Shown: positions 1-64,000 of the stretch, one piece after another | Layout of the letters: each line of letters starts with the position of its first letter | Numbering within the stretch: the stretch's first letter is position 1 | Notes under the pieces: generated by a model | Databases searched by the model: none | What the model was told of the DNA's origin: nothing | What the model saw: the letters and a program-made list of their open reading frames with translations, nothing else | From: Naumannella halotolerans | GTDB taxonomy: Bacteria > Actinomycetota > Actinomycetes > Propionibacteriales > Propionibacteriaceae | Assembly: GCF_004364645.1 (NCBI RefSeq) | Contig: NZ_SOAW01000001.1 | Span: 1,550,001-1,614,000, forward strand | Direction: 5' to 3' | Length of the DNA stretch: 64,000 bases | Program-made: the position numbers and the translations under genes

Positions 1-348
1 CTCCGCGCCGTACCCGGTTGGCCGGGGGCACCACGGCCGGTCGAGTCCCGCGAACTCCTGCCCGAACGGGCACTCTCCGGTGACGGCCACGCCCGCCGCG
101 CCCTGAATCACGAGGTCTACCGTCCGTTGCGCGATGCCGGGGGTGGGCTGCTGGAGACCTTGGAGGCATTCCTCAACCACAGTTCCTCGGTGGAGGGCGC
201 GGCGCGGGACCTGTTCGTCCACCCGAACACCGTGCGTTACCGGTTGAAGCGGATCGCCGAGATCTGCGACTACTCCCCGACCGATCCGCGGGAGGCCTAC
301 TTCCTGCGACTGGCGCTGACCCTCGGTCGGCTGATGGACCATGCCTGA
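1..348 (+). CDS. PucR-type transcriptional regulator, C-terminal part (FasR/MabR-like)
   Basis: The frame is open from the first base, so the gene begins outside the window and only its last 115 codons are seen. The end of the protein is the PucR-family helix-turn-helix domain, with a typical LETLEAFLNHSSSVEGAARDL stretch followed by HPNTVRYRLKRI. In actinobacteria a PucR-type regulator commonly sits just upstream of fabD: FasR in Streptomyces, MabR in Mycobacterium, both controlling the fatty acid synthase genes. Position and fold therefore suggest regulation of the fab genes that follow. A 19-bp palindrome at 1075-1093 is a likely binding site. The next gene overlaps this one by 8 bp. The family is clear. 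The specific role is inferred from context. Confidence 0.85.
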   Translation, partial: LRAVPGWPGAPRPVESRELLPERALSGDGHARRALNHEVYRPLRDAGGGLLETLEAFLNHSSSVEGAARDLFVHPNTVRYRLKRIAEICDYSPTDPREAYFLRLALTLGRLMDHA

Positions 349-1066
349 CTCACCCGATCGTCTCGACGACGCGTTGGAACCCGGTGAACCGATCCGCCGC
401 CGGGAGTTCGACGATCTCGCCGACACCCACCGCCCGGGACCGGAGAACCTGGATTTCGTCCCCCCGGTACGGGTCCCTGAACAGCATCCGAGCGCCCCGC
501 AGGCCGAACCCGACCCGCCGACGGAACGTACCTGGAGCCCCCGCTGGGTGATGATCATCGCCGCGGTGAGCGTCGCCGCGGTCGTCTCGGCGGTGCTGTT
601 CTTCACCAGCCCCTTCGCCGGTGGCGGCGGGGAAACCGAGCCCACACCGATCGCCTATGAGGTCCCGAGCGAACCGATCGAGGGCACCGTCGGGGAATCC
701 CTGGCCTGGTACCAGCACACCGGACGCGGTGACGTGGAGGTGGTCGATGCCCGATGGGAGACCGAGGGCACGATGCCACCCAGCGAGGGCAACCAGTACC
801 TGGTGCTGGAGCTGACGATCACCGCCACCGCCGGTGAGCTGCGAGTGAATCCGCTCTACGTCAGCGCCTACGACGCCGACGGCAACGAGGTCTTCCTGGC
901 ACCCTTCGGCGGTTTCCCGCCGGAGCTGAGCGAGCAGACCCTGGCCGCCGGCCAGAGCAGCACCGTCAACGCGGTCTTCGAACTGCCGCCGGAGCAGTCG
1001 CTGGTGATGTTCAGCGACGAACTGTTCAATCCCGTCCTGCTGATCGACATTCCCGCCCCGGAGTAG
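341..1066 (+). CDS. Membrane-anchored DUF4352-like protein
   Basis: A 241-residue protein with a proline- and acid-rich cytoplasmic N-terminus (about 1-62), one transmembrane helix (about 66-88) and an extracytoplasmic domain (about 100-241). The outer domain has the pattern of DUF4352 immunoglobulin-like domains: a strand ending NQYLVLELTITAT, then paired strands with ALYVSAYD-like and STVNAVFELP motifs. Its ATG lies inside the end of the upstream regulator gene (8-bp overlap), so the two are probably cotranscribed. It separates the regulator from fabD, an arrangement I do not know as conserved. No enzymatic motif is visible and the function is unknown. Confidence 0.7.
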   Translation: MPDSPDRLDDALEPGEPIRRREFDDLADTHRPGPENLDFVPPVRVPEQHPSAPQAEPDPPTERTWSPRWVMIIAAVSVAAVVSAVLFFTSPFAGGGGETEPTPIAYEVPSEPIEGTVGESLAWYQHTGRGDVEVVDARWETEGTMPPSEGNQYLVLELTITATAGELRVNPLYVSAYDADGNEVFLAPFGGFPPELSEQTLAAGQSSTVNAVFELPPEQSLVMFSDELFNPVLLIDIPAPE

Positions 1067-1074
1067 CGCCCGCC

Positions 1075-1093
1075 TTTGTGGGAATCCCACAAA
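1075..1093. promoter_or_regulatory. 19-bp palindrome upstream of fabD, candidate FasR/MabR operator
   Basis: TTTGTGGGA-A-TCCCACAAA has perfect 9-bp arms around one central base. It lies 67 bp before the chosen fabD start and just after the upstream stop codon. Read as TTTGT-N9-ACAAAA it fits the TTTTGT-N9-ACAAAA inverted repeat that I recall for MabR, the PucR-family regulator of the mycobacterial fasII operon. The neighbouring regulator gene is of the same family. Confidence 0.7.
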
Positions 1094-1159
1094 ATCCGCC
1101 GAGCAGATTCATCGACTCGCCTCCCCCACGGCGTCCCGCGGCCGGGCCATTGTGGAGGT

Positions 1160-2350
1160 GTGCTCGCGATCGTCGCGCCCGGCCAGGGCGCCCAGAAGCC
1201 CGGCTTCCTGACCCCGTGGTTGGCCGATCCCCGCTTCGCCGCCCGGCTGGACTGGTTGTCGGCGGTCAGCGGGCTCGATCTGCGTCACTTCGGCACGCAG
1301 GCCGATGAGGAGACCATCCGCGACACCGCGATCGCCCAGCCGTTGCTGGTCGCCGCCGGCCTGCTGAGCGCAGCCTCCTTGTTCCCGTACCCGGCCGATG
1401 CCTTCGACCGGATCGGTGTCGTCGCCGGTCACTCGGTGGGCGAGATCACCGCTGCCGCCGGCGTCGGTGTCCTCAGCGCAGAACAGGCCATGGTGCTGGT
1501 ACGCGAGCGCGGCCGGGCGATGGCCCGGGCCAGCGCGGTCCGCCCCACCTCGATGGCCGCCGTCCTGCGGGGCGAACCCGAGGAGGTGCTGGCCGCCATC
1601 GAGGCCGCCGGGTTGACCGCAGCGAACAACAACGGCCGTGGCCAGGTGGTGGCCGCCGGTACGGTCGAGCAGCTCGACCGGCTGGCCGACAACCTGCCCC
1701 CGAAGGCGCGGCTCGTACCGCTGAGTGTCGCCGGCGCCTTCCACACCGCACACATGTCCCCGGCGGTGAAGCACCTGTCCGATCTCGCCCGCGCGGTCAG
1801 CACCCACGACCCGCGGGTACCGCTGCTGTCGAATGCCGACGGCCAGGTCGTCGGTCGTGGCAGCGAGGTGCTGGCCCGGATCGTCGGCCAGGTGGCCAAC
1901 CCGGTGCGCTGGGACCTGTGCCTGGACACGATGGCCGATCTGGGGGTGACCGGTCTGTTGGAGGTCACACCCGCCGGCACCCTGACCGGACTGGCGAAGC
2001 GCAACCTGCCCGGGGTGGAGACCTTCGCCCTGAACACCCCCGACGAACTGGACGATGCCGCCACCTTCGTCCGCAACCATGCCGACGTCGATCCGGCCCG
2101 TACCGCGACCGCACCGGCCTGGCAACTCGTACTCTCCCCCGCCCGCGGCCAGTTCGAGCGCACCGAGGGGATCGAGACCGAGACCGTGCTCAGCGGCCTG
2201 ACAACCCTCGGCACCGTGCAGGGCGCCGACGACCGGTTCACCATCAGCACCCCCGCCGGCGGCGCGGTCGGTGAGTGGCTGGTCGAGGACGGCGACCCGG
2301 TCGCCCCCGGCCAACCGTTGCTGCGACTGGACCCGTCCGGCCGCAGCTGA
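1160..2350 (+). CDS. fabD: Malonyl-CoA:ACP transacylase with C-terminal lipoyl-like domain
   Basis: Transfers malonyl from CoA to acyl carrier protein to feed fatty acid synthesis. The N-terminus APGQGAQ and the nucleophile motif GHSVGE (Ser92) are classic FabD. I start at GTG 1160 (LAIVAPGQGAQ), where family members begin. The frame is open upstream to 1076, but that stretch contains the operator palindrome. No good ribosome site precedes 1160. The protein is 396 residues against about 310 for ordinary FabD. The extra roughly 80 C-terminal residues end in a biotinyl/lipoyl-like barrel signature (STPAGGAVGEWLVEDGDPV, then GQPLLRL) in which the usual attachment lysine hairpin is not evident. 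First gene of fabD-acpP-fabF. Confidence 0.92.
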   Translation: MLAIVAPGQGAQKPGFLTPWLADPRFAARLDWLSAVSGLDLRHFGTQADEETIRDTAIAQPLLVAAGLLSAASLFPYPADAFDRIGVVAGHSVGEITAAAGVGVLSAEQAMVLVRERGRAMARASAVRPTSMAAVLRGEPEEVLAAIEAAGLTAANNNGRGQVVAAGTVEQLDRLADNLPPKARLVPLSVAGAFHTAHMSPAVKHLSDLARAVSTHDPRVPLLSNADGQVVGRGSEVLARIVGQVANPVRWDLCLDTMADLGVTGLLEVTPAGTLTGLAKRNLPGVETFALNTPDELDDAATFVRNHADVDPARTATAPAWQLVLSPARGQFERTEGIETETVLSGLTTLGTVQGADDRFTISTPAGGAVGEWLVEDGDPVAPGQPLLRLDPSGRS

Positions 2351-2429
2351 CCCCCAACTGTCCGGGCCCGCGCCCGGCGCCGTCACCGACCGGTACGGCA
2401 CACCCCCACCAACCCACCGAGGAGAATCC

Positions 2430-2675
2430 ATGGCCACCACTGAAGAGATCCGCAGCCAGCTCGCCGAGATCGTCAACGAACTGCTCGAGGTTCCGGTGGA
2501 GGACGTCCAGCTCGACAAGTCCTTCATCGACGACCTGGATGCCGATTCGCTGGCGATGAACGAGATCATCTACGCCGCCGAGGACAAGTTCGGTGTCTCC
2601 ATCCCCGACGAAGAGGCCAAGAACCTCAAGACCGTCGGCGACGCCGTGGCCTACATCGAGCGCAACCAGGGCTGA
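2430..2675 (+). CDS. acpP: Acyl carrier protein
   Basis: An 81-residue acidic carrier protein. The phosphopantetheine attachment serine is Ser40 in DLDADSLAMNE, the canonical DSL motif. The start ATG 2430 has a GAGGAG ribosome site 5 nt upstream. The open frame extends further 5' but runs back into fabD. It lies 79 bp after fabD and 87 bp before fabF, in the usual fabD-acpP-fabF order, and carries the growing chain for FabF. Confidence 0.97.
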   Translation: MATTEEIRSQLAEIVNELLEVPVEDVQLDKSFIDDLDADSLAMNEIIYAAEDKFGVSIPDEEAKNLKTVGDAVAYIERNQG

Positions 2676-2762
2676 TCCGCCCCGGCCCGGGCACCGGCGC
2701 TCTCGCGCCGCCCGGGCCTGCTTGCGTTCCCGAATCCCCTTCGCACCCACCTCGAGGACATC

Positions 2763-4019
2763 ATGAGCCGTACCATCGTCGTCACCGGAATCGGAGCCAC
2801 CAGCCCCCTGGGTGCCGATGCCCCCAGCACCTGGCAGGCCATGCTGAAAGGCACCTCCGGGGTACGGCCGATCGTCGCCGAGTGGGCCGAACAGCTCCCC
2901 ACCCGCTTCGCCGGTCAGGTCGCCCAGGAACCGACCGAGGTGATCCCGCGGGTGCAGGCCCGTCGGATGGACCGGGCGAGCCAGTTGGCCACGGTCGCCG
3001 GACTGGAGGCCTGGGCCGATGCCGGGTACGGCCTGGACGAGGACAATCCGGTCGATCCCGAGCGTCTCGGTGTCGCCATCGCCACCGGCATCGGCGGTCT
3101 GCACTCGCTGCTGGAGAACTGGGACACTCTGCAGTCACGCGGTGTCCGCCGGGTCAGCCCCTTCGCCATCCCGATGCTGATGGCGAATGCACCGGCTGCT
3201 TCGGTGGGTCTGCGCCTGCGGGCCCGGGCCGGGGTGCACACCGCGGTCTCGGCCTGTGCCTCGAGTTCGGAGGCGATCGCCCAGGCGGTCGACATGATCC
3301 GCCTCGGTCGCGCCGATGTGGTCGTCGCCGGCGGCACCGAAGGTGTGGTGCACCCGTTGCCGCTGGCCGCCTTCGGCCAGATGCATGCCCTGTCCAAGCG
3401 CAATGACGAACCGGAGAAGGCATCCCGGCCGTGGGATGTCGATCGTGACGGATTCGTCCTCGGTGAAGGCGCTGCCGCACTGGTCCTGGAGACCCTGGAG
3501 AGCGCCCGGGCACGTGGGGCGAGGATCTATGCCACCGTCGAGGGTGCCGGGATCAGCAATGACGCCCATGACATGGTGCAGCCCGATCCGACCGGTGCCG
3601 GACAGGCCTCGGCCATGCGCCGGGCGCTGGCCGAGTCCGGGCTGTCGGCCACTGACATCCGGCACGTGAACGCGCACGCCACCTCCACCCCCCAGGGCGA
3701 CCTGGCCGAGGCGAAGTCGATCCGCGAGGTGCTGGGCGATGCCGCCGACAATGCCGTGGTCACCGGTACGAAGTCGATGACCGGTCATCTGCTGGGTGCT
3801 GCCGGTGCGATCGAGGCGGTGGCGACGGTGCTGGCGCTGCGCGACCGTACCTCCCCGCCCACGATCAACATCGACACCATCGAACCGGACCTGACCATCG
3901 ACGTCGCCACCGAGCCCCGCGATCTGGGCCCGGGCGATCTCGCCGCCCTGAGCAACTCCTTCGGTTTCGGCGGCTCGAACGTGACCGTCGCCTTCAGCAA
4001 CGCCAACCAGACCGACTGA
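2763..4019 (+). CDS. fabF: Beta-ketoacyl-ACP synthase II
   Basis: Condenses malonyl-ACP with acyl-ACP in fatty acid elongation. This 418-residue thiolase-fold protein has the full Cys-His-His triad: Cys165 in AVSACASSSE, His305 in VNAHATSTPQGD and His342 in KSMTGHLLGAAGA. The glycine-rich NSFGFGGSN tail motif is present. Length and motifs match FabF/KasA. It is the third gene of the fab cluster and is followed by a strong hairpin at 4122-4151. Confidence 0.96.
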   Translation: MSRTIVVTGIGATSPLGADAPSTWQAMLKGTSGVRPIVAEWAEQLPTRFAGQVAQEPTEVIPRVQARRMDRASQLATVAGLEAWADAGYGLDEDNPVDPERLGVAIATGIGGLHSLLENWDTLQSRGVRRVSPFAIPMLMANAPAASVGLRLRARAGVHTAVSACASSSEAIAQAVDMIRLGRADVVVAGGTEGVVHPLPLAAFGQMHALSKRNDEPEKASRPWDVDRDGFVLGEGAAALVLETLESARARGARIYATVEGAGISNDAHDMVQPDPTGAGQASAMRRALAESGLSATDIRHVNAHATSTPQGDLAEAKSIREVLGDAADNAVVTGTKSMTGHLLGAAGAIEAVATVLALRDRTSPPTINIDTIEPDLTIDVATEPRDLGPGDLAALSNSFGFGGSNVTVAFSNANQTD

Positions 4020-4060
4020 CGACCGGCTGCCCGCCGACTGACGACCGGCTGCCCGCCGAC
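4017..4060. repeat. 22-bp perfect tandem duplication at the end of fabF
   Basis: Two exact copies of a 22-bp unit (4017-4038 and 4039-4060) begin with the fabF stop codon, and the first 7 bases of a third copy follow. This is probably slippage in untranslated sequence. The fabF stop is the first copy, so the protein is unaffected. Confidence 0.85.
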
Positions 4061-4121
4061 TGACGACGGACTCGACCGGCTACCGGTCGCGCACTCTCTA
4101 CCGCAAACTCCTCGGGAGCTG

Positions 4122-4151
4122 TGGCGACCTCCGCGGTAGTCCAGGTCGCCA
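4122..4151. terminator. Hairpin between convergent fabF and DUF3145 genes
   Basis: TGGCGACCT and AGGTCGCCA form a perfect 9-bp stem around a 12-nt loop in the gap between two convergent genes. TAACTT follows on the + strand but there is no long T tract. Probably an intrinsic-like terminator for the fab operon. Confidence 0.55.
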
Positions 4152-4184
4152 TAACTTCCGACAATTTGCGTGGAGGGGTGCGCC

Positions 4185-4682
4185 TCAGCCGACCTGATGC
4201 AGCCAGCGCACCGGGGTGTCGGCGCCGGCATGACGGAAGGGCTCGAGTTCCTCGTCCCAGGGGCGGCCCAGCAGCTCGTCCAACGAGGTCATGATCTCCT
4301 TGCGGCCCAGCGCATCGCAGACGACGGCGTGCTTGATCCGTTCCTCACTGATCAGCAGGTCGCCGTGTTGGCCGATGGTCCCGGAGAAGACGCCCAGCCG
4401 GGGGGTGTAGGCGTAGCGCACACCCTCGGCGCCGGCACTCGGCTCCTCGGTGACCTCGTAGCGGATCCGCTGCCAGCCCTTCAGGGTGCTGGCCAGTTGC
4501 GCTGCCGAACCGGTCGGCCCGGTCCAGGACAACTCGGCGCGATAGGTCGCGCGCTCCACCGGTTGGGCGATCCAGTCCAGTGAAACGGGCATGCCAAGGA
4601 GGCCTCCGACTGCCCACTCGATGTGGGGACACAGCGCCGAAGGCGTTGAGTGGATGTAGAGCACTCCACGGGTGTCGTTCAC
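4185..4682 (-). CDS. DUF3145 family protein
   Basis: A 165-residue protein with the N-terminal pattern TRGVLYIHSTPSALCPHIEW, typical of actinobacterial DUF3145. The start is GTG 4682 because an AGGAGG site sits 5 nt before it. An upstream ATG at 4778 in the same frame lacks this support. The family is restricted to actinobacteria and, as I recall, is often found beside fabF, as here (convergent). No catalytic residues are known to me. A link to lipid metabolism is inference from neighbours only. Confidence 0.85.
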   Translation of the reverse strand: MNDTRGVLYIHSTPSALCPHIEWAVGGLLGMPVSLDWIAQPVERATYRAELSWTGPTGSAAQLASTLKGWQRIRYEVTEEPSAGAEGVRYAYTPRLGVFSGTIGQHGDLLISEERIKHAVVCDALGRKEIMTSLDELLGRPWDEELEPFRHAGADTPVRWLHQVG

Positions 4683-4791
4683 GGTTCCTCCTGCGGGCTT
4701 GAGGTGTGCCTTCCCCAGCAGCCTGAAGTCTCCGCACGGATGAACCGGTTCCCATTGTGCAGCATCGCGGCTGCACACACCAGACAGTTGC

Positions 4792-5490
4792 TCAGCCGTA
4801 GTCGCGGGCGCCGAAGATCGCCGTCCCGATCCGGATCACCGTCGCCCCGTGAGCGATCGCCGCGGCCCAGTCCCCCGACATCCCCATCGACAGTTCGTCG
4901 AACGACCCCGGGGCGCCGAGGTCGCGCAACTGCGACTGCAGCCGCTGCATGATCGCGAAGCTCGCGTCGATGCGTACCCGGTCGTCGGTGTTCGCCCCGA
5001 TGGTCATCAGACCGACTACGTTCAAGGAGTCGAACGGCGCCAGCGAGCCGACGAAGGGGGCGACCTCGGCCGGCGGCAGCCCGAACTTCGACTCCTCGCC
5101 GGAGGCGTTGACCTGGACGAACACATCGAGTCCTCGGCCCAGCGCCTGCAACCGCCGGTCCAGGGTCTCGGCCAGCCTGAGCGAGTCCAGGGCATGGAAC
5201 TCCGCGGCATGTTCGGCAACGATCCTGGCCTTGTTCGTCTGCAGGTGGCCGATCGCGGCCCATCGCAGCCCGTCCAGATCGGCCAGTTCCCCGGCCTTGG
5301 CAGCCAGTTCCTGCGGCTTGTTCTCCCCGAAGGTCCGTTCCCCGGCGGCATGGGCGGCGCGGATGGCCGCTGCCGGATGGGTCTTCGAGACCGGCAGCAG
5401 GCGTACCGTCGACGGATCCCGGCCGACGCCGGTGCAGGCCTCGTCGATCTGCGCCCGCACCGTCCGCAACCGGTCGGCGATGTCACTCAT
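4792..5490 (-). CDS. YggS/PROSC family PLP homeostasis protein
   Basis: A 232-residue single-domain alanine racemase-fold protein that binds pyridoxal phosphate and is involved in B6 homeostasis. Family motifs are all present: LLPVSKTHP with the PLP lysine, FGENKPQEL, IGHLQTNKA, VQVNASGEESKFGL, and SMGMSGDW followed by TVIRIGTAIFG. I use ATG 5490 (MSDIADRL), which aligns with family starts. A GTG at 5511 is also in frame. In many actinobacteria yggS sits in the ftsZ region, so its place here is different. Confidence 0.92.
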   Translation of the reverse strand: MSDIADRLRTVRAQIDEACTGVGRDPSTVRLLPVSKTHPAAAIRAAHAAGERTFGENKPQELAAKAGELADLDGLRWAAIGHLQTNKARIVAEHAAEFHALDSLRLAETLDRRLQALGRGLDVFVQVNASGEESKFGLPPAEVAPFVGSLAPFDSLNVVGLMTIGANTDDRVRIDASFAIMQRLQSQLRDLGAPGSFDELSMGMSGDWAAAIAHGATVIRIGTAIFGARDYG

Positions 5491-5509
5491 GGCCAGCTCA
5501 TCCTCTCGC

Positions 5510-5570
5510 ACTCACACACAACGGAATCGCACACACCGAATCACACACACCGAATCACACACAACGGATC
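5510..5570. repeat. Short CA-rich tandem repeat before yggS
   Basis: About three imperfect 14-15-bp units of CGAATCACACACAC type lie between the yggS start and the end of the VWA gene. This is low-complexity DNA covering the likely yggS promoter/leader. No function is seen. Confidence 0.7.
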
Positions 5571-5580
5571 TGCCCGCAGG

Positions 5581-6534
5581 CTAGGGCCAGCGGGCGGCCA
5601 GCGACACCACGCCCACCGCCGACAACAGCGCCAGGAGCAACCCGATCCCGGCATAGCGGTTGGTCACCTCGACATCGACCAGCTCGTACCCCACCGAGGA
5701 GGAGATGTTCTCGTACACCTCCGACAGCTGCTCGGCCGAGGCCGCGCGGTAGGCGTTGCCGCCGGTGATCTCGGCGATGGTCTCCAACTCGTCGTAGGCC
5801 ACCGGTACGTGCTCGCGGCGGCCCTCGATCTCGACGTAACCCTCCTCGGTGCCGTAGGCGATCGTGTACACCGGCACACCTCGGTCCTTCGCCGACTGGG
5901 CGGCCGCGGCCGAGGGTGTGCCCACCGTGGTGGAGCCGTCGGAGAGCAGGACGATCCGGGCGGGCAACTCCTCGTTCGGGTCGTCCCCCGCCGGCACCTG
6001 CAGCAGCGCATCCAGGGAGGACAGGATGCCGTCGCCGATCGCGGTCGCCGGCATCAGCGTCAGGTTGTCCACCGCGGCCAGGGCCTGGCCCCGGTCCGGG
6101 GTCGGGGGTACGAGGATCTGCGCGGTGCCGCCGAAGGCGACCACCCCGACGTTGTAGCCCTCGGGCAGGGAGTTGATGAAGTCCGTCGCCCCCGCCTGGG
6201 CCGCGGCCAGCCGGTTCGGCTGGACGTCATCGGCCTCCATCGACAGCGAGATGTCGATCGCCACCACGATCGTGGCGCGTTCCCGGGGCACCTCCACCTC
6301 CTGCTTCGGCCGGGCATAGGCGACGATCAGCGCGGTCAGACTGGCCAGGGCGAGGATCACGGCCAGATGCCGTTTCCAGTTCGACTCCCGCTGCACCATC
6401 TGCTGCACGGCCTGCCAGGACGACGCGGAGTCGTTGCGCAGCCGGTTCAACACGACGTAGAGGACGGCCAGGCCGGGGATCAGCAGCAGCCACCACAGCC
6501 GTTCGGGGTTGAGGAACTCGATCCAGTCGGTCAT
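5581..6534 (-). CDS. VWA-domain membrane protein (BatA-like), second copy
   Basis: A 317-residue protein with two N-terminal transmembrane helices (about 12-30 and 55-75), a von Willebrand A domain with an intact MIDAS start D94-x-S96-x-S98 (DISLS), a later SDGSTT loop, and a C-terminal helix. Start ATG 6534 overlaps the upstream stop in ATGA, indicating coupling. A GTG at 6543 is in frame. Last gene of the moxR-DUF58-VWA-VWA operon. Such operons (Bat-like) are thought to work with MoxR ATPases in envelope protein maturation or stress tolerance. It resembles the preceding VWA gene across its length, so the pair probably arose by duplication. Confidence 0.85.
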   Translation of the reverse strand: MTDWIEFLNPERLWWLLLIPGLAVLYVVLNRLRNDSASSWQAVQQMVQRESNWKRHLAVILALASLTALIVAYARPKQEVEVPRERATIVVAIDISLSMEADDVQPNRLAAAQAGATDFINSLPEGYNVGVVAFGGTAQILVPPTPDRGQALAAVDNLTLMPATAIGDGILSSLDALLQVPAGDDPNEELPARIVLLSDGSTTVGTPSAAAAQSAKDRGVPVYTIAYGTEEGYVEIEGRREHVPVAYDELETIAEITGGNAYRAASAEQLSEVYENISSSVGYELVDVEVTNRYAGIGLLLALLSAVGVVSLAARWP

Positions 6535-7508
6535 GAGGGCCACCTCGCGCTCAACGAGATCGTGCTCAAGGCGGCGAGCAGGGCGAACACCGCGGCGTAC
6601 ATCGCGTACCGCGCCGTCACATCCCGCTGGACCAGCTCGTAACCGATCTCGGTGCTGAGTTGTTCGTAGACATCGGCGAGCTGCTCGGCCGATCCGGCCT
6701 CCAACGCCTCGCCACCGGTCGCCTCGGCGACCTCGCGCAGCTCGGCATCCTCGACCGGTACGGGTTCGCGCTGCCCGTCGAGTTCGACGTAACCGTTGGC
6801 GGTGCCGTAGGCGATCGTGTAGATCGGCACCTCATCGGCCTTCGCCTGCTGGGCCGCCTGGATGCCCGGGCGCCCTTCGGTGGAGCCGCCGTCGCTGAGG
6901 ATCACGATCGCCCCCGGAGGCGGTTCGCCGTTGTCGGCTGCCGGTGCCTGGCCGAGCGCGTTCAGGGCGACGATGATCGACTCGCCCAGGGCGGTGGCAT
7001 CGCGCAGTTCCAGCCGGTCGATCGCATTGTTCACCGAGGCGTGGTTCGTGGTCGGCGGTACGACCACACTGGGGTTGCCCGACAGGGTCACCAGGGACAC
7101 GTTGTAGGTCTCGGGGATGGTGCCGACGAAGTCGATCGCGGCCGTCTTCGCGGCATCGATCCGGCTCGGTTCGACATCGGTCGCGGCCATCGACTGGGAG
7201 ACGTCGAGGACGACCACCACGGTCGCCCGCTCCACCCGTTCGCGGTCCAGGCCGATCGGTTTGGCCCAGGCGACCGCCATCAGGACCAGGCTCAACAACG
7301 CCATCGCGACGGCCAGGTGCCGTCGCCACCGCGAGGCGCCGGGCATCGCGATCTGCAGCAGCGCGGTGTTGGAGAACCGCATGCCCTTACGGTTGCGGCG
7401 CCTCGACAACAAGATGTAGGCGCCGGCGAGCAGCGGGATCACCAGCAGCACCAGCAGCCGCTGGGGGAACTCCAGGCTCTCGGGGATGATGCTCTGCCAC
7501 AGGTTCAT
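6531..7508 (-). CDS. VWA-domain membrane protein (BatA-like), first copy
   Basis: A 325-residue paralogue of the next gene. It has N-terminal helices (about 17-35 and 63-82), a VWA domain with MIDAS residues D102-x-S104-x-S106 (DVSQS) and a SDGGSTEG loop, and a C-terminal helix near 300-320. It overlaps both neighbours by 4 bp (ATGA-type junctions), so it is translationally coupled to the DUF58 gene upstream and the second VWA gene downstream. The VWA face is predicted extracytoplasmic or juxtamembrane. Substrate unknown. Confidence 0.87.
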   Translation of the reverse strand: MNLWQSIIPESLEFPQRLLVLLVIPLLAGAYILLSRRRNRKGMRFSNTALLQIAMPGASRWRRHLAVAMALLSLVLMAVAWAKPIGLDRERVERATVVVVLDVSQSMAATDVEPSRIDAAKTAAIDFVGTIPETYNVSLVTLSGNPSVVVPPTTNHASVNNAIDRLELRDATALGESIIVALNALGQAPAADNGEPPPGAIVILSDGGSTEGRPGIQAAQQAKADEVPIYTIAYGTANGYVELDGQREPVPVEDAELREVAEATGGEALEAGSAEQLADVYEQLSTEIGYELVQRDVTARYAMYAAVFALLAALSTISLSARWPS

Positions 7509-8542
7509 CGCGCCACCCCGCGCGGTGGTGCGTGCAGCATGCTGGCGACCTTGCGGTAGGAGAGGACGAAGCGGGAGATGTCGGCCACCCAGTCCGAATC
7601 GGTCCGCAGCTGGATGTGCCCGGCGCCGGCGCGACGCAGCGCCACCCGGATCCGTTCGCGCTGGGCGCGGGCGACGGCGTTCACCCGTGCGCGGGCCGCG
7701 GCATCGGAGGTGTTCACATAGCGTTCGAAGGCGGTCTCAGGGTCCCGGATGAGGACCTCGCCGACATTCGGGAATTCCAGCTCGCGGGGGTCGACCACCT
7801 CGATCGCCAGCACCTGCTGGTGGGTCGCCATCGTCCGCAGCGGACGCTCCCACTCCGGGGGTACGTCGGCACTGAGCTCGGTGTCGCCGGCGGTCTGGAA
7901 GTCGGAGACGATCACCCGTACCCCGCGTCGCCGCTCGGTCCGGTTCAGGTTCTCGATCGCCTCGGCCAGGCTGGTCCGAGCCGGTGTCCGGTCGGGCACG
8001 ATCGGGTCGGTCAGCATCCGCCGGAGCAGGCCGTAGAGCGCGGTCCGCCCGGCCCGCGCGGGCAGCCGTCGAAGACCGTCGGGGCGCAGGATGACCCCGC
8101 CGAACCGGTCCCCCACCCGCTGGCCGAGGAACCCGATGGTGGCGATCGCGGCGATCCCCAGGTCACGTTTGGTGACCCCGGCGGTGCCCCAGTTCATCTT
8201 CGGGAAGGCATCCAGCAGCGCCCAGATCTCCAGTTCCCGGTCGGCGATCGTGTCCCGCACATGCGGGTTGGTGGTACGCGCGGTGACCGCCCAGTCCATC
8301 CGCCGGACATCGTCCTGCCCGGGCTGGTAGACCCGGGCGTCGTTGTTCTCCGAACCGGCCCCGGGCAGCAGGCCCAGGTGGTCACCGTGCAGGAATCCGT
8401 CCAGACGCCGGGCGATGGTCAGTTCCAGACGCCGCAGCGCCGCCTCGGGTGAGAGCTGGCTGAGCGGGATCGTGGCAGCCCTGGGTACCTCGACGACCGA
8501 ACGGAGCGCAGCCGTCGGGTCCCGCTGGTCGCGGGGTGCCAT
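7505..8542 (-). CDS. DUF58 domain-containing protein
   Basis: A 345-residue soluble protein of the DUF58 family, recognised from its central GDHLG...GAGSENNDARVYQPGQD region followed by DVRRMDW, and DLGIAAIATIGFLG after it. DUF58 proteins have a degenerate VWA-like fold and are usually encoded directly after a MoxR ATPase, as here (3-bp gap). It overlaps the following VWA gene by 4 bp. The role is inferred: a MoxR partner in folding or assembly of a membrane or metal-dependent complex. Confidence 0.88.
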   Translation of the reverse strand: MAPRDQRDPTAALRSVVEVPRAATIPLSQLSPEAALRRLELTIARRLDGFLHGDHLGLLPGAGSENNDARVYQPGQDDVRRMDWAVTARTTNPHVRDTIADRELEIWALLDAFPKMNWGTAGVTKRDLGIAAIATIGFLGQRVGDRFGGVILRPDGLRRLPARAGRTALYGLLRRMLTDPIVPDRTPARTSLAEAIENLNRTERRRGVRVIVSDFQTAGDTELSADVPPEWERPLRTMATHQQVLAIEVVDPRELEFPNVGEVLIRDPETAFERYVNTSDAAARARVNAVARAQRERIRVALRRAGAGHIQLRTDSDWVADISRFVLSYRKVASMLHAPPRGVAR

Positions 8543-8545
8543 CGA

Positions 8546-9718
8546 TCAGCTCCGGGGGAACTGGCCGGGACCGGGTTGTCCGGGGGCCGGGTAGCCGGCC
8601 GGGGGCGGGAAGTTCGGCGGCTGCTGCCCGGACTGCTGCTGCGGTGCCTGGTGGGCGTGCGGTTGCGGCGCCTGCGGCGCGGGCTGCTGCGGTGCCTGCT
8701 CACCCTGCCAGACCGGGGTCGGCGCCGGCACCATCGCCAGGACCCGCTCCACCACCTGGGTGGGCTCGATGTTGTCGGCGACGGCGTCGAAACCGAGCAC
8801 CAGCCGGTGCGCCATCACGTCCTTGGCGACGGCCTGCACATCGGTCGGCAGGACGTAGTCGCGGCCGTGGATCAGCGCCAGGGCACGGGAGGCAGCGACC
8901 AACCCGAGGGTGGCCCGGGGGCTGCAGCCGATCTGGATCACCGACTCCAGGTCGGGCATGTCGAACTCGGCGGGGGTACGGGTGGCCAGCACCAGGCGCA
9001 CGATGTACTCGGCGACCAGATTGTGCACGTACACATCCGAGGCCATGGTCTGCAGTTGCCGGACCATCGCCGGGTTCAGCACATTCGTCGCCTCCGGCGG
9101 GCTGACGCTCATCCGGCGGAGGATCTCGAACTCCTCGTTGCCGCGCGGGTACGGTACGTCGACCTTCAGCAGGAACCGGTCGCGCTGGGCCTCGGGCAGC
9201 GGGTAGACACCTTCGGACTCGACCGGGTTCTGGGTGGCGATGACGATGAACGGATCCGGGGTCTTGTGCGTCTGGCCGCCGAGCGAGACCTGCTTCTCCG
9301 CCATCAGCTCCAGCATCGCCGACTGCACCTTGGCCGGTGCCCGGTTGATCTCGTCGGCCAGCACGAAGTTCACGAAGATGGGGCCGAGCTCGACCTGGAA
9401 GGACTCCGACTTCGCCGAGTAGATCCGCGTACCGACGATGTCGGAGGGCACCAGGTCGGGGGTGAACTGGATCCGGGCGAAACTGCCCCCGACGACGGTG
9501 GCGAAGCTGCGTACCGCCAGGGTCTTGGCCACACCCGGTACGCCCTCGAGCAGACAGTGGCCCTTGGCCAGCAACGCCACCATCAGCTGTTCGACCATGT
9601 GCTCCTGGCCGACGATGACCTGCTGCACCTGCTGGATCGACCTGCCGAGCAGTTCGGCCGCCTCGGCAGTCGTCAGGTCGTCGCTGCGCGCCTGGTCGGG
9701 CTGGGTTGCACTGCTCAC
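8546..9718 (-). CDS. MoxR family AAA+ ATPase
   Basis: A 390-residue AAA+ ATPase with Walker A GVPGVAKT (about 59-66), Walker B LADEIN (about 121-126) and the MoxR signature ATQNPVESEGVYPLPEAQRDRF. I choose GTG 9718 because AGGAG ends 5 nt before it. The last 60 residues are a Pro/Gln-rich, probably disordered tail (AP, QQ and PG repeats) not usual for MoxR and possibly a docking segment. First gene of the moxR-DUF58-VWA-VWA operon. MoxR proteins are thought to act as chaperones for the neighbouring VWA proteins. Confidence 0.92.
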   Translation of the reverse strand: MSSATQPDQARSDDLTTAEAAELLGRSIQQVQQVIVGQEHMVEQLMVALLAKGHCLLEGVPGVAKTLAVRSFATVVGGSFARIQFTPDLVPSDIVGTRIYSAKSESFQVELGPIFVNFVLADEINRAPAKVQSAMLELMAEKQVSLGGQTHKTPDPFIVIATQNPVESEGVYPLPEAQRDRFLLKVDVPYPRGNEEFEILRRMSVSPPEATNVLNPAMVRQLQTMASDVYVHNLVAEYIVRLVLATRTPAEFDMPDLESVIQIGCSPRATLGLVAASRALALIHGRDYVLPTDVQAVAKDVMAHRLVLGFDAVADNIEPTQVVERVLAMVPAPTPVWQGEQAPQQPAPQAPQPHAHQAPQQQSGQQPPNFPPPAGYPAPGQPGPGQFPRS

Positions 9719-9950
9719 TAACACTCCTGTGCCTGGTCGGATCCGATCACTCGGATGGTCACTGGTTCAGTCGGGTCACCGGCGGTCGCGCGGCGCCCCG
9801 CACACGATACCCGCCACCCGGTCAGTGAACCCGCCGACGGCTGAGCTGGCGCTGTGTCTGTGGTGTGAATCATCGCGATATCCCCGCCTGGACCGCTTCG
9901 GCACGGTGCGGGGAGGCGGTCCGCCCCGAACTCGTGGTGGAATGTCCCTG

Positions 9951-10811
9951 ATGTCTGGACCCGAACTGTTCCCACTGGCTGCCAGTGACCCGCCGCGGAT
10001 CGGCGGCTACTGGCTCGACGCCAGGGTCGCGGCCCGTGAGTCCGGCGTCGGTTTCCTGGCCCACAGCACGGTTCCCCGCGAGGACGGCCGCTCCGATGTG
10101 ATCCTGGTCCAGCTGAACGAGGGCGCCTCCCGCGATGCAGCGGCCCGGGACCGGTTCGCCGGCCTGGTGAACGCTCAGCCGATCGACGACGTGATCGCCC
10201 GCGGCGGACAGGGCCAGGACGCTGGCAGGTTGGCCCGCAAATTCGTCGAGGAGTCCGCCGACACCCCGGCCGGGGCGACCCCGTTGCCCGCAGCCCCGTG
10301 GGTGGCGCTGGCCGCCGACGGCACCGATCGCCCCGCCGTCTTCGCCGATGAGCTGCTGCGGGAGGTCCAACTGGCCGACGTCGCCCCGCAGGGGTCACCG
10401 AGTGGGCCCGATTACGAACTGCCGTGGATCCGACGGGTGGCGCCGGGGTTGACTCGAATCTGGCCGCTGCCGTGGCCGGGAAGGTTCGATCGTGCCGGTT
10501 GGGGGACGATCCTGGTCAGTTGGCTGTTGACCTTGTTGATCGCCGCACTGGGGGTGTTCATCGCCACGTTGATCTTCCGCAACGAACCGCCGCAGCAACC
10601 TCCGCCGCCGATTCCCACCTCCGGGTCGGGTGAACCGCAGTCGGGCAGCCCGGAGTCGGCCGATCCGAGCGATTCCAGCGCCAGTCCCAGTGAGGATCCG
10701 AGCTCGTCCGGTGAGCCCAGTGAGGAGCCCTCGGAATCGGGTTCGGCTTCGCCGACGCCGGGTGAGGAGAGCAGCCAGCCCGGCGGTCCGACCACGAGAT
10801 CGCGGTTGTGA
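9951..10811 (+). CDS. Single-pass membrane protein of unknown function with Ser/Pro/Glu-rich tail
   Basis: A 286-residue protein, transcribed away from moxR. Residues 1-165 form a soluble domain I do not recognise (GYWLDARVAARESGVGFLAH, VILVQLNEGASRDAAARDRFAGLV). A transmembrane helix follows (about 183-207, ILVSWLLTLLIAALGVFIATL). The last 75 residues are low-complexity Ser/Pro/Glu/Gly, probably outside the cell. GGTGGA lies 9 nt before ATG 9951. An in-frame ATG at 9942 is possible. It overlaps the next gene by 4 bp. The divergent moxR operon hints at an envelope-related role, but this is weak. Confidence 0.7.
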   Translation: MSGPELFPLAASDPPRIGGYWLDARVAARESGVGFLAHSTVPREDGRSDVILVQLNEGASRDAAARDRFAGLVNAQPIDDVIARGGQGQDAGRLARKFVEESADTPAGATPLPAAPWVALAADGTDRPAVFADELLREVQLADVAPQGSPSGPDYELPWIRRVAPGLTRIWPLPWPGRFDRAGWGTILVSWLLTLLIAALGVFIATLIFRNEPPQQPPPPIPTSGSGEPQSGSPESADPSDSSASPSEDPSSSGEPSEEPSESGSASPTPGEESSQPGGPTTRSRL

Positions 10812-11641
10812 GCACTGTGGGCGGTGGTCAGGTGCCACGATTGATCGCCAGTGACCTGGACGGGACGTTCCTCTCCCCCGACGGCAGCATCTCGGAGGTG
10901 AACGCCCGCGCGGTGGAGCTCGCGCGGGCGGCGGGGATCCACTTCGTCTTCGCCACCGGTCGGCCGCCGCGCTGGCTGGATGTGCTGAACACCCTGCCGG
11001 CCGACGAACGCCGGGTGATCTGTTCCAACGGTGCGCTGGTCTTCGACCTGAGCAGCCAGGAGTTCCTGATCTCCCACCCGATCCCGGTCGACGAACTGCA
11101 GCGCACGATCGCCGTGATCCGGGAGCTGGCCCCGCAGGTGGCCTTCGCCGTGGAGCAGGGGTTCTCGGTCGGGGTGGAGGACCATTTCATCCGGGACCTG
11201 CGGGCAGCCGAACGGATCCGCCGGGTCACCGTCGCGCCGGCCGAACGGTTGATCGAGTCGGGGCCGGTGCTGAAGTTGCTGGCCCAGCATCCGACGATCA
11301 CCTCCGATGAGTTCCACACCCTGGTCGAGGGGGCGTTGGCCGAGCTGGTGACCGTCACCCATTCCTCCTTCGGCCGGCGTGGACTGTTGGAGATCAGCGC
11401 CCTCGGCGTCAGCAAGGCCAGCACCCTGGCCGAGTACAGCCGCCGGCTGGGTATCGCACCGGCCGAGGTGGCCGCCTTCGGCGACATGCCGAACGATGCG
11501 CAGATGCTGGCCTGGGCCGGGCACCCCCATGTGATGGAGCATGCCCACCACAGCCTGGAGACGCTGGACGCCACCCGGATCGGCAGCAATGCCGACTCCG
11601 CGGTCGGCCGGGCGATCCTGGCCTGGCTGGGTGAGCGGTGA
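10808..11641 (+). CDS. HAD superfamily (Cof-type) phosphatase
   Basis: A 277-residue HAD hydrolase with motif I DLDGTFLSPDG, motif II ATGRPP, a motif III lysine in GVSKASTL and motif IV AFGDMPNDAQML. The order and cap insertion fit the Cof/IIB subfamily, which dephosphorylates sugar phosphates or similar metabolites. The GTG start overlaps the previous stop (GTGA). An internal GTG at 10832 gives the shorter N-terminus PRLIASDLDGT seen in many homologues. It is coupled by a second GTGA overlap to the glycosyltransferase that follows. Confidence 0.87.
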   Translation: MSTVGGGQVPRLIASDLDGTFLSPDGSISEVNARAVELARAAGIHFVFATGRPPRWLDVLNTLPADERRVICSNGALVFDLSSQEFLISHPIPVDELQRTIAVIRELAPQVAFAVEQGFSVGVEDHFIRDLRAAERIRRVTVAPAERLIESGPVLKLLAQHPTITSDEFHTLVEGALAELVTVTHSSFGRRGLLEISALGVSKASTLAEYSRRLGIAPAEVAAFGDMPNDAQMLAWAGHPHVMEHAHHSLETLDATRIGSNADSAVGRAILAWLGER

Positions 11642-12843
11642 GCGAACGCGGGAAACGGCTGGCCATGGCCATCCTCTGGTGGTTGCCACCGGCGGTGGTG
11701 GCCTGTCTGGTCGGCGCGGTGGGGTTGCAGATCGGTTCGATCATCCCGTGGGATCCGTTCGCCCTCGATCTCGGCATCTACCGGCGGGCGGGTGTGGATC
11801 TGCTCGCGGGACGCGACTTCTACCTGACTCCGCAGGAGAGCTGGCCGTTCATCTATCCGCCCTTCGCCGCACTGCTGGCCGTACCCCTGGCGTGGATGAG
11901 CTGGACGGTGACGACGATCGTCTGGCCGGCGTTGAATGCGGCGCTGCTGATGGCGATCGGATACCGATTCGGGATCAAGGGCTGGCGGTTGTGCCTGTTG
12001 ATCACCCTTGCGGTGGTGGTCGTGGAACCGATCCGGATCACTTTGGCGTTCGGCCAGATCAACATCGTGCTGATGGCTCTGGTGGTGCTGGATTCGTTGC
12101 CGGGCAAACGTTTGCTGGGTGAGCGTCGCTGGCTGCCGGAGGGATGGCTGACCGGCCTGGCGGCGGCGATCAAGCTGACACCGGGGATCTTCGCGGTCTA
12201 CCAGCTCGGTGTCCGGCGCTGGCGGGTCGCGGCGGTCACGGTGGGGACCTTCCTGCTCAGCGTGGTGATCGGTTTCCTTGCGCTGCCGGCGGCGTCGGTG
12301 GAGTTCTGGACCCGGTTGGCCGGCGGGGATTCGGGGATCAACGAGGGGTTGTTCCACTACACGAACCAGTCGGTGGTCGGGAATGCGGTACGCCTGTTCG
12401 GCGACGGCGCGGAGACCGCAGCACTGCCGTTCACCGCGCTGGCCGGATTGATCGGACTGGTCGCCGCGGTGGCCTGGCACCGGCTGGGGCAGGTGTCGCT
12501 GGCGCTGTCCCTGGTCGGATTCGCCGCCCTGGTGGCCTCCCCGATCTCCTGGTCGCACCACTATGTGTGGGTGCTCCCGCTCGGCCTGGTGCTGTTCCGC
12601 AGCCGACGCGAACTCCCCCGACTGGTGTTGGTGACCGGGATTCTCCTGGTCGCCTATGTGACCTTCGCCCCGTTCAACGCCCTGCCGTACGCGCAGGAGG
12701 AGACCTGGGGTATCGGTTACCGGTTGCTGAACACTGCCGGCCTGCTGCTGGCGCTGACCTTCATGATCAGCTGCCTTCTGGTCGGGGTACGCAAGCTCCG
12801 GGACAGGACTGCGGTTTCGGATGTCGCGGTGAGCAGCGGTTAG
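11638..12843 (+). CDS. GT87-like polyprenyl-phosphate mannosyltransferase, multipass
   Basis: A 401-residue polytopic protein with about ten hydrophobic segments and the DLGIYRRAGVDLLAGRDFY and WPFIYPPFAALL motifs of the GT87/DUF2029 family (PimE-type alpha-1,2-mannosyltransferases). The family uses polyprenyl-phosphate-mannose on the outer face of the membrane to elongate glycolipids. The catalytic Asp is probably in LDLGIY. Its GTG overlaps the upstream HAD stop (GTGA). The acceptor is unknown and could be a PIM-like lipid or lipomannan. Confidence 0.82.
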   Translation: MSERGKRLAMAILWWLPPAVVACLVGAVGLQIGSIIPWDPFALDLGIYRRAGVDLLAGRDFYLTPQESWPFIYPPFAALLAVPLAWMSWTVTTIVWPALNAALLMAIGYRFGIKGWRLCLLITLAVVVVEPIRITLAFGQINIVLMALVVLDSLPGKRLLGERRWLPEGWLTGLAAAIKLTPGIFAVYQLGVRRWRVAAVTVGTFLLSVVIGFLALPAASVEFWTRLAGGDSGINEGLFHYTNQSVVGNAVRLFGDGAETAALPFTALAGLIGLVAAVAWHRLGQVSLALSLVGFAALVASPISWSHHYVWVLPLGLVLFRSRRELPRLVLVTGILLVAYVTFAPFNALPYAQEETWGIGYRLLNTAGLLLALTFMISCLLVGVRKLRDRTAVSDVAVSSG

Positions 12844-12858
12844 ACTCAGCGGTCGCAA

Positions 12859-12932
12859 GGGGCGGTAGCTCAGCAGGTCAGAGCAGGGGACTCATAATCC
12901 CTGGGTCGCGGGTTCGAGCCCCGCCCGCCCCA
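12859..12932 (+). tRNA. tRNA with CAT anticodon (Met, possibly Ile2)
   Basis: A full cloverleaf reads on the + strand. The acceptor stem is GGGGCGG/CCGCCCC, the D stem GCTC/GAGC, the anticodon loop CTCATAA with CAT at 12893-12895, the T arm GCGGG-TTCGAGC-CCCGC and the discriminator base A. CCA is not encoded. The CAT anticodon fits elongator tRNA-Met. A lysidine-modified tRNA-Ile2 cannot be excluded by eye. Confidence 0.93.
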
Positions 12933-13011
12933 CCGGCGGGGAACCCGTGCTCCCGGATTACTCTTACCGACACGGTCACAGCCGTGACACCGTTCACCCC
13001 GAGGAGCTCCC

Positions 13012-13167
13012 ATGACGATACGTCCAGCCCTGGTGGCCCTGGCTGTCGTGATCGTTGTGCTCCTCCTCGTGCTGTTCCTGGCCGGCCTAGGTCAGAGCGT
13101 CATCTGTGAGGCAGGCGGATCGTCGGGCTGCGAGTCCTCCTGGCGCTGGGACTGGCCCCTCCAGTGA
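13012..13167 (+). CDS. Small single-pass membrane peptide (51 aa)
   Basis: A 51-codon frame starts at ATG 13012 with GAGGAG 6 nt upstream. It encodes one strong hydrophobic segment (about 6-26, ALVALAVVIVVLLLVLFLAG). A short tail follows with two cysteines (32 and 40) and a Trp-rich end (WRWDWPLQ). It sits alone between the tRNA and the dicarboxylate transporter promoter. The strong ribosome site and membrane helix support a real gene. Function unknown. Confidence 0.65.
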   Translation: MTIRPALVALAVVIVVLLLVLFLAGLGQSVICEAGGSSGCESSWRWDWPLQ

Positions 13168-13278
13168 CCTGAGCCCGAAGGCGCTGAACGCGCCCCGGCG
13201 CCTCGATCTTCGTCGGTTAGGGTTCCCAAACCCCTTGCAGTACGGGCATTCCGCAATCCCCCGGTTACTCCGTTCACC

Positions 13279-13321
13279 TGCACAAACCGCTCCGGACGAC
13301 ATATACTACGAATCGTAGTAT
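13279..13321 (+). promoter_or_regulatory. Promoter and 19-bp palindromic operator of the transporter/sdh region
   Basis: ATACTACGA-A-TCGTAGTAT (13303-13321) is a perfect palindrome with 9-bp arms. It overlaps a good -10 hexamer, TATACT (13302-13307). A weak -35, TGCACA, lies 17 bp upstream. Repressor binding here would block the promoter. The regulator is not encoded nearby. Confidence 0.65.
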
Positions 13322-13345
13322 TCACTGACGATGCCAGGGGCCCCC

Positions 13346-14824
13346 ATGGAAACCGACCAGCCAGCCACCCAGAGCAGCCCGCGGTTCGACACCTCCTTCC
13401 TCTGGAAGTTCGCGGTGATGGTGGCCGTCGCCCTCGCGATCTACTTCATCCCCCCGCCGGCAGGGGTCGACCCGCGGGGGATGCACATGCTGGCCATCTT
13501 CGTGGCCACCATCCTCGGGCTGATCCTGCAACCGCTGCCGACGCCGTCGATCGCCATCATCGGCCTGGCGGTGGCGATGATCACCGGCGCCATGGACGTC
13601 GGCGAGGGTGAGGCCCTGGCCGGCTTCGCCAATGCCACCGTGCTGCTGATCGTCGCGGCCTTCTTCATCGCCGACGGCTTCCTGCTGACCGGGCTCGGAC
13701 GGCGGATCGCGCTGATCTTCGTCTCCTGGATCGGCAAATCCCCCCTGGGTATCGCCTACGGCATGGCCGTCACCGACCTGGTACTGGCACCGGCCACGCC
13801 GTCGAACACCGCGCGTGCCGGCGGGGTCGTCTACCCGATCATCCGCTCGATCTCCGAGGTCCAGGGCTCCACCCCGGACAGCGACGAATCCCGGCGCAAG
13901 CTGGGCTCCTACCTCACCCTGACCGCGGCCCATGTCAACGTGATCACCAGTGCCATGTTCGTCACTGCCATGGCCGGCAACCCGGTCGCCCAGGAAGCCG
14001 CCGCCGGACTCGGGGTGGAGATCACCTGGGGCGGCTGGGCACTGGCCGCGATCGTCCCCGGGATCCTCAGCCTGCTCGCCGTTCCGTGGGTGATGACCCT
14101 GCTCTACCGCCCCACCGCCACCCACACCCCCGATGCCCCGGAGATGGCCCGTACCGAACTTCGGAAGATGGGCCGGATGTCCCACGGCGAAATGATCATG
14201 GCCGGGACCTTCGTGCTGTTGCTCGGGCTGTGGATCGCCGGATCGAGCATCGGGGTGAACGCGACGGCCGCAGCCTTCGTCGGCATCGCCATCCTGCTGC
14301 TCACCCGCGTCCTGACCTGGAAGGACATGGCGCGCAACGCCTCAGCCTGGAACACCTTCATCTTCTTCGCCGTGCTGGTCGGCATGGCCGCCCAGCTCAA
14401 CACCCTCGGTGTGATCGACTGGATCGGCAGTGTGGTCTCCGGCCTGGTCGGCGGCATGCCCTGGGTCCTGGCTTTCGCCATCCTCAGCCTCGTCTACTTC
14501 TACGTCCACTACCTCTTCGCCTCCAACACCGCCCAGATCGTCGCCATGTACGCGGTCTTCGTCGGTGCAGCGATCACCGCCGGCGCCCCGCCGATGTTCG
14601 CCGCCCTGGTCTTCGGATTCATCGGCAACCTCTTCGGCGCACTCTCCCACTACGCCTCCGGACCGTCGGCCGTCATCTACGGCTCCGGGTACGTGAAGGT
14701 CGGGGAATGGTTCCGGATCGCCTTCGCGATGTCGATCGTGATCATCCTGATCTGGACCATCACCGGTGGCGCCTGGATGTACGTGCTCGGCATGTGGGAA
14801 GGCGCCGGACCGCCGTTCGGATGA
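13346..14824 (+). CDS. DASS-family (SLC13) anion/dicarboxylate:Na+ symporter
   Basis: A 492-residue membrane protein with about 12-14 hydrophobic segments. The SNT-type motifs of DASS/CitT transporters are present (ATPSNTARAGG in the first half, ASNTAQIVAMYA in the second), marking the two re-entrant substrate/sodium sites. Likely substrates are C4-dicarboxylates, 2-oxoglutarate or citrate. I use ATG 13346. ATG 13331 is also in frame, but it lies only about 17 nt after the expected transcript start and has no ribosome site. An 87-bp gap separates it from sdhC, so import and oxidation of succinate may be cotranscribed. Confidence 0.85.
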   Translation: METDQPATQSSPRFDTSFLWKFAVMVAVALAIYFIPPPAGVDPRGMHMLAIFVATILGLILQPLPTPSIAIIGLAVAMITGAMDVGEGEALAGFANATVLLIVAAFFIADGFLLTGLGRRIALIFVSWIGKSPLGIAYGMAVTDLVLAPATPSNTARAGGVVYPIIRSISEVQGSTPDSDESRRKLGSYLTLTAAHVNVITSAMFVTAMAGNPVAQEAAAGLGVEITWGGWALAAIVPGILSLLAVPWVMTLLYRPTATHTPDAPEMARTELRKMGRMSHGEMIMAGTFVLLLGLWIAGSSIGVNATAAAFVGIAILLLTRVLTWKDMARNASAWNTFIFFAVLVGMAAQLNTLGVIDWIGSVVSGLVGGMPWVLAFAILSLVYFYVHYLFASNTAQIVAMYAVFVGAAITAGAPPMFAALVFGFIGNLFGALSHYASGPSAVIYGSGYVKVGEWFRIAFAMSIVIILIWTITGGAWMYVLGMWEGAGPPFG

Positions 14825-14911
14825 TCCCGGGCAACCCTCCCGATCCTGCACCGGACCAGCCACCGAGCCGGTCACCGCCCCGCCAGTTCCGACCCATCAC
14901 GGAGGAAGCAG

Positions 14912-15624
14912 ATGACCACCGTCGATCGCCCACCAACCGCAGGCACCTCGCCACCCCGACCCATGATCAGCAACTTCTGGGCGAAGACGATCATGGCGAT
15001 CACCGGACTGATCTTCGCCGCCTTCGTCTTCGTGCACATGTACGGCAACCTGCACATCTACTACGGCGCCCAGGCCTTCGACGAGTACGCCCACTGGCTG
15101 CGTACCCTGCTGGAGCCACTGCTGCCCTACTCCGGCGTGCTCTGGATCCTGCGCGTGGTGCTGTTGATCTGCCTGGTCCTGCACGTCGGCTGCGCCGTCC
15201 TGCTGCACGTCCGCAGCCGACAAGCCCGCGGACCGCACCGGCGTCCGGGACTGCGTCGCACCGAGGCCTGGTTGGCCCGGTCGATGCTGGCCAGCGGAGT
15301 GATCATCGGACTGTTCGTGATCTTCCACATCCTCGACCTGACGATCGGCCTGCAACCGGCTGCGACCGATGTCTTCACCCACGGGGCCGCCTATGCCAAC
15401 CTCGTCGCAAGCTTCCGGCGACCACTCGTGGCCGCCTTCTACATCCTCGCCATGCTCGTTTTGTCCGCCCATCTGGCCCACGGGATCTGGGCAGCCGCCA
15501 ATGACCTCGGCGCCACCGGCAAGCGGCTGCGTCAGGTCGCGGTGATCGTCGCCGGTCTGGTCGCCCTGGCGGTCTGCGTGGGCAACATCTCGATCCCCGT
15601 GATGGTTCTGACAGGAGGACTGCA

Positions 15625-15628
<4 letters not shown>
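14912..15628 (+). CDS. sdhC: Succinate dehydrogenase cytochrome b subunit
   Basis: A 238-residue, five-helix membrane anchor of the b558 type. It binds haem and menaquinone and anchors the SdhA/SdhB catalytic dimer. Histidines are placed within or beside helices (FVHMYGNLHIYYG, LVLHVGCAVLLH, FVIFHILDL, LSAHLAHGIW), as expected for a di-haem subunit. A GGAGGA site lies 8 nt before ATG 14912. Its stop overlaps the sdhA start (ATGA). Gene order C-A-B is usual for actinobacterial menaquinone-linked enzymes. Confidence 0.92.
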
Positions 15629-17630
<2,002 letters not shown>

Positions 17631-17634
<4 letters not shown>

Positions 17635-17726
17635 CCGCGAGTACAGCGCGTGCCGCGGTTCCTCGGGTACGCGACACCCTCCCCCATCCGATCGACCACG
17701 TCCATGGAGAGGAGGTCGGCCGATGA
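17631..17726 (+). CDS. Bridging mini-ORF between sdhA and sdhB (31 codons)
   Basis: ATG 17631 overlaps the sdhA stop (ATGA). The frame stays open for 31 codons and ends at a TGA that overlaps the sdhB ATG (again ATGA). It contains the strong GGAGAGGAGG ribosome site of sdhB. No protein motif is visible. Its likely role is to carry ribosomes from sdhA to sdhB rather than to make a functional peptide. It could also be chance, since short open frames are common at this GC content. Confidence 0.35.
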
Positions 17727-18469
17727 AGCTGACCTTGAAGATCTGGCGTCAGGACGCCACCGATTCCGCCGGTGGGTTCGTGGAGTACCCGCTCGAGGAG
17801 GTCGGCCCCGAGTTCTCGCTGCTGGAGGCATTGGACAAGCTGAACGACGAGCTGGTCGCCGACGGCCGGGAACCGGTCGCCTTCGACTCCGACTGCCGTG
17901 AAGGTGTCTGCGGCTCCTGCGGGATCACCGTCGACGGTCGGCCCCACGGCCCGGTCGCCAACACCCCGTCCTGTCGGCAGCACCTGCGGTCGTTCGACGA
18001 CGGGGCGACGGTGCGGCTGGAACCGTTCCGCTCGGCCCACTATCCGGTGGTGAAGGATCTGGTGGTCGACCGCGACGGTCTCGACCGGATCATCGGAGCC
18101 GGTGGCTATGTCAGCGTCGATGCCGGCACCGCGCCCGATGCCGACTCCCATCCGGTCACCCACGAACAGGCCGAGTACGCCCTCGACATGGCCGCCTGCA
18201 TCGGCTGCGGGGCCTGCGTCGCGGCCTGCCCGAACGGTTCGGCGAATCTGTTCACCGGCGCCAAGCTGCTGCACCTGTCGACCACCAGCCAGGCCCGGAC
18301 CGAGCGCGGCACCCGGGCCCGGGAGATGGCCGCGGCGAGCGAGGAGTTCGGTCCCTGTTCGCTGTACGGCGAATGCGTCGAGGTCTGCCCGGCGGGGATC
18401 CCGCTGAGCGCCATCGCGGGTCTGAACCGGGAGCGGTTGCGGGAGGTCTTCCGCCGGCGGGCGAACTGA
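17723..18469 (+). CDS. sdhB: Succinate dehydrogenase iron-sulfur subunit
   Basis: A 248-residue protein that passes electrons from SdhA to the quinone site. Ligands are all visible. Cys58, Cys63, Cys66 and Cys84 bind the [2Fe-2S] cluster. Two ferredoxin-like sets follow: Cys159/162/165/169 (CIGCGACVAACP) and Cys212/218/222. AGGAGG lies 6 nt before ATG 17723. It ends 44 bp before the convergent otsB stop. Confidence 0.95.
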   Translation: MKLTLKIWRQDATDSAGGFVEYPLEEVGPEFSLLEALDKLNDELVADGREPVAFDSDCREGVCGSCGITVDGRPHGPVANTPSCRQHLRSFDDGATVRLEPFRSAHYPVVKDLVVDRDGLDRIIGAGGYVSVDAGTAPDADSHPVTHEQAEYALDMAACIGCGACVAACPNGSANLFTGAKLLHLSTTSQARTERGTRAREMAAASEEFGPCSLYGECVEVCPAGIPLSAIAGLNRERLREVFRRRAN

Positions 18470-18506
18470 TGCGGCCACACCCGCGCAGTCGCCGGCCAGT
18501 GGGGCG

Positions 18507-18524
18507 GGGCGGCTCAGGCCGCCC
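18507..18524. terminator. Hairpin at the sdhB/otsB convergent junction
   Basis: GGGCGGC-TCAG-GCCGCCC is a perfect 7-bp GC stem with a 4-nt loop that includes the otsB stop codon. It has no T tract. It may act as a bidirectional terminator. Confidence 0.45.
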
Positions 18525-19377
18525 GGCGATCCAGTTCGTCGGCCAGCAGATGCAACCAGGTCGCCACCTCGGCCGGGCCGTGGCAGACCACATCGGCTCG
18601 CTCGAGCAGGGCGTTCTGCTCCGGCGAGGCCGAGGCGATCAACAGCCCGGGGATGCCGAGGGCGCGCTGGCGTACCACCTCGTCATAGGCGGGCAGGTCA
18701 CCCAGGTCGTCCCCGCCGAAGATCTGCGCCCGCACACCGCGTTCGGCGATCAGCTCGGCCAGGGCCATGCCCTTGTCCTTGCCGGGCGGACGGATCTCCA
18801 GCACCGAACGCCCCGGTTCGACACCGAAGTCGTGCTCGGCGGCGATCGCCCGGGCCCGTTCGATCAATGCCGCGGTGGCCCGCTGCGGGTCGGCGGCGGT
18901 ACGCCAGTGGATGCCGATGGCACGGAACTTGTTCTCGATCGTCACCCCGGGGATCCCGACCTCGTCCACCAGCGCGGTGACGGCTTCGCGTACCTGCGCG
19001 ATCCCCTCCGGTGGCGGCGGGATCGTGAACTCACCGCTCGCGCCGTCCCAGCGCTCGGCACCGTACTGGCCGAGGACGACCATCCGCTCGGCACCGGCCA
19101 GCTGGGCCAGCCCACCGAGTTCGACCGCAGCCCGCGCAGGCCGGCCGGTGATGATGGCGACGGTTCCCAGCCGGCGGGACAGCCGATCGAGTGCCCGAGC
19201 CCCCTCGGGATGGATCACCGCATTCTCCGGCCGATCGATGATCGGCGACAGGGTCCCGTCGAAATCCAGTCCGAGCAGGGAATTCGCCGGGTCCTCGAGC
19301 ACGGCGGAAAGAGCCGCCACCCCCGGTCCCGGGCGCACAGCGAAACGTTCGAGGTCCGGCGCGATCTGATCGACCAT
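18514..19377 (-). CDS. otsB: Trehalose-6-phosphate phosphatase
   Basis: A 287-residue HAD phosphatase that converts trehalose-6-phosphate to trehalose. It has the nucleophile motif LDFDGTLSP (Asp38, Asp40), ITGRPARA, a lysine in GKDKGMAL and FGGDDLGDLPAY. ATG 19377 aligns with family starts. A TTG at 19395 is in frame. It is divergent from otsA with about 200 bp between starts, a region that holds a long hairpin. The two genes form the OtsA-OtsB trehalose pathway. Confidence 0.92.
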   Translation of the reverse strand: MVDQIAPDLERFAVRPGPGVAALSAVLEDPANSLLGLDFDGTLSPIIDRPENAVIHPEGARALDRLSRRLGTVAIITGRPARAAVELGGLAQLAGAERMVVLGQYGAERWDGASGEFTIPPPPEGIAQVREAVTALVDEVGIPGVTIENKFRAIGIHWRTAADPQRATAALIERARAIAAEHDFGVEPGRSVLEIRPPGKDKGMALAELIAERGVRAQIFGGDDLGDLPAYDEVVRQRALGIPGLLIASASPEQNALLERADVVCHGPAEVATWLHLLADELDRRAA

Positions 19378-19467
19378 GGCACAAGCGTGACGCAACCCGG
19401 CGCGGGCAACAACCTGAACGCCGCAATGCGTCCCCGATGCAGGCCCTCAGCCCTCCCCCACGCGTCC

Positions 19468-19520
19468 GTTCCGCAGGTATCGCACCCATTCGGGTGCCAG
19501 AGCTGCGATACCTGCGGAAC
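19468..19520. repeat. 53-bp palindromic element between otsB and otsA
   Basis: Two perfect 17-bp inverted arms (19468-19484 and 19504-19520) enclose 19 nt. A competing 6-bp hairpin, GCACCC-ATTC-GGGTGC (19482-19497), shares part of the left arm, so two alternative folds exist. It lies between the divergent trehalose genes, 58 bp before the otsA start. It could be a REP/MITE-like repeat, a regulatory hairpin or a very long operator. Confidence 0.7.
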
Positions 19521-19577
19521 AGACCCTGGGGAGGAAGCGATTCGGCACTGGCTAGGGTGGAGGCTGCAGGGCAGGCG

Positions 19578-21002
19578 ATGAGGGAGAAGAAGTTGGCGTC
19601 GAAGAGCTCCGGTCAGAAAGCCGATTTCGTGGTGGTGGCGAACCGCCTCCCGGTCGATCGGGTGATCAACTCCGACGGGTCTGTCGACTGGCGTACCTCA
19701 CCGGGTGGCCTGGTGACCGCCCTGGAACCGGTCATGCGGGCACAGAACGGCGCCTGGGTCGGCTGGCACGGCGCACCGGACGAGAAGCTGGAGCCGTTCA
19801 ACAACAACGGCCTGGAACTGGTGCCGGTGGAGTTGAGCACCCACGAGATCGCCGAGTACTACGAGGGCTTCTCCAATGCCACCTTGTGGCCGCTGTACCA
19901 CGACGTGGTGGCCCACCCGAAGTTCCATCGTGAGTGGTGGGTCGAGTACAAGAAGGTCAACCAGCGTTTCGCCGAACGGACCGCCGAGGTGGCCGACACG
20001 AACGCTGTCGTCTGGGTGCAGGACTACCAGCTCTCCCTGGTGCCGCAGATGCTGCGCGACCTGCGGCCGGACCTGCGGATCGGCTTCTTCCTGCACATCC
20101 CGTTCCCGCCGCCGGAGCTGTATCGCCAGTTGCCGTGGCGGAACTCGATCCTGCGCGGCATGCTCGGCGCCGACATCGTCGGCTTCCAGCTGCCGGGCGG
20201 GGCGAACAACTTCTGCGAGCTGGTACGGCGGCAGCTGAAGCTGCCGGTGCAGCGGCACGAGGTGACGATGCCCGATGACCGTCGGGTGCTGGCCCGGGCC
20301 TACCCGATCTCGATCGACGCCCAGGGGTTCGCCGAGCTCGCCGCCTCCGCTCCGGTGCAGGAACGTGCCGCGCAGATCCGGCGCGATCTGGGGAACCCGT
20401 CGACGCTGGTGCTGGGGATCGACCGGTTGGACTACACCAAGGGTCTGCGGCAGCGTCTGCGGGCCTTCGGTGAGCTGGTCTCGGAGGGGGCGCTGTCGCC
20501 CTCCGACTCGGTCTTCCTGCAGGTCGCCAACCCCTCGCGGGAGCGGGTCGAGGAGTACCGCCGGTTGCGTGACGACATCGACATGCTGGTCGGCCGGCTG
20601 AACGGCAATGTCGGCACCATCGGCCATCCGCCGATCACCTATCTGCACACCAGCTATCCCCGCGAGGAGATGGCGGCGATGTACGTGGCGGCCGATGTGA
20701 TGATGGTGACCCCGTTGCGCGACGGGATGAACCTGGTCGCGAAGGAGTTCGTCGCCTCCCGTACCGACAACACCGGCGCGCTGGTGCTGAGCGAGTTCGC
20801 CGGAGCAGCCCGGGAGTTGAAGCAGGCGTACCTGGTCAACCCCTATGACATCGACGGGATGAAGGAAGGGCTGATGACCGCCATCCAGGACAGCCCGGCG
20901 GCGAAGACGAAGCGGATGAAGGCCATGCGCAAACATGTCTTCGAACACGACATCAACCACTGGGCCGATGAGGTGCTGCGGGACCTCGGCGCCGATCTGT
21001 GA
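19578..21002 (+). CDS. otsA: Trehalose-6-phosphate synthase
   Basis: A 474-residue GT20 glycosyltransferase making trehalose-6-phosphate from a nucleotide-glucose and glucose-6-phosphate. Motifs: [11 protein letters not shown] at the N-terminus, SPGGLVTAL (41-49), [37 protein letters not shown] and [16 protein letters not shown] start at ATG 19578 (MREKKLASK), with GCAGG just upstream. The frame is open to 19437, but that extension runs through the 53-bp hairpin. Confidence 0.94.
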
Positions 21003-21025
21003 GGTACGGCCCGGGGTGAGCAGGT

Positions 21026-22150
21026 TCAGCCCAGCAGGTCGCTGACCAGCGCCCGCAGCAGCGCCGTCCGCGGCGGGATCTGATCGACCAGCACGTGCTC
21101 GTCGGCCGCATGTGCCCCGCCGCCGGCCGCTCCCAGACCGTCCAGGGTGGGTACGCCCAGGGCGGCGGTGAAGTTGCCGTCCGAGGCCCCGCCGACCGAG
21201 ACCGCGCGGGGTTCCGGCAGCCCCAGTCGCTGCGCGATCGCCACGGTACGGTCGAGGAGGTCCTGCGACATCGCCGGTTCCAGCGGTGGCCGGTTGATGC
21301 CACCGGCGATGCTGATCTCCGCACCGGCCTGCGGCACCAGCGCCGCGAACGCGCGATCGACGCGTTCCTGTTCGGCGACCGTGGCGGCACGGACGTCGAC
21401 GGCGAACTCGGCCCGGTCGGGCACGGTGTTCTGGGTCTGACCACCGGTGGCCAGGGTCGGTGTCACCGTGGTGCCGAGCGCGGTGTCGGACAGCTCGGCC
21501 ACGGCGATCACCTGGTGGGCCAGCTCGACAGTGGCGTTGATCCCGTTCTCCGGTTCCAGTCCGGCATGGGCTGCCTTGCCGGCGAGCTGCACCTGGTAGA
21601 TCGACGTACCCTTGCGGCCGATCTTCAACGCCCCGTCGGCGCTGGCCTCCAGCACCAGGGCGGCGACGGCGCCGCGGGCGGTCTCCTCGATCAGGCCCCG
21701 CGAGCTGGGTGAGCCGAGCTCCTCGTCACCGGTGACCAGCAGGGTCAGCCCGACATCGCGACGGTCGACGAACTGGGCGGCCACATGCATCGCCATCACC
21801 AGTCCGGTGAGCATGTCGAAACAGCCCGGGCCGGTGAGGATGCCGTCGGTGATCGCGAACGGCCGGTTCGCCAGGGTGCCGAGCGGCCAGACGGTGTCGT
21901 GGTGGGCGAGCAGCACCACCCGCCGGGCGTCGGCCGCGGTGCTGCCGAGTTGCCATCGCAGATGGGTGCAGCCGTCGATCACGATTCGCTCCGGGCTGCT
22001 GCCCAGCCGCTGTTCCCCGAGGCTGCTGATCAGGTCTGCCGATCGGGCGACCGCGGCGAGGTCGGCCGACGGTGATTCGCATTCGATCAGTTGCTGCAGA
22101 TCGTTCAGGATGGCCGTCAGGGACTTGTCGCCCCACTCGAGTTCGTTCAC
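21026..22150 (-). CDS. M20 family metallopeptidase (carboxypeptidase G2-like)
   Basis: A 374-residue zinc peptidase. The first metal histidine lies in VLLAHHDTVWP, the bridging Asp in GPGCFDMLTG, the catalytic Glu in VTGDEELGSP, and the dimerisation domain begins at GRKGTSIYQVQLAGKAAHAG. A conserved GGASDGNF follows. The family includes carboxypeptidase G2 and related amidohydrolases acting on N-acyl amino acids or peptides. The substrate cannot be told. Its start is 56 bp from the left repeat of the tRNA-Asn island. Confidence 0.88.
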   Translation of the reverse strand: MNELEWGDKSLTAILNDLQQLIECESPSADLAAVARSADLISSLGEQRLGSSPERIVIDGCTHLRWQLGSTAADARRVVLLAHHDTVWPLGTLANRPFAITDGILTGPGCFDMLTGLVMAMHVAAQFVDRRDVGLTLLVTGDEELGSPSSRGLIEETARGAVAALVLEASADGALKIGRKGTSIYQVQLAGKAAHAGLEPENGINATVELAHQVIAVAELSDTALGTTVTPTLATGGQTQNTVPDRAEFAVDVRAATVAEQERVDRAFAALVPQAGAEISIAGGINRPPLEPAMSQDLLDRTVAIAQRLGLPEPRAVSVGGASDGNFTAALGVPTLDGLGAAGGGAHAADEHVLVDQIPPRTALLRALVSDLLG

Positions 22151-22205
22151 CCCGGCACGCTATCGCGGATGGTCCCGGGCCCCGGATCGGGGCTGGTGGA
22201 GGTGG

Positions 22206-22245
22206 TGGCTCCCCCGGTTGGACTCGAACCAACAACCCTTCGATT
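22206..22245 (-). repeat. Left attachment repeat (copy of the 3' half of tRNA-Asn)
   Basis: Forty bases are identical to 25824-25863. They hold the encoded CCA end, 3' acceptor strand, T arm, variable loop and 3' anticodon stem of tRNA-Asn, ending just after the anticodon. The rest of the tRNA is missing here, so this is a truncated copy of the kind left by integration at a tRNA 3' end. Confidence 0.92.
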
Positions 22246-22954
22246 TTCTCACGGCCCTCGGTTGAAGCCGTCGCGACAGCCCCGGTGTTAATCAGGACAG
22301 GGATTTCGGACAAGGCGAGATGAGTGGAGGCGGGTGCAGATGAGCACAAATAGGTGAGTTAGAGCATAGGTCAGACCATAGGAGTTGCTGATGCATCTGG
22401 TGTCTTGCCTGAGTACGCGGCATGCCGCCGTCACCGGTTGGCCAGGCCGATTCGTCGCGTGCGATAACCATCCGTAGCCTCGGGGGTAGGTCGAACGACA
22501 CGAACCGACCGACTCCTCACCTGCGTAGCCAAGTGATCTGACCTGAATGATCGGAGTCCGATGTTCTCGTGCTCGCGGATGCGCACGCCGCGGATCGCCG
22601 GTGCTTCGGAGCTGACTGCGCGAAGTCATTCTTTGGCTGCGCGCTATCACCGATCTGATCGATGAGCAGCGCCTCGGGAATGACGTCGCCGTGATCTTCG
22701 GTGGAGTAGCTGCTGGGCTTGGTCTTGGTGACGAACGGGCCGGAGTAGATCGCGTTGCGCAGCTCTTGCCGGATCTGGTGGGGCTCGGCCTCAGATGCAA
22801 CGGCACGATGGGCGGCGGCCTAGTAATGGACTTGATGTCGTCATCCCTGACGACCAGCGAGTCGGGCGAGCCCTTCCACGTCCAGCAGGCCAAGTAGTAT
22901 CGGGGAACAAGGAAACGCTGTCGGAACATCCATCGCTAATCAGGGGGAAACCAG
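22246..22954. other. Decayed sequence inside the island, left side
   Basis: About 700 bp with no convincing gene. On the minus strand several short open stretches in different frames look like a broken coding sequence (for example QELRNAIYSGPFVTKTKPSSY near 22700), but I do not recognise the family and stops interrupt every frame. It may be a degraded integrase or cargo gene. Confidence 0.45.
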
Positions 22955-24738
22955 TTGCACACTCTCACGGGTAAACGTGTCGCCAAGTTTGCGCGCGATT
23001 TTGGCTTCGCGGTATCAGAGGATAAGCAGTTCGAGCTCTATGTTGCTGCCAACTACCTCTATCCGTATCTACGGGACGATGTGGACAAGATCGAGCGGTC
23101 CGTCCACGGAGGAGGGTCGGACGAGGGAATCGACATCGCTGCCATAGTCGTCAACGGGCAGCTCGTGTTCGAACCCTCGGAAATCGAAGAGCTGATCTCA
23201 GAGCAGGCCTCGAACACCGCACGAGTCATCTTCATCCAGGCCAAGACGAGCGAGTCTTACGACGCAAAACTGATCTCAAAGTTCCTCCATGGGATCGAGT
23301 CAGTCACGAAGTACGCGATAAACCCGCAGAGTATTGCTCTCCCTGCCGCGCTAGTGGACCTCGCAGCACTGATCGACAAGATTGCCGAGAACGGTGACAA
23401 GTTCCAGGAAACACGAATCCCGTGTGAAGTGTTCTACGTCACAACCAGCGGGCACGACGGGGCTGATGCACGCAAAGAACTGCAGGTCACTGAGGCGGTT
23501 CACCGGATCAACGAACTCGGGGTGTATTCGGAACCCTTCGAGTTGAAAACTCACGGACACGATGCACTGGCAGCGAAGCTGAAGGAACGACACGGGCCAC
23601 AAAACATTCGGTTTGAGTTCACGAAGCGGCAGACTATCCCGGCCACCGAACGTGTGAGTGAGGCCTACATCGGCCTGCTATCTGGAACGGAAGCGCTGAA
23701 GCTGTTAACCGACGAGACTGGCGCCATCCGGCCCGGTATCTTCGATGACAATGTGCGGCTCGATCTCGGAGCGCACAACACTGTCAACATGCGAATCACT
23801 CGAACCCTCGAAAGCGAGGAACGTGAACAGTTCCCGTTCCTGAACAACGGTCTGACGATCATCGCTAGCTCTCTTAGGGGAGCTGGAGACAAGTTCTTCA
23901 TATCTGGCTACCAGATCGTGAACGGCGGGCAGACGAGCCATCAGCTGGTCAGATGGGCGGCGAGCCGGAGGGTCAGAGAGAACCCGGAACTCTTGTCCGA
24001 TCTCTGGATTCCAGTGAAGGTTGTCAGTTCGGAAGATGCAAGCGTGCGAACCAGTGTAGCGATTGCTACGAACCTCCAAACTGCGATCGGTTCGACGGAC
24101 ATCCAGGCGAGTTCGCAGACCGCCAAGGACGTGGAGGAGTATTTCACCCAGACAGGTGCCGATGGTCTGCGCTACCTGCGTCAGGTGCAGCACGCCGCAC
24201 TCGACTTTCCGAGGACGCGGGTCGTCACTACGCCAGAGCTCAACGGGCAGTCGCCGCGACGCTCTTCGGCGAATCCTTCCGAGCGATCGGTTCACCCAAG
24301 GAACTCGAAGCCGAGGATTCCTTCGTGTGGGGTAGCTATTCAGTCGAGGCGTATTACTACGCCGCCTGGATCCTCTACCGGGTGGATCGATACTTCGCTC
24401 GCAATCCCGACTCCACAACCCTGAAGGCGGCGAAGTATCACATCGCCATGATGGTCTCTGTCATCATCAATCCGCAGATAGCAGCGGTGTTCGAAGCAAA
24501 AGATCTCGAATCCGCTAAGTCTCGGCTTGCCTCGGCAAAGAGGGTTCAGTTCAAGGTCACCGACTCTAACCGGATCGAACTCGCCATCTCCAAGGCCATG
24601 GAGCTAGCCTCAGCACAGTTTCAGACCGTTCTCTCTGAGGGGCGAAGCCTCCGGAAGGACGATGTGCGAAACCGACGCCATCAGGAAGCTCTCCTAGAGA
24701 AGGCGAAGGCGGTGCAGCCGAAGGCGCGGTCGCGTTGA
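22955..24738 (+). pseudogene. AIPR-family (abortive infection) protein, broken by one frameshift
   Basis: Starts at TTG 22955 with AGGGGG 7 nt upstream. The first frame covers about 430 residues. Homologous sequence then continues in the -1 frame from 24244 to the stop at 24738, together about 594 residues, so one base appears lost near 24244. The N-terminal domain has GID (58-60) and QAK (95-97), a PD-(D/E)XK-like nuclease pattern. The AIPR core follows, with FLNNGLTI (295-302) and QIVNGGQTS (320-328). AIPR proteins are linked to phage resistance by abortive infection. No slippery heptamer is at the junction, so mutation or sequencing error is more likely than programmed shifting. Confidence 0.75.
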
Positions 24739-25823
24739 CGGCGCAAAGAATGCCCGGGGACGACCCCCTCGATATCCTCGGCCTTCTCGTCTATCGCATC
24801 AGCTCGTCGCGCCCACCCTAACGGCCTCAGCGTTGACTGCGGAAGTCGCCGTCGCCGGCGAGGTAGTCCCATTTCCAATGATGGATGTTGACGACGCCCT
24901 TACCGCTGACTTCCTCCGTCTCGAGAACGAACTATTCCCATTGGCGCGAGTCTCGGTCGCGTCGGACTTCGCGTCGTGCAACTCCGAGAGCGTCGGTAGT
25001 ACGAGTACAGCACCGGGTTACTGTCGGGAGCGTATGAAGATGAGACAAACTCCTTGAGTCCGAGGCCAACGAAGCGAAGAGCGAAGAAACTCGTTGAAGT
25101 TGGACCACTCGAGGTCGTCGCATGGCAGCAAGACGACCTCAGCACGGACACATGGGCGTCGTACTCGATAGAAGCGTTGACCTCGCTCTACGTCAGCCCA
25201 CCGTGCGTGAAAACTCCTCGTTTTCGACCGTCTTGGCCGCGTTAAGGCTCGAAGTCCGACGCACGACTGTAGACATGCCCCCCCTGTGACCTGTGCACCA
25301 CCCGGGTCGGGCGCGGACTTCCCTCGTAGGGTCATCGTATCGGCGAGTGCCGACAGCGTAGAGAGACGAGCCCGCGTCGCGACGCGCCCAAGGCGCCCAT
25401 TCTTCGCGACGCTCGTCGGAGACGTAGCCGATGTTGCCTCGCCACTGTTCCGCTGTCTTCCACAGCGTTGAACGTCAACGTCAACGTCGACTGGGTGGGA
25501 GCCTGCCCTGGTGCGAGCAACGCGCGCTAGTTGGCGCACCAAGATCGCTACAAGGCTCAACCGACCCGAGCGATATCGTCCGGCGATCCTCGCGACCCAT
25601 GGGACACAGACAGGACAGCAGTCCCTCAGACAACTGGGCTGAGCACACAGCTCGTGAGCTCAGCTCACCAGACCCCTCGCCACAGTAGGGAGCCTACTCG
25701 CTGGGTTCCAATCCACCGAAACCCTGCATCCGCCAGCTAGAGCATAGGAATGAGCATAGGGTCAGCAAAACTGTGTTGTGCGAACGACCGCAATCTCGGC
25801 GTTTTACCTAGTCACGCGGCATT
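24739..25823. other. Non-coding or decayed sequence, right side of the island
   Basis: About 1.1 kb. Short open frames (24833-25057 +, 25018-25560 -) carry no motif I recognise, have no good ribosome sites and disagree in strand. They could be remnants of a second cargo gene. The right end has two GAGCATAGG repeats close to the tRNA. Confidence 0.4.
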
Positions 25824-25899
25824 TGGCTCCCCCGGTTGGACTCGAACCAACAACCCTTCGATTAACAGTCGAATGCTCTGCCAATTGAGCTACAGGGGA
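25824..25899 (-). tRNA. tRNA-Asn (GTT), CCA encoded
   Basis: The reverse complement folds as a full tRNA. The acceptor is TCCCCTG/CGGGGGA, the anticodon loop CTGTTAA with anticodon GTT, the T arm TTGG-TTCGAGT-CCAA, and the discriminator G is followed by an encoded CCA (25826-25824). The 3' 40 nt are duplicated at 22206-22245, marking this tRNA as the integration target. Confidence 0.96.
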
Positions 25900-25930
25900 T
25901 CGCTTGACGCGAGAAGAAACTCTAGCAGCT

Positions 25931-26437
25931 TCACCCCGAGATGTCGTATTCGGCCCGGACCCGTTCCAGGGCGTGGTCGACCCGGGCAGCGACCTCGGGG
26001 TCGGAGAGCCGGGTCCCGCGCATCGGCGTGGCCCGCCACAGCAGTGGTGCGTCGGGATCGGCCAGGTTCCGCCGCCCGCTGATCACCACGCCGTCGTCGG
26101 TGCCGTCGATGTCGATCCGTTCCCGGGCGACGATGGTGGCGTTCACCCGGTCGATGAACGCATCCGGCAGCTGGCCGACCTCGCGCAGCCGCAGCGTCCC
26201 CGGCCGGCCGTCCACCGTGGTCCAGCGCAGTTGTCGAAGTTCGGCGTTCCAGCCACCGTGGCCGACGTGATGCCACAGCAGCTCGCGCCAGTCGTTACCG
26301 TGCCCCCAGACCAGCCGGTCCGGCAATGCCACACACCACTGGTCGTCCTCGGTACGTCCCCAGGCCAGCGGCCGGACCCGCCGCCCCGTTCGCGCGGACA
26401 GCACCGCCCGGATGTCGCGGTCGAGTCGTCTCCACAC
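25931..26437 (-). CDS. Conserved actinobacterial protein of unknown function (168 aa)
   Basis: A soluble 168-residue protein starting at GTG 26437. Features include LPDRLVWGHGNDWRELLWHHV, WNAELRQLRWTTVDG, LPDAFIDRVNATIVARERI, then VVISGRRN and LSDPEVAARVDHALERVR near the end. This layout recalls an unnamed actinobacterial family of 160-175 residues. I know no function. The long open frame upstream to 26743 overlaps the sigma gene and is not coding. Same strand as sigma and dnaG, 32 bp after the sigma stop. Confidence 0.7.
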   Translation of the reverse strand: MWRRLDRDIRAVLSARTGRRVRPLAWGRTEDDQWCVALPDRLVWGHGNDWRELLWHHVGHGGWNAELRQLRWTTVDGRPGTLRLREVGQLPDAFIDRVNATIVARERIDIDGTDDGVVISGRRNLADPDAPLLWRATPMRGTRLSDPEVAARVDHALERVRAEYDISG

Positions 26438-26469
26438 AGGTCCAGTCTCCCACCCGCTGTGACGGCAGG

Positions 26470-27282
26470 TCAGGCTGCATCGCGTCGCAGGCGCGCCAAG
26501 GCCTGCGTCTCCAGTTGGCGTACCTCGGGCACCGAGATGCCGAGTTGGCGGGCCGTCGCCGGGCGGCTCAGGACGGCACCGGTGAACCCGAAGCGGAGCT
26601 CCACGACCCGGCGCTGGTCCTCGGCCAACCGGCCGAGCAGCCTCGCCCCGGTCGCCCGGTCGATCACCGCCAGCAAGGCGGTGTCGGCGATCGGGTCCGA
26701 GGGTTCGGCCACCTGGTCGATCGGTACGGGGAGGTGGTCGCACCGCCGCGCGTCGGTCCGCGCCGAGGATGGCACCGCCGGCCCGAGCACACTTTCGAAG
26801 CCGGCCCCGTCGTTCACCCGGCGCGATCGACGGCGAGCGATCGCCACACCGATCGGCAACTCCCCCGCCCGGGTGCAGACGGCGGTGGAGATCCGCGAGC
26901 GGGCCTGCACCGCAACCCAGGCACCCAGCCGGACACCACGGCGATGATCGAATCTGTCGACCGCATCGAGCAGCCCGAGCACCCCCTCGGCGAAGAGCTC
27001 GGCGACCGGCACCGGTGAACTGCTGGCGGCCTCCCGGGCGATCGCTGCCACCAGTCGGAGATTGCCGATCACCATCACTTCCCGGGCATTGCGACCGAGT
27101 GCCACCAGTTCACCGAGCTCGTCGCTGGTGGCCACCTGACAGTTCGCCTCGGCCAGCAGGTACGCGGCGTGGACCGCCACCTCCCAGCGGAGGGCGAGTT
27201 CGATCTCCTGACCGTGACTGAGCAGGTCATGTCGGAGCAGCTGTGCCGGGATCGTCCCCGGCGTGAGGAGGGGTGCTGTCAT
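26470..27282 (-). CDS. Sigma-70 family RNA polymerase sigma factor
   Basis: A 270-residue sigma factor. Region 2 is seen as MVIGNLRLVAAIAREAA, ELFAEGVLGLLDAVDRFDHRRG and LGAWVAVQARSRI. Region 4 is at the C-terminus, LGRLAEDQRRVVELRFGF with the HTH ATARQLGISVPEVRQLETQALARLR. Start ATG 27282 has GAGGA 7 nt upstream. Alternative starts to 27345 are possible. Region 1.1 is lacking, as in group 2 (SigB/HrdB-related) factors. It lies downstream of dnaG on the same strand, recalling the dnaG-rpoD arrangement of the macromolecular synthesis operon. Confidence 0.87.
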   Translation of the reverse strand: MTAPLLTPGTIPAQLLRHDLLSHGQEIELALRWEVAVHAAYLLAEANCQVATSDELGELVALGRNAREVMVIGNLRLVAAIAREAASSSPVPVAELFAEGVLGLLDAVDRFDHRRGVRLGAWVAVQARSRISTAVCTRAGELPIGVAIARRRSRRVNDGAGFESVLGPAVPSSARTDARRCDHLPVPIDQVAEPSDPIADTALLAVIDRATGARLLGRLAEDQRRVVELRFGFTGAVLSRPATARQLGISVPEVRQLETQALARLRRDAA

Positions 27283-27464
27283 GAGCTCATCCTCGACAGC
27301 CACACCGGGCTCGCCAAGATCAACTCGAGGATCTGTGGTTAGCACCCGGACAACAACCCGACACCGCTCAGCCCCACCCCGTAGACACCGCCGGAGCCGG
27401 GGACCACACCCGACAGGCCCGTGTCCGAATGATCCGTGTCCGAACGCTCCCGGGGAGCGGCAGG

Positions 27465-29333
27465 TCAGGAATCGATGCCGACGCTGCGCGCCTGCAGGTC
27501 CTTGCGCCGATTCTCCAGCACCAGCAGATCGGCGAACATCTGGTTGTAGGCCGTCTGTTGATCAACCGGGTTGGTCCGTTGCAGTTTCGACTTCAGGTCC
27601 GCGATCGCACGTACCGTGCTGAGCAACCGCAACTTCGCCGCATAGGCCTGGACGTACTTCTGGTCCGGGGTGCTCAACAACGGCTGCACCGCCAAGGAGG
27701 CGATCAGGTGTTCCAGCGCGGCCGCGGCCGGGCCCTCCCCCAGGTGGGTACGCAACCGGACCAACCAGTCCTCGCCCCCGCGTCCGGTGGCATCGGTCGC
27801 CTTCACCGCCGAGAACAGTGCGGCATAGGCCGGATGGGTGAAGTCGGAGCCCTGCAGCTCCTCCCAGCTGGGTGAGAACAACTCCGGTTGCTGCACCAAC
27901 AACTGACACGTACCCCGCTCCACCGAGAGTGCCCGGTCGGTCGGGTCGGGCAGCAGCGACAGCTCCGGCGGGCGTTCGTGCTCCTCGGCCGGCTCCGGCG
28001 CCGGTTCGGTGTGCCGGCTGGCGGCGCGACCGACCTCCCGGCGTACCTCCTCGACGTCCAAACCGATCATGCCGGCCAGCTCACGGGCGTAACCGTTGAC
28101 CAGCGAAACATCGCGGATGCTGCTGACCAGCGGTGCCGCAGCCCGCATCGCTGCGGTCCGGCCCTCGGCCCGGTCAAGATCGAAACCGGCGATCACATTG
28201 CCCATCACGAAGCGGTACAGCGGGATCCGCCGGGCGACCAGTTCACGCACCGCCGCCGGCCCGTGCTGCAACCGCAGGTCACAGGGATCGAGACCGGTCG
28301 GTTCGATCGCCACATAGGTCTGGGAGATGAAGTTCTTGTCCCCGGAGAAGACCTTCAGCGCGGCCTTCTGCCCGGCCGCGTCACCGTCGAAGGTGAAGAT
28401 CACCTCACCGTGGAAGGAGTCGTGGTTGCCCATCAGCCGTTGCAGCACCCGAGCATGATCATCACCGAAGGCCGTCCCGCAGGAGGCGACCGCGGTCTCC
28501 ACCCCCGACAGGTGGGCCGCCATCACATCGGTGTAGCCCTCGACCACCACGGCCTGGGACTGTTTGCCGATCGCCTGCCGTGCCAGGTCGAGGCCGTAGA
28601 GCACATGCGACTTCTTGTAGACCGGCGTCTCGGGGGTGTTGATGTACTTGGCCGGCAGCCGGTCGTCGTCGTAGAGCCGCCGACCGCCGAAACCGAGCAC
28701 CGAGGAACCGGAGTCGCGGATCGGCCACAGCAGCCGGCCGTTGAAGAAGTCCCAGCCCTTGTTCCGGACCAGCCCGGCGGCCTGCAGATCGGGCTCGGAG
28801 AAACCCTTGCCGCGCAGGTACGTACCGAGCTCGCGGCCACCGCGCGGGGCGTAACCGACACCGAACCGCTCGGCTGCTGCCCGGTCGAAACCACGCTGGT
28901 CGAGGAACTGTCGGGCCTGCAGCGCCTCCGGCCCGCGGAGCTGGGCGGCGAACCATTCCGCCGCCGCCGCATTGGCCTCCAGGATCCGCATCCGCTGGCC
29001 CCGCTCGGCGCGGACGCCGGGATCGTCCTCGGTGTAGCGCAGCTGGATACCGGTCTTGTCGGCCAGCCGCTCGACGGCCTCGGTGAAGCTGAGGTTGTCG
29101 ATCTTCTGCAGGAAGGTGATCACATCACCGCCCTCACCGCAGCCGAAGCAGTAGAAGAAGCCACGCGAGGGGGTGACCTGGAAGCTCGGGGTCTTCTCGT
29201 CGTGGAAGGGGCACAGACCCTTCTGCGATCCGCCGCCGGCCTTCTTCAGCGTGACGTAGGTGCCGATGATGTCGTCGATCCGGGCGCGCTCACGCACCTC
29301 GGCGATGTCATCTGGGTGTATCCGGCCAACCAC
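27465..29333 (-). CDS. dnaG: DNA primase
   Basis: A 622-residue primase that makes RNA primers at the replication fork. The zinc-binding domain has CPFH and CFGC within the first 70 residues. The TOPRIM core has VVVEGYTDV and FTFDGDAAGQKAA. A helicase-binding C-terminal domain follows. GTG 29333 gives GRIHPDDIAEVRERARID, matching family N-termini. It has no clear ribosome site. Confidence 0.97.
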   Translation of the reverse strand: MVGRIHPDDIAEVRERARIDDIIGTYVTLKKAGGGSQKGLCPFHDEKTPSFQVTPSRGFFYCFGCGEGGDVITFLQKIDNLSFTEAVERLADKTGIQLRYTEDDPGVRAERGQRMRILEANAAAAEWFAAQLRGPEALQARQFLDQRGFDRAAAERFGVGYAPRGGRELGTYLRGKGFSEPDLQAAGLVRNKGWDFFNGRLLWPIRDSGSSVLGFGGRRLYDDDRLPAKYINTPETPVYKKSHVLYGLDLARQAIGKQSQAVVVEGYTDVMAAHLSGVETAVASCGTAFGDDHARVLQRLMGNHDSFHGEVIFTFDGDAAGQKAALKVFSGDKNFISQTYVAIEPTGLDPCDLRLQHGPAAVRELVARRIPLYRFVMGNVIAGFDLDRAEGRTAAMRAAAPLVSSIRDVSLVNGYARELAGMIGLDVEEVRREVGRAASRHTEPAPEPAEEHERPPELSLLPDPTDRALSVERGTCQLLVQQPELFSPSWEELQGSDFTHPAYAALFSAVKATDATGRGGEDWLVRLRTHLGEGPAAAALEHLIASLAVQPLLSTPDQKYVQAYAAKLRLLSTVRAIADLKSKLQRTNPVDQQTAYNQMFADLLVLENRRKDLQARSVGIDS

Positions 29334-29863
29334 GGGGGCGAGTGTACGCGCCGATCAGGATCGGAAGTCCCGCCCGTCGGCTGCCAGCAGCTCGGCCAGG
29401 ATGCCGATCGCCCTCGGCCCCACACCGTGCAATGCCGAGAGCTCGGTACGGGAGTGGCCGGCGACCGCATCCAGGTCGCTGATCCCGGCCTGCGCGAGTG
29501 CCCGCAGCGCAGGTTTTCCCAGCCGGTCGGGCAGCTCGGTGCGGTCCGTCCCGGTGCGCTGGGTGAGCCTGCTGGGTGCCGGGCCAGCCAGGCCTGTCGT
29601 ACCCAATGATTGAGCGCCATCGCGTTCACCTCGGCGAGCGCGAACTCGATCCCGTCGGTGGGTCGATCCACCTCGACGGCACCCAGCTCGGCGACGAAGC
29701 TGGCGATCTGTTCCTCGTCGAGCCGCAGCCGAACCCGATCACGCCCGACCCGGCGGGCGAACCAGCCACGCCCGACCGCGTACACCGGGTCCGCCTGCCG
29801 ATCGGCCGCGCTCACCTCGGGCAGGCCGGTGGCGGTTCTCTCCGGCTGTCGGGCTGTGGTCAC
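29246..29863 (-). CDS. Unknown protein, C-terminus doubtful (possible frameshift into the HhH gene)
   Basis: GTG 29863 has GAGGCGAGC just upstream. The first about 100 residues look coding (VGRDRVRLRLDEEQIASFVA, TDGIEFALAEVNAMALNHWV). After about 29560 the frame becomes an arginine/proline-rich shadow of the HhH gene and of dnaG, ending at 29246. A -1 shift near 29550 would join the plausible N-terminus to the HhH domain. I cannot name the family. Confidence 0.4.
   Translation of the reverse strand: MTTARQPERTATGLPEVSAADRQADPVYAVGRGWFARRVGRDRVRLRLDEEQIASFVAELGAVEVDRPTDGIEFALAEVNAMALNHWVRQAWLARHPAGSPSAPGRTAPSCPTGWENLRCGHSRRPGSATWMRSPATPVPSSRHCTVWGRGRSASWPSCWQPTGGTSDPDRRVHSPPWLAGYTQMTSPRCVSAPGSTTSSAPTSR
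29355..29606 (-). CDS. Small helix-hairpin-helix DNA-binding protein
   Basis: An 83-residue protein whose last 55 residues (LPDRLGKPALRALAQAGISDL, then LSALHGVGPRAIGILAELLA) form a helix-hairpin-helix/alpha-CTD-like fold typical of small actinobacterial DNA-binding proteins. The only start is TTG 29606, with no good ribosome site. The coding-like N-part in another frame just upstream (29863 to about 29560) overlaps it. The two may be one gene split by a frameshift. Confidence 0.6.
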   Translation of the reverse strand: MGTTGLAGPAPSRLTQRTGTDRTELPDRLGKPALRALAQAGISDLDAVAGHSRTELSALHGVGPRAIGILAELLAADGRDFRS

Positions 29864-29920
29864 GCTCGCCTCGATCCGTCTGCCGCGGTCCGCGGTCTGC
29901 CCACACCCTAGTGTGGGGGT

Positions 29921-30337
29921 ATGGATCGACCACTGCTGCTGATCGACGGCGATTGCGGTTTCTGCCGCACCTGGGCCGGCCGGATCGCTCGCGCCCTGGA
30001 CTCCCTCGGCGCCCGGCCGATCGACATCGACGCGGCATCGGCGGTCGCGCTCGATGCGCTCGGGGTGCCGCGCGCCCGGACCGAGTCCGAGGTCGTGCTG
30101 GTAATGCTCGACGGTCGCCACGTCGGTGGTGCGCAGGCCTTCGCGCAGTGGCTGGTCTGGGCCGGTGGGCCGGCCGGCCTGCTCGGACGCGCACTGGCGC
30201 TGCCCGGGGTCAGGCAGCTCGCCCAGCTGGCCTACCGGATCATCGCCGCGAACCGCTATCGACTGCCCGGATCGACCGCTGCCTGCGCGCTGCCGGCGGT
30301 ACGTCGCCCTCACTCGGAGAACGTCAGCCAGGCCTGA
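29921..30337 (+). CDS. DCC1-like thiol-disulfide oxidoreductase (DUF393)
   Basis: A 138-residue protein with the N-terminal DUF393 motif LLLIDGDCGFCRTWA, which contains a CxxC pair like thioredoxin. The GAQAFAQWL segment is also typical. It is predicted to be a redox protein, but physiological substrates are unknown. TAGTGT lies 6-7 nt before ATG 29921 and may be a -10 for a leaderless mRNA. The 3' end overlaps the convergent EEP gene by 28 bp. Confidence 0.85.
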   Translation: MDRPLLLIDGDCGFCRTWAGRIARALDSLGARPIDIDAASAVALDALGVPRARTESEVVLVMLDGRHVGGAQAFAQWLVWAGGPAGLLGRALALPGVRQLAQLAYRIIAANRYRLPGSTAACALPAVRRPHSENVSQA

Positions 30338-31221
30338 ACCGGGGCGTGGTCGGAGGCGAACCGGCCGCCCCGCGAGTAGATGTTGATCTTCGCCTTCTCG
30401 ACGGTGATCGTGTGGTCGGTGAGCACCCAGTCGATCCGGTCGTTTCCGACCACCGGCTCCTCGTAGCCGAGGAAGGTACCGTACTCCGGGCTGAGGCGGC
30501 GCTTCGCCTCGTTCCAGCTGTCCTGGAACGGTCCGTCCACCACCAGGGTGCGGTAGCTCCCCGAATCCTGGGATGCCGGAGTGTTGAAGTCACCGGTGAG
30601 AATCACCGGCAGGTCGTCGAATTCGCCTGCCAGCTCGATGATCGCCTCTGCACTGCGGATCCTGGCCGGCTCCGACTGGTGGTCGAAGTGAGTGTTGATC
30701 ATGATGAACTCGTCGCGGCTGCGCCGATCCTGCAAACGCGCCCAGACAACCACCCGGGTGACACTGTTGCCCCAGCTGGTCGAGCCGATCAGGTCCGGGG
30801 TGTCGGAGAGCCAGAACTGATCCCACTCCAGCACCGAGAAACGCTGTGCATCGTAGAAGATCGCCGAGTACTCGTCCTTGCTGCCGCCCTGCCGACCGTA
30901 GCCGATCATACGGTGATCCGGCAGCGCTTCCTCGATGGAGGCGAGTTGGTTGAACTGTGCTTCCTGCACACCGAGCAGACCGGGTTCCTCCTGCCGGAGC
31001 AGCTTGATCAGGACGGGCTCGCGTTCCGGCCAGTAGTCGTCCTCGCCGGGCTGGGTCTGACCGGTGTCCTGGCGGATGTTGTACGACATCACCTGCAGGC
31101 CACGCCCACGGTGGCGGCGTCTCGAATCCGCTGCGGCGGTGTCGGTCGCTCCGAGGGCGAGTGCCGCAGCTCCGGCGGCGGCACCGCCGATGAGGATCCG
31201 GCGACGATCGATCGGGGGCAT
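30310..31221 (-). CDS. Secreted endonuclease/exonuclease/phosphatase-family protein with Tat signal
   Basis: A 303-residue protein with a twin-arginine signal (RRRILIGGAAAGAAALALGA) and an Ala-rich cleavage region near residue 30. The EEP fold follows: VMSYNIRQ, GVQEAQ (catalytic Glu), MINTHFDHQ, LTGDFNTP, DRIDWVL and FASDHAPVQA, so the catalytic residues are intact. Secreted family members act on nucleic acids, sphingolipids or inositol phosphates. The substrate is unknown. The upstream exporter gene has no stop before it and overlaps it heavily in another frame. Confidence 0.87.
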   Translation of the reverse strand: MPPIDRRRILIGGAAAGAAALALGATDTAAADSRRRHRGRGLQVMSYNIRQDTGQTQPGEDDYWPEREPVLIKLLRQEEPGLLGVQEAQFNQLASIEEALPDHRMIGYGRQGGSKDEYSAIFYDAQRFSVLEWDQFWLSDTPDLIGSTSWGNSVTRVVVWARLQDRRSRDEFIMINTHFDHQSEPARIRSAEAIIELAGEFDDLPVILTGDFNTPASQDSGSYRTLVVDGPFQDSWNEAKRRLSPEYGTFLGYEEPVVGNDRIDWVLTDHTITVEKAKINIYSRGGRFASDHAPVQAWLTFSE

Positions 31222-32347
31222 GGGTGGCTCCTAGCCTGCTGGGGGGGGTTTCCGATGATCGTTCCAGTTCACCGGACAACGGCTCAACCACCATCGGGTG
31301 AACGCCTCCCGACGTGGAGGTTTCCGGAACGGCAGCATCGGTCCACCTCACCCGCGTCTCCGGTCCCGGACAGTTGCCGGGGCCACCCTTTGCCCGTCTC
31401 CCGACGACTGCCGCCGGTCGCGACACCAACCCGCGCACGGTCCGTCTGCCCGCGGCAAGGCCGGGCCACCGCTCCCCCGCAAGCACCAGGCCGACGCCGC
31501 CGGCGGCCACCAAGATCCCGGTGGCGGTGATCACGGTGAACGGTTCGGCGAACAGCAGCACCCCGCCGAGGGTCGTCGTCGGCACCACCAGGAACAACAG
31601 TGCGTTCAATGCGGTGACATCGACCCGCCGCAGCAGTGACCAGTAGGCGGCATACCCCAGAAGGGTGGGTACGAGGGCGAGCAGCGCCACCACGGCCCAG
31701 AACTGCCAGGTCCCCGGTGGTTGGAGCCGCCCGCTCAACCCGGCGATGATGATCATCGCCGCCGAACCGACGGTGGAATGGATCGCCATCATCACCGGCA
31801 CCGGAACCCGGCCCGGCTGCACCCGGCGGCGTTCCAGGAACGTGGCCAACACCAGGCCGGCGACGGCGGCTGCGATCAACAGATAGGCGGCCGGCGGTGC
31901 GGAAGCGGTGAACAGATCGGCACCGATGATCATCAGCGCGCCGAGCAGGGCGATGATCAGTCCCGCCCACTGGCCGATCCGTACCGACCGACCAAGCAGC
32001 GGCCCCACCAAGGTGGCCACCACCACCGGCTGGATCGCATCGATCAACGAGGTGACTCCGGTGCTCACCCCGAGGGCGACGGCGGCATAGACCGGACCGA
32101 CATAGCCGAGCTGGGAGAACAGTCCGATCACCGACTGTCGGGACCACTCCCCCCGCGATCTCGGTGTGGGCAGGCGAAACAGCGCCACCAGCCCCCAGAG
32201 GAGCACCGAGACGAGGACGAACCGCCAGAGCAGCACGGTCACCGGACCGACGGTGGCACCGAGCTTCGCGATCCAGAAACCCGAACTCCATGCCAGCACG
32301 AAGACCGGTGCCAACAATCCCAAAGGTATACCGATCTGTTTACTCAT
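30590..32347 (-). CDS. DMT/EamA-family transporter with abnormal C-terminal read-through
   Basis: Residues 1 to about 292 form a typical ten-helix EamA exporter (starts LGLLAPVFVLAWSSGFWIAK, ends ILVAAGGVGLVLAG), so the domain ends near 31474. No stop follows in frame until 30590, so the next 290 codons run through the gap and most of the EEP gene in another frame, as arginine-rich non-family sequence. A lost stop or small frameshift near 31450-31250 is likely. ATG 32347 is preceded by TATAGT 7 nt upstream, suggesting a leaderless mRNA. Divergent from the TetR gene, its probable regulator. Confidence 0.7.
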   Translation of the reverse strand: MSKQIGIPLGLLAPVFVLAWSSGFWIAKLGATVGPVTVLLWRFVLVSVLLWGLVALFRLPTPRSRGEWSRQSVIGLFSQLGYVGPVYAAVALGVSTGVTSLIDAIQPVVVATLVGPLLGRSVRIGQWAGLIIALLGALMIIGADLFTASAPPAAYLLIAAAVAGLVLATFLERRRVQPGRVPVPVMMAIHSTVGSAAMIIIAGLSGRLQPPGTWQFWAVVALLALVPTLLGYAAYWSLLRRVDVTALNALLFLVVPTTTLGGVLLFAEPFTVITATGILVAAGGVGLVLAGERWPGLAAGRRTVRGLVSRPAAVVGRRAKGGPGNCPGPETRVRWTDAAVPETSTSGGVHPMVVEPLSGELERSSETPPSRLGATHAPDRSSPDPHRRCRRRSCGTRPRSDRHRRSGFETPPPWAWPAGDVVQHPPGHRSDPARRGRLLAGTRARPDQAAPAGGTRSARCAGSTVQPTRLHRGSAAGSPYDRLRSAGRQQGRVLGDLLRCTAFLGAGVGSVLALRHPGPDRLDQLGQQCHPGGCLGAFAGSAQPRRVHHDQHSLRPPVGAGQDPQCRGDHRAGRRIRRPAGDSHR

Positions 32348-32396
32348 ACCGGTGACTATACAGGTCTGTTTACGTGATGCTGCCGAACGGTAGACT
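32335..32396. promoter_or_regulatory. Divergent promoters and repeated TCTGTTTAC boxes, DMT exporter/TetR
   Basis: The 55-bp gap holds -10 TATAGT for the exporter (minus, 32360-32355) and -10 TAGACT for tetR (plus, 32391-32396), each 6-7 nt before its start codon. TCTGTTTAC occurs at 32335-32343 and 32365-32373, exactly 30 bp apart, and may be the TetR binding site. Confidence 0.5.
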
Positions 32397-32402
32397 GATC
32401 CG

Positions 32403-32972
32403 GTGCCCACGACGATGACCCCGGCTGCCCGACGCGTGCTGGATGCGGCGTCGCGGCTGTTCTATGCCCAGGGCATCCATGCCGTCGGCGTGGACACGAT
32501 CGCTGCGGAGGCCGGGGTCACGAAGAAGACCCTGTACGACCGATTCGGCTCCAAGGACGCGCTGGTGGTGGCGTACCTGCGCGAACGCGATGATCGCTGG
32601 CGCGAGCTCCTGGCCGACCATCGTCAGCGAGCCGGGACCGACCGCGAGCGGTTGCTCAGCCTGTTCACCGCCGCGGAACGATGGTCACGGAAGGCAGGCG
32701 GACGCGGTTGTGCAGCGATCAACGCCCGCGCCGAGATCGACGACCCCGAGCACCCGATCGCCATCGAGGTGGCTCGGGAGAAGGCCTGGCTGTTGGAGCA
32801 GCTGGTCGCCGACTGCCGATCCGCCGGCGCCGACCGGCCGAAGGAGCTCGCGGCCGAACTGGCGCTGCTCTACGACGGCGCCCTCGCTGCCAGCGGCCTG
32901 CACTCGGTGCGGAATCCGTTCGGCTCGGCCCGCCGAGCCGCCGAGGCCTTGTGCACGGCGCACGGGATCTGA
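32403..32972 (+). CDS. TetR/AcrR family regulator
   Basis: A 189-residue regulator. The N-terminal HTH reads ARRVLDAASRLFYAQGIHAV, then GVDTIAAEAGVTKKTLYDRFGSKDALV, the classic TetR signature. The C-terminal ligand domain has GCAAINARAEI, as in AcrR-like members. It is divergent from the DMT exporter and probably represses it. GTG 32403 follows the TAGACT hexamer by 6 nt (leaderless). Confidence 0.9.
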   Translation: MPTTMTPAARRVLDAASRLFYAQGIHAVGVDTIAAEAGVTKKTLYDRFGSKDALVVAYLRERDDRWRELLADHRQRAGTDRERLLSLFTAAERWSRKAGGRGCAAINARAEIDDPEHPIAIEVAREKAWLLEQLVADCRSAGADRPKELAAELALLYDGALAASGLHSVRNPFGSARRAAEALCTAHGI

Positions 32973-32983
32973 ACCGGTGGCGA

Positions 32984-34105
32984 TCAGTGCCGGTCGATCC
33001 CCTGCGGTAGCCGGGCCGGGTCCCAGTCCAGCAACTTGATCGCCTGCTCGAAGGCGTACCGATCGGTCATCCCGCCGACATAGCGCACCGCCTCGTGCAC
33101 GGCCTCGCTGCTGCCGGGGTCGACCGCCGGTACATCGGGGATCGTGGAGGGGGCGGCGACGTAGTGCTCGACCAGTGCGCGAAGGACGTCGACCACCCGA
33201 CGGGACTGATCGACCGCAGCCGGCCGGGTGTAGATCCGCTCGTAGTTGAACCTCCGCAAGGTGGCCAGCGCGGAGGCCTCCCGCGGTGCCATGCCGACCT
33301 CACCGTGCTCGGCCACCGAACCGATCACGGCTCGGATGAAGGTGCCGAGCTGTTCACGTCGGGCGGTCCCGGCGACCTCGACCACCTCGGCCGGGATCTC
33401 GTCGACGGTGATGATCCGGGCGTGGATCGCATCCTCCAGATCATGGGCGCAGTAGGCGATCCGGTCGGCCCAGGAGACGATCTCCCCCTCCACCGTCGAC
33501 GGCGCCGGCCGGGACCACGAATGGTTGCGGATCCCGTCCAGGGTCTGCACACACAGGTTCAGCGGGGTGAGCACCACATCGGCCCCCCACGGCCCGTGGT
33601 CGTAACCCTCGGGAAGGAACTCGTCGAAGGCATCCTCCGAGGCATGTCCACCGGGGCCGTGCCCGCAGTCGTGACCGAGGGCGATCGCATCGGCCAACGA
33701 AACGTTGACCCCGATACCCCGGGCGATCGAGGTGGCGACCTGGGCGACCTCGATCGCATGGGTCAGCCGGGTCCGCTGATGATCGAGCGGATCGACCACC
33801 ACCTGGGTCTTGCCTGCCAGCCGACGGAACGCGGTGGAGTGGACGATCCGGTCACGGTCGCGTTCGAAACAGGTACGTTCGGGATCCGGCGCCTCCGCGA
33901 TCGCCCGCTCCCCGGCTCCCTCGGAGTAGGCGGACCCGGGCCGCAGGGTCAGCCGCTCCCGCTCCTCGCGCGCCTCCCGCCCGAGCACCTCCTGCTCGCC
34001 CACCGCGGCGTGGGAGTCGCGATGGGCGCGTACCAGCCCCTCGTCACCGTGGCCGCGCATGGTCTGTGCCCAGGCGATGGCGCGCGGGGGAAGTTCGGAA
34101 TTCAC
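32984..34105 (-). CDS. dgt: dGTPase-like HD-domain nucleotidase
   Basis: A 373-residue protein of the Dgt family, which hydrolyses dNTPs to the deoxynucleoside and triphosphate. HD residues are visible in RTRLTHAIEVAQ and LGHDCGHGPGGHASE, with a later WADRIAYCAHDLEDA. The N-terminal FERDRDRIVHSTAFRRL is also conserved. The GTG start is preceded by TAGGCT 7 nt upstream, so it may be leaderless. Part of the dgt/dnaG neighbourhood common in actinobacteria. Confidence 0.93.
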   Translation of the reverse strand: MNSELPPRAIAWAQTMRGHGDEGLVRAHRDSHAAVGEQEVLGREAREERERLTLRPGSAYSEGAGERAIAEAPDPERTCFERDRDRIVHSTAFRRLAGKTQVVVDPLDHQRTRLTHAIEVAQVATSIARGIGVNVSLADAIALGHDCGHGPGGHASEDAFDEFLPEGYDHGPWGADVVLTPLNLCVQTLDGIRNHSWSRPAPSTVEGEIVSWADRIAYCAHDLEDAIHARIITVDEIPAEVVEVAGTARREQLGTFIRAVIGSVAEHGEVGMAPREASALATLRRFNYERIYTRPAAVDQSRRVVDVLRALVEHYVAAPSTIPDVPAVDPGSSEAVHEAVRYVGGMTDRYAFEQAIKLLDWDPARLPQGIDRH

Positions 34106-34202
34106 GGCGGCCAGCCTAGTGACCGGCGGCCCGAAAGCCGACCCGACGCGAGGCGACGCCCGAAGGTCGATGCCGTGAGCGAGAACGTGGTCGACGACCC
34201 GA

Positions 34203-34310
34203 CGAGACGTCGGTGATCACAAGACGTCGGTGACCCGGGACGATGTCGGTGGCCCGGGACGCGTCGGTGACCGCGAAGGCATCGGTGCCCATGAGACTGT
34301 CGGTGACCCA
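34203..34310. repeat. Degenerate 18-bp tandem repeat before the VOC gene
   Basis: Six imperfect copies of a TCGGTGACC-centred unit start at 34210, 34227, 34246, 34264, 34282 and 34300, spaced 17-19 bp. The spacing changes break any reading frame, so this is probably a non-coding minisatellite ending 16 bp before the next start codon. Confidence 0.65.
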
Positions 34311-34325
34311 TGGAACAGTGGCGAC

Positions 34326-34718
34326 ATGAGCTCACGTACCGCCAACTTCTGCATCGACGCACACGACCCGATCGCCCAGGCCCGCTGGTGGGATCAGGTG
34401 ATCGATGATTTCTCGATCACCGACGACTGCATCATGACCGATGACGAGGCCGAGCTGATCGGCCCCGCCGGGCGTTGCCTGGAGTTCCTGAAGGTGCCGG
34501 AGGCGAAGACGGTGAAGAATCGGATGCACATCTGCCTGCGGCCGGTGTCGACCACCGTCGATGCCGAGGTGGAGCGGATCCTTGCGCTGGGCGCCAGTCT
34601 GGTCGACGACCGGCGCGGCCTGGACGACGGCGGCTGGGTGGTACTGGCCGACCCCGAGGGCAACGAGTTCTGTGTGCTCGACCGCACTGCCGAGCAGATG
34701 AACATCCTGCAGGCCTAG
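34326..34718 (+). CDS. VOC/glyoxalase-family protein
   Basis: A 130-residue protein of the vicinal oxygen chelate fold. Features are FCIDAHDPIAQARWWDQVI at the start, CLEFLKVPEAKTVKNRMHIC in the middle, and LADPEGNEFCVLD with the Glu metal-ligand position at the end. This pattern matches glyoxalase-like actinobacterial proteins, many of unknown function. ATG 34326 starts the family-like sequence. Upstream in-frame codons fall in the tandem repeat. Its 3' end overlaps the convergent TPR gene by 4 bp. Confidence 0.82.
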   Translation: MSSRTANFCIDAHDPIAQARWWDQVIDDFSITDDCIMTDDEAELIGPAGRCLEFLKVPEAKTVKNRMHICLRPVSTTVDAEVERILALGASLVDDRRGLDDGGWVVLADPEGNEFCVLDRTAEQMNILQA

Positions 34719-35248
34719 GACCTGTCCGAGGCTCCTTCGGCTCCATCTGTGTCCAAGGACACGAGGTAGGCGGCATTGCCGCGGAGCGCAGCCTCGTAGC
34801 GCTGCACCTCGGCTGTGGGAAACCGGTCGGCGATGACGGTCAGAACAACCCCGAGGGCGGCACTGGGCCGGCCCGCCGCATGCAATGTGAGCGCACGGAA
34901 GAGGCCGAGCGACTCCGACTCGGGGAACAGCGCCAAGCCTTCGTCGAACACGGTCAGGCTCTCGTCGAAGCGGCCGAGGTTGCGCAGCGTGCTGCCGTAC
35001 TGCAAGTAGCACTGCCGCAACCAGCGCCCCTCCAAACCAGCGGCCATCGCCCGCTGGTAGTAGTCGAGCGCGGTTTCCTCCTGACCGTCGGTGTCGTAAC
35101 TGCCGCCGACCTCGTAGAGCACGGCCGGGTCGTCCGGATGTTCGGCAAGCACCTCGAGGAACGCTGCGATGGTGGGTGCCATCTGTGTCCGATCCCGCGC
35201 GGCGAAGATCTCGTCCAGGCGGGCCCGCAGGACTGCATCCGTTCCCAT
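34715..35248 (-). CDS. Tetratricopeptide-repeat protein
   Basis: A 177-residue all-helical protein. TPR-like units are seen at DDPAVLYEVGGSYDTDGQEE, then ALDYYQRAMAAGL, YLQYGSTLRNLGRFDESLTV and FRALTLHAAGRPSAALGVVL. It starts at ATG 35248 with GGAGGA 6 nt upstream. Such short soluble TPR proteins act in protein-protein contacts. No partner is evident. A perfect palindrome (35311-35329) lies about 65 bp upstream. Confidence 0.85.
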   Translation of the reverse strand: MGTDAVLRARLDEIFAARDRTQMAPTIAAFLEVLAEHPDDPAVLYEVGGSYDTDGQEETALDYYQRAMAAGLEGRWLRQCYLQYGSTLRNLGRFDESLTVFDEGLALFPESESLGLFRALTLHAAGRPSAALGVVLTVIADRFPTAEVQRYEAALRGNAAYLVSLDTDGAEGASDRS

Positions 35249-35310
35249 GGGGGCATCCTCCGTTCAGCGTTCAGCCAGAATCCGTGTTCGAACAGCAATC
35301 GCCTCGAGCG

Positions 35311-35329
35311 GGTCGTGTCAGACACGACC
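35311..35329. promoter_or_regulatory. 19-bp palindrome between dusB and the TPR gene
   Basis: GGTCGTGTC-A-GACACGACC has perfect 9-bp arms. It lies 6 bp after the dusB stop and about 65 bp upstream of the TPR start, both on the minus strand. It could be an operator for the TPR gene or a dusB terminator. The near-zero loop favours a protein-binding site. Confidence 0.5.
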
Positions 35330-35335
35330 TATGCC

Positions 35336-36481
35336 TCAACCGCCGCTGATGCCGATCTCGGCCTCGGCCAGGTCGGTGTCCAGACCACAGGTGTCGGACA
35401 GCCAGCCCTCGGGCATGATCACCTTCGCCCGGGGTGAGCCCTGACGCCCGCGGGGCTGACCGAGTTCGCCGGTGGGGAAAGGTTCGTCGGCGTCGACCTG
35501 ACCGAGCCAGTGATCGACACCGGCCAGTGAGGAGGCCAGGCCGAGACCGCGGCGTACCTCACCACCGATCCCGAATCCCTTGAAGTACCAGGCGACGTGT
35601 TTGCGCAGGTCGGTCACCCCGGTCTGCTCCCCCATCAGCTCGGCGAGCAGTTCGGCATGGCGACGGAAGACCCTCGCCACCTCCCCCAGGTTCGGCAGCG
35701 CACGCTGCTGCTGCCCGGCGAAGGCGGCGGCGAGATCGCCGAACAGCCACGGGCGCCCCAGACAACCGCGACCGATCACCACCCCGTCGGCACCGGTCCG
35801 CTGCATCATCTCCAGCGCATCGGAGGCCTCCCAGATGTCACCGTTGCCGAGCACCGGGATTCCGACATGCTGCTTCAGTTCCGCGATCGAGTCCCAGTCC
35901 GCCGTACCCGAATAGGCCTGCACCGCGGTACGCCCGTGCAGCGCGATCGCCGCCACCCCGCAGTCCTCGGCGATGGCACCGGCATCGAGGAAGGTCAGGT
36001 GTTCGTCGTCGATGCCCTTGCGGGTCTTGCAGGTGACCGGCACCCCATAGGGTTCGGCCGCCTTCACCGTGGCCGAGAGGATCGCCCGCAGACGGTCCCG
36101 TTTCCAGGGCAGGACGGCTCCGCCACCCTTGCGGGTCACCTTCGGCACCGGGCAGCCGAAGTTGAGGTCGACATGGTCCACGCCGAAGTCACCGCAAAGG
36201 ATCCTGGTCGCCTCGGCCATGGTCGGGGCGTCCACGCCGTAGAGCTGGACCGAGTTGACCGGTGCCCCCGGGTCGAAGGCCAGCATCTGGATCGACTTGC
36301 GATCCCGTTCCACGAGACCCCGGGAGGTGATCATCTCGCAGACGTAGAGGCCTGCGCCCTGTTCACGGCACAACTGCCGGAAGGCGGCATTGGTGATACC
36401 GGCCATCGGTGCGAGCACCACCGGCGTAGGGGCATGGACGGACCCCAGTCGGAGTCCGCTGTGGGTGGAGGTGATCGTCAT
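35336..36481 (-). CDS. dusB: tRNA-dihydrouridine synthase
   Basis: A 381-residue flavoenzyme that reduces uridines in tRNA. The N-terminal VVLAPMAGITNAAFRQLCRE binds FMN, and the catalytic Cys lies in HVDLNFGCPVPKVTRKGGGA. KTRKGIDDEHL and ALHGRTAVQAYSG follow, then GNGDIWEA and GVVIGRGCLGRPW. The C-terminal helical domain is present and length is normal for DusB. Confidence 0.94.
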   Translation of the reverse strand: MTITSTHSGLRLGSVHAPTPVVLAPMAGITNAAFRQLCREQGAGLYVCEMITSRGLVERDRKSIQMLAFDPGAPVNSVQLYGVDAPTMAEATRILCGDFGVDHVDLNFGCPVPKVTRKGGGAVLPWKRDRLRAILSATVKAAEPYGVPVTCKTRKGIDDEHLTFLDAGAIAEDCGVAAIALHGRTAVQAYSGTADWDSIAELKQHVGIPVLGNGDIWEASDALEMMQRTGADGVVIGRGCLGRPWLFGDLAAAFAGQQQRALPNLGEVARVFRRHAELLAELMGEQTGVTDLRKHVAWYFKGFGIGGEVRRGLGLASSLAGVDHWLGQVDADEPFPTGELGQPRGRQGSPRAKVIMPEGWLSDTCGLDTDLAEAEIGISGG

Positions 36482-36546
36482 GACCGGCCCAGCTTAACCC
36501 GGCCGAAGCGGCGACCGTTGCCTGAGAATCAGGCGGCCCGGACCAA

Positions 36547-36649
36547 CCCGTCGCCGATCAGCGACGCGGGAGTACCGGTCGCCGATCCTTTGCCGATCCG
36601 CGACATGGGCTGCATCGGCGGCCGACCCGTCGGCGATCAGCGACGCGGG
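36547..36649. repeat. Pair of 24-bp near-identical hairpin repeats
   Basis: Copies at 36547-36570 and 36626-36649 differ at one base. Each has CCCGTCG-type and CGACGCGGG arms able to form an imperfect hairpin. The second copy covers the stop codon of the DUF3592 gene. They may be dispersed palindromic repeats or terminators. Confidence 0.6.
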
Positions 36650-37326
36650 CGGCGCATCTGCGTGACACCGAAACCTCCGAACGACGCCCCGAAGGCCAGT
36701 CCCATACCCGCGAGCATCCACGGTACCCAGGCCCCGCCACCGGGGTCGACCCGGCAGTCCTCGGGATCGACCGGGTCGTAGATCACCTCGACCGGATCGC
36801 CGACGAAGTACTCCGTCGAGGTGCTGTAGGTGCCTCCTTGACAGGTGAGCGCCTGCCCCTCGATGGTCCGGTAGTCCGCACTCGGGGAATAGCTCACCTT
36901 CCGCTGGTCAGAGGCTTCGCTGTAACGGAGCGCTTCCCCGGTGTCGGTCACCGTGCCCTGCACGCTGACCCAGGCCGGTCTGTGCTGCGCCACGGCGACC
37001 AGGACGGCAGCCGTGCCGAGCGCCAGCAGCGTCACGATCCCGATCACCAGGAAGATCCTGCCCAGGCGATATCTCTCCGATCTGCGTCGGCGAGGTTTCC
37101 CGGACCGACGTTTCCCGGGCGCATCCTCGGTCGGCAGGAGCCGGGTGGTGATCTCGGTCCAGGATCCATCCGGATTCCGGCTCCGGATGGTGCGGGTCTG
37201 CACCACGGGATCCGGCATCGGCAGATCGTGTCCGGTCCAGGTGCTGTCGGCCGGCCGATAACCGCCGCCGGACGAGGCGCCGGGGTCGGGGTTCGACCGG
37301 CCCGGGTCGGTGGGTGGCTGTGACAT
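36637..37326 (-). CDS. DUF3592-like membrane protein
   Basis: A 229-residue protein. It has a polar N-terminal third, an Arg-rich stretch, a transmembrane helix (about 93-114, IFLVIGIVTLLALGTAAVLV), an outer domain with SVQGTVTDTGEALRYSE and YFVGDPVEVIYDPVDPEDCR, and a second helix near the C-terminus. The two-helix plan with an intervening beta domain is typical of DUF3592. ATG 37326 has GAGGAG 8 nt upstream. Function unknown. Confidence 0.75.
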   Translation of the reverse strand: MSQPPTDPGRSNPDPGASSGGGYRPADSTWTGHDLPMPDPVVQTRTIRSRNPDGSWTEITTRLLPTEDAPGKRRSGKPRRRRSERYRLGRIFLVIGIVTLLALGTAAVLVAVAQHRPAWVSVQGTVTDTGEALRYSEASDQRKVSYSPSADYRTIEGQALTCQGGTYSTSTEYFVGDPVEVIYDPVDPEDCRVDPGGGAWVPWMLAGMGLAFGASFGGFGVTQMRRPRR

Positions 37327-37401
37327 CAGCTGATCTCCTCGATCGATGTGCCACATCGTGCCACGACCGGGGGCCGGCCTACCGCTCGCTGCCCCGACCC
37401 G

Positions 37402-38787
37402 TCAGGCGCCGACCAGGCGCTGCGCCAGGTAGTTCTGCACCTGGTCCAGCGCCACCCGCTCCTGACTCATCGAGTCCCGCTCGCGGATCGTGACCGCCTG
37501 GTCGTCCAGGGTGTCGAAGTCGACGGTGATGCAGAACGGCGTACCGATCTCGTCCTGTCGGCGGTAGCGCCGGCCGATCGCCTGGGCGTCGTCGAAGTCG
37601 ACATTCCAGTACTTGCGCAGTTGCGCCGCCAGGTCCTTCGCCTTCGGCGAGAGGTTCTCGTTGCGCGACAGCGGCAGCACCGCAGCCTTCACCGGGGCCA
37701 GGCGCGGGTCCAGCTTCAACACGGTGCGCACATCCACACCGCCCTTGGTGTTGGGGGCCTCGTCCTCGGTGTAGGAATCGACCAGGAAGGCCATCAGCGA
37801 CCGGGTCAGACCGGCCGCAGGCTCGATCACGTACGGTGTCCACCGTTCGTTGTTGGCCTGGTCGAAGTACTCCAATTTCGTACCGGAGTGCTCGGTGTGA
37901 GTGGTCAGGTCGAAGTCGGTGCGGTTGGCGATACCCTCCAGCTCACCGAACTCACTGCCGGCGAAGCCGAAGCGGTACTCGATGTCGACGGTCCGCTTGG
38001 AGTAGTGCGACAGCTTCTCCTTCGGGTGCTCGTAGTGGCGCAGGTTGTCGGGGTCGATGCCCAGATCCACGTACCAGTTGGTCCGCTCGTCCAACCAGTA
38101 GCTGTGCCAGTCCTCGTCGGTCCCGGGCTTGACGAAGAACTCCATCTCCATCTGCTCGAACTCGCGGGTACGGAAGATGAAGTTGCCGGGGGTGATCTCG
38201 TTGCGGAAGCTCTTGCCGGTCTGGGCGATGCCGAACGGCGGCTTCTTCCGTGACGTGGTCATGACCTGGTTGAAGTTGACGAAGATGCCCTGTGCGGTCT
38301 CCGGGCGGAGGTAGGCCAGACCGGACTCGTCCTCGACCACGCCGAGGTGGGTCTTCAACATCATGTTGAACTCACGCGGCTCGGTCCACTGTCCCTTGGT
38401 GCCACAGTGCGGGCAGTTGATCTCGGTGGCGGGGACGGAATCGGGATCGTCGATCCCCTTCTTCTCGGCCACGGCCTCCTGCAGGTGGTCGAGCCGGAAC
38501 CGCTTGTGGCAGGACAGGCATTCGACCAGCGGATCGGTGAAGACACCGACGTGACCGGAGGCGACCCACACCTCGCGGGGCAGGATGATCGAGGAATCGA
38601 TGCCGACCACATCGTCGCGACCGGTGACCATCGACTTCCACCACTGCCGCTTGATGTTCTCCTTCAGCTCCACGCCGTAGGGGCCGTAGTCCCAGGCCGA
38701 CCTGGTGCCGCCGTAGATCTCTCCGGAGGGGAAGACGAATCCGCGCCGCTTGGCGAGGGAGATGACATTGTCGAGGCGGCTGGCCAT
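37402..38787 (-). CDS. glyS: Glycyl-tRNA synthetase (dimeric class II type)
   Basis: A 461-residue class II enzyme that charges tRNA-Gly. It begins [20 protein letters not shown], followed by [19 protein letters not shown], typical of the alpha2 Gly[14 protein letters not shown] (motif 2 region), [20 protein letters not shown] and LTRSLMAFL (motif 3) are clear. A Zn-binding-like C..C (CLSC, CPHC) insert is present. AGGAG precedes ATG 38787. The symbol varies (glyS/glyQS). Confidence 0.95.
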
Positions 38788-38916
38788 GGGAAACTCCTTG
38801 CACGCTGCCCGGACATCCGGCTGATGCCCGGCACACGGCCGCCAATCCTAGCCGTCGGTGGACCAGCGATGCCCAACCGCCGCTCCGCCGGGCCCGCCGG
38901 GAGATCGCTCGGCGCT

Positions 38917-38954
38917 TTCGGCGAACGCCGAACTTCGCTGGCGCGTGCCAGACT
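38917..38954 (+). promoter_or_regulatory. Candidate promoter with 16-bp palindrome for the fbiC-like gene
   Basis: TTCGGCG-AA-CGCCGAA (38917-38932) is a perfect 7-bp-arm palindrome. A -10-like CAGACT (38949-38954) lies 7 nt before GTG 38962, and the matching -35 position (38926-38931) falls inside the palindrome. A repressor there would control the fbiC-like/monooxygenase pair. Confidence 0.45.
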
Positions 38955-38961
38955 GGGTCGG

Positions 38962-41328
38962 GTGACTCAAGCGCGGACACGAGTGACCGAGGCGGTACGC
39001 GAGACCCTGCAGACAGCCGTCGCCGGGGATGATCTCACCGCACACCAGGTGGAGACGCTGCTGCGGGCCGGCGGCGATGACCTGGACGCACTGCTGGACG
39101 CCGCCGGCGAGCTGCGGGACCGGGGCCTGGCCGAGGCCGGCCGTAGCGGCATCATCACCTACTCCCGCAAGGTCTTCGTGCCATTGACCACCTTGTGTCG
39201 CGACCGTTGTCATTACTGCGTCTTCGTCGACACCCCGGGACAGTTGCAAAAGCTGCACAAACCCCTGTTCATGTCGCCCGACCAGGTGCTCTCGGTGGTC
39301 GCGCAGGGACAGGCGATGGGCTGCAAGGAGGTCCTGCTGACCCTGGGTGACAATCCCGAGGACCGGTGGCCGCAGGCCCGGCAGTGGCTGGACGAGCACG
39401 GCCATGCCTCCACCATTGACTACGTCGCCGCCACCGCCGCCATGATCATCGAGCGGACCGGGTTGTTGCCGCATGCGAACCCTGGAGTGATCACTGCCGA
39501 AGGTTTCGCCCGCCTGCGTCCGGTGGCACCGTCGATGGGGATGATGTTGGAGACCACCTCACGTCAGCTCTTCGAGACCCCCGGCCAGGTGCACCACGGT
39601 TCACCGGACAAGGATCCTGCACTGCGGCTGCAGGTGATCGAGGACGCGGGCCGGGCCGGGGTGCCGTTCACCACCGGTCTGTTGATCGGGATCGGTGAGA
39701 CCGTCGCCGACCGGGCGGAGTCCCTGCTCGCCCTGCGCGAGCTGCACCGGCGGTACGGCCACATCCAGGAAGTGATCATCCAGAACTTCCGGGCCAAGCC
39801 GCGTACCGCGATGCGCGATGTCGCCGACGCCGAGTTCGGCAGCTACCTGGCGGCCGTGGCCACCGCCCGGATCGTCTTCGGTCCCGCGATGCGGATCCAG
39901 GTTCCGCCCAACCTCTCCGATCCGGCCGAGCTGGGGCTGCTGTTGCGAGCAGGGGCGGACGACTGGGGCGGGGTCTCCCCACTGACCGCCGATCACGTGA
40001 ATCCCGAACGCCCGTGGCCGCATCTGGACGAACTGGGCGCGCGTACCTCAGCACTCGGGTTCACCCTGCGGGAGCGATTGACCGCCCAGCCGGAGTACGT
40101 ACTCGACGCTGCGCGGTGGATCGATCCTGGGCTGCGACCCGCGGTCGCCGCCCTGGCCGACCCGCAGACCGGCCTGGCGAGGACTGGGCCGACCGATCGG
40201 CCACGGCCGGACCGACCGGGTGCAACCGGCACGGTGGCCTGGACCGGAAACGGCGCGAGCGAGGAGCTCGCCGATCTGCTCGGCCGGGCCGCAGCGGATC
40301 CGACCGCCCCGAGCGATGCCGACTGGGTACGGCTGCTGCAGACCGAGGGTGAGGAGTTGCAGCTGCTGACCGAGACCGCCGATGACGTCCGGCGCTACAC
40401 CGTCGGGGAGGCGATCTCGATGGTGGTCAATCGCAATCTCACCTCCACCGGCCTGACCTCCGACTCGTCGATGGACCCGAGCTCGTTCACCTTGGACCAG
40501 GTCGGCGAGATCGCCGCAGACGCCTGGCAGCTGGGTGCCACCGAGATCTGCGTCCAAGGCCTGTTGGGCGCCGAACGGGACCCCCTGGACTACCTGCGGA
40601 TCGTGGAGGCGATCAAACAGGCGACCCCCCGGATGCATGTCCACGCCTACCGCCCGGCCGATGTCGCTGATCTGGCGGCCCGCGGCGGTCTGGGCCTGGA
40701 CGGTGCGCTGCAGGCAATGCGGGAAGCGGGCGTCAACACCGTCCCCGGCACCGGGGTGAAGGTACTGAGCGAGCGGGTACGGCAGGCGATCGCGCCGGGC
40801 GACTGCGCGATCGCCGACTGGACCACGTCGATCATCGCCGCCCATCGGGCTGGCTTCGGATCCACCTCGGTCCTCTTCTACGGTCACGTGGAGGAGGCGG
40901 CCGAACGTGTGGCCCACCTGCGCGAGTTGCGGCGGATCCAGGCGCTCACCGGTGGCTTCAACGAGTTCGTACCGATTCCACTGCCGGGTCACCGCTCGTC
41001 GCTGGTGTCCGGTCGGAGCGAACTGGACGAACACCGGGCGATGGTGGCGGTCTCCCGGCTGCTGTTGTCGGGTGCGATCTCGCACATCCAGATCCCCTGG
41101 ACCCGGCTGGGCGCCGAGCAGTCGGCGGTACTCCTGGGATCGGGGGGTGATGATCTCGGTGGCACCCTGCTGGATGGCCGGGTACGGCCCCGCGCCGGGA
41201 TCGAGTACGGCCACGAGTTCCCACTGGCTCGCGGTGCCCAACTGGCCGCCCGCCTGATGCGCCCGTTCCGGCAGCGCACGACCGACTACCGCGAGCCCGA
41301 CCCGGACCGGAAGCTGCCGCTGCGATGA
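38962..41328 (+). CDS. FO synthase-like protein (CofG+CofH fusion) with inactive-looking CofH half
   Basis: A 788-residue FbiC homologue. FbiC makes the deazaflavin FO, precursor of cofactor F420, using two radical-SAM domains. The CofG half (about 60-400) keeps the cluster motif C79-x3-C83-x2-C86 (CRDRCHYC), APSMGMMLETTSRQLFET, GSPDKDPALRL, QNFRAKPRTAM and GGVSPLTADHVNPERPWP. The CofH half is recognisable by VVNRNL (488-493), MHVHAY, FYGHVEEAAERVAHLREL, GGFNEFVPIPLPG and DDLGGTLL. At 499, 503 and 506, where CxxxCxxC should be, it has Thr, Ser and Pro. No frameshift is seen. The second half probably cannot bind the cluster. GTG 38962 is preceded by CAGACT 7 nt upstream. The stop overlaps the next start (ATGA). 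Confidence 0.85.
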   Translation: MTQARTRVTEAVRETLQTAVAGDDLTAHQVETLLRAGGDDLDALLDAAGELRDRGLAEAGRSGIITYSRKVFVPLTTLCRDRCHYCVFVDTPGQLQKLHKPLFMSPDQVLSVVAQGQAMGCKEVLLTLGDNPEDRWPQARQWLDEHGHASTIDYVAATAAMIIERTGLLPHANPGVITAEGFARLRPVAPSMGMMLETTSRQLFETPGQVHHGSPDKDPALRLQVIEDAGRAGVPFTTGLLIGIGETVADRAESLLALRELHRRYGHIQEVIIQNFRAKPRTAMRDVADAEFGSYLAAVATARIVFGPAMRIQVPPNLSDPAELGLLLRAGADDWGGVSPLTADHVNPERPWPHLDELGARTSALGFTLRERLTAQPEYVLDAARWIDPGLRPAVAALADPQTGLARTGPTDRPRPDRPGATGTVAWTGNGASEELADLLGRAAADPTAPSDADWVRLLQTEGEELQLLTETADDVRRYTVGEAISMVVNRNLTSTGLTSDSSMDPSSFTLDQVGEIAADAWQLGATEICVQGLLGAERDPLDYLRIVEAIKQATPRMHVHAYRPADVADLAARGGLGLDGALQAMREAGVNTVPGTGVKVLSERVRQAIAPGDCAIADWTTSIIAAHRAGFGSTSVLFYGHVEEAAERVAHLRELRRIQALTGGFNEFVPIPLPGHRSSLVSGRSELDEHRAMVAVSRLLLSGAISHIQIPWTRLGAEQSAVLLGSGGDDLGGTLLDGRVRPRAGIEYGHEFPLARGAQLAARLMRPFRQRTTDYREPDPDRKLPLR

Positions 41329-42821
41329 GCGCCGACCGAGTGCCGGTGGTGATCATCGGTGCGGGATTCGCCGGTATCGCCTTGGCGATGCAGTTGCAGC
41401 GCAGCGGGTGGGACTCCTTCGTGATCATCGAACGGGGTGACTCGGTCGGCGGCACCTGGCGGGACAACCACTACCCCGGTGTCGCCTGCGATGTCCCGTC
41501 CCATCTCTACGCACTGCGCGATCATCCGAATCCGGACTGGTCGTCGATGTTCGCGCCGGGTGCGGAGATCCACCGCTACCTGCGCGCAGTCGTCGACGAG
41601 GAGGGCTTGGGCGAGCGACTGCGGCTGCAGACGACGATGTCGGCCGCCCGTTGGTGTACCGACCACTGGCAGCTCACCCTGAACTCGGCCGATGGGCGGG
41701 TGAGCGAACTGCGGGCAGACAACCTGGTGCTCGCCTGCGGGCGGCTGACCGAACCCCGCCTGCCCGAAGTGCCCGGCCTGGACAGCTTCGCCGGACCGTG
41801 GTTCCACACCGCCCGATGGGATCACCGGATCGACCTGACCGACGCGCGGGTGGGGCTGGTCGGAACCGGGGCCAGTGCGGTGCAGCTGCTCCCCGAACTG
41901 GTCCGAGCAGGCAGCCGGGTCCTGTTGTACCAGCGCAGCGCGGCCTGGATCATGCCCCGGCAGGGGCGCGACTACAGCCCCACCGAACGACGACGTTTCG
42001 CTGCCGGGAACGGCGTGCTCGAGCGGACCCGGGAACGACTCCTGGTCGAGGGCGAGGAGCGCTTCGCCTCCCGTTCGGGTGACCCGGTCGCTGCCGGTGC
42101 CGCGGCCGAGGTGGCCCGGGAGCATCTGCGGTCGCAGGTGGCCGATGCCGAGTTGCGCGCAGCACTGACCCCTGACCATGCCTTCGGCTGCAAACGGGTC
42201 CTGTTGTCCGATGAGTTCTACCCCGCGGTGGCATCGGACCGGGTCGAACTCGTGTCCTCGGCGTTGGCGGGCGTGGACCGATCATCCCTGATCGCCGCCG
42301 ACGGGTCCCGACGGGACTGCGATGTGCTGGTGCTGGCGACCGGATTCTGGACCACCCGACAGCCCTATGCCGAACTGGTGGTCGGTGAGCAGGAAAGATC
42401 ACTGGCCGATCACTGGGCGAGCGGCATGACCGCCTTTGCCTCGACCGTGGTCAGCGGGTTCCCCAACCTCTTCGTGCTGAATGGTCCGAACGCCTCCCTG
42501 GGCCACAACTCCTCGGTCCTGATGGCCGAGGAACAGGCCGGGTACGTGAGCCGTACCCTGCACCGGTTCCCCGGCGTCCGGCGGGTGCGGCCCAGCGCCG
42601 AGGACGCCTGGACCCGGGAGATCGCGATCGCCGCCGTGGACACACCATGGCTCCGGGGCGGTTGTCGCAACTGGTACGTCGACGAGCGATCCGGTCGCCT
42701 GACGCTGCTCTGGCCGGGCACCATCGACGATTTCCACCGACGGCTGCAGGCCGCCGACGGATCGGAGTTCGATCAGCTGCCGCGGGGACGATTCTCCCCC
42801 ACCGCCTCGATGGTGCCGTAG
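41325..42821 (+). CDS. Flavin-dependent monooxygenase, Baeyer-Villiger type
   Basis: A 498-residue class B flavoprotein. The FAD motif is VVIIGAGFAGIALA, followed by GGTWRDNHYPGVACDVPSHLY. The Baeyer-Villiger fingerprint region is FAGPWFHTARWD, the NADPH motif is GLVGTGASAVQLLPEL and VLVLATGFWTT follows. Such enzymes insert oxygen into ketones or oxidise N/S groups using NADPH and O2. ATG 41325 overlaps the stop of the FbiC-like gene by 4 bp, so both are translated from one mRNA. The substrate is unknown. A joint role with the deazaflavin-type protein is inference. Confidence 0.87.
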   Translation: MSADRVPVVIIGAGFAGIALAMQLQRSGWDSFVIIERGDSVGGTWRDNHYPGVACDVPSHLYALRDHPNPDWSSMFAPGAEIHRYLRAVVDEEGLGERLRLQTTMSAARWCTDHWQLTLNSADGRVSELRADNLVLACGRLTEPRLPEVPGLDSFAGPWFHTARWDHRIDLTDARVGLVGTGASAVQLLPELVRAGSRVLLYQRSAAWIMPRQGRDYSPTERRRFAAGNGVLERTRERLLVEGEERFASRSGDPVAAGAAAEVAREHLRSQVADAELRAALTPDHAFGCKRVLLSDEFYPAVASDRVELVSSALAGVDRSSLIAADGSRRDCDVLVLATGFWTTRQPYAELVVGEQERSLADHWASGMTAFASTVVSGFPNLFVLNGPNASLGHNSSVLMAEEQAGYVSRTLHRFPGVRRVRPSAEDAWTREIAIAAVDTPWLRGGCRNWYVDERSGRLTLLWPGTIDDFHRRLQAADGSEFDQLPRGRFSPTASMVP

Positions 42822-43081
42822 GCCGACGGTTCGTCGATCGCCATCGACAGCACGGGCACCACGCTCAGTTTGGACTCGTACCCCCCGAGGGCGCGCCGGT
42901 AGGAGCCCACGTCGGCCCAGCGGGAGGCGAGCACCCACAGCTCCGGTTCGTCGAGATTGCGCAGCAGATCGATCGACACAAGACCGGGCTTGTCGGACAG
43001 GACCTCGATCACCGTCGCCATCCGGGAATCGAACTCCGACCGCTGGGCATCGGTGACCCGGAACCGATTGATCACCAACAT
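42773..43081 (-). CDS. Antibiotic biosynthesis monooxygenase (ABM) family protein
   Basis: A 102-residue ferredoxin-like fold protein with LVINRFRVTDAQRSEFDSRM at the start, KPGLVSIDLLRNLDEPELWV and ASRWADVGSYRRAL. This is the ABM pattern of small cofactor-free monooxygenases or haem-degrading relatives. ATG 43081 has GAAGGGG 6 nt upstream. ATG 43087 has none. It overlaps the end of the convergent flavin monooxygenase by 49 bp. Substrate unknown. Confidence 0.8.
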   Translation of the reverse strand: MLVINRFRVTDAQRSEFDSRMATVIEVLSDKPGLVSIDLLRNLDEPELWVLASRWADVGSYRRALGGYESKLSVVPVLSMAIDEPSAYGTIEAVGENRPRGS

Positions 43082-43175
43082 CGGCATCCCCTTCGCGGCC
43101 CTCGGCTTTCCCGATGACCCTCGGCTCCTGGACCACCCTCGGTCTATTTGCCAACCCTCGGCTTCCCGCGACCCT

Positions 43176-43379
43176 CGGCTTCCCTCGAATCCTCGCCGAC
43201 CTCCGGCTTCCCTCGAATCCTCGCCAACCTCCGGCTGCCCTCAAATCCTCGCCGACCTCCGGCTTCCCTCGAATCCTCACCTCCGGTTCCTCGACGAAGC
43301 TCGACTTCCCGCCGACTCGGCTCCTCGGCGACCTCGACTTCCCGCCGACTCGGCTCCTCGGCGACCTCGACTTCTCGAT
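43176..43379. repeat. 28-bp and 33-bp tandem repeats
   Basis: Units of 28 bp occupy 43176-43203, 43204-43231 and 43232-43259, with a shortened fourth to about 43283. An exact 33-bp unit then repeats at 43300-43332 and 43333-43365, with part of a third to about 43379. Units abut with no spacers, so this is not a CRISPR array. They have no ribosome site and the reading frame is not conserved. Probably non-coding. Confidence 0.8.
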
Positions 43380-43403
43380 GACATCCTCACACAGTGGCAA
43401 CAA

Positions 43404-43497
43404 GACAAACGTCACACTCGATCCGATCCCGAGACACCCACCCTGCGCCATGACGCGCTGAACCGCTCCGGACCGCCGATCGAGTGTGACGCTTGTC
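43404..43497. mobile_element. MITE-like palindromic element, copy A
   Basis: Ninety-four bp bounded by 20-bp inverted repeats (43404-43423 and 43478-43497, 19 of 20 paired). The core contains GCGCCATGACGCGCTGAACC, shared with copies B and C. No coding capacity. The element is preceded by ACAGTGGCAACAA, also found before copy B. Confidence 0.7.
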
Positions 43498-43517
43498 CTG
43501 AGCGGCAGCGACCCGAC

Positions 43518-43770
43518 GCACTGGTGACCTCGATCCGGCAGGTGACTGGTCAGCACTGCACGAGGGCGGCAGCGGGACAGGCACAGCGGCAGCAAGGCAT
43601 AAGTCGGACAGTGGCAACAAGACAAGCGTCACACTCGATCCGATGCGGAGACACCCACCCCGCGCCATGACGCGCTGAACCACTCCTGACCGCCGATCGA
43701 GTGTGACGCTTGTCCTGCTGAGCGACCGAGTACCCCGGTGCACAACCGGTCGGCGATCAACCCAACCCCT
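43518..43770. repeat. Long dispersed repeat, first copy (contains palindromic element B)
   Basis: About 250 bp that closely match 44054-44298. It starts GCACTGGTGACCTCGATCC and ends GATCAACCCAACCCCT. It includes element B (43621-43714), whose 20-bp terminal inverted repeats are perfect. No gene is seen. The unit looks like a duplicated non-autonomous element. Confidence 0.75.
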
Positions 43771-44053
43771 CGTCGACGACCCATCCGACTGCCCGCGACC
43801 GATCCGCGACCACGTCGCCAAGTGCTTCGGGTTGTTGTCGACGGCAACGGACCACGGTGACGGTCCGGCCGTGGGCATCTCATCACCCAGGCACCAGCGA
43901 TTCGGACTCGCACGACACCGACGATCCGACCCGCCCGCAGGAGTCGGTCTCACCGTGGCAGCAAGACAGACACACCAGCGGTGATCTGGTGACGGTGCTG
44001 CTCCTGGAGCGTCTGCCCGCAACCTTCTCGCCGACCGTCGCCAGTCTCTGATC

Positions 44054-44298
44054 GCACTGGTGACCTCGATCCGGCAGGTGACTGGTCAGCACTGCACGAG
44101 GGCGGCAGCGGGACAGTCACAGCGGCAGCAAGGCAAGCGTCGGGCAGCGGCACAAGACAAACGTCACACTCGATCCGATCCCGAGGCATACACCCCGCGC
44201 CATGACGCGCTGAACCGCTCCGCATCGAGTGTGACGTTTGTCTTGCTGAGCGACCGAAGACCCCGGTGCACAACCGGTTGGCGATCAACCCAACCCCT
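44054..44298. repeat. Long dispersed repeat, second copy (contains palindromic element C)
   Basis: Second copy of the 43518-43770 unit with point changes and small deletions. Element C (44156-44242, 87 bp) has 19-bp perfect inverted ends. Another TGACGTTTGTCTTG fragment of the inverted end lies just after it (44298-44311), about 60 bp before the Zur box of znuA. Confidence 0.75.
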
Positions 44299-44350
44299 GA
44301 CGTTTGTCTTGCAGACCGTCCGACACGAACTCCGGTCCAGAACCCGCGAT

Positions 44351-44388
44351 TTGACCTCGGGTCAGACTTGAATGAAAATCATTTCCAT
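44351..44388 (+). promoter_or_regulatory. znuA promoter with Zur box
   Basis: ATGAAAAT-C-ATTTCCAT (44372-44388) is a 17-bp palindrome with 7 of 8 arm positions paired, close to the actinobacterial Zur box (TGAAAATGATTTTCA type). A -35 TTGACC (44351-44356) stands 17 bp before GAAAAT inside the box, so Zur-Zn would cover the -10. Transcription would begin at about 44386, directly at ATG 44387. Confidence 0.8.
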
Positions 44389-45355
44389 GAAGCTTCGTCT
44401 GCTCGCCCCGCTGGCCGCCGCACCCCTGCTGCTCACCGCCTGTGCCACCGACTCCGCCGACCCCGGTGCGAACCCCGAAGCGCTGACCGTGGTGACGAGT
44501 TTCTACCCGCTGCAGTACACCGCCGAACAGGTCGGCGGGGACCAGGTCTCGGTCGAGACCCTCACCCAGCCCGGCGCCGAACCGCACGACCTCGAGCTCA
44601 CGCCGCAACAGGTGGCCTCGATCACCGATGCCGATCTGGTCATCTACCTGGCAGGTCTGCAACCGGCCGTCGACGAAGCCATCGCCGAGGCGCAGCCGGC
44701 CCATGTCCTCGAGGTCGGAGCACTGGTGGAGCGGATCGACGGCACCGAGGAGTCGGCCGAGCACGACCATGCCGAGGGCGAGCATGCCGAGGGCGAGCAC
44801 ACCGAATCCGAGCACGCCGAGGACGAGCACGACCACGGCAGCCTCGACCCGCACATCTGGCTCGATCCGGAGAACATGGTCGCCATCTCCGACGGTGTCG
44901 CCGCAGCCCTGACCGAGCTGCAGCCCGACGGTGGCTTCGACCAGCGTGCCGACACGCTCGACACCACCATGCAGGACCTGGACCAGCGATTCAGCGAGGG
45001 CCTGGCCGAGTGCGAGACCCGTACCTTCATCACCTCTCATGCCGCATTCGCCTATCTGGCCCAGCGCTACGACCTGGAGCAGATCTCCATCCGCGGCATC
45101 TCACCCGACGAGGAGCCTTCGGCGGCCCGGATCGCCGAGGTGCAGGAACTGGCGAAGGCCGACAACATCACCACGATCTTCTACGAGACGCTGGTCTCAC
45201 CCGCGGTCTCCGAGGCCGTCGCCAACGACCTGGGCCTGGTCACCGATGTGCTCGACCCGCTCGAGGGTTTGACCGACGCATCGCGCGGAACCGACTACGT
45301 TTCTGTCATGGACTCCAACCTGGAGGCCCTGCGTACCGCGAACCGGTGCCAGTGA
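44387..45355 (+). CDS. znuA: Zinc ABC transporter substrate-binding lipoprotein
   Basis: A 322-residue lipoprotein that captures zinc outside the membrane. The signal peptide ends in lipobox LLTAC (Cys19). It has the cluster A-I fold with FYPLQYTAEQVGGD, EPHDLELTPQQV, a His/Asp/Glu-rich loop (about 118-148, alternating EH and DH), DPHIWLDPENM and the HAAFAYLAQRY metal-site region. The loop is typical of ZnuA. ATG 44372 is also in frame but lies within the Zur box. I prefer ATG 44387, consistent with a leaderless transcript. Confidence 0.93.
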   Translation: MKLRLLAPLAAAPLLLTACATDSADPGANPEALTVVTSFYPLQYTAEQVGGDQVSVETLTQPGAEPHDLELTPQQVASITDADLVIYLAGLQPAVDEAIAEAQPAHVLEVGALVERIDGTEESAEHDHAEGEHAEGEHTESEHAEDEHDHGSLDPHIWLDPENMVAISDGVAAALTELQPDGGFDQRADTLDTTMQDLDQRFSEGLAECETRTFITSHAAFAYLAQRYDLEQISIRGISPDEEPSAARIAEVQELAKADNITTIFYETLVSPAVSEAVANDLGLVTDVLDPLEGLTDASRGTDYVSVMDSNLEALRTANRCQ

Positions 45356-46086
45356 CCGCCGCGGCGACCGCCGCCACCGTGAGGACAGTTCCCGACAGTG
45401 ACAGTGGTACCCCGATGAGCGTCGCCATCGACGCCGAACACCTGACGGTCTCCCTCGGCGGCCCCCCGGTGCTGCGCGATGTCAGTTTCGCGGTCCGGAC
45501 CGGTGAGTCGGTGGGCCTGTTCGGCGCCAACGGCTCCGGCAAGACGACCTTGCTGCGGACCCTGCTCGGCCTGGTCCGCCCCGAGTCCGGACACAGTTCA
45601 CTGTTCGGCACCGAGATCAGCCGTTTCGGTGACTGGAAGCTGATCGGGTACGTACCCCAGCGCTCGACCGTCGCGATGGACGCCGCCACGGTGGCCGAGG
45701 TGGTCGCCTCCGGCCGGCTCCCCCATCGCCGCCCCTTCGTACCGGCCCGGGCCGCCGACCGGAAGGCCTGTGCCGCCGCCCTGGAACAGGTCGGCGTGGC
45801 CGCGCTGGCGCGACGGGAGTTCCAGAAGTTGTCCGGCGGCCAGCAGCAACGGGTGCTGATCGCCCGGGCACTCGCCGGTGAACCCGAGTTGCTCTTCCTC
45901 GACGAGCCACTGGCCGGCATCGACCTGCCCAGCCAGCAGGCCCTGGCCGAGACACTGCACTCACTGAACGAATCGGGCCGAACCCTGTTCACGGTGCTGC
46001 ACGACGCCGGCCCCCTGGCCGACATCCTGCAGCGGCGGTTGACCCTGGTGAACGGCAGGCTCGACCGGGACGAGGCCACCCGATGA
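45352..46086 (+). CDS. znuC: Zinc ABC transporter ATP-binding protein
   Basis: A 244-residue ABC ATPase powering ZnuAB. Walker A is GANGSGKTTL, the signature LSGGQQQRVLIARAL, Walker B LLFLDEPLAGID and the H-loop histidine is in VLHDAGPLA. GTG 45352 overlaps the znuA stop (GTGA). ATG 45415 gives a more usual N-terminus and is an alternative. A 20-codon frame from 46083 bridges its stop to znuB. Confidence 0.92.
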   Translation: MTAAATAATVRTVPDSDSGTPMSVAIDAEHLTVSLGGPPVLRDVSFAVRTGESVGLFGANGSGKTTLLRTLLGLVRPESGHSSLFGTEISRFGDWKLIGYVPQRSTVAMDAATVAEVVASGRLPHRRPFVPARAADRKACAAALEQVGVAALARREFQKLSGGQQQRVLIARALAGEPELLFLDEPLAGIDLPSQQALAETLHSLNESGRTLFTVLHDAGPLADILQRRLTLVNGRLDRDEATR

Positions 46087-46145
46087 TCACCGACCACTCC
46101 GAGCTCGCCCCCCACCCGGACGGAGGCCTGCCGTGGAACTGCTGA
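46083..46145 (+). CDS. Bridging mini-ORF between znuC and znuB (20 codons)
   Basis: ATG 46083 overlaps the znuC stop (ATGA). Its stop at 46143-46145 lies 13 nt inside znuB. The frame contains the GGAGG site of znuB. As between sdhA and sdhB, it may pass ribosomes across the 46-bp gap. No peptide function is suggested. Confidence 0.3.
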   Translation: MITDHSELAPHPDGGLPWNC

Positions 46146-46990
46146 GCTACCCGTTCATGGTGCGGGCCCTGATCGCCGCCCTGATGACCGGATTGATCGC
46201 CCCGGCGATCGGCACCTACATCGTGCAACGCCGACTCAGCCTGCTCGGCGACGGCCTCGGGCATGTGGCGATCGCCGGGGTCGGCCTCGCCCTGGCCACC
46301 GGTACGGCACCGCTGCCGGTGGCAGTCGTCGTCTGTCTGGCCGGTGCGGTGATCATCGAACTGCTCCGACGTTTCAACCGGGCGAGCAGCGATGTCGGGC
46401 TGGCGATCCTGTTCTACGGCGGACTGGCGGCCGGAGTCCTGCTCGCCGGGGTGGCCGGCCAGGGCGCGGGTGCGTTGTCGCAGTACCTGTTCGGCTCACT
46501 GACCACGATCTCCGATGCCGATGCCTGGATGGTCGCGGTCCTCGGTGCCGTCGTGCTGATCCCGGCGATCGGTCTGGCGCCACAGTTGTTCGCGGTCTCG
46601 GTGGACGAGGAACATGCCCGGACCATGGGTCTGCGCCCCCATCTGTACAACCTCTGCGTGGTGTTGTTGGCCGCCGTCACCGTGGCCATCGCGATGCGCA
46701 CGGTCGGCCTGCTGCTGATCAGTGCGCTGATGGTGATCCCGGTCGCCACCGCCCGCGGACTGGTGATCGGATTCCGCCGCGGTCTGTACGCGGCGATGGT
46801 GATCGGTGTGATCGTCGCCGTCTCCGGCACCGCCGCCTCGTTCTACGTCGACGCGGCCCCGGGCGGATTGATCGTGGTGTTGGCTATCGCCGCCTTCGCC
46901 CTGAGCTGGCCGCTGTCGGTGACCCTGAACCGCCGTCGACGGCAAGGTATTCTGGCCTCCGAGCACGAGCGGTCCCCGGAGGCGGTGTGA
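46133..46990 (+). CDS. znuB: Zinc ABC transporter permease
   Basis: A 285-residue membrane protein with about eight helices. It has the family pattern YPFMVRALIAALMTGLIAPA, then VQRRLSLLGDGLGHVAIAGVG, which is the ABC-3 (ZnuB/MntB) signature. SVDEEHARTMGL is the coupling-loop region. GTG 46133 has GGAGG 7 nt upstream. Its stop overlaps a possible upstream GTG of zur. Confidence 0.93.
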   Translation: MELLSYPFMVRALIAALMTGLIAPAIGTYIVQRRLSLLGDGLGHVAIAGVGLALATGTAPLPVAVVVCLAGAVIIELLRRFNRASSDVGLAILFYGGLAAGVLLAGVAGQGAGALSQYLFGSLTTISDADAWMVAVLGAVVLIPAIGLAPQLFAVSVDEEHARTMGLRPHLYNLCVVLLAAVTVAIAMRTVGLLLISALMVIPVATARGLVIGFRRGLYAAMVIGVIVAVSGTAASFYVDAAPGGLIVVLAIAAFALSWPLSVTLNRRRRQGILASEHERSPEAV

Positions 46991-47025
46991 CCGCTGCAGT
47001 GACCGGAGAACGGCAGGAGGACACG

Positions 47026-47430
47026 ATGACCAGCGGGGGCAACGCCACCACCGGGCCGCAACGTGTCACCCGGCAGCGAGTCGCGGTCTCGGCGGTGCTG
47101 GAACAGTTCGAGGACTTCCGCAGTGCCCAGCAGATCCATGAGGTGCTGCGTCGCAAGGGCGAGTCGGTCGGCCTGACCACGGTCTACCGGGCACTGCAGA
47201 ACATGGCCGATGCCGGTGAACTGGATGTGCTGCGCAATGAGGAGGGCGAAGCGGCCTATCGCCGCTGCTCCACCGGACACCACCATCACCTGGTCTGCCG
47301 CAGTTGCGGCCGCACGGTCGAGATCAAGGCGCCGGAGGTGGAGCGCTGGGCCGAGGAGGTCGCCGCTGCCCAGGGGTTCCGCGAGGTACGCCACGACCTG
47401 GAGATCTTCGGCACCTGCGGCAACTGCTGA
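47026..47430 (+). CDS. zur: Zinc uptake regulator, Fur family
   Basis: A 134-residue Fur-family repressor. The DNA-binding part has VTRQRVAVSAVLEQFEDFRS, AQQIHEVLRRKGESVGLTTV and YRALQNMADAGELD. HHHHLVCRSCGRTVEI and the final CGNC carry the regulatory and structural zinc ligands. ATG 47026 is chosen because AGGAGG sits 5 nt upstream. GTG 46987, overlapping znuB, gives 13 more residues. Its place after znuACB and the Zur box at znuA support autoregulated zinc control. Confidence 0.93.
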   Translation: MTSGGNATTGPQRVTRQRVAVSAVLEQFEDFRSAQQIHEVLRRKGESVGLTTVYRALQNMADAGELDVLRNEEGEAAYRRCSTGHHHHLVCRSCGRTVEIKAPEVERWAEEVAAAQGFREVRHDLEIFGTCGNC

Positions 47431-47640
47431 CCGATCAAGCTCACGATCGTCTGCAACCTGCACTCCCGGTCCCCGGTGGAGGCTCGCAAGGACGCCGATG
47501 GCGCCAGGCAACCATTCCGGCCCGGGAACCGCTGACTGCCGCAGACCCCGCAGCGCGATGTCCTGACCCTTCACCCGGATACGGGGCGGTCCAGCGCAGA
47601 GGACAACGCAGGGATCGCGGCGACGGGGAGGTTCCCCGGC

Positions 47641-48378
47641 TCACCCGACCTGACTCAGCGACCGGAATCGGTGTTCGGTCTGCCAGGTGAGGAAGGCGCT
47701 GATCAGGCCGGATGCCTGCTTCATCACCGCATCGGTGACCTCGCGGGTGGCCGGCCAGTCCCCGGTCAACAAGGCGGTCAGGTGTTGTTGCACCTGTGGA
47801 CTGAGCACTGCCGAACCGGGTGGTCGGCAGCGGCGGCAGACCGAACCGCCGAGCTGCACGGAGAAGGATTCGTGCGGACCTTCGACCCCGCAGCGGGAGC
47901 AGGCATCGAAGGTCGGCGCATAACCGGCCACGGAGATGGCCCGCAGCAGATAAGCGTTGATGATCATCCTGGGGGGACGATCCCCGTCGGTGGTGCCGGA
48001 GACCATCGCCCGCAACGCCCCCACCAGCAACAGGAACTGCTGCAGGGCGGGCTCGCGTTCCTCCACGACCAACCGGTCGGCCACCTCCAGGGCGACCTGC
48101 CCGAGTACGTACCGATCGAAATCTGCTGCGAACCATTCCCCGAGAGGGTGCAGGGACTCGGCCTGGGTGACGATGTCGATGCTGCGACCCTCGGCGAACT
48201 GCAGGTCGACATGACTGAACGGTTCCAACCGGGCGCCGAACTTCGACGAGGTCCGGCGCACCCCCTTGCCCACCGCCCGGATCTTGCCGTGGCGCCGAGT
48301 GAGCACGGTGATGATCCGATCGGCCTCGCCCAGTTTGCGGGTACGAAGCACGAGTCCCTCATCGCGATAGGTCGGCAC
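47641..48378 (-). CDS. recO: DNA repair protein RecO
   Basis: A 245-residue recombination mediator that loads RecA at gaps with RecFR. The N-terminal OB fold starts YRDEGLVLRTRKLGEADRII, followed by VLTRRHGKIRAVGKGVRR. Four cysteines (CSRCG and CRRC) form the zinc site. Length is normal. In many actinobacteria recO is next to uppS. Here a sugar transport operon and a DinB gene lie between them. Confidence 0.94.
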   Translation of the reverse strand: MPTYRDEGLVLRTRKLGEADRIITVLTRRHGKIRAVGKGVRRTSSKFGARLEPFSHVDLQFAEGRSIDIVTQAESLHPLGEWFAADFDRYVLGQVALEVADRLVVEEREPALQQFLLLVGALRAMVSGTTDGDRPPRMIINAYLLRAISVAGYAPTFDACSRCGVEGPHESFSVQLGGSVCRRCRPPGSAVLSPQVQQHLTALLTGDWPATREVTDAVMKQASGLISAFLTWQTEHRFRSLSQVG

Positions 48379-48508
48379 CCGACCATTGTCACCCCTGGAT
48401 CCGACAGCACCACCGCGATCGCGTCCAGCGTGTCGGGAAACCCCTGTGATCGGGGGCCTGATCGGGGACCGTGGAGCACTCCCAGGGCCATGGGCCGACC
48501 ACCCATGA

Positions 48509-48537
48509 TTGCGCTGTCATGATTCGAGGCGTAACGT
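48509..48537 (+). promoter_or_regulatory. Candidate promoter of the sugar ABC operon
   Basis: TTGCGC (48509-48514) and TAACGT (48532-48537) are spaced by exactly 17 bp, with transcription predicted about 45 nt before the TTG start. A CATGATT direct repeat, 15 bp apart (48504-48510, 48519-48525), overlaps it and may bind a regulator. Confidence 0.45.
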
Positions 48538-48590
48538 GCGGTCGGCTGGCTCGGGCAACATGCCAGTAACCGCACAAGGGGGTAACGGTT

Positions 48591-50153
48591 TTGGCAACGC
48601 AACAGGCGTCATCGGGGACGATCCTGGAGATGGTGAACATCACCAAGCGCTTTCCCGGGGTGCTCGCGCTGAACGATGTCTCGATGAGCGTCCGCGACGG
48701 CGAGGTGCATTCGATCTCCGGTGAGAACGGTGCCGGCAAGTCCACCTTGATGAAGATCCTGTCGGGGGTCTATCCGTACGGAAGCTACGACGGCGAGATC
48801 TACTTCCAGGGCCAGTTGGCCCGATTCGGCAACATCCGCGCCAGTGAGGACGCCGGGATCGTGATCATCCACCAGGAGTTGGCACTGATCCCCGAACTGT
48901 CGATCGCCGAGAACATCTTCCTCGGCAACGAACGGACCCGCTTCGGCGTGATCGACTGGACCGCGACGAACAACGCCGCCACCGAACTGATGCGCCATGT
49001 CGGACTGGACGAGGCACCGAACACGCTGATCAAGAACATCGGCGTCGGCAAACAGCAGTTGGTGGAGATCGCCAAGGCGTTGAGCAAGAACGTGAAGCTG
49101 CTGATCCTGGATGAACCGACCGCTGCCCTGAACGAGTCCGATTCCGCGCACCTGCTGGGGTTGATCAAGGAACTGCGCAGCCGAGGCATCGCCTGCATCA
49201 TGATCAGCCACAAACTGAACGAGGTGACCGAGGTCTCCGATGCCGTCACGGTGATCCGCGACGGAGAACTGGTCGAGACCCTGCGCGCCGATGACGGGCC
49301 GATCGACGAGGACCGGATCATCCGCGGCATGGTGGGTCGGCCGTTGACCTCCCGCTTCCCCGATCACCAGCCGAAGATCGGCGAGGTGCTGTTCGAGGTC
49401 CGGGACTGGACCGTGCGTCACCCCGAGATCCCCGACCGGTACGTCTGCAAGGGCTCCACCTTCGAGGTCCGGCGCGGCGAGATCGTCGGCTTCGCCGGGC
49501 TGATGGGAGCCGGCCGTACCGAACTCGCCCGTTCCCTCTTCGGCCGGTCCTACGGCATCTGGGAGAGCGGCCAGATGATCATGAACGGCAAACCCATCGT
49601 CACCCGGACGGTGCATCAGGCGATCGAGGCCGACATGGCCTATGTCACTGAGGATCGCAAGGTGCTCGGACTGAACCTGCTCGATGACATCAAGACCACG
49701 GTGGTCAGCGCCGATTGGGAGAAGGTCTCCGCCGGTGGTGTGATCAGCGAGCGGGGCCAGTTCGAGGCCGCCGAGCGCTACCGCAAGGACCTTCGGATCA
49801 AGACTCCGTCGGTGAACCAAGGGGTGTCCACCCTGTCCGGCGGCAACCAGCAGAAGGTCGTGCTGGCGAAGTGGTTGTTCACCGAGCCCGAACTGCTGAT
49901 CCTCGACGAACCGACCCGCGGCATCGACGTCGGCGCCAAGTTCGAGATCTACCGGATCATCCAGCAGCTCGCCGATGCCGGCAAGGCGGTGATCGTCATC
50001 TCCTCCGAACTGCCCGAGCTGCTCGGGCTGTCCGACCGGATCTACACGATCGCCGAAGGCGCGATCACCGGCGAGCTCGCCCGGGGCGAGGCCGACCAGG
50101 AGTCGCTGATTCGGCTCATGACCCGTAGTACGAACAAAGATCTTGTGGCCTGA
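48591..50153 (+). CDS. Sugar ABC transporter ATPase, MmsA/GguA type
   Basis: A 520-residue double ABC ATPase for monosaccharide uptake. The first half has [20 protein letters not shown] (Walker A), [14 protein letters not shown] and [13 protein letters not shown]. The second half has [16 protein letters not shown] and [15 protein letters not shown], then [14 protein letters not shown]. The [11 protein letters not shown] segment is typical of the multiple-monosaccharide (ChvE-GguAB) group. TTG 48591 follows AAGGGGG by 8 nt. Confidence 0.9.
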
Positions 50154-50161
50154 GGAGCACC

Positions 50162-51436
50162 ATGCGTCACGTCAAGGACATCTTCGGTGGTGATCTGCGC
50201 CAGTTCGGCATGCTGATCGCCCTGATCATTCTGATCGTCTTCTTCCATTTCATGACCGGCGGGAAGGTGATCGACCCGCTGAACATGATGAACATCATCA
50301 ATGGCAATGCCTACATCCTGATCCTGGCCGTCGGCATGGTCCTGGTGATCATCGCCGGCAACATCGACCTGTCGGTCGGTTCCGTCGCCGCCTTCGCCGG
50401 GATCGTCGTCGCCATCGCGATGCGCGACTACGGGGTTCCGTGGTGGGGCGGCATCCTGTTGTGCCTGCTGGTCGGCGCGCTGGTCGGCGCCTGGCAGGGG
50501 TTCTGGGTCGCCTACGTCGGCATCCCGGCCTTCATCGTCACCCTCGCCGGTATGTTGATCTTCCGCGGTGCGAACCAGTTCGTCGGCAACTCGACCTCGG
50601 TTCCGGTTCCCGCGCAGATCCAGTACCTCGGCGGTGGGTACCTGCCCGAGGTCGGTCCGAACACCGGCTACAACAACCTCACCCTGGTGCTCGGTCTGTT
50701 GGTGATCGTCGCCCTGGTCGCCGGTGAACTGCTGCAGCGGCGTTCCCACAACCGGACCCAGGCGCCGAATCCGCCGCTGTGGGTGAGCGCGGTCAAGCTC
50801 GTCCTGCTCGCCGCCATCATCTGGGGTGCCACCTATCTCTTCGCGACCGGTCGTCCGGGCACCTCGTTCCCGGTCCCGGGCCTGATCCTGGTGGCGATGG
50901 TGCTGCTGTACTGGTTCATCAGTTCACGGACCGTGTTCGGCCGCCATGTCTACGCCTTCGGCGGCAACCGGCAGGCGGCTGCGCTCTCGGGTGTGAACAC
51001 CAAGTTCGTGAACTTCCTGGTGATGATGAACATGTCGGTGCTCGCCGCCCTGGCGGGTCTGATCTTCATCGGGCGCTCCACCGCATCGGGCCCGGCCGAC
51101 GGCAACATGTGGGAGCTGGACGCCATTGCCGCGGTGTTCATCGGTGGCGCCGCAGTCAGCGGCGGGGTCGGTACGGTCATCGGCGCGCTGATCGGCGGCC
51201 TGGTGATGGCCGTGCTGAACAACGGCCTGCAACTGCTCGGAGTCGGCGCGGATGCCACCCAGATGATCAAGGGCCTGGTGCTGTTGCTGGCCGTTGCCTT
51301 CGATGTCTGGAACAAGACCCAGGGCAAACCGAGCATCACCGGACTGCTCTTCGGTTCCAAGCCGGCGAGTGAACACTCCACAGCTTCCGTCCCCGTGGCG
51401 GAGGAGGCCACCGAGCCTTCCAAGGCGAATGCCTGA
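50162..51436 (+). CDS. Sugar ABC transporter permease, MmsB/GguB type
   Basis: A 424-residue permease with about ten or more helices, including INGNAYILILAVGMVLVIIA, GNIDLSVGSVAAFAGI and the EAA-like region with AFGGNRQAAALSGVNTK. The length exceeds that of ordinary RbsC (about 320), as in GguB, owing to an extra central loop and helices. It starts 8 bp after the ATPase gene. A binding protein follows. Confidence 0.9.
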   Translation: MRHVKDIFGGDLRQFGMLIALIILIVFFHFMTGGKVIDPLNMMNIINGNAYILILAVGMVLVIIAGNIDLSVGSVAAFAGIVVAIAMRDYGVPWWGGILLCLLVGALVGAWQGFWVAYVGIPAFIVTLAGMLIFRGANQFVGNSTSVPVPAQIQYLGGGYLPEVGPNTGYNNLTLVLGLLVIVALVAGELLQRRSHNRTQAPNPPLWVSAVKLVLLAAIIWGATYLFATGRPGTSFPVPGLILVAMVLLYWFISSRTVFGRHVYAFGGNRQAAALSGVNTKFVNFLVMMNMSVLAALAGLIFIGRSTASGPADGNMWELDAIAAVFIGGAAVSGGVGTVIGALIGGLVMAVLNNGLQLLGVGADATQMIKGLVLLLAVAFDVWNKTQGKPSITGLLFGSKPASEHSTASVPVAEEATEPSKANA

Positions 51437-51476
51437 CAACTCGAGAATGCAGTAACCAACAGCAAGGAAGGTAAAC

Positions 51477-52586
51477 ATGTTTGGACGCAGGTCCTGGGCG
51501 AAGGCGGCCGTGGCCGCCGTCGCCGCAGCAACGATGATGTTGTCTGCCTGTGGTGGCCGTGAGGCAACCGAGACCGATCCCGGGGGTGAGGCCACCGCCG
51601 GTGGTTTCGAGACCGGGTCGCTGATCGGTGTGTCGCTGCCGCAGAAGACCTCGGAGAACTGGGTTCTGGCCGAGAGTCTGTTCAACGACGGGCTCACCGA
51701 GGCCGGATACGAAGCCGATGTTCAGTTCGCCAACTCCGGTGCCTCGGAGCAGCAGAACCAGATCCAGTCGATGATCACCAAGGGTGCGAAGGTGATCATC
51801 GTCGGTGCCGTGGACGGTTCCCAGCTGGGTGCTCAGGTGCAGCAGGCCAAGGATGCCGGTATCACCGTGATCGCCTACGACCGACTGCTGTTGAACACCG
51901 CCGCCGTCGACTACTACGTGGCCTTCGACCCCTACAAGGTCGGTGAGCTGCAGGGTCAGGCACTGCTGGACGGGCTGGCCGAACGCAAGGGCGAGGCGCC
52001 GTACAACATCGAACTGATCGCCGGTTCACCCGACGACGCCAACACCGCCAACTTCTTCAACGGTGCGATGAGCGTGCTGCAGCCGAAGATCGACGACGGA
52101 ACCCTGGAGATCCCCTCCGGCCAGGTCGCGATGGACCAGGTCGCCACCCAGGGCTGGAAGGCGGAGAACGTGCAGCGCCGGATGGACACCATCCTGTCGG
52201 GCAACTACAGCGGTGACACCACCCTGGACGGTGTCCTCTCCCCCAATGACACCCTGGCCCGAGCAGCCCTGACCTCGGCCGCCTCGGCCGGTGCCGACAC
52301 GCCGGTGGTGACCGGTCAGGACTCGGAGGTGGAGTCGGTGAAGTCGATCCTCGCCGGTGAGCAGTACATGACGATCTACAAGGACACCCGGGAACTGGTG
52401 AACCAGTCGATCGCCATGGTCGATGCGCTGCAGACCGGCGCGGAACCGGAGATCAACGACACCGAGTCCTACGACAACGGGGCGAAGGTCGTACCGGCCT
52501 ACAACCTGGAGCCGGTCGTGGTCACCGAGGCGAATGCCCGTGAGGTGTACGCCGACGACCCGATCCTGCAGTCCGAACTGGGCTGA
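51477..52586 (+). CDS. chvE: Sugar-binding lipoprotein, ChvE type
   Basis: A 369-residue solute-binding lipoprotein. The lipobox is LSAC (Cys25). The periplasmic-binding fold has LIGVSLPQKTSENWVLAE, QNQIQSMITKGAKVIIVGAV, ITVIAYDRLLLNTAAVDYYV, then FDPYKVGELQG and PVVTGQDSEVESVKSILAG. These match ChvE/MmsE, which bind galactose, glucose, arabinose or xylose. With the two preceding genes it forms a full importer. A strong terminator follows at 52626-52658. Confidence 0.92.
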   Translation: MFGRRSWAKAAVAAVAAATMMLSACGGREATETDPGGEATAGGFETGSLIGVSLPQKTSENWVLAESLFNDGLTEAGYEADVQFANSGASEQQNQIQSMITKGAKVIIVGAVDGSQLGAQVQQAKDAGITVIAYDRLLLNTAAVDYYVAFDPYKVGELQGQALLDGLAERKGEAPYNIELIAGSPDDANTANFFNGAMSVLQPKIDDGTLEIPSGQVAMDQVATQGWKAENVQRRMDTILSGNYSGDTTLDGVLSPNDTLARAALTSAASAGADTPVVTGQDSEVESVKSILAGEQYMTIYKDTRELVNQSIAMVDALQTGAEPEINDTESYDNGAKVVPAYNLEPVVVTEANAREVYADDPILQSELG

Positions 52587-52625
52587 TCGCCGAAGACCGG
52601 GCCCTCACCGGACGGTCGATCATCG

Positions 52626-52658
52626 ACAGGGGCTCGCACCATGGGTGCGGGCCCCTGT
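52626..52658 (+). terminator. Strong hairpin terminator after chvE
   Basis: A 15-bp stem with one mismatch (52626-52640 paired with 52644-52658) and a 3-nt loop, 40 bp after the chvE stop. No long T tract, but the stem is among the strongest in the window. Confidence 0.8.
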
Positions 52659-52726
52659 GTCCGTCCGGCTCCACGGGTGCCCACCCGTTGCACCCGTGCC
52701 CGCCGGGTACGACGGACCCGATCCCC

Positions 52727-53260
52727 TCACTCCCCGACCCTTCCGTCGATCGATTCCCGCAGCAGGTCGAGATGTCCGCAGTGCCGGCCGTACTCCTCGA
52801 TCAGATGGACCAGGATCCACCGGACGTTCGGCCGCAGACCGTCGGGTCGAGAACCCTCGGCCAGACGTTCCATGCCACCCTCTGCGTGAGCCGCTGCGAT
52901 CAAGTCCCGGGACCTGTCGACGGCGGTGTGCCACAACTCGAACGATGCCTCCGGTGGTTCGACCAGTGCCGAGTCGAACTCCCAGTCACCGTCGACGTCC
53001 CAGTCGACACCGTCCCACGGTGGCACCGGTTTCCCGCCCCACAGCACGACGTTCGACCAGACGTCCTCGACGTAGGCCAGGTGGCGGACAAGACCGATCA
53101 TGGTCAACTTCGACGGCGGGTGGGTCTGCATCAGTTGGCCGGGCCCGAGATCGGCGACCTTCCACCGGACCGTGGCGCGCAGATGGTCGAGGAAACCGTT
53201 GAGAGTCGCCCATTCGTCGGCCTGCGAGGGCGGCTCGGGCCGGTTGTCCAGCGGATTCAC
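52727..53260 (-). CDS. DinB/DUF664-family protein
   Basis: A 177-residue four-helix protein of the DinB superfamily, which in actinobacteria includes mycothiol-dependent enzymes. It has FLDHLRATVRWKVADLGPGQ, SKLTMIGLVRHLAYVEDVW (first metal-type His) and WILVHLIEEYGRHCGHLDLL (His-x3-His region). Metal ligands appear intact. The substrate is unknown. Transcribed towards the chvE terminator. Confidence 0.85.
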   Translation of the reverse strand: MNPLDNRPEPPSQADEWATLNGFLDHLRATVRWKVADLGPGQLMQTHPPSKLTMIGLVRHLAYVEDVWSNVVLWGGKPVPPWDGVDWDVDGDWEFDSALVEPPEASFELWHTAVDRSRDLIAAAHAEGGMERLAEGSRPDGLRPNVRWILVHLIEEYGRHCGHLDLLRESIDGRVGE

Positions 53261-53409
53261 TTCGATTCCTCACGTCGCGGCATCGGCAGTGACCCCACCG
53301 ACCCGGTCGACCCTAGCTTCCACCCCTCGCTTCCGGCCCCACCCTGCGGTCGGGGCTCCAGGGTGCACACCAGCACCGGTCCGACCACGCCAGCGGGTAG
53401 GCTCCTCCA

Positions 53410-54195
53410 GTGGTCCGGAAGACAGTCGAGAAACCCAAGCCGCATCCCAGCGGGGCGCGGCCGCCGAGTATCCCGTCGAAGATCCTGCCCAAACATGTGG
53501 CGATCGTGATGGACGGCAACGGCCGCTGGGCGAAGGAGCGAGGTCTCCCCCGTACCGACGGACATGCCGCGGGCGAGACGGCCCTGTTCGACGTGATCGA
53601 GGGCGCCATCGAAGCCGGGGTGCGTTATCTGTCCGCCTACGCCTTCAGCACCGAGAACTGGCGCCGGTCGCCCGACGAGGTGCGGTGGCTGATGGGGTTC
53701 AACCGCGATGTGATCCACCGTCGGCGCGATGAACTGGATGCGATGGGGGTGCAGATCCGCTGGGCCGGCCGGCGTCCTCGGCTGTGGAAGTCGGTGATCG
53801 ACGAGTTGGAGAGCGCCGAGGTGCAGTCCAAGGACAACACCGTGCTGACGCTCCAGTTCTGCGTCAACTACGGCGGCCGGGCCGAGATCGTCGACGCCAG
53901 CAGACGGATCGCCGAACTCGCCGCCGCAGGGAAACTCGACCCGGCACGGATCAGCGAGAAGACCTTCGCCAAGTACCTCGACGAGCCGCAGATTCCCGAT
54001 GTCGACCTCTTCGTCCGCTCCTCCGGTGAACAACGCACCTCGAACTTCCTGCTCTGGCAGTCGGCGTATGCCGAAATGGTCTTCCTCGACACCTTGTGGC
54101 CCGACTTCGACCGTCGCGATCTGTGGCGGGCGATCCAGATCTATGCCGAACGCGACCGACGGTACGGAGGCGCGGTGCCGAACCAGGTGGGCTGA
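53410..54195 (+). CDS. uppS: Isoprenyl (undecaprenyl) diphosphate synthase
   Basis: A 261-residue cis-prenyltransferase making the C50-C55 lipid carrier for cell wall glycans. It has [20 protein letters not shown] with the catalytic Asp, [29 protein letters not shown] and [23 protein letters not shown] 53410 is preceded by TAGGCT with 6 nt between, suggesting a leaderless mRNA. Confidence 0.95.
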
Positions 54196-54337
54196 GCGTC
54201 CGACGACGGACCCGGCCACCGCCCGACGCCACCGGACCCCGGACCGAGACCGGCCGTCCGGCGGGCCGATCACCGGGCTGCTCGATCGGCACCGGGAACG
54301 GACGCGGTCACCGCACCGACCTTCCTAGTCTGCACAG

Positions 54338-54976
54338 GTGAGCGCCACCACCGTCCCCCGCCGAAGCCCCGGCGTGGCCAACCGTTGCCCGCTGTTCGCC
54401 CTCGCCGCAGCGCTCAGCCTGGGTACCGCCGCGGTGCTGGCGAACCAGGTACCCGGTACGCCCGGCAGCGTCCTGCAGTTGCTGTTCGGCTCCGGTCTGG
54501 CCTGGTTGCTGGCGGCGTTGATCAGCGGAGCTCTGGCGGCCAGTCGTGGGCAGGCGGCGATCTGGGGTGCGGTGATGCTCACCGGCGCGGTGGGGGTGTA
54601 CTACCTGGTGCTCGTGCTGTTCGACCTGCTGGCGGTCGAGGACGTGGTGGTCGGTCTGCTGCTGTGGGGTGTGCTCGGCCTCGTCGGCGGGTCGATTGCC
54701 GGACTGCTGGGGTACGGGGTGGTCCACGCCTCCGCGCTGGTACGGGCACTGGCCGTCGGTGCAGCAGGTGGTGCGGTGGCCTCCGAAGCCGTCGCCTCGT
54801 TGCTGCGTCAGCCACCGCAGCTCGACGTACCGATGCTGATGATCGGTTTCGGGGTCCCGGTGGTGGCGATCCTGCTGTGCGTCCGCGGTCGCAGACTGCT
54901 CGGAGCCTTGACCGTTGCGGTGGTGGTCGGCTGCTGCGGTGGTCTGGCCTGGGTCCTGGTGGACACCCTCGCCTGA
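54338..54976 (+). CDS. Polytopic membrane protein of unknown function (212 aa)
   Basis: A 212-residue protein with about seven hydrophobic segments, alanine/leucine/glycine-rich, with no charged or catalytic motif. It resembles small actinobacterial integral membrane proteins such as DUF6518, but I cannot be sure. GTG 54338 follows TAGTCT by 6 nt, the leaderless pattern shared with uppS. Confidence 0.65.
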   Translation: MSATTVPRRSPGVANRCPLFALAAALSLGTAAVLANQVPGTPGSVLQLLFGSGLAWLLAALISGALAASRGQAAIWGAVMLTGAVGVYYLVLVLFDLLAVEDVVVGLLLWGVLGLVGGSIAGLLGYGVVHASALVRALAVGAAGGAVASEAVASLLRQPPQLDVPMLMIGFGVPVVAILLCVRGRRLLGALTVAVVVGCCGGLAWVLVDTLA

Positions 54977-55030
54977 GCAGGGTCGGGCGGCGGTAGCCTG
55001 CGGTCACTCGCCACCGACCGGAAGCAGACC

Positions 55031-55972
55031 ATGGCCCGCATCTTCGACAACCTGACCGAACTCGTCGGGGGCACCCCGTTGGTCCGGATCCACGGACTCG
55101 GCGGGGCCGAACCGTCGGCCCGGGTACTGGCGAAACTGGAGTACTTCAACCCGGCCGGCAGTGTGAAGGACCGCACGGCACTCTCGATCGTCCGGGCCGC
55201 TGAGGCCGACGGCCGGCTGCGACCGGGCGGAACGATCCTGGAGGCGACCAGCGGCAACACCGGTGTCGGATTCGCCTGGATCGGTGCGCTGCTCGGCTAC
55301 CGGGTGGTGATCGTGATGCCCGACGACGTCTCGACCGAACGGGCGACACTGTTGCGCGGACTCGGGGCGGAGGTGTTGTTCACCCCGGGAAGCGAGGGCA
55401 TGGCCGGTGCGAACCAACTGGCGAATGCGATGGTCGAACGCGACTCCTCGCTGTTCCTGTCCGGGCAGGGAGGCAATGACGCCAATCCCGCCGTCCATAC
55501 CGCGACCACGGGCCCCGAGATCTGGGCCGACACCGACGGTGAGGTCGACGTCTTCGTCGCCACCACCGGCACCGGCGGCACGGTCAGCGGCGCCGGACGG
55601 TACCTGCGCTCACAGAACCCCGAGATCGAGATCTACGGTGTGGAACCGGCCGAGGCACCGGTGCTCAGCGGAGGCGAATGGGCCCCGCACAAGATCCAGG
55701 GCATCACCGGCGGCAACGGGGTTCCGCCGGTCACCGATCTGGAGTTGTTGAGCGGTGTGCTCACCGTTCCGCAGGACCGTGCCATCGCGGTCGCCCGCCA
55801 GGCACTGCGCACCGAGGGGTTGCTCGTCGGCGTCTCCTCCGGTGCCGCCCTGGCGGCGTCGTTGGCTCTGGCCGAACGTCCGCAGTACAGCGGCAAGACC
55901 ATCGTCACCGTCCTCGCCGACACCGGCGAGCGCTACCTCTCCGGCGAACTGTTCGACCACGCACGTCGCTGA
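55031..55972 (+). CDS. Cysteine synthase (O-acetylserine sulfhydrylase family)
   Basis: A 313-residue PLP enzyme making cysteine from O-acetylserine and sulfide. The Schiff-base lysine lies in EYFNPAGSVKDRTALSIV, with TSGNTGVGFAWIGAL binding substrate and TGTGGTVSGAGRYLR binding phosphate. The C-terminal SSGAALAASL is typical. CysK and CysM types cannot be separated by eye. ATG 55031 has GGAAG upstream. Confidence 0.92.
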   Translation: MARIFDNLTELVGGTPLVRIHGLGGAEPSARVLAKLEYFNPAGSVKDRTALSIVRAAEADGRLRPGGTILEATSGNTGVGFAWIGALLGYRVVIVMPDDVSTERATLLRGLGAEVLFTPGSEGMAGANQLANAMVERDSSLFLSGQGGNDANPAVHTATTGPEIWADTDGEVDVFVATTGTGGTVSGAGRYLRSQNPEIEIYGVEPAEAPVLSGGEWAPHKIQGITGGNGVPPVTDLELLSGVLTVPQDRAIAVARQALRTEGLLVGVSSGAALAASLALAERPQYSGKTIVTVLADTGERYLSGELFDHARR

Positions 55973-56120
55973 CCTCGCCCGCCTCGGTGCGGCCGAAGCG
56001 CTGCACCGGCCGGAGGAGATCCCGCCGGAGTGAACACTTTCGCACACCCTGCTCGGCTCCCGGACCGACGCTGCCTGACCCGACCAGACTGCGCCGTCGG
56101 GGGCCGTCCGTACCGGCCTG

Positions 56121-56247
56121 TGGCCTCCGGCTAACCAACCCTGCGCCTCCGGCGTACCAACCCTGCGCCTCCGGCGTACCAACCCTGCGCCTCCGGCGTA
56201 CCAACCCTGTGGCCTCCGGCGTACTGCACTGCGGCCTCCAGCCGGGG
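56121..56247. repeat. 22-bp tandem repeat, about five copies
   Basis: Units start at 56121, 56143, 56165, 56187 and 56209, with a partial sixth at 56231. The three central copies are identical. The repeat lies in the 370-bp gap between the cysteine synthase and deoR genes. Abutting units exclude CRISPR. Probably a non-coding minisatellite. Confidence 0.85.
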
Positions 56248-56270
56248 CCGGACGGGGAAGGCCGTGTGCC

Positions 56271-56317
56271 CGATGATCATCGAAATGGTTGACTGTGTTC
56301 ACCCGAACGCCGAGGAT
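56271..56317 (+). promoter_or_regulatory. deoR promoter and palindrome
   Basis: CGATGATCATCG (56271-56282) is a perfect 12-bp palindrome. TTGACT (56289-56294) and GAGGAT (56312-56317) are spaced by 17 bp. A TGTTCA sequence in the spacer also occurs in the galT operator, fitting autoregulation by the DeoR protein. Confidence 0.5.
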
Positions 56318-56345
56318 GAATCCAGTTCTGCGACGAAGGAGCCTG

Positions 56346-57131
56346 ATGCTGGCCACGGAACGCCAAGCCCGAATCGTGGCCGAGGTGGAACGCAAGGGGT
56401 CGGTCCGAGTGACCGACCTGGCCTCCATGCTCGCGGTGTCGGACATGACCATCCGGCGGGATCTGGACGTACTCGCCCGGGAGAATCGTCTGGCCAAGGT
56501 GCACGGCGGTGCCACCACCCGACGCACGGCCAGCACCGACGAACCCGGATTCGCCGCCAAGGCCCGTCGCCAACAACCCGAGAAGGCAGTGATCGCGGCC
56601 CGGGCGGCATCGCTCGTGGAGCCCGGCGCCGCGATCGGCCTGTCGGCCGGTACGACCACCGCCACCCTGGCCGGTCTGCTGCTCGACGTCGACAACCTGA
56701 CCGTCGTCACCAATTCCATCCGGATCGCCGACCTCTTCCACAACAGCGGTGGCGGCCACACCGTGGTGATCACCGGTGGGGTACGTACCCCTTCCGACGC
56801 CCTGGTCGGACCGCTGGCCGTCTCGGCGTTGCAGCAGCTGCATCTGGACACCGTCTTCCTGGGTGTCCACGGCATGGATGCCGGCGCCGGTTTCACCACC
56901 CCGAACATGCTGGAGGCCGAGACCGATCGTGCCCTGGTCGCGGCTGCCCGCAAACTCGTCGTGGTGGCCGATCACACCAAGTGGCAGACGGTCGGGATCT
57001 CCACCATCACCACCCTCGACCGGGCCGATGTGCTGATCACCGACAACAAACTCGATCCCGATGCGCAGGAGTGCCTGCAGGAGCGTGTCGGTCAGCTGAT
57101 CCTGTGCGATCCAGACACCCCCGAACACTGA
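56346..57131 (+). CDS. DeoR/GlpR family sugar-phosphate-responsive regulator
   Basis: A 261-residue repressor. The N-terminal HTH is ERQARIVAEVERKGSVRVTD, then LASMLAVSDMTIRRDLDVLA with the invariant TIRRDL, then VHGGA. The C-terminal DeoR sensor domain has GLSAGTTTATLAGLL and VVVADHTKW, where sugar phosphates bind. ATG 56346 has AAGGAG 4 nt upstream. In-frame codons up to 56289 are less likely. It lies just before galT-galK and probably controls them. Confidence 0.9.
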   Translation: MLATERQARIVAEVERKGSVRVTDLASMLAVSDMTIRRDLDVLARENRLAKVHGGATTRRTASTDEPGFAAKARRQQPEKAVIAARAASLVEPGAAIGLSAGTTTATLAGLLLDVDNLTVVTNSIRIADLFHNSGGGHTVVITGGVRTPSDALVGPLAVSALQQLHLDTVFLGVHGMDAGAGFTTPNMLEAETDRALVAAARKLVVVADHTKWQTVGISTITTLDRADVLITDNKLDPDAQECLQERVGQLILCDPDTPEH

Positions 57132-57144
57132 GTTCGGCGCGATC

Positions 57145-57173
57145 TGTTCATATTTGTTCATATGCGTTAGAGT
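57145..57173 (+). promoter_or_regulatory. galT promoter with DeoR-type direct repeats
   Basis: TGTTCATATT-TGTTCATATG (57145-57164) is a 10-bp direct repeat in the style of DeoR/GlpR operators. The first TGTTCA may serve as -35, with TAGAGT (57168-57173) 17 bp later as -10. Binding there would block the galT promoter. Confidence 0.6.
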
Positions 57174-57233
57174 TGCTGTCACAACGTGTTCCCGAGACTG
57201 ACCGGCACAGCAGCCGGTGGATGAGGCCGGTCG

Positions 57234-58472
57234 ATGAGTACCACTGACGGTGCAGATGCTTCGTTGAGAACCCCGACGTCAGCCCGAAACCCCGGGGACG
57301 AGCCCGCTGCGGTACCGGCGGACCGCCGGACCGCGAGCTCGTCGGCCGGAGCCGGTGAGGGTCGCCCCGAGCTGTCGCAGTCGACCACCCGACTGGCCGA
57401 CGGCCGTACCCTGCACTACTACGGGGTCCTGCCGGAGCCGGCAGCCGACCGGCGCGAGCTGCCCGCGGTCAGCACCTCCTCGCAGATGCGCCACGACCCG
57501 ATCCTGGACGAGTGGGTGGTGATGGCCTCCCATCGGCAGAGCCGTACCTTCCTCCCGCCGACCGACCAGTGCCCGTTGTGCCCCTCGACTCCCCAGCGGC
57601 AGACCGAGATCCCGGCCAGCAGCTACGACGTGGCGGTCTTCGAGAACCGCTTCCCCAGTCTGTCCACCGGCGCCGTCGCCCCGCCCGCCGACCCCAGGCT
57701 CGTGGCACCGTTCGAACCCGCGCGGGCAGGCTCGGGCCGCTGCGAGGTGGTGTGCATCACCAGTGATCATCAGGCCTCGTTCGCCGATCTCAGCCCCGAA
57801 CATGCCCGGCTGGTGATCGACGTGTGGGCCGAACGTACCGCCGCCATCGGGGCGATCCCGGAGGTGGAGCAGGTGTTCTGCTTCGAGAACCGCGGCGTCG
57901 AGATCGGCGTCACCCTGGGACATCCGCACGGGCAGATCTACGGCTACCCCTTCCTCACCCCGCGTTCCTCGCAGATGCTCGCCTCGGCGCGCCGCTACCG
58001 CGCCGAACATGATCGGGACCTGTTCGACGACGTGGTCGCCGCCGAGCGCGCCGACGAGTCGCGGACGGTGCTCGAATCCGAGCACTGGTACGCCTTCGTA
58101 CCCCGGGCCGCCCGCTGGCCGGTGGAGGTCCACCTGTACCCGAAGCAGCGGCATCTCGACCTGCCGGAGCTGAGCGATGCCGAGCGTGATGACCTGGCGG
58201 TGGTCTACCTGGAGCTGTTGCAACGACTCGATCGGCTCTACGACGCGCCGCTGCCCTACATCGCCGCCTGGCATCAGGCGCCGGTACGGATCGAGCGCGA
58301 TCTCGCCTCCCTGCACCTGGAGTTGTTCTCCATCCGTCGCTCCGCCGACAAGCTGAAGTACCTCGCCGGCTCGGAGTCGGGGATGGGTGCCTTCATCACC
58401 GATGTCCTGCCCGAAGCCGTCGCCGAACGTCTGCGCAGCCTGGCCACACCGGCCGGAGTCGATCATGGCTGA
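57234..58472 (+). CDS. galT: Galactose-1-phosphate uridylyltransferase
   Basis: A 412-residue enzyme exchanging UMP between UDP-glucose and galactose-1-phosphate in the Leloir pathway. The nucleophile histidine lies in [16 protein letters not shown] (HPHGQ). Zinc ligands include CPLC, and FENRFPSLS and [10 protein letters not shown] are conserved. About 50 N-terminal residues are polar, low-complexity and not part of the family, so a later start is possible. It overlaps galK by 8 bp. Confidence 0.93.
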
Positions 58473-59616
58473 ACCGACGTTCGGGACCGGTCCGTCCACC
58501 GGTGGTTCGTGGTCGGCACCGGGCAGGGTGAACCTGATCGGCGAGCACACCGACTACAACAACGGCCTGGCACTGCCGATCGCGATCGGCCAGCGGACCA
58601 CGGTCGAGGCCGTCCCCGCCGACGACGGTGTGTACCGGGTCAGCAGCGCAGGTCACGGTCAGGAGGTGCTCTTCGGTCCGCAGACCCAACCCGGGGAGGT
58701 GACCGGGTGGGCCGCCTATGTCGCCGGTACGGTCTGGGCCCTCGGGGAACTCGGCGTGCCCCTGGTGCCCGGCAGCTTCACCATCAGCTCCGAGGTACCC
58801 ACCGGAGCCGGGTTGTCCTCGTCTGCCGCATTGGAATGTGCCGTCGCCTGCGGCGTCCTCGGCCTGGCCGGACGGGGACTGGACCGACACTCGCTCGCCA
58901 CGGCCACCCAGCGGGCCGAGAACGTCTACGTCGGAGCACCGACCGGAGGGATGGACCAACTCGCCAGCGCCTTCGGCCGTGCCGGATCGGCACTGCTGGT
59001 CGATGTCGGCGCGGACAGCCTGGAACAGGTCCCCTTCGAACTGACCGAGTCCGGACTGGAACTGCTGGTGATCGACACCGGTTCCAGCCACAGTCACGCC
59101 GATGGCGAGTACGGCGCTCGCCGTCGCAGTTGCGAACAGGCCGCCGCAGCGCTCGGCGTGGCCAGCCTGCGAGATGTCCAGGACGCTCCCCTGGCCGAGA
59201 CCCTGGCGTCCCTGGCCGGCCTCGATGACGGCACCATCGCCCGCCGGGTGCGCCATGTGATCACCGAGAACGCGCGCGTCGAACGTACCGTCGCCCTGCT
59301 GCGCGAGAAGCGGATCACCGAGATCGGCCCGCTGCTGCTGGCCAGCCACGAGTCCCTGCGCGACGACTACGAGGTGACCGTCCCGGTCCTCGATCTGGCC
59401 GTCGACGCGGCGATGGCCTCGGGTGCCCTCGGCGCCCGGATGACCGGTGGCGGCTTCGGTGGCTCGGTGATCGCCCTGGTCGATGCCGGATTGTCGGAGT
59501 CGGTCGCCGAGGGTGTCAGCGCGGCATTCGTCGACGCCGGTCACGCTGCGCCCACGACCCGGTCGGTGGTGCCCGCCGACGGAGCCGGCCCACTGCTTCC
59601 CGACACCACCCCGTAG
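58465..59616 (+). CDS. galK: Galactokinase
   Basis: A 383-residue GHMP kinase phosphorylating galactose. The N-terminal signature is APGRVNLIGEHTDYNNGLAL, the ATP loop PTGAGLSSSAALE and motif 3 GARMTGGGFGGSVIAL. ATG 58465 overlaps the galT stop by 8 bp and aligns with family starts. It completes galT-galK with an epimerase gene downstream. Confidence 0.95.
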   Translation: MAEPTFGTGPSTGGSWSAPGRVNLIGEHTDYNNGLALPIAIGQRTTVEAVPADDGVYRVSSAGHGQEVLFGPQTQPGEVTGWAAYVAGTVWALGELGVPLVPGSFTISSEVPTGAGLSSSAALECAVACGVLGLAGRGLDRHSLATATQRAENVYVGAPTGGMDQLASAFGRAGSALLVDVGADSLEQVPFELTESGLELLVIDTGSSHSHADGEYGARRRSCEQAAAALGVASLRDVQDAPLAETLASLAGLDDGTIARRVRHVITENARVERTVALLREKRITEIGPLLLASHESLRDDYEVTVPVLDLAVDAAMASGALGARMTGGGFGGSVIALVDAGLSESVAEGVSAAFVDAGHAAPTTRSVVPADGAGPLLPDTTP

Positions 59617-59702
59617 GCGACACCCTGCGGTTCCGAGGCCTTGCGGACCGGCACCGGCCCGTAGGGCGACACCGGGTGGACCGACACCGGGTGGGACCGA
59701 CA

Positions 59703-59714
59703 CCACTTCGGTGG
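59703..59714. terminator. UUCG hairpin after galK
   Basis: CCAC-TTCG-GTGG is a short stem with an especially stable UUCG loop, about 90 bp after galK, in a gap that also has repeats of CGACACCGGGTGG. A terminator or mRNA-stabilising hairpin is possible. Confidence 0.35.
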
Positions 59715-59807
59715 CCGCAGGGCCCTAGGGTGACGGCACCACCCGGTGCAGGAACCGGACCCGGGCAGGATCCGCGTCCCGACGACGAAACGAGAGTGAT
59801 CAGATCC

Positions 59808-60737
59808 ATGACCACTACCGATCCGGTGATCCCCACCGGCCCGATCCACCACTTGACCGGACACGGGTACGAGGCCGAGGTGGTCGCGGTCGGAGCCGGT
59901 CTGCGAGCCCTGCGCCACCTTGATCGGGAACTGCTGGTCTCCTGGCCGAGGGAGGTCGCCCGGCCCATGGGGCGCGGCGCGGTGCTCGCTCCCTGGCCGA
60001 ACCGGATCGCCGACGGCAGGTACCGCTGGAACGACGCCGATCACCAGCTGGCGCTGACCGAACCGGACCGGGCCAATGCGATCCACGGCCTGATCCAGTG
60101 GGTACGTTTCGAGGTCGCCGAGGAGTCCGCGGACCTGCTGCGTTTCTCCACCCAGGTGGTGCCCCAGCCGGGATATCCATGGCCGCTCGAGCTGACCGTC
60201 GAGTACCGGTTGACCGAGTCGGGTCTGACCTGGTCGGTGATCGCCGGCAATCCCGGTGATCAGGTCGTCCCCTTCGGTGTCGCCCCGCACCCGTACCTGG
60301 TGGCGCCGGGGTCGTTGGACGACTGGACGGTCAGCGTTCCGGCCGACACCGTGCTGGAGGTGACCGAGGACCGTCTGCTCCCGGTGGGGACTCGGCCGGT
60401 GGAGGGCACCGAACTCGATCTTCGGCGACCGACCGTGCTCGGCGATCGCCGGATCGACCACGCCTACACCGATCTGATCAGTACCGACGAGTTCGCCTCC
60501 GTCTCCGTGCAGGATGCCGACGGGATCGGCGCACGGATGCGCTGGTCGACTGCGCAGTGTCCCTGGGTGCAGATCCACACCGCCGATCGACCGGAGCCGG
60601 AGAACGACCGGGTGGGACTGGCCGTCGAGCCGATGACCTGTCCGCCCGATGCCTTCGGTACCGGCACCGACGTGATCGCCCTGCAACCAGGCGCCCAGCA
60701 TCGGGTGGACTGGGAGCTGTCGGCAATCGGTGGGTGA
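59808..60737 (+). CDS. Aldose 1-epimerase family protein
   Basis: A 309-residue beta-sandwich mutarotase-like enzyme interconverting alpha and beta anomers of galactose/glucose. It has VLAPWPNRIADGRYRW, AIHGLIQWVRFEV with the substrate His, VAPHPYLVAPGS with the catalytic His and GLAVEPMTCPPDAFGTG with the catalytic Glu. ATG 59808 is the first codon with family-like sequence. Its place after galK suggests galactose mutarotase. Confidence 0.9.
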   Translation: MTTTDPVIPTGPIHHLTGHGYEAEVVAVGAGLRALRHLDRELLVSWPREVARPMGRGAVLAPWPNRIADGRYRWNDADHQLALTEPDRANAIHGLIQWVRFEVAEESADLLRFSTQVVPQPGYPWPLELTVEYRLTESGLTWSVIAGNPGDQVVPFGVAPHPYLVAPGSLDDWTVSVPADTVLEVTEDRLLPVGTRPVEGTELDLRRPTVLGDRRIDHAYTDLISTDEFASVSVQDADGIGARMRWSTAQCPWVQIHTADRPEPENDRVGLAVEPMTCPPDAFGTGTDVIALQPGAQHRVDWELSAIGG

Positions 60738-60779
60738 CCCGGCGACCTCACCGGAAGGCGACCTCACCGGAACGCGACC

Positions 60780-63700
60780 TCACTGGAAGTCCCGGGATCG
60801 GGTTGCGGCCCGCAGCACCAACTCGACCAACTGGTCGGCATAGAGGTTGGTCACCCCGTGCTCCGAACGTTCCAGGATGCCGCGGATGATCATGGCCGAA
60901 GCGGTCCGGGCGACCTTGCGGTGTTTGCGCCAACAGCCCTGGGTGACGATCACGTTCAGCAATCCGGTCTCGTCCTCGATGTTCAAGAAGGTGATCCCGC
61001 CGGCGGTCATCGGGCGTTGCCGATGGGTCACCACCCCGGCGACCAGCACCCGCCGCCCCGGTTCCACCTCAGACATCGCCTCGATCGGCAGCACCCCGGC
61101 TGCAGCCACCTCCGCGCGGTAGTGCCGCATCGGATGATCAGCCGGGCTGATACCGGTCGCCCGCAGGTCGTGGCCCAACAGCTCCAGCGGAGTCGGTTCG
61201 GGCAGCAGCGGCGGCTGGCTCGGCAGGTCCACCTCCAACTGCCCCGGCCCGGTCCCTGCCACCAATCCCGACTGCCACAGGGCCTGCCGCCGAGAACCCG
61301 CCACCGAATCGAAGGCCCCGGCCAACGACAATGCCTCCAACTGTGCGGCATCCAGCCCCACCCGCCGGGCCAGCTCGGCGATGCTGACGAAGGCACCACC
61401 GGCCTCTCGTTCGGCGACGATCCGTTCGGCCAGATCGGTGCCGATCAGGTTGATCTCGGCCAGCCCCAGGCGTACCGCCAGACCATGATCACGTCGGTGC
61501 CGGTCGGTACGGTCCGGAGCATCGGGATCGAACTGCCCGACCTCGGCCTGGGTGTGATCACGCAGGCAGTCCGCCATTCCCCCACCGATCGCCTCCCCCC
61601 CGATCGGCTCCAACCCGGCCTGGGCACCGGAGACCGCCAGATCCGGGCCGAGCACCCGTACCCCGTGCCGGCGGGCATCCCCGGTCAGGGTCGCCGGGGA
61701 GTAGAAACCCATCGGCTGGGACCGCAGCAGACCGGCCAGGAAGGCCGCCGGGTAGTGCAGTTTCAGCCAGGAGCTGGCATAGACCAGGACCGCGAAACTG
61801 AGTGAGTGGGACTCGGCGAAACCGAAGTTCGCGAAGGCCTCGATCTGGGTGTAGATCGAATCGGCCAGTTCACCGGTGATGCCATTGGCCGCCATGCCCT
61901 CGAAGAGTTTCGCCCGCAACTCGTCGATCCGCTCCACACCGCGTTTCGACCCCATCGCCCGCCGCAGCAGATCGGCGTCGGCCATCGAGCAACCGCCGAC
62001 GGTGGTCGCCATCTGGATCAACTGCTCCTGGAACAACGGGATCCCCAGGGTCCGTTCCAGTACCGGTTCCAGCAGTGGATGGGCATAGGTGACCGGGTCC
62101 TGACCGGTCCGACGCCGGATGTAGGGGTGCACCGCACCGCCCTGGATCGGGCCGGGCCGGATCAGTGCGATCTCGATCGCCAGATCGTAGAAGCTGCGCG
62201 GCCGCAACCGAGGCAGGGTCCCCAGCTGCGCCCGGGACTCGACCTGGAAGATGCCGATCGCATCGGCCCGGCACAACATGTCGTAGACCCCGGGTTCGTT
62301 GCGTGGCAAGGTCTCGATCCGCCACCGCTCGTCGAGGTGTGCTGCCACCAGGTCGAAGGTGTGCTGCAGTGCGGCCAGCATCCCCAGGCCGAGCAGGTCG
62401 AACTTCACCAGCCCCATCCAGGCGCAGTCGTCCTTGTCCCACTGCAACACCGTCCGGTTCTCCATCCGCGCCGGTTCGACCGGACAGACCTCCGAGACCG
62501 GCCGATCGGTCAACACCATGCCGCCGGAGTGGATACCGAGATGGCGGGGGAACTTCAACAACTGCTGGGCCAGCTCGACCACCGGTGGGGGAATGTCGTG
62601 GTCGGTGCTGGCGAAATCCGATCCCCAGCGTTCGATCTGCTTGGACCAGGCATCCTGTTGTCCGGTGCTGTATCCGAGCGCCTTGGCCATGTCCCGGATG
62701 GCGTTCTTCGGCCGGTAGGTGATCACATTGCTCACCTGGGCGGCATTGCGCCGACCGTAACGGCGGTAGACGTACTGGATCACCTCCTCACGCCGGCGGG
62801 AGTCGAAGTCGACATCGATGTCGGGCTCCTCCTCCCGCAGGGCGGAGAGGAAACGCTCGAACGGCAGCCGGTAGAAGACCGAGTCGATGACGGTGATCCC
62901 GAGTACGTAACAGACCGCCGAGGCTGCCGCCGATCCCCTTCCCTGACAGAGGATCCCGCGTTCGCGGGCGAAGCTGACCAGATCATGGACGATCAGGAAG
63001 TAGCCGGCGAAACCCTTGTCGGAGATCACCGCCAACTCCTCGGCGATCCGCCTGCTCGCCTCATGATCAGGATTGCCCACCGCCTCGGGATAGACCTGTG
63101 GCATCCGCTGCTCCACCAGCTCCCGCAGCCAGCTCATCGGGCTGTGACCCTCCGGCACCTCGGTGTCGGGCAGGTGGGGGCGGGCCGTCCGCAGCACGAA
63201 CTCGAGGTCGTCGGCGATCTCCACCGTCCGTTCGGTCGCCCCCGGATAGCGGGAGAACCGGTGGGCCATCTCCGCACCGCTGCGCAGATGGGCACCCGGT
63301 GGCAGCCAGCCGTCCAGTTCGGCCAGCGAGGAGCGGGCCCGGACCGCTGCCAGCGCACTGGCCAGCCGATGGCTCTGCGGGGTGGCGTGATGGGCCGCAC
63401 TGGTGGCCACCACCGGCAACCGGTGCCGCTCGGCCAGCCGGGCGAGTTGATCATTGTGGGTGCTGTCGGTCGGCAACCCCAGATCGGTCAGTTCGACCAG
63501 CACATTGTGCTTCCCGAAGAGGTCGACCAGCTCACCGATCTCGCGGTACGCCGCACGCTCCCCCGACTCGACCAACGCCCGCCGTACCCGCCCCTTGCGG
63601 CAACCGGTCAGCACCATCCACTGCTCACCCGAACGCTGCGCCAGATCCTGCAGATCATGCACCGGCCGCCCCTTCTCCGCCCCCTCGCGCAGGTATCCCT

Positions 63701-64000
63701 CGGTGAGGGCCAGGGACAACCGCCGGTACCCCTCCTGCCGGCGGGCCAGCAGCAACAGATGATCATCCTCCGGGTCGGGCATACCGGTCCGTCCCTGCCG
63801 GCCGATCGACAGTTCGGCACCGAAGACCGTCCGCAGGTCACCGTAGGCCTGGGCGGCCTCGGCCATCCGGACCGCACCGTAGAGACCGTCGTGGTCGGTC
63901 AGCGCCAGCGCATGCAGTCCGAGTCGATGGGCCTCGGTCGCCATCTCCTCCGGCATCGAGGCGCCGTCGAGAAAGCTGTAGGCGGAATGGGCGTGCAACT
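60780..64000 (-). CDS. dnaE2: Error-prone DNA polymerase (DnaE2/ImuC), N-terminus outside the window
   Basis: A C-family polymerase for translesion synthesis, working with ImuA/ImuB-like partners in SOS mutagenesis. The frame is open to the window edge, so the start lies beyond 64000. The PHP domain begins HAHSAYSFLDGAS. The palm holds PDIDVDFDSRRREEVIQYVY, and IRPGPIQGGAVHPYIRRR and FGFAESHSLSFAVLVYAS are conserved. The OB fold near the end is VLVAGVVTHRQRPMTAGGIT. No tau-binding tail or intein is seen, as expected for DnaE2. At least 1073 residues are present. Confidence 0.94.
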   Translation of the reverse strand, partial: LHAHSAYSFLDGASMPEEMATEAHRLGLHALALTDHDGLYGAVRMAEAAQAYGDLRTVFGAELSIGRQGRTGMPDPEDDHLLLLARRQEGYRRLSLALTEGYLREGAEKGRPVHDLQDLAQRSGEQWMVLTGCRKGRVRRALVESGERAAYREIGELVDLFGKHNVLVELTDLGLPTDSTHNDQLARLAERHRLPVVATSAAHHATPQSHRLASALAAVRARSSLAELDGWLPPGAHLRSGAEMAHRFSRYPGATERTVEIADDLEFVLRTARPHLPDTEVPEGHSPMSWLRELVEQRMPQVYPEAVGNPDHEASRRIAEELAVISDKGFAGYFLIVHDLVSFARERGILCQGRGSAAASAVCYVLGITVIDSVFYRLPFERFLSALREEEPDIDVDFDSRRREEVIQYVYRRYGRRNAAQVSNVITYRPKNAIRDMAKALGYSTGQQDAWSKQIERWGSDFASTDHDIPPPVVELAQQLLKFPRHLGIHSGGMVLTDRPVSEVCPVEPARMENRTVLQWDKDDCAWMGLVKFDLLGLGMLAALQHTFDLVAAHLDERWRIETLPRNEPGVYDMLCRADAIGIFQVESRAQLGTLPRLRPRSFYDLAIEIALIRPGPIQGGAVHPYIRRRTGQDPVTYAHPLLEPVLERTLGIPLFQEQLIQMATTVGGCSMADADLLRRAMGSKRGVERIDELRAKLFEGMAANGITGELADSIYTQIEAFANFGFAESHSLSFAVLVYASSWLKLHYPAAFLAGLLRSQPMGFYSPATLTGDARRHGVRVLGPDLAVSGAQAGLEPIGGEAIGGGMADCLRDHTQAEVGQFDPDAPDRTDRHRRDHGLAVRLGLAEINLIGTDLAERIVAEREAGGAFVSIAELARRVGLDAAQLEALSLAGAFDSVAGSRRQALWQSGLVAGTGPGQLEVDLPSQPPLLPEPTPLELLGHDLRATGISPADHPMRHYRAEVAAAGVLPIEAMSEVEPGRRVLVAGVVTHRQRPMTAGGITFLNIEDETGLLNVIVTQGCWRKHRKVARTASAMIIRGILERSEHGVTNLYADQLVELVLRAATRSRDFQ

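Follow-up and report, generated by a model that had tools for sequence, protein, structure and literature searches.

What does an FbiC-like protein do once the radical-SAM cluster motif of its CofH half has gone, and is the organism that carries it still able to make F420? According to a 2021 review, all F420 producers studied make FO by a universal mechanism that relies on two SAM-radical domain enzymes (PMC8498797). The question is raised by a gene of Naumannella halotolerans, found in a stretch of 64,000 nucleotides (contig NZ_SOAW01000001.1, positions 1,550,001 to 1,614,000) that is referred to throughout, at its full length, as the window and that supplies the numbering used here (Table 1). 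GTG at 38962 is the likely start of this gene, judging from the numbering of an earlier account made from the letters alone (the sequence-only reading) and from the frame, which is open as far as the TGA stop at 41326-41328, just as that account had described; the open stretch as translated (38857-41325) is 823 residues long. Scored whole, the protein reaches 465 bits against CofG (cut-off 213), 306 bits against CofH, under the cut-off of 374.1, and 917 bits against CofGH, under the cut-off of 1018. It resembles the FbiC/CofGH family (NCBIfam NF006687, TIGR03550, TIGR03551) in being a two-barrel fusion with a cluster motif in the CofG half, in the NRN anchor and the QG, PGT, YG, GF-E and GxxDxGG motifs that its CofH half keeps, and in having F420 genes close by at some of the loci. 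It differs in having a CofH half without CxxxCxxC, in falling below both the CofGH and the CofH cut-offs, and in the gene for a Baeyer-Villiger monooxygenase (BVMO) that adjoins it. The CofG half, with its [4Fe-4S] motif in place and a score above the CofG equivalog cut-off, is intact, as had been claimed.

Table 1. Features of the FbiC-BVMO locus, in window coordinates.
Feature	Position	Strand	Basis
FbiC-like gene, fusion of an intact CofG half and a degenerate CofH half	38962..41328	+	profile scores, sequence
CofG radical-SAM half	39157..40146	+	451.5 bits vs cut-off 213.35
CxxxCxxC of CofG half, intact, CRDRCHYC	39196..39219	+	sequence
Degenerate CofH half	40315..41295	+	262.7 bits to CofH vs cut-off 374.1
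VVNRN anchor kept, cluster loop deleted or replaced	40423..40479	+	alignment
Arg codon of HAYRP (HAFRP in the alignment)	40651..40653	+	Arg in 69/69 degenerate, Ser in 38/38 intact
Putative BVMO gene, 4-base overlap (ATGA) with FbiC stop	41325..42821	+	sequence, profiles
Type I BVMO fingerprint, FAGPWFHTARWD	41787..41822	+	sequence
Lys-Arg of GCKR	42192..42197	+	aligned to KR of steroid monooxygenase 4ap3

The nature of the loss was established by aligning 69 degenerate with 38 intact CofH halves, the remaining 11 of 118 loci falling outside the alignment through an unmatched pattern or truncation (seven of these scored degenerate with a BVMO). The sequence-only reading had set Thr499, Ser503 and Pro506 in the places of the three cysteines; these are not the positions that align with them, and the stretch from the second cysteine onward is a gap in 86-99% of the alignment's degenerate halves. 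The cluster loop is deleted or replaced, and not altered by three point substitutions. Window positions 40423-40479 read VVNRNLTSTGLTSDSSMDP, and VVNRNLTSTGLTSDSSMDPSSF lies in the CofH half at the place of the cluster-bearing stretch of intact proteins. The absence of CxxxCxxC itself is confirmed: from 40315 to the end there are two cysteines, in TEICVQG and PGDCAIA, and so three at cluster distance are not to be had elsewhere in the half and the cluster site has not been relocated within it. Among the degenerate halves, 65 of 69 have one cysteine after the anchor and four have two. As its cluster ligands are absent, the degenerate half is not expected to perform radical cleavage of tyrosine with SAM, and as the defining cluster motif was sought and is missing, the degenerate FbiC is not classed as a member of CofH.

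Outside the loop, the half is partly kept and partly remodelled. Flanking CofH motifs remain, in line with the earlier account: N-R-N, G-A-x-E-x-C-x-Q-G, H-x-H, P-G-T, Y-G, H-L, G-F-x-E, Q, W and G-x-x-D-x-G-G each occur in at least 90% of both sets, the conservation of N-R-N being partly by construction because alignment rows were chosen by an NRN-like pattern. The second motif is indeed altered, with QGLLGAERDP in the window against QGGIHPDLP in the intact consensus. The degenerate halves have lost the cluster loop and, among other residues, the second G of QGG and the PGTAAEI Glu; newly fixed are the Arg that replaces Ser in HAFRP, a Glu for Asp after YGHV, a Gly for Glu in LLDG and a Pro for Arg. 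The first three of these degenerate-only residues suggest a changed active site. An AlphaFold2 model of the degenerate half built from five rows (pLDDT 81.3) predicts a barrel of the CofH/MqnE type, with aminofutalosine synthase MqnE (PDB 6xi9/6xig) as the closest solved fold (6xig, TM 0.78, 23% identity). MqnE was also the sole match of the degenerate-half sequence profile in the PDB, a search that returned no CofH structure. Unlike the degenerate half, which has lost the cluster loop, MqnE is a radical-SAM enzyme.

Such a loss might be an assembly error or the mark of a decaying pseudogene, as the missing motif itself could suggest and as could a CofG-half frameshift in one locus; its distribution leaves that explanation practically no probability. 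A scan of a genome collection with the degenerate half returned four loci, from Microbacterium suaedae, M. stercoris, M. oleivorans and an unclassified Actinomycetes MAG, which are 51-63% identical to the window half and in none of which the CofH cysteines are present. The loss is common to these four relatives and to about 70 further genomes, which rules out chance and sequencing error. In the family of M. suaedae at least 93 of 398 genomes match the degenerate half (E 1e-30), and in the window's class at least 272 of 394, the degenerate ones including a second family of the window's order, although with up to five candidates scored per genome in both scans absence counts for less than presence. 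From the class set 20 loci were read among the 272 matching genomes (six high scorers and 14 others), and the 118 FbiC loci comprise these, the window, L014-L017, a further 92 from the Microbacteriaceae set and one from G009; some genomes carry two labels (G197 and G735, to judge by their identical matches), and no locus is counted twice. The degenerate half also matches 73 plasmid records, each at less than 60% identity; judged by annotation, all ten of the plasmid matches listed are either named FbiC or unannotated.

On an unrooted FbiC tree of 55 loci (alternate loci supplemented by selected ones), a single branch with support of 100/100 parts 36 degenerate from 19 intact sequences. The direction is taken to be loss, since the motif is generally present in CofH. 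FbiC as a trait of the window's own family is rejected, because clear matches occur in only two of 197 genomes (N. halotolerans itself and G009) and five others are weak and partial; together with the placement of the window FbiC among Microbacteriaceae sequences, this near absence suggests that the gene was gained horizontally. By a counting method applied to nine close pairs, the CofG half has a dN/dS of 0.02-0.13; the corresponding ranges are 0.09-0.21 in the BVMO and 0.10-0.32 in the degenerate CofH half, and intact CofH gives 0.04-0.15 over four pairs. The degenerate half is under selection, somewhat looser than intact CofH and clearly kept. Sharing across loci (77 of 118 as scored), a single tree branch and purifying selection thus refute error and decay. 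The idea of a maintained pseudo-enzyme domain, in the sense of one that is no longer radical-SAM, is supported by the clade-wide loss, by purifying selection and by the modelled barrel fold. In the frameshifted locus (L139) the shift seems to lie near the start of the CofG half; the rest is conserved and a BVMO is present.

What the sequence-only reading had missed is the neighbour. A BVMO gene stands beside FbiC on the same strand in 75 of the 77 loci scored as cluster-less, as against none of 41 intact loci (Fisher p 9e-30, a figure that overstates independence because common descent makes the loci dependent). Both exceptions have particular features: in L084 the contig ends 64 bases past FbiC, and another contig of that genome has a BVMO of the FbiC-adjacent clade (L174) at its start; L153 is a truncated frame, and what is left of it looks by eye like the intact type. 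The BVMO as the usual neighbour of any FbiC is rejected on the count for intact loci, seven of which have less than 3 kb of contig downstream. FbiC and BVMO lie an estimated -10 to 120 bases apart in 46 loci; in the other 29 the distance is 364 to 901 bases. On a tree made by a quick method, BVMOs of FbiC loci are parted from 18 homologues without FbiC within about 5 kb (SH-aLRT 100), and FbiC and BVMO protein distances are correlated with r 0.86 (n=73), to which host relatedness contributes a share, a value not approached in any of 2000 permutations (maximum 0.21). The link between degenerate CofH and BVMO is well supported. Cluster loss and BVMO gain each look like one origin, and the association may be one event in many descendants.

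The wider BVMO family does other things, since relatives occur without FbiC or away from an intact one. Among 26 Microbacteriaceae genomes with an intact FbiC, at least five carry a BVMO match at E 1e-60 away from FbiC (best 574 bits), a scoring limited to three candidates per genome in which absence is weaker than presence, and the two of these five placed on the tree (L173, L176) fall outside the FbiC-adjacent clade. A BVMO score alone was rejected as a marker: homologues without an FbiC match reach 685 bits and some FbiC-adjacent BVMOs score lower. The tree does separate the two groups, with one exception: L157 in G377 scores 703 bits and falls inside the FbiC-adjacent clade despite having no FbiC match; it sits on a 3.2 kb contig of a genome in which CofG was not found, perhaps an incomplete assembly. 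In 27 loci, excluding the window (L106, L092 and L068 are examples), a gene resembling alpha/beta-hydrolases lies between FbiC and BVMO; none was found in intact loci, using a profile whose 12 seeds are all among its own 27 matches. Inspected by eye, L068, L094 and L095 lack the nucleophile-elbow serine, while L076, L079-L081 and L108 have a shortened core; L081 also has the gene in one open frame with the BVMO.

The adjoining gene encodes a flavin monooxygenase of 498 residues (Pfam FMO-like). Its best solved relatives are phenylacetone monooxygenases in a single-sequence search (E about 1e-53), and steroid, cyclohexanone and phenylacetone monooxygenases in a profile search. The window protein has the full pattern FxGxxxHxxxW[PD], which we take to be the type I BVMO fingerprint, as do 42 of 69 members of the clade; 25 deviate from it in the last P/D only, and in two it is broken. 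It also has the Arg after Lys in GxKR, presumably the catalytic residue in phenylacetone monooxygenase, and G[CTAS]KR and FxGxxxHxxxW are each found in 67 of 69 BVMOs. On the fingerprint and the KR pair, the product is a putative type I Baeyer-Villiger monooxygenase. Like phenylacetone and steroid monooxygenase (PDB 1w4x, 4ap3), it would have an FAD/NADPH-type fold, to judge by sequence; unlike them (542 and 549 residues) it is shorter, and it belongs to a clade of its own that is tied to fbiC and whose members are 39-64% identical to the window BVMO (15 members). The structure model of the BVMO was poor (pLDDT 50.5) and no structural use was made of it. Neighbouring genes of the loci gave no clue to a substrate. 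A minus-strand frame at 42773-43087, which converges on the BVMO gene and overlaps the end of it, encodes a small protein of the ABM type (antibiotic-biosynthesis-monooxygenase). Downstream of the BVMO, window positions 43143-43377 and 43391-44298 contain tandem repeats (28 and 33 bases), after which come scattered direct and inverted copies some 25-110 bases long.

Does the host make F420? The window's genome has CofC (108.7 bits, cut-off 105), CofD (368 bits, cut-off 257) with an adjoining frame recognised by eye as CofE-like (L217), and an F420-dependent glucose-6-phosphate dehydrogenase (711 bits, cut-off 420). With CofC, CofD, a CofE-like frame and an F420-dependent enzyme in one genome, the organism carries the gene set of an F420 producer, and production is predicted. 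More widely, CofD is over cut-off in 40/40 degenerate and 20/20 intact genomes and in 5/20 without an FbiC match, and the dehydrogenase in 34/40, 17/20 and 6/20 respectively. In the stretches fetched around the loci, leaving out the window and L153, CofC-like, CofD-like, CofE-like and dehydrogenase-like genes number 24, 21, 16 and 35 near 75 degenerate loci and 21, 23, 14 and 14 near 41 intact ones. The earlier suggestion that the protein relies on a separate CofH is not supported: none was found in the window's genome, which is 100% complete by the tool's figure, and a second CofH is over cut-off in just one of 71 degenerate genomes in one set (G675) and none of four in another, leaving 74 of these 75 without one. 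G675 (loci L180 and L215) has both a degenerate FbiC with a BVMO and, elsewhere, an intact FbiC.

These counts bear on two further explanations. The first, which takes up the sequence-only reading's option of a different product, is that the hosts carry an F420 variant, the BVMO oxidising FO or an intermediate of it to give a different deazaflavin. The residues fixed only in degenerate halves suit a new substrate as well as they suit a new mechanism; the presence of CofD in every degenerate genome scored, and of the F420-dependent dehydrogenase in most, points the other way, and a modifying enzyme would leave the cluster-less CofH step unexplained, making this account distinctly improbable. 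The second is that FO is imported, the CofH half surviving as an inert scaffold for CofG and the BVMO as a passenger of the operon. Six Microbacteriaceae genomes (L209-L214, from G206, G216, G221, G223, G225 and G209) carry CofD, over cut-off in five and in two pieces under it in the sixth, and neither CofG nor CofH was found in them; life on imported FO therefore looks possible in Microbacteriaceae, and the six are candidates for FO import or for another FO route. Near their CofD lies a frame that is CofC-like by eye, and in some a CofE-like one. However, these six genomes have lost both halves, as import predicts, whereas here both FbiC halves are under selection and the BVMO follows the loss in nearly all loci; for the organisms with a degenerate FbiC, import is very improbable.

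The reading that we favour, and consider rather probable, is that degenerate FbiC and BVMO form FO between them by a CofH step free of radical chemistry, the BVMO being the likely replacement for CofH chemistry. On genomic grounds, a BVMO-linked route in place of the CofH radical step has strong support. The earlier proposal that the protein does only the CofG step is probably right as regards radical chemistry and is incomplete in leaving out the monooxygenase. Normally, as the 2021 review outlines it, CofH couples a tyrosine-derived p-hydroxybenzyl radical to ribityldiaminouracil at its double bond, with oxidation following (PMC8498797). Phenylacetone monooxygenase is described as converting phenylacetone to benzyl acetate, that is, an aryl-CH2-ketone to a benzyl ester (PMC3404926). 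From such established chemistry we infer a possible scheme: 1) the BVMO, with FAD, NADPH and O2, would act on an aryl ketone derived from tyrosine, in all likelihood 4-hydroxyphenylpyruvate, and place an oxygen next to its carbonyl to give a 4-hydroxybenzyl ester (4-hydroxybenzyl oxalate); 2) the carboxylate, oxalate, would leave the ester to yield p-quinone methide; 3) inside the former CofH barrel, bound 5-amino-6-ribitylaminouracil would attack the p-quinone methide through its C5, giving an adduct that by our own reckoning would have the formula of the normal CofH product (precursor + C7H6O); 4) the intact CofG half would cyclise this adduct to FO with SAM, and CofC, CofD and CofE would then build F420. 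4-Hydroxyphenylpyruvate is the transamination product of tyrosine, and p-quinone methide is a good electrophile for C5 of an electron-rich uracil. In this detailed form, with the radical-SAM barrel now a non-radical C-alkylating enzyme fed p-quinone methide by the BVMO from 4-hydroxyphenylpyruvate, and FO arising in several actinobacterial families from a radical step plus an O2-dependent one, the scheme is held tentatively and falls somewhat short of probable. The route would explain why barrel, anchor motifs and CofG are kept where the cluster and SAM-type motifs go, and why a ketone oxidase that uses O2 is found where the cluster is lost.

Several observations count against the scheme: the hydrolase-like gene of 27 loci has no place in it; G675 keeps an intact FbiC too; of the 69 BVMOs, 25 lack the last P/D of the fingerprint and two more have a broken one; and in six of the 40 degenerate genomes scored no F420-dependent glucose-6-phosphate dehydrogenase reaches the cut-off. 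The relaxed last residue also means that activity may have drifted from classical Baeyer-Villiger oxidation. A BVMO-like flavoprotein might then supply the 4-hydroxybenzyl unit by other chemistry, such as N-oxygenation or oxidative cleavage of tyrosine, or action on 4-hydroxyphenylacetaldehyde, with the CofH barrel still joining the unit to the uracil. The same evidence of FbiC-BVMO linkage would apply to this alternative, which we nevertheless think unlikely, given that FxGxxxHxxxW and the GCKR-type motif are each retained in all but two of the BVMOs and that the nearest solved relatives are Baeyer-Villiger enzymes.

A joint, radical-free CofH step by degenerate FbiC and BVMO would amount to a new variant route of F420 biosynthesis, in which a large natural group appears to swap a radical site for an oxygenase; the near-universal BVMO neighbour suggests an undescribed, oxygen-dependent route to F420 in some actinobacteria. 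In a literature search with preprints outside its scope and subscription papers thinly covered, none of the entries listed mentions, in its title or the opening of its abstract, a BVMO taking part in F420 biosynthesis or an FbiC lacking the CofH motif, which is a weak indication of novelty. Annotation that requires an intact FbiC would misread strains with a degenerate one. If true, the proposal would be a clear-cut instance of flavin/O2 chemistry taking the place of radical-SAM chemistry on an unchanged protein scaffold, may open the way to a radical-free first step for F420 in production hosts, and would explain F420 in aerobes that lack an oxygen-sensitive CofH.
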